Shown piece by piece: positions 1-28,796 of a stretch of 28,796 nt of DNA. The DNA comes from a virus. Location: the IMG/VR virus record IMGVR_UViG_3300025127_000186, positions 1-28,796 of that record. The stretch is one strand, 5' to 3'. The translations under genes were made by a program, and so were the position numbers. How positions within the stretch are numbered: the first letter of the stretch is position 1; each line of letters begins with the position of its first letter. The notes under the pieces were generated by a model. The model saw only the letters and a program-made list of their open reading frames with translations. It was not told the origin of the DNA and ran no database searches.

Positions 1-172
1 CCTCGACATATTTACCATCTCTTTTGTTAACCTCTGGAGATAGTTGGCCCAAAATTTTTAAGAAAGGCAACGCAAGATCTTCTTGCGATATATTTTGAGC
101 ACCTTGATTTGCATCAGCTTCAAATAAGTTTGTTGCTAATGCTCCTTCTTTTTTTGTTGCTACTTGGTTCAT
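1..172 (-). CDS. Unidentified early-region protein, N-terminal 57 residues (runs off window edge)
   Basis: Partial gene: the ATG is at 172-170 and the frame stays open to base 1. It starts one base after the stop of the 174-725 gene, and an AAGGAAC Shine-Dalgarno-like stretch overlaps that gene's end. The visible part is a polar, flexible N-terminus followed by a segment reading DLALPFLKILGQLSPEVNK. I recall that kind of segment from conserved proteins beside replication or recombination genes in marine phages, but I cannot assign a function. Position in the minus-strand cluster that diverges from the helicase fits an early DNA-metabolism role, such as ssDNA binding or recombination; that is inference. 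Confidence 0.7.
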   Translation of the reverse strand, partial: MNQVATKKEGALATNLFEADANQGAQNISQEDLALPFLKILGQLSPEVNKRDGKYVE

Positions 173-173
173 G

Positions 174-725
174 TTACTTGTTCCTTTTTATTGTAGTTTT
201 ATTCTCCGAGAACACCCCGAAGATTTCCGTTGGCATTTCTTTTCCTGCCTCAATACGCTCACGGACTAGCGCTTTCAGAGTCATGGGTTCTACCTTCATC
301 TTTTGTGTCGGTTGAAACCCTTGACCCTTTGCAAGTTCGGCATAATCAGCCGCCTTGTTATCTTCGTTACGACCAAACGATACGGATATCTCGTTTTTGA
401 TTATATCGCCTAAGCCATTCTCACGAAGCCAGTTAAACGCCGCCTCTTTGTTTGCCTCCGTTATAGTTGCACGATACGACGTTGAAACTTTCAGATGTGA
501 TCCATCATGAAGTTTTAATTCTGCTAGACCCATTTCGGACATCATAGTTGGTATAACTTCTCCTGATATGTGATCTCTTTTTTTCTTTAATAATTTAATT
601 CTAGATTCTGCATCTTCTATTTCAGATGATACTCCCTCTAATCTTTCAACTTGGTCTGCAAGTGACTGAATATTACCAGTCTTTTTCATTGCATCTTGTT
701 GATCTTTTTCAAAATCAATTGTCAT
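174..725 (-). CDS. Coiled-coil early-region protein of unknown function
   Basis: 183 residues. Residues about 15-65 are heptad-like and highly charged (ERLEGVSSEIEDAESRIK and onward), a likely coiled coil. A compact domain with alternating strands and helices fills about 70-183, and the extreme C-terminus is basic (KTTIKRNK). No enzyme motif, signal peptide or membrane segment is visible. The ATG follows an AGGAG Shine-Dalgarno seven bases upstream, and the gene starts inside the last codons of the 715-1110 gene (11-base overlap), so the two are translationally coupled. Base composition is somewhat less AT-rich than that of the helicase. A coiled coil plus small domain in a phage early region recalls nuclease-inhibitor or recombination-mediator proteins such as Mu Gam, but sequence similarity is not evident to me. 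Confidence 0.8.
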   Translation of the reverse strand: MTIDFEKDQQDAMKKTGNIQSLADQVERLEGVSSEIEDAESRIKLLKKKRDHISGEVIPTMMSEMGLAELKLHDGSHLKVSTSYRATITEANKEAAFNWLRENGLGDIIKNEISVSFGRNEDNKAADYAELAKGQGFQPTQKMKVEPMTLKALVRERIEAGKEMPTEIFGVFSENKTTIKRNK

Positions 726-1110
726 CTATTTCTCCTCTTTCATATAAGTTTATTTCTATTGGATAGTATTTTCTTTCTTGTTTGTCCCATTTAAGTAAAT
801 TAAATTTACCTCCGGTAATATCAGATACGATTGAACATGCAACACCAATGATTGCAGGATCGCCTGTAAGTAGTAAATAATCTCTAGGTTTATAATTTTT
901 CAAACCTTGTCTTAATTTGTATATAAGTGGTCCAGGTGAAAATATCATTTGTGAAAACTCTGGTAACAAAAATTTAAATTGTCCATATTGAGATGCACCT
1001 ATGATATTAATTTTAGGTGTGCCTGCTTTACTACCTGATATTTCCTGAATAACATATACTGTAGAAGTATAATTATTTTTTAAACTTTCGTATTTATTAC
1101 TTTCTGACAT
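715..1110 (-). CDS. Hypothetical early-region protein
   Basis: 131 residues from the ATG at 1110 (MSESNKYESL). An in-frame ATG at 1128 would add MLYDLS, but it lies inside the probable -10 region of the divergent promoter, so 1110 is preferred; the choice is uncertain because neither has a well-spaced Shine-Dalgarno. The protein is mixed alpha/beta with a central run (YGQFKFLLPEFSQMIFSPGP) and a hydrophobic segment near residues 84-100 (DYLLLTGDPAIIGVACSIV). I do not recognise the family, although proteins like it occur beside helicases in marine phage contigs. It is the first gene of the minus-strand early cluster, with its 5' end 43 bases from the helicase start. If transcribed from the overlapping minus promoter, its mRNA would be nearly leaderless. 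Confidence 0.75.
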   Translation of the reverse strand: MSESNKYESLKNNYTSTVYVIQEISGSKAGTPKINIIGASQYGQFKFLLPEFSQMIFSPGPLIYKLRQGLKNYKPRDYLLLTGDPAIIGVACSIVSDITGGKFNLLKWDKQERKYYPIEINLYERGEIDDN

Positions 1111-1138
1111 TGACAAATCATATAACATCCTTTATATT
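1110..1138 (+). promoter_or_regulatory. Sigma70-like promoter for the helicase gene
   Basis: TTGACA at 1110-1115, 17-base spacer, TATATT at 1133-1138. The -35 is perfect consensus, the spacing optimal and the -10 matches at five of six positions. The expected start of transcription is near 1145, only about nine bases before the helicase ATG at 1154, so the mRNA would be almost leaderless; a weak GAAAG lies directly upstream of the ATG. No other source of plus-strand transcription is visible. Confidence 0.7.
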
Positions 1139-1146
1139 AATGTCAA
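1119..1146 (-). promoter_or_regulatory. Putative opposing promoter for the left early genes
   Basis: On the minus strand TTGACA (1146-1141), a 16-base spacer and TATATG (1124-1119; four of six -10 matches) face the helicase promoter. Its -35 box is the other arm of the inverted repeat ATTGACA/TGTCAAT (1109-1115 and 1141-1147). Transcription would begin near 1112, next to the ATG at 1110. The -10 is weaker than that of the plus promoter, so the call is tentative. Confidence 0.45.
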
Positions 1147-1153
1147 TAGAAAG

Positions 1154-2584
1154 ATGAATTATAAATTTAAGACAAAACCATACAAGCATCAATTGACTGC
1201 TTTAGAAAAGTCATGGAATAAAGAAACGTATGCATACTTTATGGAAATGGGTACAGGTAAAACAAAAGTATTAATAGATAATCTAGCCATGCTTTACGAT
1301 AAAGGTAAAGTTGATGGTGCATTAATTATAGCACCTAAAGGTGTAATAAAAACTTGGTATGAACAAGAGCTTCCTACACACTTACCAAATCATATAGAAA
1401 ATGTGACCGTATTGTGGCAACCAAATATTACCAAAAAACAACAAGAAAAATTAGAAAGTTTATTTGAAATAGAAACAGCTTTACATATTTTAGTAATGAA
1501 CGTAGAGGCTTTTAGTACAGATAAGGGTGTTAAGTTTGCTTCTAAATTTTTAAACTCACACAAAGTATTAATGGCTATTGATGAGTCTACAACCATTAAA
1601 ACTCCAACTGCAAAAAGAACTAAAAATATTATTGGTCTTGGTAAGCATGCAAAGTATAGAAGAATTATGACAGGTTCTCCTGTTACTAAAAATCCTTTAG
1701 ATTTATATACACAGTGTTTATTTTTAGATCCTTTTCTTTTAGATTTTCAATCTTATTATGCTTTTAGAAACAGATACGCTATCATGAAAACTATGCATGT
1801 TAGAGGACGATCCATTCAAGTTGTTCATAAATTTCAAAACTTAGGTGAACTATCAGAAACATTACAAAATTTTTCTTACAGAGTTTTAAAAGAAGATTGT
1901 TTAGATTTACCCTCTAAAGTATTTACTAAAAGACACATTGTTCTTACAGGTGAACAAAGAAAAATATACGATCAAATGAAAAAAGCAGCCACGGCTATAT
2001 TAAATGGTAAAGTTACAACTACTATGACTGTGCTTACACAACTAATGCGTTTACATCAAATAACTTGTGGTCATTTTACTGCAGATGATGGCTCTGTACA
2101 ATTAATTGAAAACAACAGAATTAAAGAATTAATGAGTGTATTAGAAGAAACAGAAGGTAAAGCCATTATATGGGCTAACTATCAAAGAGATGTAACTCAA
2201 ATTATAAAAGCTATAAGTGATGAATATGGTCCAGGGTCCGTGGTTGATTATTATGGATTAACGCCACAAGAAGAACGACAAGAAAACATCAAACGATTTC
2301 AAAATGGCGATGAATGTAGATTTATTGTTGGTACAACACAGACTGGTGGTTATGGTATTACACTTACAAAAGCAAACACCGTTATATATTATTCTAATGG
2401 GTATGACTTAGAAAAAAGATTACAATCAGAAGATAGAGCACACAGAATAGGCCAAACCAAATCAGTAACTTATGTTGACTTGATTGCCGAAGATACAGTT
2501 GACGAAAAAATCGTAAAAGCTTTACGTGATAAAATAAATATTGCATCTGAAGTTTTAGGTGAAGAATTAAAAGCTTGGATTTAA
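1154..2584 (+). CDS. SNF2/DEAD-box superfamily 2 helicase
   Basis: 476 residues with a full two-lobed SF2 core. Visible motifs: KHQ (Q-motif region, residue 13), Walker A MGTGKTK (32-38, K36), motif Ia IIAPKGVIKTW (58-68), motif II DEST (143-146), motif III TGSP (173-176), a helicase-C lobe with the IWANYQRDV block (339-347), motif V GGYGITLTKANT (398-409) and motif VI QSEDRAHRIGQ (424-434). The RAHRIGQ form is typical of SNF2-like ATPases. It should translocate on or remodel duplex DNA in phage replication, recombination or repair; the exact substrate is unknown. It is the only plus-strand gene in the window, with its own promoter at 1110-1138, and its stop overlaps the endolysin stop by four bases in a shared TTAA. 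Confidence 0.95.
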   Translation: MNYKFKTKPYKHQLTALEKSWNKETYAYFMEMGTGKTKVLIDNLAMLYDKGKVDGALIIAPKGVIKTWYEQELPTHLPNHIENVTVLWQPNITKKQQEKLESLFEIETALHILVMNVEAFSTDKGVKFASKFLNSHKVLMAIDESTTIKTPTAKRTKNIIGLGKHAKYRRIMTGSPVTKNPLDLYTQCLFLDPFLLDFQSYYAFRNRYAIMKTMHVRGRSIQVVHKFQNLGELSETLQNFSYRVLKEDCLDLPSKVFTKRHIVLTGEQRKIYDQMKKAATAILNGKVTTTMTVLTQLMRLHQITCGHFTADDGSVQLIENNRIKELMSVLEETEGKAIIWANYQRDVTQIIKAISDEYGPGSVVDYYGLTPQEERQENIKRFQNGDECRFIVGTTQTGGYGITLTKANTVIYYSNGYDLEKRLQSEDRAHRIGQTKSVTYVDLIAEDTVDEKIVKALRDKINIASEVLGEELKAWI

Positions 2585-3057
2585 ACTAGTTCTTTTGCTG
2601 AACCTAGTATAGGTTTATATTTTGTTTTACCCTCTGATTTATAAGCGTGTAAAAATGATGCCCTTGGTGTTCCTTCAATCCACGAACAATGTATCCACCC
2701 GCTATTGGGTTCACCCGGAGTGTAGAACTCAAGGATCAATTGATCTGGCGTAAGATTATTTTTAATCCAATCAAATAGTTCAGCGTTATCGACGCCAACA
2801 CATTCGAAATCGGCCGCCTCAGCTTTTGCATGTTGTGATCTAGCTGAGCTACCGATAGCTTCACACAATTCTACGCTGCGAAAACCGCTAGTCACCTTTA
2901 CCCTGCCAAAATGGTCACGTACCGGCTGAAGGATATTCTCACATAATGCTTTTAATTTTTCTACTTGTTCTGCACTAGGGTTATTATTAATGCCTTTACG
3001 AATCGCTGTGTCCGATTTGGTTAATTCTGATAAAGTAAAATTACGTGAAAGATTCAT
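2581..3057 (-). CDS. Endolysin, M15 family zinc peptidase (peptidoglycan peptidase)
   Basis: 158 residues. It reads as a single-domain M15 (D,D-carboxypeptidase/L-alanyl-D-glutamate peptidase-like) enzyme: VTSGFRS at 55-61, the zinc motif SQHAKAEAAD with ligands H76 and D83, and the third ligand H123 in WIHCSW. E110 in DQLILEF is the likely catalytic acid. The usual Gly of HxxGxAxD is Ala79 here, a mild deviation. There is no signal peptide, so export would need the holin-like protein encoded just upstream. Its start codon shares TAATG with the stop of that gene. It should cleave peptide crosslinks or stems in peptidoglycan at lysis. The coding DNA around 2700-3000 looks less AT-rich than its neighbours, which may indicate a separate origin. 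Confidence 0.9.
   Translation of the reverse strand: MNLSRNFTLSELTKSDTAIRKGINNNPSAEQVEKLKALCENILQPVRDHFGRVKVTSGFRSVELCEAIGSSARSQHAKAEAADFECVGVDNAELFDWIKNNLTPDQLILEFYTPGEPNSGWIHCSWIEGTPRASFLHAYKSEGKTKYKPILGSAKELV
2601..2626 (+). terminator. Weak candidate terminator for the helicase transcript
   Basis: Perfect inverted repeat AACCTA-GTA-TAGGTT (2601-2615) followed on the plus strand by a T-rich stretch, 17 bases after the helicase stop. The stem is only six base pairs with two G-C pairs, and it lies within the 3' coding end of the endolysin gene, so it may be chance. Confidence 0.3.
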
Positions 3058-3233
3058 TATTGTATAGCGTTCATAAGTAAGGCAAGTATTATGGCTCCAC
3101 CTCCACCCATGATCATCTTCTCCATTCTTGATACACGTTCCTTAATTTCTTTTATTTGTTCAAAGGTTTGCTTTTGCATTATTCTGCAAAGTTTTTCGTG
3201 ATCCTCAATTTTTTGTAATGCTGATTTTTTCAT
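3057..3233 (-). CDS. Small holin-like (XhlA-type) single-TM protein
   Basis: 58 residues, found by direct translation: ATG at 3233, TAA at 3059-3057. Both ends are TAATG overlaps, with the 1339-residue virion gene upstream and the endolysin downstream. Residues about 1-38 are charged and heptad-like (ending KEIKERVSRMEKM). A glycine-rich hydrophobic segment, GGGGAIILALLMNAI at about 43-57, ends at the C-terminus. An N-terminal coiled coil plus one C-terminal membrane helix is the layout of XhlA-like lysis accessory proteins and some small holins. With the endolysin immediately following, a role in membrane permeabilisation or endolysin release is likely. Function is inferred from topology and context, not from a recognised signature. 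Confidence 0.7.
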   Translation of the reverse strand: MKKSALQKIEDHEKLCRIMQKQTFEQIKEIKERVSRMEKMIMGGGGAIILALLMNAIQ

Positions 3234-6200
3234 TATGTTCTACTCGCTATTACTTGTTCTTCTGGCGATAATAAAGCTTGTTCTGTACGTGTCAAGTTAG
3301 TTGTTGGATTAATTTGTTGCGTTATTTGTTGTATATTTGGCATTGGTGTTGGTGGTAACGCTGATTGACCTTGTGGATTTTCGTCGGGTAAAAAATCTTT
3401 TAATTTTAAATCAAAATCATCAAACAAAGTTAATGTATTCATTACAGCCTCCATAGCTCTGAGTGTTGGCTCTGCCTCAAAGAATACGTTTGGTACATTA
3501 CCTTTTCTAGCATTCTCTGCAAATACTTCTTGTAGTCTTTCTGATGGAAAGAATGGATCAAATGTTCCACTTATAATTTCATCGTAATCAGATTGTAGTC
3601 CTCTTTTCTCAAATATCTCTCTTGTTTTAAATGGTGCTAATCCAACTATCTCTGCATTCTCAATAGTGTTTAAAAGTTTTTTTCTGTTCTCAAATATTTT
3701 TTTATTAGCAGTATAGTATCTATTAATTACATCGTTAGCTGTTCGCATTTCTGTAACATCAATCTCACCTGTAAATAATTTTCTAGAATCAGATATTGCT
3801 TTTTGATATTCAAATAATTTAAACGCCATGGATTTTTCTGGATTAACTTTAATACCTCTAAATCCAAATATACCTGCAAGCTCGTATGGTATTTCATACA
3901 ACTCAGATCCTTTACCTGGTTCACCTGTAAATGCTTTTTTAGTTCTTTGAAATGGTTGTGTTGTTGGTAATAAAGTTTTACCAAGATGTTGCATTATAAT
4001 TGCAACCTTTTCTGGTCCTGGTGTTTGATCATTATATAATTGTTTACCTTCTCTTGTTCTTCCATTTCTGCCCCATATATCCATAAATGCTTCTGTGTAT
4101 ATAGATTCTGATATAAATGGTGATGCTGTTTCTCCTGCAGCTTCTGCAATACCTTGAACAAAACCTTGTAATAAAACTTCTTCGTCTTGTATACCTTCTT
4201 GAATATTACGTAATAAAGTTTGAAAAGGTCTAGTTAATGTATCGTAGACATTGTTTTTAGACCAATCAATATAGAATAATTCATCTGTATTTGGATCTCT
4301 AAAATATATTTTCTGTGAACTCTTAGCCCATGGTGCTACGAAATCATTTGCTGCATCTGCCTCTTCGTTTGATACACCAAAGATAGCCTGTGATCCTTTA
4401 ATAAAACCGTATGGTATGATACCCATAGCAGCTGTCATACCAACAAGTCTTTTTAATCCTAAATCTTTCATTGGATTTGTGCTTGTTACTGGATTTAATT
4501 TACCAGTGACAGGATCTTTTAAATCTTTTGCTACTTGTTTAAATATACCAAACCCTGTTCTAAATACCTCTGATGGCCATGACATGAAGTTACCAAAAGG
4601 TGATACCCTTGCAGCTCTTACAAACTCACCAACCTTTGCATAGTTAGGCACTGTGTCTTGTACAATCTGTGCAACCTCTTGTTTTAATGCTTGTGGTGAT
4701 ATTTTTATACCTGCTTTTGCATATCTATCTCCTCTTTGCACCAACTGCACTTCATAGTTTATAATCTTCCAGATATCATCTTCTGCAACATATAAATCTT
4801 GCATAAACTTACCAGCTTTTTTAATACCTCTACCCGTCTTTTTACCTAATGAGTTAATCATCGGAAAAAGAATACTGTCTGTTGCAAAATTACCTTCACC
4901 AAATCTTACATCTTTCATTAGATTACGTAAATCTCCAAGCCTTACATTTGTATTTACGATACCTAGTTCTAGATATTCTCTGTATTTTTCTTGTGATAAT
5001 TCTTTTCTTGGTCCACCTACCTGCACTGTTCCAAAAGCATTATCCATAGCTTGTTTAAATACTCTTGGATTTACAAACATTGTTCCATTAGCAAAAGAGA
5101 ATGCACTAGAACTTAAAAAGTTTCTGATGTGTGTAGGTACAGATAGAATTGTTTTTGCATATTGTGCACCAGCTTTAGGTGTTAATAATAAATTACGCCA
5201 TGCCCATGAAAATGTTTTACCTATTGGTCCACCAGTCTCACCTCTCATAAAATCTTGTATCTTAGATACGTTTGTAAAACTCTCAGCTATCTCTCTTGTT
5301 GTATATGTATTAGATAATCTATTTACTAACACACCATCCTTAAAATATTCTTTTACATAGTCATCCATCTTAACTATTTCAGGTTCGTTACCAAAAGCTC
5401 TTTTAGCTGCAAGTGGTGTAGGATGAAAAAAACCTCTTTCACCAAAAGGTGTATCAGCTTTTACATTTGCTTTTGCTATTTCATCTGCATCTAATATTTC
5501 ATCAAATAATTGATTCTTTCTAGCAATCACAGACAGTCTACTCATGCCTTCAAAGATAGAGTGTCTAACATCGTTAATCTCACCAAATAGATCTCTAAAT
5601 ATTTTTGATCCTTTACCTATAACCTGTATTTCTTTTTTACCACCAGGTAGTTTTTTCTCTACAGTTTGTGCAAATGTTTTTAATCCAAATGCATCATCAG
5701 CTGATCTAGATAGATTCTGATATGCAAATGTTGGTAGTCTATCTCTTTTTGGGTCCATCTTTCTAACCTGTTTGATAATATCATTTACCATACCCTCTGC
5801 TTCTAGGTCTGTAATAGGGTTATTGTTTTTAGCTGCATATCTCATAAACAATTTTTTAGCAGCCTCTACGTCTTGTCTTGCTGGTTTGTATTTAGATAAA
5901 AACCCTGCTTCTGCATTTTCAAATATTTCAAACGTATTACCGATGTAGTTCTTAACTCTGTTACCCATTATTTTACGTAGATCAACACCTACACCTGCAG
6001 GTAGATCTACTTTAGCACCTGGCCCACCTGCTGTTATATTTAACAGATTACCAAACTCACCTCTTGTTTTTACTAAAGCTTTTGATATCTCAAACGCTAC
6101 CTGAGATCCTTCTTTTTTGCCTAATCGTTTTATTATTTTTTCTTTGATTTGTTTTTCTAAAGTAGGATCTAATTTTACTTTGTTTAAATCACCTTTGAAT

Positions 6201-7252
6201 AAACCATCATCTAATAATTTTAAAAATTCTTTTCTCTCCTCAACAGCAGATGCATTAAAAAATTTTCTAAAATCTGGAAATACTTTGTCCACCTGTCTAT
6301 CTATTCTTGCAACCTGTTCCTCTGCAAAGTTTGTATCTCTCATCTCTCTTGCTTTTTGTGTTTTCTTTGCTTCTGCTACTTCTTGTGGTTTTGTACCTCT
6401 AAATCTAAATGCAGCAGCAAATTTATCTAAACCTCTTGAAATGGCACTGCTACTATATGCAAGTTCTTTACCACGTTTTGCTAATGCTTTTGCTGCAACT
6501 CCTGTACCATAAACAAATGGTGTAAGAAAAATAGATTCTGCACCAAACTTTACTCTGTTCATTAATTTTCTAGCTGCGTCTTCTGATGGATCGTCTTCAA
6601 CATCTCTGTTCAATGCAAGAGCTGCATCAGGTCCAAATAGATCACTTATGTTTCCTATATTTTCAACATCAGCTACAAGCGTCTCTCCAGCTGCACCACC
6701 TAATACAACAGCACCAAATCTCTGTGTGCCTGATAATTTATTTAATTCTTCAGCTTTCTTTTTACCTTTTGCTATATTTTTATTTTTAAAACTTACAAGC
6801 TTACCAGATTTCTTTGCTTTTAATGCTTTTGTGGCCAGTGTGGTCGCAAGTTTTGCACCTGCAGCTCCTGGTATACCTATCTGCACCAATGCCTCTGAAA
6901 GCCTACCTATGGCTCTTTGTTCAGCTATTTCTTCTAACGGATTAAGTTTATCAAAAAATGCTTCTACCCTTGCTGCAGCATCTTCTGTTGCTCCAAGGTC
7001 CAAGAGCTCTGCTCCAAGAGATACTACACCCTCTACAGTTTTTATGGCACCTGATCCAAGTCCTGCAACAAATGCTGTTGCACCTGACACCTCGTTATTA
7101 TCTTCGGCAGTGGCTAATTGTATATCAGTCTCATCTTTACCATCATAAAGATTTACATCTATATCTTTTTTATTATCTCTTTGTTCTTTAGTTTTGCCTA
7201 ACTCTTTTTCATCGATGAGTCGGCCTGTATTTGGATCTACTACCAGAGCCAT
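3233..7252 (-). CDS. Giant internal virion or DNA-ejection protein (putative)
   Basis: 1339 residues, the largest gene here. No lytic transglycosylase, polymerase or nuclease motif is visible. The N-terminal ~50 residues are acidic and polar. Gly/Ala-rich amphipathic or hydrophobic segments follow at about 57-90 (ATAFVAGLGSGAIKTVEGVV), 128-145, 180-197 and 240-260, then long charged helical stretches, and a further hydrophobic block near 935-960 (VGMTAAMGIIPYGFIKGS). The C-terminus is Pro/Gln-rich. This mix of membrane-active helices and long helical linkers, in a very large protein last in the structural run and just before lysis, resembles ejected internal core proteins of podoviruses (T7 gp15/gp16, P22 gp16/gp20). 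Homology is not claimed. The start ATG is two bases after the preceding stop. Transglycosylase or vRNAP functions seen in other phages' giant proteins are not evident. Confidence 0.75.
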   Translation of the reverse strand: MALVVDPNTGRLIDEKELGKTKEQRDNKKDIDVNLYDGKDETDIQLATAEDNNEVSGATAFVAGLGSGAIKTVEGVVSLGAELLDLGATEDAAARVEAFFDKLNPLEEIAEQRAIGRLSEALVQIGIPGAAGAKLATTLATKALKAKKSGKLVSFKNKNIAKGKKKAEELNKLSGTQRFGAVVLGGAAGETLVADVENIGNISDLFGPDAALALNRDVEDDPSEDAARKLMNRVKFGAESIFLTPFVYGTGVAAKALAKRGKELAYSSSAISRGLDKFAAAFRFRGTKPQEVAEAKKTQKAREMRDTNFAEEQVARIDRQVDKVFPDFRKFFNASAVEERKEFLKLLDDGLFKGDLNKVKLDPTLEKQIKEKIIKRLGKKEGSQVAFEISKALVKTRGEFGNLLNITAGGPGAKVDLPAGVGVDLRKIMGNRVKNYIGNTFEIFENAEAGFLSKYKPARQDVEAAKKLFMRYAAKNNNPITDLEAEGMVNDIIKQVRKMDPKRDRLPTFAYQNLSRSADDAFGLKTFAQTVEKKLPGGKKEIQVIGKGSKIFRDLFGEINDVRHSIFEGMSRLSVIARKNQLFDEILDADEIAKANVKADTPFGERGFFHPTPLAAKRAFGNEPEIVKMDDYVKEYFKDGVLVNRLSNTYTTREIAESFTNVSKIQDFMRGETGGPIGKTFSWAWRNLLLTPKAGAQYAKTILSVPTHIRNFLSSSAFSFANGTMFVNPRVFKQAMDNAFGTVQVGGPRKELSQEKYREYLELGIVNTNVRLGDLRNLMKDVRFGEGNFATDSILFPMINSLGKKTGRGIKKAGKFMQDLYVAEDDIWKIINYEVQLVQRGDRYAKAGIKISPQALKQEVAQIVQDTVPNYAKVGEFVRAARVSPFGNFMSWPSEVFRTGFGIFKQVAKDLKDPVTGKLNPVTSTNPMKDLGLKRLVGMTAAMGIIPYGFIKGSQAIFGVSNEEADAANDFVAPWAKSSQKIYFRDPNTDELFYIDWSKNNVYDTLTRPFQTLLRNIQEGIQDEEVLLQGFVQGIAEAAGETASPFISESIYTEAFMDIWGRNGRTREGKQLYNDQTPGPEKVAIIMQHLGKTLLPTTQPFQRTKKAFTGEPGKGSELYEIPYELAGIFGFRGIKVNPEKSMAFKLFEYQKAISDSRKLFTGEIDVTEMRTANDVINRYYTANKKIFENRKKLLNTIENAEIVGLAPFKTREIFEKRGLQSDYDEIISGTFDPFFPSERLQEVFAENARKGNVPNVFFEAEPTLRAMEAVMNTLTLFDDFDLKLKDFLPDENPQGQSALPPTPMPNIQQITQQINPTTNLTRTEQALLSPEEQVIASRT
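3268..3295 (-). promoter_or_regulatory. Promoter-like site ahead of the lysis genes
   Basis: On the minus strand TTGACA (3295-3290), a 16-base spacer, then TATTAT (3273-3268; five of six -10 matches). It lies inside the last codons of the 1339-residue gene, so coincidence is possible. The predicted start near 3261 leaves a leader of roughly 28 bases to the holin-like ATG at 3233. A dedicated late promoter for holin and endolysin would make sense. Confidence 0.45.
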
Positions 7253-7254
7253 TT

Positions 7255-7950
7255 TTAACTCTCCGAACCATCAGCATCTTGTAGAGGTTCTAATGTAAAA
7301 GGGTTTAATGGAATAGGAAAAAGAACTCCGTCTTCTCTACGAGTCATTCTATATGCTATACCTTTTCCAGGATCGTATGTTAATGCGCCTTCAGGCACAC
7401 TTCTAAAGTCTGGTTCAAATTTTTTTGTTTTTTTATCATATTCAAAATTTAATTGAACATAATTTTCACCTCTATTTTTAACTTCAAAATTTGCTAAATC
7501 AGTTGCATTGTTTTTAATTACAGGAATATTAGATTCGCTATAAATTTTTGCTCTTTCTCTAAACTGTTCTTCAGGTGTTTGTGCAGCAAAGAAAGAATCT
7601 TTCTTTTTCATCTCTGCTATTGCTTCATCAGATTCTATTTGTCTTTCGAGTAATTTTTCTTTAAATGCTCTGTCTTCTGCAGTTGAAGCTGCTGCCGCTT
7701 GACTTGCTTGTAATCTATTAAACGGATCTCTTGCAGCTGTTGCAGCTGTTTGAAATATATTACCTTGTGGTGGTGTTGATAATAAATTTAAACCAAAGCT
7801 AGTTAAAAAACCTGGTAGTCCTTGTGCTTGAAACGTTGGCATTTGTGTGCCATTTGCATATTGTTTTCTTGGTTGATCTAGTCCTGATGTAATACCAGTG
7901 CCTGCTGATCCACCTATTCTAAACATTGGTCTTTTTAAAGTTCTATTCAT
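7255..7950 (-). CDS. Putative virion protein of unknown function
   Basis: 231 residues. A basic N-terminus (MNRTLKRPMFRIGGSAGTG) leads to Gly/Pro-rich loops and an alanine-rich helical stretch around 65-110 with many charged residues (EDRAFKEKLLERQIESDEAI). The C-terminal half is beta-like and Pro-rich. No catalytic motif is visible. The 'RPMFRIGG' N-terminal motif recurs, to my recollection, in proteins of marine phage structural clusters. It begins two bases after the stop of the 7953-8963 gene and ends two bases before the giant protein gene, so it is part of the same transcript and probably of the internal or ejected virion set. Function is unknown. Confidence 0.75.
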   Translation of the reverse strand: MNRTLKRPMFRIGGSAGTGITSGLDQPRKQYANGTQMPTFQAQGLPGFLTSFGLNLLSTPPQGNIFQTAATAARDPFNRLQASQAAAASTAEDRAFKEKLLERQIESDEAIAEMKKKDSFFAAQTPEEQFRERAKIYSESNIPVIKNNATDLANFEVKNRGENYVQLNFEYDKKTKKFEPDFRSVPEGALTYDPGKGIAYRMTRREDGVLFPIPLNPFTLEPLQDADGSES

Positions 7951-7952
7951 AA

Positions 7953-8963
7953 TTAAAAACTAAAAGTGCTTTTAGCTCCTGGTCTTGTTGCACCATAAAT
8001 ACCTGCAAGTGTAGTACCAACACCTAATGCAGTTTGTAATGGTGTAGGGTTAGGTGTTATTGTTGACTGGAATTGTGCAGGATATCCACCCATGATTCCA
8101 GTTACTTGTCCAGCAAATCTATCTAGTTGTTCTTGTGGTAAGAATGCTGCCTGTCTTGCTGCCTCTCTTTGTGCATCAAGAGTTGCTTGTTGTTGCGCCT
8201 GATTCAAAGCGCCCAATGAACCTAAACGTGAAATATCTGTGCCTGTTGCTTGTTGTTGTTGTGTACCTAATCCTGCTTGAAATGCACCTAGTCCTTGTTG
8301 TTGTGCTGCTAACGCTCCTCTATTAGCTATATCTTGTTGTCTGGCTGCTGCTGCCTGACCAAATCCTTGTTGCAAGAGACCGGCTTGTAATAATGCTCGT
8401 TCTCTCGCAGCCCCTGTGCCAAACTCTGCGAGTTGCACTCCCGCTCGACCACTGCCGAGCGCACCCAAAGCTGCTTGTTGATCTCGTATACCTTGTTCTT
8501 GTATAGCTCTGTTACGATCAAACTCTGCTAATGTAGCGTCAATAACTTGTGATTGATAAGGGGACATAAAGTCTTGTACGTCTTGTTGAAAAGCTGTTGC
8601 TCCTAAACCTACTCCACCTAATGCTGTGCCTGCAGCAGTTCCTGCTGCTTGAGCTTGTTGTAAAAATGGTGCAAATGATCCTACACCTTGGGTTGCTAAA
8701 TTTTGTGCTTGTTGTTGTAGTGCATCTTGACCTGCAACTGTTGGTGCAAGTCCTGATAAACTTTGTTGTCTTGTTGTAAATTCTCTTGCTGCCTGTTGTC
8801 TAGCCTCAAAATCATCTTGTGTTTCTCCTGGCTGTTGTGTGATACCAGCTAAACCTGTTGCAACAACAGGAACACCTGATTGTGCCGTAACCTGTTTTGC
8901 TAGATCTTTTCCTAGATCTTCAATAAATTGTGCAGGTAAAGTTCTTGTAGTTTGTACAGCCAT
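7953..8963 (-). CDS. Gln/Ala-rich helical virion protein (putative internal protein)
   Basis: 336 residues, dominated by A, Q, G and L: AQQQGLGAFQAGLGTQQQQA around 210-230 and similar runs over about 75-275, predicted as long helices with little charge. The C-terminus (TPLQTALGVGTTLAGIYGA) is hydrophobic and could insert in a membrane. Composition like this is common in podovirus internal core or ejection proteins and in tail-needle-like helical bundles. The start codon overlaps the 8963-10486 stop as TAATG. A short patch of clearly higher G+C (about 8390-8475), encoding the ALGALGSGRAGVQLAEFG part, stands out from the AT-rich surroundings. No family-level recognition. Confidence 0.75.
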   Translation of the reverse strand: MAVQTTRTLPAQFIEDLGKDLAKQVTAQSGVPVVATGLAGITQQPGETQDDFEARQQAAREFTTRQQSLSGLAPTVAGQDALQQQAQNLATQGVGSFAPFLQQAQAAGTAAGTALGGVGLGATAFQQDVQDFMSPYQSQVIDATLAEFDRNRAIQEQGIRDQQAALGALGSGRAGVQLAEFGTGAARERALLQAGLLQQGFGQAAAARQQDIANRGALAAQQQGLGAFQAGLGTQQQQATGTDISRLGSLGALNQAQQQATLDAQREAARQAAFLPQEQLDRFAGQVTGIMGGYPAQFQSTITPNPTPLQTALGVGTTLAGIYGATRPGAKSTFSF

Positions 8964-10486
8964 TATAATACTTCCTCTAATCTTTGTGATGTTTTAAACA
9001 TTTTACGTGCGCCTTCTAAGCCTTGCGATTCCTCTGATACGTCACCTCCGGCTTCGAGGTTCTTCATCATGTTATACATAACTTCTGCGCCTTTGTCTAC
9101 ATTTCCATCACCTGCATTTCTAACCGCATCAGCTGTAAATACAAACTCATTCTTAGATAATCTTGCAGGCACGTCATCTGCTTTTTCCATACGTCCTATT
9201 GGCACAAAACCACCTTCAGCTCTTAAATCCATTTCTTTGCCACCCATATCTAACAATGGCATAGTCTTCTTGGCTACTGGTTCTTTCATAGAACCACCCT
9301 CAGCCGCAAATCTTCTTGCTCTAAAATCTTGTGCAGTTCCAGCATTTAGAATAGATCGTCTAGCCTCTTCTATATCTATACCCTCACCTCGCGCTAATTC
9401 TTGTGCTTCTTGTTCTTGTTCTTCCGTTAGTAATCCTGATAATATTGATGCTCCTGTAATTAATGTTCCTGGTCCTATTTTACTTAATAAACCAGGTCCT
9501 CTTGTAACTGCTTGTTTTGCAGCTTCATCATATAAAGGAGAGCCTTGTAAAAAATTAGTTGCTTTTAATTTACCTAAAGTTAATGCGTTTCCTATACCAC
9601 CAAATCCAAACACACCTGGTGCATATCCACCAAAGCTAGCTCTACCAAATATACCACCGCCTAGGCCACCTGAAGCTCCCAACCCTGGTATACCAAAAGC
9701 AATTGCACCAAGTATTGCAGCTTTACCTATATCTGATTTTGCAATTTTCTTAACGGTCTTTGTAGCTTTCTTAACAAGTTTACCTAAACCATACATTTGT
9801 CTTGCTGATTCAAAATCAAACTCACCACCCACAACATCAGTATTCATGATACCACCTTCAGCTCTAAATCTTCTTGCTAATTGAAAAGGTTCTTCTACCT
9901 CTGGTTCTGGTTCCTCGGTTCTTGGTATTTGATTAGCTAATGACGCTAAATATTCTGCCTCGCTATTAAAACCTAATTGTGCCCAGTAGGGAACAGGTTC
10001 ATCTCCACCTCTTGAAGTATCGCTTGGTGGCCCTTGATTTGGTAATCCTAACATTGATCTTGCTTTACCAGTTTGAAACGCTGTTTTTAAAAGAGTGGGA
10101 ACAGCAAACATAGGATTAAATAATGAAAGACCAGCCAATAAAGGATTAGCTTTTCTTGCAGCATTTAAGTTTTTTGCAAAACTTGTAATAGTATCTTGTC
10201 TATCTTTTGTATCAACATCTACCTCTGGGTCAGGATCGCCAAAGTTACCAAGATCTGATCTATAATCAGCTCTTGCTTGTGCATCACGCATAGATTTTTC
10301 TCTTCCTCTATCTCTATTGTCACCATCTCCGCCACCACCAAAACCGCCACTGCTACTCCCTGTATTTCCAGATCCCATTCCAGATGCACCTGCACCTAAA
10401 TCTTGACCGCCTCTATATCCTGGTCGTTTACCACTTGCTGGTTTGTTGACTAGTTGTTGATATTGTTGTGCGTTTGTTATGGCCAT
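8963..10486 (-). CDS. Gly-rich virion protein with conserved 'ARLSKNEFVFTADAV' block
   Basis: 507 residues. The N-terminal ~60 residues are a Gly/Ser-rich low-complexity linker (GMGSGNTGSSSGGFGGGGDG). A charged middle and the hydrophobic Gly-rich segment AAILGAIAFGIPGLGASGG at about 257-275 follow. The C-terminal ~90 residues contain DDVPARLSKNEFVFTADAVRN then GDGNVDKGAEVMYNMMKNLE, a block I recognise as widespread in structural clusters of marine podovirus-like phages, without known function. A related 'RFRAEGG' motif occurs several times (about 207, 388 and 421), suggesting degenerate internal repeats. The membrane-active glycine-rich helix and the position before two other low-complexity proteins favour an internal or ejected protein. 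A large plus-strand open frame over 8952-9884 is only its shadow. Confidence 0.8.
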   Translation of the reverse strand: MAITNAQQYQQLVNKPASGKRPGYRGGQDLGAGASGMGSGNTGSSSGGFGGGGDGDNRDRGREKSMRDAQARADYRSDLGNFGDPDPEVDVDTKDRQDTITSFAKNLNAARKANPLLAGLSLFNPMFAVPTLLKTAFQTGKARSMLGLPNQGPPSDTSRGGDEPVPYWAQLGFNSEAEYLASLANQIPRTEEPEPEVEEPFQLARRFRAEGGIMNTDVVGGEFDFESARQMYGLGKLVKKATKTVKKIAKSDIGKAAILGAIAFGIPGLGASGGLGGGIFGRASFGGYAPGVFGFGGIGNALTLGKLKATNFLQGSPLYDEAAKQAVTRGPGLLSKIGPGTLITGASILSGLLTEEQEQEAQELARGEGIDIEEARRSILNAGTAQDFRARRFAAEGGSMKEPVAKKTMPLLDMGGKEMDLRAEGGFVPIGRMEKADDVPARLSKNEFVFTADAVRNAGDGNVDKGAEVMYNMMKNLEAGGDVSEESQGLEGARKMFKTSQRLEEVL

Positions 10487-10495
10487 CGTTCTATC

Positions 10496-10675
10496 TTATT
10501 TTGTTTCTCCAAATAAATCAAGGCTAGGCATGATTACCCTGACATCTTTTCTTATGTCAGATTCTGGTATATTCTTAGCTTTCCACTCAGAATCATCCTT
10601 ATATACCTCTCCTGTTTTTGCATTTGTTATTGTTGTTATAATCTCTTTTGGTTCTATTATTGGGATGTCTTTCAT
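10496..10675 (-). CDS. Small hypothetical protein, 59 residues
   Basis: Found by direct translation: ATG at 10675 overlapping the stop of the 10675-11004 gene as TAATG, TAA at 10498-10496. The sequence starts MKDIPIIEPKEIITTITNAK and ends PSLDLFGETK, acidic and soluble with no membrane segment. It sits between a small beta-rich protein and the Gly-rich virion protein, so it is probably a minor structural or assembly protein. The overlap coupling at its start, and the nine-base gap to the next ATG, support that it is translated. No family recognised. Confidence 0.65.
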   Translation of the reverse strand: MKDIPIIEPKEIITTITNAKTGEVYKDDSEWKAKNIPESDIRKDVRVIMPSLDLFGETK

Positions 10676-11004
10676 TATGTTGTTATCTCCTTCTTAATGT
10701 TTAAATAGCTAACTGCCACATCAAACGAATCAGTATTGCTTGATAGTACAGTTAGGGTATTACCACCTTCAACCACTAAAGGTTGAGTAAGTAATTCTGT
10801 TGTAACGTTTGCTGTTAATGCTGCTGATTTAATAGCTGTAATACTATTGTTTGTAACTGTAACTGTTGGTGTTCCAGCTGATGTGACTAATATAGATTTA
10901 ATTACATATGTCTCACTAACTAATGGATTACCTGTACCAAAAGGATTTATTGCACTTCCTGATGTGCTGTTATCTGTACCTACAAATTTAAATTGATTAG
11001 CCAT
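10675..11004 (-). CDS. Small beta-rich structural protein
   Basis: 109 residues. It is almost entirely short Thr/Val/Ser-rich strands (SAGTPTVTVTNNSITAIKSA, then ETLLTQPLVVEGGNTLTV-like segments), consistent with a compact beta-sandwich such as a decoration or tail accessory protein. It contains no cysteine, signal peptide or catalytic motif. It is coupled by TAATG overlaps at both ends to the 54- and 59-residue genes around it. A similar size and all-beta character is seen in the 27408-27713 protein of the head block, but I see no clear sequence similarity between them. Assignment as structural is from composition and location. Confidence 0.7.
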   Translation of the reverse strand: MANQFKFVGTDNSTSGSAINPFGTGNPLVSETYVIKSILVTSAGTPTVTVTNNSITAIKSAALTANVTTELLTQPLVVEGGNTLTVLSSNTDSFDVAVSYLNIKKEITT

Positions 11005-11168
11005 TAATTTATAAATAAGTTAAACGCTTCAATTTCATCTTTCAATTCTTCTTGAAACGTTGAGTTTAATTTTTCAACAATAGCATCAAGATCTCTTACT
11101 TGAGCTTCTGCTGTTTGTACATCATAGTCGCTTGATGGTCTAGTTATTACCTGTACGATTTTTGCCAT
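11004..11168 (-). CDS. Small helical protein, 54 residues
   Basis: Found by direct translation: ATG at 11168-11166 and TAA at 11006-11004, each sharing TAATG with the adjoining gene. It reads MAKIVQVITRPSSDYDVQTA at the start, then a negatively charged helix (AQVRDLDAIVEKLNSTFQEE) with a heptad pattern. No membrane segment. It lies directly downstream of the gp10-like tail protein, where a small assembly partner or chaperone would be plausible. Function unknown. Confidence 0.65.
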   Translation of the reverse strand: MAKIVQVITRPSSDYDVQTAEAQVRDLDAIVEKLNSTFQEELKDEIEAFNLFIN

Positions 11169-13348
11169 TATCTACGTCCATCTGGTTGTACATCTAATCT
11201 AAAAGTTCCTAGTTTCCAACTTTGAGCAGAAGATGTGTTTTCTACTTTTAATGCAACAGCTCTTGCTCTTGCACGTGTATCTACTTTTTTAGTAGATGAT
11301 GAAACAGTAAATGGTCCAAGAGCAGAACTAGTTTGACTATCGTTTGGAAAGTCTCTTAATAAAAATGTAATTTGTGTGTTACCAGTTTGTGATATGAAAT
11401 CTGGTATAAATCTTCTTATCTTCATTATAAACTCACCGTCTCCTTTAAATGTTGCGACACCTGTTTGTGTTCCTTGAGCCGACCTTGCTTGTGTAATATC
11501 AAAATCTCCTGATGATATATTTGCAGTTATTGCAGTTGTAGCACCGCCTTGCACTTGATCTGTTCCTGTTTCGTGTTGATAGTATATTGTTCTACCTTCT
11601 GTATTGCCTACAACGTCAAAAGATGTATCTGTGGCTGCTTCATATGAAGTAGCATGTGGGCTACCAAATACAGCTGAATCTTCCCACATTGTTCTAGCTA
11701 GTGAACCCACAGTCCACACTGGTCTTTTTGGTGATGAATCAAAATAATTATAACAGACCATTCTATTTACAACTGATGATCCTGTTGTTGGATAAAACCA
11801 CATAACCTCACCAAATAAATTATTTAATCCTGCTGATACCATTTGATTACCAGATTCTAAATTTATATTATCATATACAAAATCTTCTACTAAGCATGGT
11901 AATGATTCTAATTTACCAGCGTATCTAAAGAAACCATTCTCTGACATCCAATATGCAGCACCATCTACTTCTACACATGCATTCTGTCCAACAAGTCCAC
12001 AGTTAGTTCCAACTTGTGCAAACGCAAAGGTAAAAGGTTGACCAACAAAACGTTGTGTAAATAAAGCTGTATCAGTCCAAACATAAATTGCATCTCTACC
12101 TCTAATGGCTCCTCTAATCTGTGATCCGTCGGCCAGTCTTTGTGTACCAGCTGTATTAGTTGCTGTTGGCACATATGTATTTATATCTTCTTGATCTGAG
12201 AATCTTACAAACATATCATCTTGTGTAGATGTATCTCCAATAGTTGTTTCTGTTCCAAAAAACACTAAGTGACGATCCGGTGTAGATACTAACATGTGTC
12301 TTGATGCAGTAGGCGCACCAGATATAATAGTTGCTCTCGTAGATTCTGCATTTGCTGCAGCAGAGTTCCATTCAAAAACAGCACTGTCATGAATTAAACA
12401 AATTGCTTTATCACCAAAATTATCTAATGACCACATACCAGGTTCTAATACTAAGTCACCTGACGCTGCCTCGCCCCATGCCACAAAGTTTGTTGTGCTT
12501 GTAACGGTTGCTCCACCACTATGTGCAGCTTTTGTTGTACCTCTAACTTCTCTAGTAACACCTGTAAGTTCATTACCTGATATACCTGTATAAGATATTT
12601 CTTCATTATCTATTTTTATGAAGTTTGTACCTGAACTTGGAAACTGAGATACATCACCTAATATAATACCTGTTGTTACAGCATCGTTAATACCATTTGT
12701 TAATGTTGTTGTAGGCTCACCTGCTACTTCACCACCCCATGATCCAAGTGACCAACCAAAACCTTTTGCTTGCACTGCTGGTCCTACTGGATAATAATGT
12801 TGTACTCTAATACCACCTGATGTTGTTGCACCAGATCCAGATTCATTACCCGGCATTGTAATAGTAATAGTTGTGCTCGATGGTACAGATGTTACCATAA
12901 ATTTTTTATCATCAAAATCAGCTGAACCATAATTAGAATTAGTTATAGTGCTAAAATTATCTAATAAAATTATATCATTTTCATTTATATTATGAGACGT
13001 ACTAAAAGTTATAGTAACAATGTTTGATCCGTTAGTTGTGCTAAACGCGTTTGTAAGAGTTGTTGTAGATTTAATTGGATGTATGTCATAAAACACACCA
13101 CCTGAGTATGCATATAAAATTCTATTTGTGCCTATGATTGCGTATTTTCTAGCTTTACTATTTACAAAATGATGAAGTCCTCTACCTGCACCTGTAAGAG
13201 CATCATCTCCTAATTGTTTCCAACCACCTATTTTTTCTGGTGTGCCATACCTAAAACGAACATTATCACAATCAATCCATTGACCTTCTGCGGTTGTTGG
13301 TGTGACTTGTTTATTGATCCCAGGTTGAAACCCTATTTTTTGTAGCAT
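11168..13348 (-). CDS. P22 gp10-like packaged-DNA stabilisation / tail hub protein
   Basis: 726 residues. The N-terminus (FQPGINKQVTPTTAEGQW, then DNVRFRYGTPEKIGGWKQ) is the hallmark of the Phage_stabilise family, to which P22 gp10 belongs. That protein joins the head-tail connector to the tail needle and retains packaged DNA. At 726 residues it is much longer than P22 gp10 (about 470). The extra length seems to come from two Thr/Ser-rich beta modules at about 95-180 (NIVTITFSTSHNINENDII to GSGATTSGG) and 207-285 (FPSSGTNFIKIDNEEISYTG and onward). The latter is a small domain common in marine phage tail proteins. A Shine-Dalgarno-like GAGG precedes the ATG. It follows the oxygenase genes after 14 bases and is probably on the same transcript. 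Confidence 0.85.
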   Translation of the reverse strand: MLQKIGFQPGINKQVTPTTAEGQWIDCDNVRFRYGTPEKIGGWKQLGDDALTGAGRGLHHFVNSKARKYAIIGTNRILYAYSGGVFYDIHPIKSTTTLTNAFSTTNGSNIVTITFSTSHNINENDIILLDNFSTITNSNYGSADFDDKKFMVTSVPSSTTITITMPGNESGSGATTSGGIRVQHYYPVGPAVQAKGFGWSLGSWGGEVAGEPTTTLTNGINDAVTTGIILGDVSQFPSSGTNFIKIDNEEISYTGISGNELTGVTREVRGTTKAAHSGGATVTSTTNFVAWGEAASGDLVLEPGMWSLDNFGDKAICLIHDSAVFEWNSAAANAESTRATIISGAPTASRHMLVSTPDRHLVFFGTETTIGDTSTQDDMFVRFSDQEDINTYVPTATNTAGTQRLADGSQIRGAIRGRDAIYVWTDTALFTQRFVGQPFTFAFAQVGTNCGLVGQNACVEVDGAAYWMSENGFFRYAGKLESLPCLVEDFVYDNINLESGNQMVSAGLNNLFGEVMWFYPTTGSSVVNRMVCYNYFDSSPKRPVWTVGSLARTMWEDSAVFGSPHATSYEAATDTSFDVVGNTEGRTIYYQHETGTDQVQGGATTAITANISSGDFDITQARSAQGTQTGVATFKGDGEFIMKIRRFIPDFISQTGNTQITFLLRDFPNDSQTSSALGPFTVSSSTKKVDTRARARAVALKVENTSSAQSWKLGTFRLDVQPDGRR

Positions 13349-13362
13349 ATAACCTCATTTTA

Positions 13363-14010
13363 TTACATGTTCCTAATTGGTGGAACACCTAACATTGGCC
13401 TTTTGTCGAACCTATTCTTTTCAGCAAAAGGACCATTTACATGGTTATAATGAAGAAAGACCTGTCCACAGACATCCCCTTCAAAAGGTTCTCTCCAATG
13501 CTCTAATTCACAACCACTATATACTAGCATATCGCCTACATCAAGCAAGACTTTCGTGCCTTTGGGTGCATTGGGTTTATGTATGTTCTTATACTCATCT
13601 ATGACGCTGTCAGCCCCTGTACCGTCGATAAATATAGGCCAAGGATCTCCACCTAAGTTTAATGTAGTAGATATCTCGCAAGAGGGTCTATCTTTGTGTC
13701 TTTTTAATTCATCTCCTTTTTTATATATTCTAGCATATGAATACGTAGGCACTAAATTTAGTCCTGTTTCTTTAGCCATGACTGGTAACATCTTTACTAA
13801 CAATGTTTCCATAGCAAAATCTGCATAATGAGAATAAGTATTTGGTATTTGTTTATCGGTCCATGTACCAAGCATACCATTATCATATGTAATATTATTT
13901 TGATACATCCAAGCCACTGCATCTCTTTTAAGTAAGAAATAGTTAAATATAAAGTTAGCTAATTCATAACTAACTGCACCTTTGATTACTTGATATTTAT
14001 TGAAAGCCAT
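13363..14010 (-). CDS. 2-oxoglutarate/Fe(II)-dependent oxygenase (HxD...H type)
   Basis: 215 residues. The jelly-roll dioxygenase signature is visible: SYARIYKKGDELKRHKDRPS with ligands H105 and D107, a beta run (ISTTLNLGGDPWPIFIDG), GDMLVYSGCELEHWREPF with distal ligand H171 and nearby R173, then VFLHYNHV. The family uses 2-oxoglutarate and oxygen to hydroxylate protein side chains or small molecules. The substrate is unknown. The usual Arg or Lys about ten residues after the distal His is Q183 here, so the co-substrate salt bridge may be made by R173 instead. It is the last of four consecutive oxygenase-like genes, overlapping the previous one by 14 bases. Confidence 0.85.
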   Translation of the reverse strand: MAFNKYQVIKGAVSYELANFIFNYFLLKRDAVAWMYQNNITYDNGMLGTWTDKQIPNTYSHYADFAMETLLVKMLPVMAKETGLNLVPTYSYARIYKKGDELKRHKDRPSCEISTTLNLGGDPWPIFIDGTGADSVIDEYKNIHKPNAPKGTKVLLDVGDMLVYSGCELEHWREPFEGDVCGQVFLHYNHVNGPFAEKNRFDKRPMLGVPPIRNM

Positions 14011-14578
14011 GTTGTATAAAATTAAAACTTACTGATATTCTTATATCATTTGATTCATTAGGTTCAACATTGTGCCAAAGATAATATGGAAATATAATTA
14101 TTCTACCTTCAACAGGTTGTAAATGTACTTCTCTCCATAAATGTTTCGGTGGTTTACCTTTTTTTCTTGTTGGCATATTTAATTGTGCTCCTGCTCGTGG
14201 TTCATTACAAACCAAGTCGCCAGAATTTTCTGTTGCTTTTACATAATACACACCACTAAATAAACTATTAGGGTGCATGTGTGGAGCATTATATCCACCT
14301 GGTGGATTTATGTTAGCCCACATATTACCTAATACAGGTTCTCTATCTAACCACTCTTCTTGCCATATGTCATTCATCATTACAAATAATTCATTTACCA
14401 AAGGTTGGAATACAGGCATCTTGTGCATTTCTGTTGTAGAGTGCCAACCGTTACGGTTTGTTTTTTTAACTCCAGGATCTCTTTTTGACCACATAACAAT
14501 TTCGTTAGCAAATAATTGATTATCTAATTTTACATCTTTGCCATATATAGTTGTTGGAAAAAATTGTTCTTTAATCAT
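13997..14578 (-). CDS. 2OG-Fe(II) oxygenase-like protein (HxH variant)
   Basis: 193 residues. It carries the pattern GGYNAPHMHPNSLFSGVYYV (H100, H102), GRIIIFPYYLWHNVEPN (H169) and R180 in DIRISVSFNF. This is the pattern of the putative 2OG-Fe(II) oxygenase family Pfam 2OG-FeII_Oxy_5 (PF13759), in which the HxD of classic enzymes appears as HxH. Upstream residues GWHSTTEMHKMP are also typical. R180 is well placed to bind 2-oxoglutarate. Whether the HxH site binds iron catalytically is not established from sequence. The ATG overlaps the stop of the 14575-15168 gene as ATGA, so translation is coupled. Confidence 0.85.
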   Translation of the reverse strand: MIKEQFFPTTIYGKDVKLDNQLFANEIVMWSKRDPGVKKTNRNGWHSTTEMHKMPVFQPLVNELFVMMNDIWQEEWLDREPVLGNMWANINPPGGYNAPHMHPNSLFSGVYYVKATENSGDLVCNEPRAGAQLNMPTRKKGKPPKHLWREVHLQPVEGRIIIFPYYLWHNVEPNESNDIRISVSFNFIQHGFQ

Positions 14579-15168
14579 CTAAATGGTTTACCTCCAAACC
14601 AAACAACAAGTGATTGTCTTACTCCTCTTTTCACAGGATTAACTCTATGATTTAAAAAAGACGCAAACATTATAGCATGACCTTGTTTAAGTTCTGCAAA
14701 CTTACCTGGTGCCATTAGTTCTAAATCTCCACCTTCAAACTCTGATGGATCATTTAATAACAATGTCATAGATATTTTTCGAACTGGTGGTTCGTGTTGC
14801 ATGTTTACATCGCAATCCATATGCCAGTCATAGAACCCTCCTTCTGGATACTCTGTAAACTGTGCGTTCTCTGTAACTTGTATGTCTCCAAACCCAAAAT
14901 GATTTTCGTTTGTTTTTTGTATAAAGTTATTGAGATCACGATACATGTGTTCCATTTCTTTAAATGGTATCCAACTAATCGTTGTAACTCTTTTCTTTGT
15001 ATCTGTTCCCCCACCTGGTTTACCCATACCCACTTGTGCTTGTTTTGGTGGTTGTCTTCTTCCTGCCTCTATAATCTGTCTACACTGATCAGGTGTAAAC
15101 AATGGTGTAGTTGTTTGCACAATCCAACTTTTCCATTTAGGTTCTGTGATGTGTCTATTTTCGTACAT
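14575..15168 (-). CDS. Prolyl-4-hydroxylase / PKHD-type 2OG-Fe(II) oxygenase
   Basis: 197 residues and the most canonical of the four: FTEYPEGGFYDWHMDCDV with ligands H116 and D118, a beta strand KISMTLLLNDPSEFEGGDLE typical of P4H enzymes, GHAIMFASFLNHRVNPVKRG with distal ligand H174, and R184 in the 2OG-binding position. The N-terminal part (TPDQCRQIIEAG) is the usual helix of this family, and ISWIPFK corresponds to the segment before the core. Bacterial relatives include PiuC/YbiX-like hydroxylases, and phages often carry them. It probably hydroxylates a protein or nucleotide substrate; which is unknown. Its start shares TAATG with the preceding gene. Confidence 0.9.
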   Translation of the reverse strand: MYENRHITEPKWKSWIVQTTTPLFTPDQCRQIIEAGRRQPPKQAQVGMGKPGGGTDTKKRVTTISWIPFKEMEHMYRDLNNFIQKTNENHFGFGDIQVTENAQFTEYPEGGFYDWHMDCDVNMQHEPPVRKISMTLLLNDPSEFEGGDLELMAPGKFAELKQGHAIMFASFLNHRVNPVKRGVRQSLVVWFGGKPFR

Positions 15169-15836
15169 TAACTTACTCCTCTATTTCTTATCGGGTTATA
15201 ATCAACATCCATATTTGCAGCTAAAGTTCTTCTCCATCCTGGTCCATTAAATGGATACACACAGTGTCTCATATCATATGGAAATATAAAAAAATCTCTT
15301 TCTTTTACATCAGGTTGATAATCAACATTTGCAAACATACCATTAGTTGATCCTAATATTTGTAATCTACCGTTTTGTGGTGAATCTGCTGCTGAGTATT
15401 CAACACCATAAGATTCTGGTAATTTTAAAATCATAACACTAGATAATCCTGTAAATAACATCCCTTGATGCACGTGCACTGGATTGTATTCATTTTCAAA
15501 CATAGTATTAACCCATACAGAATTTAAATGCATTTTATATTGTTTTACTTTGTTCCACTCTAAATAATGTTGAAATCTTGATTCAAACCATCCTAGTACA
15601 TTATTAGGTAAATGATTATGTCTAGTCATTTTATCTGTATCTTCACCATCATAAAATAAACTATGTTCTTTTTCTATTTTACCAACTAACTGTTTATTAG
15701 CAGATTTTAGTTTAGGATATTTTGTTTCATAAATATGGTTAATTATATTATACACATCAAGAGGCACTTGATACCTTAATACTGATTGACCTAAAAATAT
15801 AAAATTAAAATTACTCTGGCTTGGATCCAAGGTCAT
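15168..15836 (-). CDS. 2OG-Fe(II) oxygenase-like protein, divergent HxH variant
   Basis: 222 residues. The pattern matches that of the 13997-14578 protein: NEYNPVHVHQGMLFTGLSSV (H121, H123), FFIFPYDMRHCVYPFNG (H191) and R203 in WRRTLAANMD. The SGVYYV strand is replaced by TGLSSVMIL, and extra sequence between the two halves (SPQNGRLQILGSTNGMF) makes it more divergent. It is likely paralogous to that gene. The ATG at 15836 lies 26 bases inside the preceding gene and lacks a clear Shine-Dalgarno, so expression probably depends on coupling. Catalytic activity is less sure than for the P4H-like neighbour. Confidence 0.75.
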   Translation of the reverse strand: MTLDPSQSNFNFIFLGQSVLRYQVPLDVYNIINHIYETKYPKLKSANKQLVGKIEKEHSLFYDGEDTDKMTRHNHLPNNVLGWFESRFQHYLEWNKVKQYKMHLNSVWVNTMFENEYNPVHVHQGMLFTGLSSVMILKLPESYGVEYSAADSPQNGRLQILGSTNGMFANVDYQPDVKERDFFIFPYDMRHCVYPFNGPGWRRTLAANMDVDYNPIRNRGVS

Positions 15837-16491
15837 GTGCTAATTGTTCTTTCTTGTTATAAATCATTTCTCCTGATTTTTTAACTCTTTCTATAGTTTT
15901 TAACTGACCCAACACATTAAATATTTCTGGCTGTGAAGAACCCGATGATAATGTCTCTGCTTTGTTTTTCATAATGTGATGGTAAGATTCTAATTGGTGT
16001 CTGTTAACATCTTGAGTATCAAACGACCCATCGTCAAACTCTTTTTTAAGTTGTGACCATAGTTTAATTTCTCTCATACGATCTCTTGCGACTAACTGCA
16101 TATTAGCTAAACCGTATCTAGCTTCATCAAGATCTATTTGATATTTTGTTAATTTGTATTCGTCTTTTTCTGTCTCAATCTTTTTCTCTAACCATTTAAC
16201 TTTAGCCTCTGATCTTCTACAATCAAATGATAAACTCATTAAGTTTTCTAAAAATACATTTTGTTCTCTAACACACTGCCAATACTTTGCAGCTTTTGTT
16301 GGATATTTCATATCTTGTAGAACAGACATTCTCATTTCTGTCTCTGTTCTAAATACTTGTTTCTTGGTCCATGTGTCTCGGAGCTCGGCTGTCATAGCCT
16401 TAAACTCTTTTACATCTTCTGGATCTAATAAATTATTTAGGCTAGGTGCCTCTTTTTCAATTAACGCATGTATATTTCTTTTCTCTGTCAT
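15811..16491 (-). CDS. Helical coiled-coil protein of unknown function
   Basis: 226 residues, almost all charged alpha helix: KVKWLEKKIETEKDEYKLTK at about 123-142 and the region 90-190 have heptad character, with two possible helical hairpins. No enzymatic motif. Similar long helical proteins occur beside 2OG oxygenases in marine myo- and podophages as far as I recall, always of unknown role. It is the first gene after the promoter-like site at 16511-16538 and has a good AGGAAA Shine-Dalgarno. Its 3' end overlaps the first oxygenase by 26 bases. Location suggests an operon leader that could act as a scaffold, substrate or assembly partner for the oxygenases. Confidence 0.8.
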   Translation of the reverse strand: MTEKRNIHALIEKEAPSLNNLLDPEDVKEFKAMTAELRDTWTKKQVFRTETEMRMSVLQDMKYPTKAAKYWQCVREQNVFLENLMSLSFDCRRSEAKVKWLEKKIETEKDEYKLTKYQIDLDEARYGLANMQLVARDRMREIKLWSQLKKEFDDGSFDTQDVNRHQLESYHHIMKNKAETLSSGSSQPEIFNVLGQLKTIERVKKSGEMIYNKKEQLAHDLGSKPE

Positions 16492-16510
16492 ATGTTTCCT
16501 TTCGTAGACT

Positions 16511-16538
16511 AATATATACTTTATTAACTAGTTGTCAA
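16511..16538 (-). promoter_or_regulatory. Sigma70-like promoter of the oxygenase operon
   Basis: Minus strand TTGACA (16538-16533), 16-base spacer, TATATT (16516-16511). It straddles the stop codon of the last kelch gene and lies in the 32-base gap before the 15811-16491 gene. Predicted start near 16504, giving a leader of about 13 bases that just includes the AGGAAA Shine-Dalgarno. The same -35 and -10 hexamers are used at 1110-1138. Confidence 0.65.
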
Positions 16539-18434
16539 TGTTGAAGCTGTAACTGCTGTTGTTTCTGCTGTTAGTTCCTCAGCATTAGCAGTATAATTAG
16601 GGTTATTATTTACAGGTGGTCCAGCTGATTGACCTGTCATGACCAAACCTGATGTTTGTCCACCATCAGACCCATGTCCTCTTCTTCCTGAACCCATGCT
16701 TGCTGTTGTTGCAGTTGCAGTTCCATCATAATTTGAACAAGTTGTTATTCCTGCTGCAGGAGGATTTACATTTCCACCTGTTATTAGTGTTGCAGTCTGT
16801 GGACCTCTAGCTCCAGCTTCTATTTCAGTTACTCCAATTACAGCGCTTCCACCTGAAGTCCAAGATGAACCATCGTATTCTTCAATAGTTGTAACTCTAG
16901 AACCATAAGGAGCTGACTGTCCACTTATTAATGTTCCTGCAGTTTGTGTTCCAGAGCATCCTCCACCATGTCTATCTGCTGATGGACTTCCACCTGCTGC
17001 CCAATTTGTTCCATCATATTCTAAAGATCCTCCTGGAAAAGCATCAGAACCTGTTGGAGGTGATTGTGATACAATACCTGCAATAAGTCCTGCAGTTTGA
17101 ACACCTGTTCCTGAACCTACTAAAACTATAGGAGCATTGGTTACACTTGTCCAAGAAGAACCATCGTATTCTTCTGTCGCGTTTAATTTTGGAGGTGTTT
17201 GTCCTCCTGTACACCACGCGGCAGTGGTTGTTCCACCACCACTTCTGTTTCTTGCTGCAGTGTTTAAATTTGGTGCAACCGTAAAACTTGTTCCATCATA
17301 TGTATCTGATTTATTACTTGTGTAAGGTCCTGATGGTGGTGGACCTGTTCTACCACCCCAAACCATTGCTGCAGTTTGTGAACCCTCAGATGTGCTTCCA
17401 ACATTTGTTCTTACTGTAGAAATGCTTCCTCCAGCTGCCCATGCTGCTGCAGTGACTGTATTAACTGAAAAATTTAATTCCTCTGTATCACTAGTAATTG
17501 AAGGGTTTTCTCCACCAAAAACTACGGCTGTATTTTGAATACCTCCAGCTCCTCCAGAACTTCTTGCAGCTGCTAGTGTTGCAGGTTGAGTAGTCCAACT
17601 TGTACCATCATAATATTCTGTTGCATTTGATTTTCCTGGTGTTGCTGTTCCACCACATATCCAAGAATTAGATTCTGTAGTTCCTCCAGATTGAGTGTAA
17701 CCAGTTCTTGCTGTGTTAATATCATTTCCCTCTGAAAAAGAAGTACCATTATATTCTTCTGAATTTGCTAATCTATTTGATCCATCAAAACCACCTGAAA
17801 TAATACCTGCAGTTTGAACTCCACCACCTGAATGTGCTCTTCTAGCAGTATTTACTGCGTTGGTAGCTGTCCAAGAAGTTCCATTATATTCTTCAGCTGT
17901 AGAAGTATTTGCTGCTGGATTTGGTGGTCTTCCATATCCACTTGCTTGCACTGCAGCTGTTTGTGTTCCAAATACTGCATGAATACCTAGTGGTCCTTGA
18001 GCTAAACTACCTCCTGATGTCCAACTTGATCCATTATATTCGTTTGTAACATCTGTGTATGCAGGACCTGGTGTTTTATTTCCTCCACAAACTAATCCTG
18101 CTGTTTCTGTTCCACATCCAACATTATGGTATATTGATAAAGGATAGTTTGTTGATGAAGTCCATCCTGTTCCATTATATTCTTCAGTTTTATTTGAAAA
18201 AGGGGGCTCATCCCCTCCAACTGCCACTGCAGCTGTTTGAGTTCCAAAACCTGCTAAACTTTTTCTAGCAGTAGCTAAAGGAGAGCTACTAGACCATGCT
18301 TGAAAAGAAACAACAGATTTTAAAACACCTGTAGATTTGTCGTACCAAACCTGTCCCTCATAACTAGATTCTAGTGTGGGGTCAGAGTCAAAATCTTTTA
18401 CTCTCTTACCATATATTTCTTCGTAAGTTGCCAT
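16524..18434 (-). CDS. Kelch-like twin beta-propeller tail fibre protein, paralogue 3
   Basis: 636 residues. An N-terminal anchor of about 45 residues (MATYEEIYGKRVKDFDSDPT, then GQVWYDKSTG) precedes twelve kelch-like units of about 45-50 residues. Each unit reads roughly (T)EEYDGTSWT..., NTAR..., GTQTA..., GG, with the Gly-Gly and Trp of kelch repeats. The unit at 317-336 (FSVNTVTAAAWAAGG) reproduces a C-terminal closing half joined to an N-terminal opening half. The protein therefore reads as two six-bladed propellers, each closed by its own terminal strand; the second closes with the last 20 residues. Variation is greatest in the loops after GG. Likely a receptor-binding fibre or appendage protein; cell-wall glycan is one plausible ligand. 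This is the most divergent of the three copies. No strong Shine-Dalgarno is seen before the ATG. Confidence 0.85.
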   Translation of the reverse strand: MATYEEIYGKRVKDFDSDPTLESSYEGQVWYDKSTGVLKSVVSFQAWSSSSPLATARKSLAGFGTQTAAVAVGGDEPPFSNKTEEYNGTGWTSSTNYPLSIYHNVGCGTETAGLVCGGNKTPGPAYTDVTNEYNGSSWTSGGSLAQGPLGIHAVFGTQTAAVQASGYGRPPNPAANTSTAEEYNGTSWTATNAVNTARRAHSGGGVQTAGIISGGFDGSNRLANSEEYNGTSFSEGNDINTARTGYTQSGGTTESNSWICGGTATPGKSNATEYYDGTSWTTQPATLAAARSSGGAGGIQNTAVVFGGENPSITSDTEELNFSVNTVTAAAWAAGGSISTVRTNVGSTSEGSQTAAMVWGGRTGPPPSGPYTSNKSDTYDGTSFTVAPNLNTAARNRSGGGTTTAAWCTGGQTPPKLNATEEYDGSSWTSVTNAPIVLVGSGTGVQTAGLIAGIVSQSPPTGSDAFPGGSLEYDGTNWAAGGSPSADRHGGGCSGTQTAGTLISGQSAPYGSRVTTIEEYDGSSWTSGGSAVIGVTEIEAGARGPQTATLITGGNVNPPAAGITTCSNYDGTATATTASMGSGRRGHGSDGGQTSGLVMTGQSAGPPVNNNPNYTANAEELTAETTAVTASTLTTS

Positions 18435-18445
18435 TTAAAATATTC

Positions 18446-18745
18446 TTATGGCAATATTACATCAACTGGTCTTGTATTCATCGGATTAGCTGGTGCTTTT
18501 TCTTCATCAGGCAAAGCATCCCACGCAGCTTGATTCGCTTGTATTTCAGCGTCAATCAAAGCTTGTGCTTCTGCTTTTGTCTGTTCACGAGCTCCTTTTT
18601 CAGCTAACCACATAGCGCCATCAACGGTGTTACCAACCATCCAGACGTTTGCAGGATAACCTCTAAGGAAGAATTTTCTTCTGTCTTCTGCAGTAAAAAA
18701 TCCTTTGCCAGTGTTTTCAGCTACTCCATATATAAAGTGTGCCAT
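18446..18745 (-). CDS. Small protein between fibre genes, possible fibre assembly protein
   Basis: 99 residues with a strong AGGAGG Shine-Dalgarno. The N-terminal half is a compact domain (YGVAENTGKGFFTAEDRRKF, then FLRGYPANVWMVGNTVDGAM). The rest is an alanine-rich helix (AEAQALIDAEIQANQAAWDA) and a Pro-rich tail ending RPVDVILP. The helix plus tail resembles C-terminal parts of small tail-fibre assembly proteins of the Tfa type, and location between two kelch fibre genes supports that. Similarity is not strong enough to name it. It interrupts an otherwise contiguous array of three paralogues and is read together with the downstream kelch gene (gap of 11 bases). Confidence 0.7.
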   Translation of the reverse strand: MAHFIYGVAENTGKGFFTAEDRRKFFLRGYPANVWMVGNTVDGAMWLAEKGAREQTKAEAQALIDAEIQANQAAWDALPDEEKAPANPMNTRPVDVILP

Positions 18746-18781
18746 AGTTTAGTCCTCCTTTTTAAGTTTGTTTATCATAGA

Positions 18782-20605
18782 TTAACTCTGAGTTAAAGTC
18801 TTAACATTAACTGATGTTGTTTCACCAGTAAATTCTTCTGTTACTGTTTGATACGCTGCGGGTGTTTCACCACCAAAAGCTAAACAAGCTGTTCCTGGTG
18901 AGGCACTTCCAACTGCAGTTCTTGCAGTTGCTAGACTTGGCCTTGTAGACCATGAGGTTCCATCATATCCTTCAGTTGCTCCTGAAAATGATTCACCTGG
19001 ATCAATTATACCTGCAAAAACTAATGCGGCTGTGGTAGTTCCTGCGCCACCTGGTCTATTTCTTCTTGCGTTCGCTAAACTTGGAGCAGATGTCCAAGAA
19101 GAGCCATTGTAAGATTCAACAATAGACTGTGTTCCAGGAGCAGGGTATGCCTGTCCAGCAGCTGCTAAACTTGCTGTTTGAGTTCCAAAACCTGCTAATC
19201 CTAATCTTGATTGAGATAATGCACCACCAGCTGTCCAATTAGTTCCGTCCCATTCCTCAGTAGCATCTAAAGATGCAAAAGGAGAAGAATCTAATTGTCC
19301 ACCAAAAACTAACGCTGCAGGTTGAGTTCCCGATCCTGCAGTTCCTTTTCTTGCAGTATTCATACTATTAACACTAGTCCAACTTGATCCATTCCAAGAT
19401 TCTGTAGTGTTTGGACTACCAAAAGCAAGAGCTGCTGTTGATATTCCTGCCCCACTTAATTGAGTTCTAGCAGTATTAAGTGAAGGAGTTGCTGTCCAGT
19501 TTGATCCATCGTATTCATAAGATGAAGAGACAGTTCCGCTGGCTGTTCCTCCAAAACCAAGGGCTGCTGTTTGTGTTCCTGCATCTCCTAAAAAACTTGT
19601 TCCTGTTGGCAGAGCACCACCACTAGCCCATGCTGCACCTGTAATGACGTTTGCTGATTTGTTATATTCTTCTGTTAAATTTCTAATTGAAGATGGACCA
19701 TACCCTCCAGCTACCATCCAAGTTGAAGATGTACCAGAGGTTGCTGGAGACACATCATATCTTGCAGTTGCTAATGTTGCTGGCGAAGTAGTCCATGAGG
19801 TTCCGTCCCATTCTTCGGTAGCATCTTTATCAGGAGATCTTCCAGCTACAATTATTGCAGATGTTTGAGTTCCTGCTGCTCCTACTCCTTGTCTTGCTGT
19901 ATTTATATTTGGACCTTCTGTCCAAGAAGTGCCATCATATTGTTCTGCTTTAGCAGAATTAGATCCTGTAGTTCCACCTGCTAATATAGTAGCAGTTTGA
20001 GTTCCTGCCGATCCACCAGTAGATCTTGCAGTGTTTAAATTATTTCCTTCTGACCAAGATGAACCATTATACTCCTCTGAGTCAGCTGAATAAGGAGGCT
20101 CAACATAACCACCAGCAACTAAAGCGGCAGTTGTTGTGCCTGATCCCATATTGTTCACGCTTCGTCTTGCTGTGTTAAGAGCAGGAATTGCAGTCCAACT
20201 TGATCCATCATAAATATATGCTTCAGCTGTGTTGGCTGTTTCATACCCACCAGCTGAAAATGCAGCTGTTTGAGTTCCTGCCGCTGCTAGAGATCTTGTA
20301 GCAGTTGGTAACGCTCCACCTGTAGCCCAACCTGATCCATTATATTCTTCGACTGCAGTTGTTCTAACATCACCTGGTCCAATATTACCACCTATACATA
20401 ATCCAGCAGTTTGAATTCCAGCTCCTCCCGCACCATATCGAGCGGTAGCTAAAGGTGAACTACTTGACCATGCTGCAAGAGCAACAACACTTTTAAAAGT
20501 ATCACTAGTTGTGTTGTACCAAACTTGACCTTCAGCAACTGATTCTGTTGGATCAGTTGTTACTGCCTGAATTGATCGTCCATGTATTCTTCTATATGTT
20601 GTCAT
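18782..20605 (-). CDS. Kelch-like twin beta-propeller tail fibre protein, paralogue 2
   Basis: 607 residues. Same plan as its two neighbours: anchor (MTTYRRIHGRSIQAVTTDPT, then EGQVWYNTTSDTFK), opening half-blade AWSSSSPLATARYG, five full units, a junction at 311-330 (EEYNKSANVITGAAWASGG) that closes one propeller and opens the next, five more units, and a closing half-blade TEEFTGETTSVNV at the C-terminus. That gives 6 + 6 blades. Blade consensus: EEYDGTSWT-x(3)-LNTAR-x(7)-GTQTAAL-x(3)-GG. It starts two bases after the stop of the upstream paralogue with only a weak GAG, so it probably depends on translational coupling. Presumed virion-surface adhesin. Kelch units are otherwise associated with protein and glycan binding. 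Confidence 0.87.
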   Translation of the reverse strand: MTTYRRIHGRSIQAVTTDPTESVAEGQVWYNTTSDTFKSVVALAAWSSSSPLATARYGAGGAGIQTAGLCIGGNIGPGDVRTTAVEEYNGSGWATGGALPTATRSLAAAGTQTAAFSAGGYETANTAEAYIYDGSSWTAIPALNTARRSVNNMGSGTTTAALVAGGYVEPPYSADSEEYNGSSWSEGNNLNTARSTGGSAGTQTATILAGGTTGSNSAKAEQYDGTSWTEGPNINTARQGVGAAGTQTSAIIVAGRSPDKDATEEWDGTSWTTSPATLATARYDVSPATSGTSSTWMVAGGYGPSSIRNLTEEYNKSANVITGAAWASGGALPTGTSFLGDAGTQTAALGFGGTASGTVSSSYEYDGSNWTATPSLNTARTQLSGAGISTAALAFGSPNTTESWNGSSWTSVNSMNTARKGTAGSGTQPAALVFGGQLDSSPFASLDATEEWDGTNWTAGGALSQSRLGLAGFGTQTASLAAAGQAYPAPGTQSIVESYNGSSWTSAPSLANARRNRPGGAGTTTAALVFAGIIDPGESFSGATEGYDGTSWSTRPSLATARTAVGSASPGTACLAFGGETPAAYQTVTEEFTGETTSVNVKTLTQS

Positions 20606-20607
20606 AA

Positions 20608-22473
20608 TTAACTCGTTGTAAAATCTGCTATATTAGCTGTTTCTGTTTCTCCTGTAAATTCTTCTGTTGCATTAGATGTAGCAGTACCTGTATATCCTCC
20701 AGCAGCCAATCCAGCTCCTTGTGTAGATGTAGTTGCATTTGCAGAACTTAATGAGTTTCTAGCTGTACTCATACTTGGTCTTGTTGACCAGTTTGTTCCA
20801 TCATACCCACTTGTTACAGCTGTTCTAGTTCCAGGTCCTAATACTCCACCAAAAAATAATCCAGATGTTAAAATACCTGCCGTTCCTCCCCAAGCCGTTG
20901 CTTGAGGTATTGCATTTACACTTGTCCAATTAGTTCCATCATATTCTTCTACAGCTGTTGAGTAACTTGGAGTAGAACCTCCTACTGTAACAGAGGCAGT
21001 TTGTGTTCCAAAATTTCTATTTCCTCTTCTACTTGTATTTAAATTATTACCGTTAGTCCAAGAAGTGCCATCATATTCTTCTGTAGAATTTTTTGGTGTG
21101 CTAGGCGGGCTAGTGGCTCCTCCACATATAAGACCTGATGTCAAAATTCCAGAACCACCATGAGATTCTCGACCAGTATTCATTGTACCTCCAGAAGTCC
21201 AAGAGGAACCATCGTATTCATAAGATGTTGATTGTGTGGCTCCTGGACTAGGACTTGCAACACCTCCAGAAGCTACATTTGCAGTCTGTGTTCCAAAAGA
21301 ACCCATTTGTGTTCTAGCTGCTGGTAAAGCTCCTCCAGATGACCAAGAAGAACCATCATACTCATTTGTTGCTGTATTAGTTGTTATAGGAGGTGAAGCA
21401 GCACTATCTCCTCCTGTTGATATAGAGGCTGTTTGAATTCCCCCACCCGTGTTATTATATACAGCTGCTGGTAAATTTCCACCAGCTGCCCATGCTGCAG
21501 CGGTTATTGTGTTTATTGATTTATTAAATTCTTCTGTTTTAGCAGAAAGACTAGGTTCATATCCGCCATAAAATACACCTGCACTTGTTGTTCCAGTTCC
21601 TCTTATACCATATCTTGCAGTGGCTAAAGTTGCAGGAGATGTAGTCCAAGAAGTACCATCCCATTGTTCTGCAGCCGAATTTGCAGTTGTTGGTGGTTGA
21701 GTAGCTCCGCCTGCAACAAATGCAGAACTTGAACTAATTCCAGATGATCCAGAATTATTTCTTCCAGTATTTAAATTTGATGTTTCACTCCAAGATGTTC
21801 CATCATAAACTTCCGTGTCTGTTGGATTATCAGTAGGTCCAGTTCTGCCTCCAAAAATAATTCCAGCTGTTTGAGGACCTGTGCCTCCCATATTTTGTCT
21901 AGCTGTATTTATACTATTACCTACAGTCCAAGAAGAACCATCGTATTCTGCTGATACATTTGTAACAGCAGGAGCTGGAGTTCTACCTCCACAAGCCAAT
22001 CCAGCTGTTTGGGTTCCCATACCAGCTACACTATGAAATGTTCCTGGATAAGCCCCACCAGATGTCCAAGAAGAACCATCATATTCTTCTGTGTTATTTT
22101 TATTTGGAAACTGACCTGCTGCAACATATGCTGCAGTTTGAGTTCCTCCACCTGCAGCACTCATTCTTGCAGTTGACATGGTTCCACCTGAAGACCAACC
22201 TGATCCATTATATTCCTCTGTAATACCCGTTACTGAAGGTGCAGCGTCTTGACCACCTGCAGCTAAAGCAGCTGTTTGTGTTCCTGCTTGTGCGGAACCA
22301 GTTTCTCCTCTAACAGTGCTTAGTGAAGAACTACTAGAAAATGCTTCAATAATACCTAAACCTCTAAGCTTACCATCAGTGGAGTTATACCACATCTGAC
22401 CTGTTTTTGGTTCACCAGGGTTAGAAGTTACTTTAGTAATCTTCTGCCCTATTAGATCTTTATAAGCAGCCAT
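20608..22473 (-). CDS. Kelch-like twin beta-propeller tail fibre protein, paralogue 1
   Basis: 621 residues. It is the first of the three paralogues to be transcribed and has a strong AAGGAG Shine-Dalgarno. Anchor 1-42 (MAAYKDLIGQKITKVTSNPG, then TGQMWYNSTDGKLRG). The opening half-blade FSSSSSLSTVRG is followed by five units, the junction EEFNKSINTITAAAWAAGG (about 315-332), five units, and the closing half TEEFTGETETANI. Loops vary in length and are rich in Pro, Thr, Ser and Gly (for example SPPSTPKN), as expected of exposed propeller loops. DNA encoding the conserved blade core is nearly identical in many units across all three genes, giving many short stretches for recombination. Predicted receptor-binding fibre. 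Confidence 0.87.
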   Translation of the reverse strand: MAAYKDLIGQKITKVTSNPGEPKTGQMWYNSTDGKLRGLGIIEAFSSSSSLSTVRGETGSAQAGTQTAALAAGGQDAAPSVTGITEEYNGSGWSSGGTMSTARMSAAGGGTQTAAYVAAGQFPNKNNTEEYDGSSWTSGGAYPGTFHSVAGMGTQTAGLACGGRTPAPAVTNVSAEYDGSSWTVGNSINTARQNMGGTGPQTAGIIFGGRTGPTDNPTDTEVYDGTSWSETSNLNTGRNNSGSSGISSSSAFVAGGATQPPTTANSAAEQWDGTSWTTSPATLATARYGIRGTGTTSAGVFYGGYEPSLSAKTEEFNKSINTITAAAWAAGGNLPAAVYNNTGGGIQTASISTGGDSAASPPITTNTATNEYDGSSWSSGGALPAARTQMGSFGTQTANVASGGVASPSPGATQSTSYEYDGSSWTSGGTMNTGRESHGGSGILTSGLICGGATSPPSTPKNSTEEYDGTSWTNGNNLNTSRRGNRNFGTQTASVTVGGSTPSYSTAVEEYDGTNWTSVNAIPQATAWGGTAGILTSGLFFGGVLGPGTRTAVTSGYDGTNWSTRPSMSTARNSLSSANATTSTQGAGLAAGGYTGTATSNATEEFTGETETANIADFTTS

Positions 22474-22481
22474 GTATCTCC

Positions 22482-23681
22482 TTAATTATTCTTTAAGAGC
22501 CAACCTTGTGTGCTATCTACATAAACTAAAGTATTCGCTGCTCTTTCTGTTGATACTGTTAAAGGATCTGTTGATCCTGCAATTTTTTCTGAACCGTTTT
22601 GATCGATTGTTAATGCGTTAGTATCAAATGTTCCTGCATAATCTATAAAGGAAACTTCATCTCCAATATTACCTGCAGGTAAATCCATTTCTATTGCACC
22701 AGCTGTTGTATTAATAAAATAACCTTCACCAGCTACTGCTGTAAATGTAGAAGTTTTTACTGCTTGCCATGATGTACCACCTGATACTTCAGCAAAAGAT
22801 AATTGACCAACACCCGTTGCACCTGAACCAGTAACACTAGCTACTTTTAAAAATCTATCTGCTGTTACATTTCCCGTTGGAAATTTTAGTGTGTAGCTCT
22901 GTCCAGAGCTATGTGGAGGTGATTGAAGTTTAATACCGTGTGAATTAGATTCACAATTAAGAACAATGGTACCTGGGTTTGTTGCACCCATAACTTCTAT
23001 TTCACCAGTTCCTTTTGGTCTTAATTTTAAATTAATATTTGAATCATCTCCAACTGCACCTATTTGAGGTCCTGAACCTGTTGCAGCATTTGTTACATCA
23101 ATATGGTTTACTGCAGAGCCAGTTGTTTCAAAAATTAATTGTTCATTTCCATTTTCATCTCTAAGACCATGAGCATCATCAAAGTCTATCATAAAAGAAT
23201 TAGTATCTAAGTTACCACCTAATTGTGGTGAAGTATCGTCAACAACATCAGCTCCTAAAGTAACCTCTGTAATATTTGGATTAGTTCCGTCATCTGCTCT
23301 TGCATAAGCAATAACTGTTTTTCCGTTTGCTATAGTAACACTAGTTCCTGTGCCAGTGTCATATTTAAATACTACGTTTTGAGAACCAGATGTTGCATTT
23401 TTTAAAATATAAAAATTTTGAACATCTAAAGGTATTGTAACATTTCTTGATCCTGTAAGAGACCCTGTAAATTCTATAACTCTGTGTGCAAGAGTTGCAC
23501 CAGTTGATCCATCACTAACAGAAAGGTCTGTATCTGCACCATCAGTTACAGCTTGTTGTGTAAAACCACCAGCTATCTGCTCAATGATTTGTAAATTAGT
23601 ATTAGTTTTTGTTCCCCATGTACCGGCATTTTCACCAGTTGCTTGAAGTTCAACACCAAGAGGCGTATATGTTGAGGCCAT
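22482..23681 (-). CDS. Tail fibre protein (marine phage type)
   Basis: 399 residues. The N-terminus MASTYTPLGVELQATGENAG, TWGTKTNTNLQIIEQ is a start that I recognise from many marine phage tail fibres. It presumably docks the fibre to the tail. The middle is repetitive beta structure (FTGSLTGSRNVTIPLDVQNF, then a GSQNVVFKYDTGTG module). The C-terminal ~90 residues (EMDLPAGNIGDEVSFIDYAG to LVYVDSTQGWLLKNN) form a beta module that also occurs in the 27767-28321 protein. AGGAG stands nine bases before the ATG. It lies directly upstream of the kelch array, so all four gene products may form one appendage system. Trimeric fibre assembly is inference. Confidence 0.85.
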   Translation of the reverse strand: MASTYTPLGVELQATGENAGTWGTKTNTNLQIIEQIAGGFTQQAVTDGADTDLSVSDGSTGATLAHRVIEFTGSLTGSRNVTIPLDVQNFYILKNATSGSQNVVFKYDTGTGTSVTIANGKTVIAYARADDGTNPNITEVTLGADVVDDTSPQLGGNLDTNSFMIDFDDAHGLRDENGNEQLIFETTGSAVNHIDVTNAATGSGPQIGAVGDDSNINLKLRPKGTGEIEVMGATNPGTIVLNCESNSHGIKLQSPPHSSGQSYTLKFPTGNVTADRFLKVASVTGSGATGVGQLSFAEVSGGTSWQAVKTSTFTAVAGEGYFINTTAGAIEMDLPAGNIGDEVSFIDYAGTFDTNALTIDQNGSEKIAGSTDPLTVSTERAANTLVYVDSTQGWLLKNN

Positions 23682-23694
23682 AAATTTTTATCTC

Positions 23695-24633
23695 CTATGC
23701 AGCGTCACTATAACTTGTATTTGATCCAGTTGCAACATCCGAATATGTGTCGTTCGAACCCGTTGAAACATTACTATAAGACGTATTTGAGCCAGTGTCA
23801 ACATCGCCGTAAGCAAATATATCTACAGCTCCAATATTAAATGAAGCGGATACTCCAGTCAATCCTACTGTGATTTGAGGTATTGTTACTGTGCCAATAT
23901 TAAATGAAGCAGATACTCCAGTTAATCCTAATGTCATATCATTAGGATCTAAAACACCAACACTACCTGTCATTGTTAGTGCAGTAGGTTGAATTAATGC
24001 ATCACCCTCTTGAGCTACAAAACCTTGACTTAATGTTAAATTAAGTCCAGATACTAAAACTGTATCATTTGGTATAACTACTGAACCTAAAGTAAATGTT
24101 GCTTCAACACCTGTTAAATCAGCTTCTTGTGAAGAACTTCCAACTGCAGTCCCTTGAGTTAAGGTCATTTCTTGACCAGAAACTATTACTGTTTCATTTG
24201 GAGCAAAAGCTGTGCCTTGAGATAAAGTAAGATCAAGACCTGTTAAACCAACAGTCATGTCAGCTACAACAGGAACTCCTAAAGCGCCTGTTATAGTAAA
24301 ACTAGGTAAACCAAAAGTTACATCGTTTATTGTTAACGAACCAACTGAGAATGTTGCTGATAATGAAGTATCTATACTTACAGGTACAAAACCTTCACCT
24401 TGAGATAATGTTAATTCAAGACTTTGTGGTGTAATTATTACATCAGGAATATCTACAGAACCAACACTAAAAGAAGCAGATACACCTGTTAAAGAAATAG
24501 TTTGATCTGAAAGATCTCCCCAGCCACCCTCACCACTCCAAGCTTGAGCACCCCATCCTGTTTTTAAAGTTGTAGATTGATTCCAATTAGCCTGTCCCCA
24601 GGTGAATCGTCCCCATCCTGAAGTTGTCGACAT
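23695..24633 (-). CDS. Repeat-rich W/G and beta-strand protein, probable fibre or tail protein
   Basis: 312 residues in three parts. The first 35 are rich in Trp and Gly (GWGRFTWGQANWNQS, TGWGAQAWSGEGGWG). Residues 42-275 are about ten degenerate units of 20-24 residues of the type GLTGVSASFNIGTVTIP or GLDLTLSQGTAF. The last two of these are nearly identical in DNA. The end is three 11-residue repeats (DVDTGSNTSYS, NVSTGSNDTYS, DVATGSNTSYS). The DNA of those last repeats also contains promoter-like sequences. There is no signal peptide or enzyme motif. Proteins with the WGRxTWG start are known to me only from marine phage structural regions. Probably an extended beta-solenoid-like fibre; function unknown. 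Confidence 0.8.
   Translation of the reverse strand: MSTTSGWGRFTWGQANWNQSTTLKTGWGAQAWSGEGGWGDLSDQTISLTGVSASFSVGSVDIPDVIITPQSLELTLSQGEGFVPVSIDTSLSATFSVGSLTINDVTFGLPSFTITGALGVPVVADMTVGLTGLDLTLSQGTAFAPNETVIVSGQEMTLTQGTAVGSSSQEADLTGVEATFTLGSVVIPNDTVLVSGLNLTLSQGFVAQEGDALIQPTALTMTGSVGVLDPNDMTLGLTGVSASFNIGTVTIPQITVGLTGVSASFNIGAVDIFAYGDVDTGSNTSYSNVSTGSNDTYSDVATGSNTSYSDAA
23707..23735 (-). promoter_or_regulatory. Promoter-like site ahead of the fibre/kelch block (proximal copy)
   Basis: Minus strand TTGCAA (23735-23730), 17-base spacer, TATAGT (23712-23707), inside the third C-terminal repeat of the 23695-24633 gene. The predicted start, about 23700, is some 20 bases ahead of the fibre ATG at 23681 and just upstream of its AGGAG. 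The -10 is the same as at 28404-28409. Confidence 0.4.
23773..23801 (-). promoter_or_regulatory. Promoter-like site ahead of the fibre/kelch block (distal copy)
   Basis: Minus strand TTGACA (23801-23796), 17-base spacer, TATAGT (23778-23773). It is 66 bases, exactly two 33-bp repeat units, upstream of the proximal copy. The middle repeat unit does not preserve the motif. It lies in coding DNA and may be coincidental. Confidence 0.4.
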
Positions 24634-24643
24634 GGTCGACCTC

Positions 24644-25096
24644 CTACGCTAATCTGATTATTGCTGCTGTCGCGTCGTTTGCAGGAAACTCAATTTTAAA
24701 AGTTCCATTACTTGCTGTTTTATCTCCACCAAATGCAATCGCACAAACAGCATCAGTTGTTCCTGAACTTGTTCCTGTTGTAGTATTATATATTAATGCA
24801 GCATTTGCTGTGAAAGAAGCTGATGTGTAAGTTACATCACCAAAGTCTGTAAAAGCAGTTGTGCCAGTCAAACCAACTCCTGTTCTTGTTAGAGTTGCTC
24901 CGCCTGCTGTGTACGCAGTTCCTGATGTATTTGTAATTTCTTCTGATGTTGAATAATCTGTCGTAGAAGCACCTAAAGTTGCATCACTATCATACAATGC
25001 AATTTTAAAAGTGTCACCACCTGATGATGCAAAATTGTGTTTACCTTGTAAAAGTTCTTGTTTAAAACTCGAACATATTGCCGATGTATTTGCCAT
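24644..25096 (-). CDS. Beta-rich virion protein
   Basis: 150 residues. Starts MANTSAICSSFKQELLQGKH and is then a Thr/Ala/Gly-rich run of strands (FKIALYDSDATLGASTTDYS, LIYNTTTGTSSGTTDAVCAI) ending in a short helix-free strand AAIIRLA. I recognise this as a common small structural protein of marine and other phages; its role (tail or head accessory) is not defined. It lies between the connector block and the fibre block and has a good GGAGAATAAAT ribosome binding region. The N-terminus with 'FKQELLQGKHNF' is the most conserved piece in such proteins. Confidence 0.75.
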   Translation of the reverse strand: MANTSAICSSFKQELLQGKHNFASSGGDTFKIALYDSDATLGASTTDYSTSEEITNTSGTAYTAGGATLTRTGVGLTGTTAFTDFGDVTYTSASFTANAALIYNTTTGTSSGTTDAVCAIAFGGDKTASNGTFKIEFPANDATAAIIRLA

Positions 25097-25107
25097 AATT
25101 TATTCTC

Positions 25108-25818
25108 CTACGGGTTTGCTGAATTTACCGGTATACGAACAGCGCCATCAGTATAGTCATCTCTTCGTCTTCTACCAACTTGTTCGTTAGCAAACTTCTG
25201 TACCTCTTGTTTATATTTATTTTCATATAAAGTCAACATATCTATCGGACCTTTTAAAAAGCCATATGCTTCTGATAAACAACAATATAAAAGCCCATTT
25301 GGAAAGTTAAGACTAATATAATTAGTATCATTATTTTCTAAAAGATCAGGCATTTTATTAAAATGAACTCTAAATCTGTATGTTGTATTTGGCGTAGGAG
25401 CTACAAATATTCTTCCTGATGTAGTATCAGATTCTCCTGTAGCACCACCAAACATAGCATAATATTTAGGTTGACCTTGAGCTGCTGATGTCCCTGTAAT
25501 ATCTTGATACTCTTGAAGATATGTAACATCTTTTTTTTCCAACCATCTGTTAGCTCCTGTAATTTCAGATCCCGCAGTATCATAAACTTGTATACCTCTA
25601 ATAAACAAACATCCTGCTGGAGCATTTATAGATTCTTGTCCAGCAACAAAATTACCTAGTTGTTGTTTTCTATCTGCATCAATCGGCACATCTCTAAAAA
25701 TTCTATACTGTGCATTTAATATTATATTTTCTAAAACAGCATCTGTTAAAACATTAGAGTCTGTTTCAGTATAACTTCTTATTTGTGTTTTTAATCCTGA
25801 TGCACTTAATCCAGCCAT
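25108..25818 (-). CDS. Phage adaptor / head-tail connector protein
   Basis: 236 residues. The N-terminal helices (LKTQIRSYTETDSNVLTDAV LENIILNAQYRI split here by sequence) are followed by a beta core (FIRGIQVYDTAGSEIT, RIFVAPTPNTTYRFRVHFNK) and C-terminal helices (GLLYCCLSEAYGFLKGPIDM, then a basic KYKQEVQKFANEQVGRRRRD). This is the layout of the SU10-type adaptor family (gp6/gp4-like ring proteins under the portal). It should form part of the neck between portal and tail hub. Its start shares TAATG with the stop of the 48-residue gene. A second protein with related layout lies at 26652-27404, so this phage may have two successive neck rings, as in T7 (gp11) or P22 (gp4). Confidence 0.75.
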   Translation of the reverse strand: MAGLSASGLKTQIRSYTETDSNVLTDAVLENIILNAQYRIFRDVPIDADRKQQLGNFVAGQESINAPAGCLFIRGIQVYDTAGSEITGANRWLEKKDVTYLQEYQDITGTSAAQGQPKYYAMFGGATGESDTTSGRIFVAPTPNTTYRFRVHFNKMPDLLENNDTNYISLNFPNGLLYCCLSEAYGFLKGPIDMLTLYENKYKQEVQKFANEQVGRRRRDDYTDGAVRIPVNSANP

Positions 25819-25964
25819 TATCCTGAAACCTTTCTACACTCTTCACAATTGTTTCTAAATCTTCTGTGACCTTTACAAGGTTGCGGATCATATAACATTA
25901 TATGAGGTTCTTGTTTTTCAGGTGTAAATTTATTTTTTATCCAATTCCAAATTTTATTTATCAT
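25818..25964 (-). CDS. 48-residue microprotein with Cys/His zinc-knuckle pattern
   Basis: Found by direct translation: ATG at 25964 overlapping the upstream stop as ATGA, and TAA at 25820-25818 overlapping the adaptor start as TAATG. Sequence begins MINKIWNWIKNKFTPEKQEP. The last third has C30-x2-H33-x6-C40-x2-C43, a possible four-ligand zinc site. The first 15 residues form an amphipathic, basic, Trp-containing helix that could contact membrane or protein. Tight overlaps at both ends argue that it is translated. Function unknown. Confidence 0.65.
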   Translation of the reverse strand: MINKIWNWIKNKFTPEKQEPHIMLYDPQPCKGHRRFRNNCEECRKVSG

Positions 25965-26455
25965 GAGCTTACTGTTACCGGTCCTGCTGATGCAGATCCG
26001 CCTCCTCCTGATTCACTTATACTAGATGTTGTGCTAGTTGCAAAGGTATAATTATTATCATCTACCTTAGTTATTGTGTATCCACTTGAATTATTTATTG
26101 TGGCTGCTGCAACTCCACCAACATTTAATACATCTCTAAATCTAACGGTATCTGAAGTTGACCTACCATGATCGGGTTCATTTACAGATATTGTAGTTGA
26201 TCCAGAAGTTGTTGTAAAAGCATTTAAAGGTAAAATATTAGGGACAGCAGTTTCTGTTCTATCCGGTCTAACATTACGCAAAGATATCGAATCACCATTC
26301 ATAGGTTTTGGTTCTAATTGTGGTTGTTTTGGTTCAAACTCAGACACATGAACAAATGATCCATTCCACTCTCTAACCATTTCTTTATATGGAAACTCCA
26401 TACCAGATCTATCTGATATTGCTCGTGCGTATTTTCCTGTTGCGTATTTTGCCAT
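25961..26455 (-). CDS. Putative head-tail region structural protein
   Basis: 164 residues. The N-terminal half starts MAKYATGKYARAISDRSGME and continues FPYKEMVREWNGSFVHVSEF, a segment I have seen in marine phage structural clusters. Residues about 80-160 form a Thr/Ser-rich beta module (TTTSGSTTISVNEPDHGRST, then DTVRFRDVLNVGG, ITKVDDNNYTFATS). That module resembles the insertion in the gp10-like protein (about 95-180). There is no catalytic motif. The start is a TAATG overlap with the lysine-rich protein. A neck or tail accessory role is inferred from location between the two adaptors. Confidence 0.75.
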   Translation of the reverse strand: MAKYATGKYARAISDRSGMEFPYKEMVREWNGSFVHVSEFEPKQPQLEPKPMNGDSISLRNVRPDRTETAVPNILPLNAFTTTSGSTTISVNEPDHGRSTSDTVRFRDVLNVGGVAAATINNSSGYTITKVDDNNYTFATSTTSSISESGGGGSASAGPVTVSS

Positions 26456-26649
26456 TATTTTTTACTTTTTTTCTTTTTCTTTTGTTTTTTCTTTTTAGCA
26501 CCACCAGGTCCTAGAGGTTTGTCTACTCTACCACCTTTAGCCATATCTTTTTCTCCAAGTCTTTTTCTAGCTTCTTCAATCGCCTCTTGTTGACTAAAAC
26601 CTGCTTCTCTGAGTTCTGCTACAAGTTCCATAAATTTTTTTTCGTCCAT
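26455..26649 (-). CDS. Small helical protein with poly-lysine tail
   Basis: 64 residues. A charged N-terminal helix (KKFMELVAELREAGFSQQEA) resembles a short UBA-like or helical-hairpin segment. It is followed by GGRVDKPLGPGG and a C-terminal run with 14 Lys among the last 17 residues. A tail this basic could bind DNA, RNA or acidic capsid surface. It starts two bases after the stop of the adaptor gene 26652-27404. Function unknown. The A-rich 3' end was tested for a frameshift fusion to the next gene and rejected because of an intervening stop. Confidence 0.7.
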   Translation of the reverse strand: MDEKKFMELVAELREAGFSQQEAIEEARKRLGEKDMAKGGRVDKPLGPGGAKKKKQKKKKKSKK

Positions 26650-26651
26650 AA

Positions 26652-27404
26652 TTATGTTCCTGGATAATAAGCTTTAGGCGTAATGTGTGTACTTGAAGCT
26701 GATCCATCCTCCGCTAATGCTCTTGCAAACTCATCTTCATAAGCTAGTTTTGTAGCTTGAATAAGTTGTGGTTGATATTTTTGTGATAAATAATATGCAA
26801 GTCCTGATACCATGCAAGGCACAAATCTAAATGGTACATCAGTTGCATTTGTATAATCTCCTACATCTTGTATTCTTTTTATAAAAAAGAAGTGCATATC
26901 TTTAGATGCATTTGTTGAATCTGGTGTTGGATAAATATGTATTGTAACTTTATCTATAAATCTCTCTACCCAATATTGATTAGGCGTGCCTTTAGATAAT
27001 TTATTAGAGAATCCTGCATAAGTAGATCTGTCTACCTTAGTCATTGGACTATCTGATTGAGTTGTTTGTGTTCTATTACTTCTTAACTGTGCTTCAAGAA
27101 CATCGGATATTCCAAATACGCTTGCTGGATCTGTAGTTGTTGCTGACGTTCCATCATCACTAGATCTAAAAAAATTATAGTCTGCTTGACCTTCTATAAG
27201 ATCTAGATTAGTTGAACCTACTTCCCAATAATGGATACCTCTATTACCCCATTCTTGAAATAAGATATTAAGAGATCTTCTAGCAGATTTAAGTTGATAA
27301 CCTGCTACAGAATTTAATCCAATACGTTCAAAAGCGTCTTCTATTATTTCTTCAATAGAAAAAGTTTTATCGAACGTTGCTGTTCCCGAAGTAGTATTAG
27401 CCAT
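26652..27404 (-). CDS. Head-tail adaptor (P22 gp4 / T7 gp11-like tail tube adaptor)
   Basis: 250 residues. The first 60 residues (FSIEEIIEDAFERIGLNSVA, then SARRSLNILFQEWGNRGIHY W) match the pattern seen at the start of podovirus connector proteins: helix, 'iGl', 'ArrsLN.l..eW.n.G...W'. A beta region (KVTIHIYPTPDS, MHFFFIKRI) and C-terminal helices (CMVSGLAYYLSQKYQPQLIQ) follow. It is likely the ring that attaches below the portal and receives the gp10-like protein. The gene lies in the expected place for this role, between the capsid-type genes and tail genes. The start is three bases after the preceding stop. Confidence 0.8.
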   Translation of the reverse strand: MANTTSGTATFDKTFSIEEIIEDAFERIGLNSVAGYQLKSARRSLNILFQEWGNRGIHYWEVGSTNLDLIEGQADYNFFRSSDDGTSATTTDPASVFGISDVLEAQLRSNRTQTTQSDSPMTKVDRSTYAGFSNKLSKGTPNQYWVERFIDKVTIHIYPTPDSTNASKDMHFFFIKRIQDVGDYTNATDVPFRFVPCMVSGLAYYLSQKYQPQLIQATKLAYEDEFARALAEDGSASSTHITPKAYYPGT

Positions 27405-27407
27405 TTA

Positions 27408-27713
27408 CTATCCTCTCGTAATTGTCATGGTAACACTTCCGTCTGTGCCAGTAGTTTGTGTTAATGTTGCACAAACTCCAGTTTTAAACAAAATACCAGA
27501 ACCAGGTATATAAACTTCTAATCCTTCTGTTTCGAATTTATAAGTAGCTTTTAAATTACCACTTGCCGCGGCAGTTGCATCATCTGTATCATGTAAAAGT
27601 AAAACAGAACCAGCTTCTCCTCTTCCTTGAATAGAAGTAACTCTAGTTCTTGAACTTCTTATAATTGAAGCAGCTCCGGTTGTTTTGTTCAACGTATGTT
27701 GATCTGAGTCCAT
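27408..27713 (-). CDS. Small beta-rich structural protein
   Basis: 101 residues: a polar N-terminus (MDSDQHTLNKTTGAASIIRS) followed by beta strands (GSVLLLHDTDDATAAASGNL, GLEVYIPGSGILFKTGVCA) ending TVTMTITRG-like. Similar small proteins follow capsid genes in marine phages I know of; role possibly capsid decoration or head completion. It has a strong AAGGAG Shine-Dalgarno embedded in a small inverted repeat (CTTAATTTTAAG), directly after the hairpin terminator of the upstream gene. Its expression therefore depends on read-through or on an unseen promoter. Confidence 0.7.
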   Translation of the reverse strand: MDSDQHTLNKTTGAASIIRSSRTRVTSIQGRGEAGSVLLLHDTDDATAAASGNLKATYKFETEGLEVYIPGSGILFKTGVCATLTQTTGTDGSVTMTITRG

Positions 27714-27734
27714 ATTATTCTCCTTAAAATTAAG

Positions 27735-27756
27735 ATGTGGGGCCGAAGCCCCACAT
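27735..27756 (-). terminator. UUCG-loop hairpin, rho-independent terminator or mRNA 3' end
   Basis: On the minus strand TGTGGGGC-TTCG-GCCCCACA (27755-27736), nine base pairs including the flanking A-T, with the extra-stable C(UUCG)G tetraloop, 11 bases after the stop of the 27767-28321 gene. A short, interrupted T-rich stretch (ATCTTAATTTT) follows, so termination may be partial. It is by far the most GC-rich hairpin noticed in the window. Confidence 0.75.
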
Positions 27757-27766
27757 TAATTACTTA

Positions 27767-28321
27767 TTACGCTGCAAATGCGAACGCACCTTTAACTGCT
27801 AAAGGATCTTTAGCTGAGTCAAGGCCGATATGCCATAAACCTTTTTCTGTGCAAGAAAAGTATAAGATACTTCCTATTGTAAAAAAGTTTGTAGTTGCAT
27901 TAGCTGCAGTGAAAACTAACTGACCTTCGCCTGCTGTTGATGTATCGTAAGATACATTATCAGCTGCTCTAGTTTCGATTAAACTACCTGTAACCCATGC
28001 ATCTGTTCCATCTGCATTGATAGTTAATGTGTTAGTGCCTCCAGTTGTGTCTACTCTTTGAACGTAAGCTACTCTTGTTCCTACTGTAGCTGCTGGTAAA
28101 TTCATAGAGCAAGCTGCTGCTCCTGTGAAGTTTACCGTGCTAACTTGATCAGCTGGTAAAGCAACTCCTGAACCTGCAGAAACTGCAGCGTGAGTCATAC
28201 CAACGAAATCAAATTTAACGTTTAGGTAGTTAGTTGTAAAAGCACCTGTAGTGGTGTTTTTAGTTACATGTTGGAATCCCGCTTCCGATCGGACCGGTCC
28301 CGAAAATGTAGTGTTTGCCAT
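27767..28321 (-). CDS. Abundant beta-rich structural protein (head fibre or decoration protein)
   Basis: 184 residues of Thr/Ala/Val-rich strands. Starts MANTTFSGPVRSEAGFQHVT. The C-terminal ~110 residues (MNLPAATVGTRVAYVQRVDT, then NTLTINADGTDAW and FSCTEKGLWHIG) share a pattern with the C-terminal module of the fibre at 22482-23681: 'M(N/D)LPA..(I/V)G..V', 'N.LTI..(D/N)G', a terminal 'GLW/GWL'. It has its own consensus-like promoter, a perfect AGGAGG Shine-Dalgarno, and a strong hairpin immediately after its stop, so it is probably made in large amounts. A decoration, head-fibre or similar high-copy virion protein is the best guess; a major capsid fold (HK97) is not evident. Confidence 0.75.
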   Translation of the reverse strand: MANTTFSGPVRSEAGFQHVTKNTTTGAFTTNYLNVKFDFVGMTHAAVSAGSGVALPADQVSTVNFTGAAACSMNLPAATVGTRVAYVQRVDTTGGTNTLTINADGTDAWVTGSLIETRAADNVSYDTSTAGEGQLVFTAANATTNFFTIGSILYFSCTEKGLWHIGLDSAKDPLAVKGAFAFAA

Positions 28322-28403
28322 AATTATCCTCCTAGTTTCCGAACGTAATCTCTAGGCCGTCGACTATACTCGTTTACGTTCTGATTAATTGTATAGTGTA
28401 GAA

Positions 28404-28432
28404 ACTATATACTACATTTTAATAGAGTGCAA
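28404..28432 (-). promoter_or_regulatory. Sigma70-like promoter of the structural gene 27767-28321
   Basis: Minus strand TTGCAC (28432-28427), 17-base spacer, TATAGT (28409-28404). Expected start near 28397, leaving a 5' leader of about 75 bases that ends in AGGAGG before the ATG at 28321. It lies in the longest non-coding gap of the window (28322-28480); apart from this promoter and leader I see nothing in that gap. Confidence 0.65.
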
Positions 28433-28480
28433 GAGAGCCTGTAATGTGAATTGAATTTATTCAACGATGTAGCTTTTTTA

Positions 28481-28690
28481 TTAAGTAGCTACTGAAACTT
28501 GTGGAGCTGCACCTTCAATAGTGTTTTGTTTGTGGGCTATAACTGCTTCTTCCAGTTTTATTTTAGTGATGATCTCTCTGACTTTGTCATCGATTCTGAC
28601 CATCTCAAGAGTATATCTACCTTCAGACAGATGCTCCTGTTCCCACTTCAACTCCAAGGACCTTTTTTGTTTGTATAGGTCTTGTATCAT
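28481..28690 (-). CDS. Small coiled-coil protein of unknown function
   Basis: 69 residues from the ATG at 28690. That start is preferred over the in-frame ATG at 28705 because the GAGGAAG just downstream of 28705 is a well-spaced Shine-Dalgarno for 28690. Highly charged helix (MIQDLYKQKRSLELKWEQEH, then RIDDKVREIITKIKLEEAV) with a heptad pattern, ending in a short polar tail. It overlaps the 3' end of the preceding edge gene by 68 bases, unusually long compared with other junctions here. Upstream of a structural gene, a scaffold, chaperone or connector-associated role is possible; unknown. Confidence 0.65.
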   Translation of the reverse strand: MIQDLYKQKRSLELKWEQEHLSEGRYTLEMVRIDDKVREIITKIKLEEAVIAHKQNTIEGAAPQVSVAT

Positions 28691-28796
28691 AGATAACTTC
28701 CTCATAAGTTATTCTGTTAGTCTTGTCATCATAACTAATTCCAAGATCTTCCCATTTTATACTCTTTTCTCCAAGTTTGTCAAGGATTGCATTTTC
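28623..28796 (-). CDS. 3' end of an unidentified gene (runs off window edge)
   Basis: The frame is open from base 28796 to TGA at 28625-28623, giving 57 C-terminal residues. It begins ENAILDKLGEKSIKWEDLGI, then a segment SYDDKTNRITYEEVIYDTRP and a tail VLGVEVGTGASV. The composition is acidic and normal for a folded protein. Position at the upstream end of the structural cluster suggests portal, scaffold or another head gene, but the fragment is too short for me to decide. Start codon and most of the gene lie outside the window. Confidence 0.6.
   Translation of the reverse strand, partial: ENAILDKLGEKSIKWEDLGISYDDKTNRITYEEVIYDTRPIQTKKVLGVEVGTGASV

Follow-up and report, generated by a model that had tools for sequence, protein, structure and literature searches.

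Twin kelch-propeller proteins of marine phages exchange whole propellers, and their loop proline content follows prolyl-hydroxylase-like genes

Related uncultured marine phages carry three tandem genes for kelch propeller proteins, K1, K2 and K3, close to a cassette of 2OG-Fe(II) oxygenase genes, and we find that the proline content of the propeller loops tracks the presence of two of these enzymes, OX2 and OX4. Our best reading, to which we assign a probability of about 0.55, is that the trio forms an array of adhesins which swap propellers and whose proline-rich tips phage enzymes hydroxylate. The kelch trio had been noticed in an earlier prediction from the DNA letters; the oxygenase cassette and its link to loop proline are a new finding, absent from that prediction.

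The window analysed here is the whole 28,796-base IMG/VR virus fragment IMGVR_UViG_3300025127_000186 (positions 1 to 28,796). At 44-49% identity, its stabilisation-like protein matches proteins of 023Pt_psg01 and of the pelagiphages HTVC027P and HTVC023P, other matches carrying the annotation stabilization protein, which places the window among the relatives of the HTVC023P-type podoviruses (see PMC9599517). The gene order fibre, K1, K2, 99-aa gene, K3, 226-aa gene, oxygenases, stabilisation protein (Table 1) is conserved on viral contigs, the four oxygenase genes lying between the 226-aa gene and the stabilisation protein. The location of the kelch trio in a tail module, as originally predicted, is thus borne out by the neighbouring genes and their conserved order.

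Table 1. Features of the kelch-oxygenase module in the window
Feature	Position	Strand	Basis
Upstream tail-fibre-like protein, T4 gp9/10-like domain	22482..23681	-	PF07880 2.6e-5, slightly under score cut-off; phrog_967/958 tail
K1, twin six-bladed kelch propeller protein, 621 aa	20608..22473	-	12 blade matches; phrog_27227 E 6e-91
K2, twin six-bladed kelch propeller protein, 607 aa	18782..20605	-	AlphaFold2 pLDDT 93.6, pTM 0.87
K2 first propeller, ~residues 46-318	19652..20470	-	Blade matches and VIA-align
K2 second propeller and C-terminal end, ~residues 324-607	18785..19636	-	Blade matches and VIA-align
99-aa gene between K2 and K3, same place in relatives	18446..18745	-	Gene order
K3, twin kelch propeller protein, 636 aa	16524..18434	-	12 blade matches, last weak (E 9e-4); phrog_27227 E 3e-80
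226-aa gene	15811..16491	-	Beside kelch genes in almost every lineage examined; weak phrog_1409
OX1, 2OG-Fe(II) oxygenase	15168..15836	-	PF13759
OX2, prolyl-hydroxylase-like 2OG-Fe(II) oxygenase	14575..15168	-	PF13640; profile matches
OX3, 2OG-Fe(II) oxygenase	13997..14578	-	PF13759/TIGR02466
OX4, 'ferrochelatase' PHROG 2954; predicted prolyl-hydroxylase-like oxygenase	13363..14010	-	HxD..H, model, Foldseek
Packaged-DNA stabilisation-like virion protein, right-hand boundary of the module	11168..13348	-	44-49% identical phage proteins

Several accessory genes accompany this module. Even very distant viruses (L136, L201, L225) have a relative of the 226-aa gene beside kelch genes, and this gene is a candidate dedicated assembly chaperone, a role for which our search found no solved relative; for the 99-aa gene, family profile searches returned no family above cut-off. 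In many relatives, a sulfotransferase, an APS-kinase-like and an HxGH nucleotidyltransferase gene share one cassette ahead of the oxygenases (e.g. L029, 14818-16356). This cassette, absent from the window, possibly serves sulfation of a tail protein or of a host glycan; no pattern between sulfotransferase and loop tyrosine was visible by eye in the table of 68 loci. Kelch trios also occur on contigs that look like T4-like myoviruses, beside the sulfotransferase cassette in L132 (8003-12608) and beside OX2 in L145 (684-6789). A tblastn search of the K proteins against annotated phage genomes gave nothing useful and identified no isolate with the array there.

Each K protein is almost certainly composed of a short anchor and two six-bladed kelch propellers. 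K2 and K3 are 48 and 39% identical to K1, respectively, and the three proteins, which share one common plan, all match phrog_27227 (E 3e-80 to 1e-114). With an HMM of the blade, trained on relatives that have a single propeller, we detected 12 units in each of them (E 4e-17 to 9e-4); the 46-position blade profile, with conserved G27 G28, Y42 and W1, corresponds to the ~50-residue kelch repeat. Against solved structures, the family profile matches SAKe6FR (3e-20) and KLHL3 (4e-15), and Pfam Kelch_4 reaches E 0.036 in one protein, under the cut-off, such short single-repeat models having little power here. In the AlphaFold2 model of K2, built with 100 homologues as input, residues 47-325 and 328-596 form two separate kelch propellers, each a closed ring of six four-stranded blades, which VIA-align matches to the NS1-BP kelch domain with Z of 32.4 and 32.0, respectively. 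Note that the structure model covers K2, the reading of K1 and K3 resting on alignment and blade matches. The plan itself, an opening strand first and a matching closing half-blade last, implies that each ring would be closed by its own ends. The architecture that had been read from the letters is therefore correct: the ORFs and their 12 blade matches each confirm three adjacent paralogues of one plan, the modelled boundaries fit an anchor of ~45 residues and a junction around residues 311-336, and the K2 model has two separately closed propellers per chain. A search with the anchor for known tail fibres gave one weak hit, to a protein annotated as tail fiber (E 0.06).

The number of blades in the wider family points to the propeller as the evolutionary unit. 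Among 460 non-redundant relatives, we detected 5-6 blades in 192, 9-12 in 266, 18 in one and 30 in one, a quantisation at 6 and 12 that is not expected by chance. Many relatives are single-propeller proteins of ~300-350 aa, and it is these, together with the 18- and 30-blade members, that identify the unit. The 30 detected kelch blades belong to a 1904-aa protein of a virus that looks unrelated (L201, 8915-14629).

We then compared propellers between loci. Among 162 twelve-blade proteins, we found 23 mosaic pairs, partly non-independent as some have sequences in common, and of the 23 sharp breakpoints 22 fall after blade 6. The exchange is same-slot in 12 pairs and cross-slot in nine, two being unassigned. 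For instance, K3 of L039 is a chimaera whose first half resembles K2 of L046 and whose second half resembles K1 of L073. Likewise, the window's K2 has a first propeller close to that of K1 in L005/L006 (~76-91% identity per blade), its second propeller being just 31-49% identical per blade. At the level of whole genes, the locus pairs L019/L027 and L028/L218 combine near-identical downstream genes (93-99% identity) with strongly divergent K proteins (45-59%), and in L011/L012 the replacement is confined to a single slot. Recombination of whole propellers is thus very probable, and overall these data show that the propeller is the unit of duplication, loss and recombination within and between the three slots. 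The array had been expected to be recombination-prone, which holds for whole genes and propellers, across slots too, but not at the scale of the blade: per-blade comparison across relatives revealed no shuffled blades. Such natural swaps show a route by which phages can alter their binding proteins with the fold kept intact.

Variability within blades is concentrated at positions 12-14 and 29-38, where entropy is maximal; in the alignment with KLHL3, these are the residues directly after Arg and directly after Gly-Gly, respectively. KEAP1 contacts its partners through residues at these places, the KEAP1-type ligand face. Diversity had been predicted in the loops after the Gly-Gly, where a hypervariable zone is indeed present, but another variable zone directly follows the conserved Arg. 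For blade pairs at least 80% identical, the sample to which these ratios apply, dN/dS is 0.45-0.57 in loops versus 0.24 in the core. Positive selection in the loops, which had been put forward as a test, is not seen, as loop values exceed those of the core yet all remain below 1.

These features make it likely that K1-K3 are a tandem array of tail adhesins. As for receptor-binding proteins, they reside in a tail module and are hypervariable relative to conserved flanks. The K proteins would be virion components that bind receptors on the cell surface, several of them perhaps at once as first suggested, and a propeller swap would change specificity without breaking the fold. Kelch propellers occur as enzymes and scaffolds too, and the adhesin role and receptor are putative, so that the K proteins might instead be surface decorations, or virion enzymes or shields, hypervariable for another cause and not primary receptor-binding proteins. 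We consider this improbable, since the K slot is also the slot of other tandem tail proteins, the variability is located on the presumed kelch ligand face, and replacement of a single slot is typical for host-range genes. Somewhat less remote, albeit still unlikely, is that the three paralogues serve as separate, fixed components of a single hetero-oligomeric fibre and not as near-equivalent independent adhesins. Strong conservation of the copy number of three and of the order K1-K2-small gene-K3 favours such a fibre, as do the single-propeller forms, frequent at slot 1 (34/78) and rare at slots 2 and 3. However, slot-specific propeller interfaces are disfavoured by the cross-slot exchange and by nearest relatives often coming from a different slot. 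This alternative concerns assembly and can hold together with the adhesin reading.

Both OX2 and OX4 display the 2OG oxygenase fold with an HxD..H iron site, as judged by profile and alignment for the former and by model and alignment for the latter. In OX2, the motif HxD..H..R is invariant, and profiles match the PKHD hydroxylase PiuC (1e-14) and prolyl 4-hydroxylase (9e-11). In OX4, HxD..H is invariant, and the model (pLDDT 88.7) has a P. putida prolyl-4-hydroxylase as top Foldseek match (1e-8) and matches several 2OG oxygenases, PHD2 and SnoN among them, with VIA Z of 14-16; a fold in common with prolyl hydroxylases does not prove the reaction of OX4. No ferrochelatase match was found for OX4 in Pfam or NCBIfam, nor among the structure matches listed. 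We predict that phage proteins labelled 'ferrochelatase' (PHROG 2954/3531) are prolyl-hydroxylase-type 2OG-Fe(II) oxygenases, and this label is probably wrong across marine phages.

Loop proline separates loci according to these two genes. In the first 68 complete loci, which include overlapping copies of identical contigs (trees were built from distinct sequences only), 14 lack OX2/OX4 and show 2.0-3.3%, whereas the 54 that carry OX2, L016 among them lacking OX4 on its contig, show 8.6-17.8%, with no overlap. Per protein, the minimum with the enzymes is 6.3% (n=148) and the maximum without them 4.8% (n=38). In the pairs listed at 57-67% identity, the difference always has the same direction, and seven controls (six flanking proteins and the anchor) display no comparable one. 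With the prediction fixed beforehand, 55 new loci gave 6.1-18.2% in the 51 with OX2/OX4 and 1.4, 2.1, 4.9 and 6.9% in the four without, the last, intermediate value being that of L205, an exception in which recognised OX2/OX4 are absent. Over 108 distinct loci (high, at least 6%; low, at most 5%), 96 have enzymes and high proline, none enzymes and low, one high without enzymes and 11 low without enzymes (Fisher p 3e-14, uncorrected for ancestry). L110/L111 have proline-rich loops on short contigs without oxygenase. On the gene tree, low proline arises in four state changes and absence of the enzymes in five, which is too few for a formal sign test; the correlation is strong, with few independent events behind it.

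This covariation of loop proline and genes suggests that OX2 and OX4 hydroxylate loop prolines, for which we see about even odds. They would act during infection, and hydroxylation could stiffen the binding tips or supply hydroxyl contacts. The proline values of L205 and L110/L111 speak against this scheme, as does the presence of OX1 and OX3 in phages alongside OX2/OX4. The chances are similarly balanced that marine phages modify their own recombining receptor-binding propeller loops by dedicated prolyl hydroxylases. Less probable, though a serious contender, is that the K proteins are swapping adhesins but OX2/OX4 target host metabolism, DNA or RNA, or other proteins, low-proline propellers and absent OX2/OX4 both marking the same few lineages. 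The small number of state changes fits this, as do published interpretations in which 2OG oxygenases of phages count among auxiliary metabolic genes (PMC9599517, PMC3037559); moreover, low-proline propellers are more uniform overall, at many repeat positions, and given this uniformity lineage composition may contribute to the difference. On the other hand, the state shifts at separate points on the tree of the 226-aa gene, which lies between K3 and the oxygenases, the difference is limited to propeller loops and consistent in the pairs at 57-67% identity, and the genes lost are the prolyl-hydroxylase-like pair, OX1 and OX3 being usually retained.

Hydroxylation of the adhesin tips by OX2/OX4 would bear on a broader question. 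Many 2OG-Fe(II) oxygenases with unproven metabolic or regulatory explanations are encoded by marine phages, SAR11 and picocyanobacterial phages among them (PMC3037559, PMC9599517), and a survey finds that viral prolyl 4-hydroxylase use remains cryptic (PMC9301287). The tight tie to adhesin-loop proline offers a testable substrate and, if true, a function for part of these widespread, unexplained enzymes.

In fold and blade plan, the K proteins resemble the kelch domains of KEAP1/KLHL and NS1-BP and the designed SAKe6, with Z of 32.4 to 5yy8 and 32.0 to 6n3h for K2. Unlike these, they are viral, have two propellers per chain after a short phage anchor, contain no BTB domain and fall under Pfam cut-offs. 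The 617-residue architecture of phrog_27227 is the same, and this family, functionless in PHROGs, thereby gains a fold and a probable role. OX2 resembles the prolyl 4-hydroxylases of P. putida and PBCV-1 (cited in PMC9301287) by profile and OX4 by predicted fold, with the iron-binding HxD..H conserved in both; in contrast to those enzymes, OX2/OX4 are genetically tied to phage tail propellers, their putative substrate. Oxygenase clusters also adjoin tail or tail-fibre genes, or unannotated genes, in the pelagiphages HTVC033P, HTVC008M and Mosig. The layout is also similar in HTVC023P and 023Pt_psg01, whose K slot holds three or four tandem paralogous Gly-rich (PF21722) tail proteins with Pro-Pro motifs, followed by OX2, OX3 and OX4; none of the complete Gly-rich loci is without OX2, so that they provide no contrast for an independent proline test. 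In these phages, the 226-aa partner gene was not found, and a glycine-rich domain takes the place of the kelch propellers.
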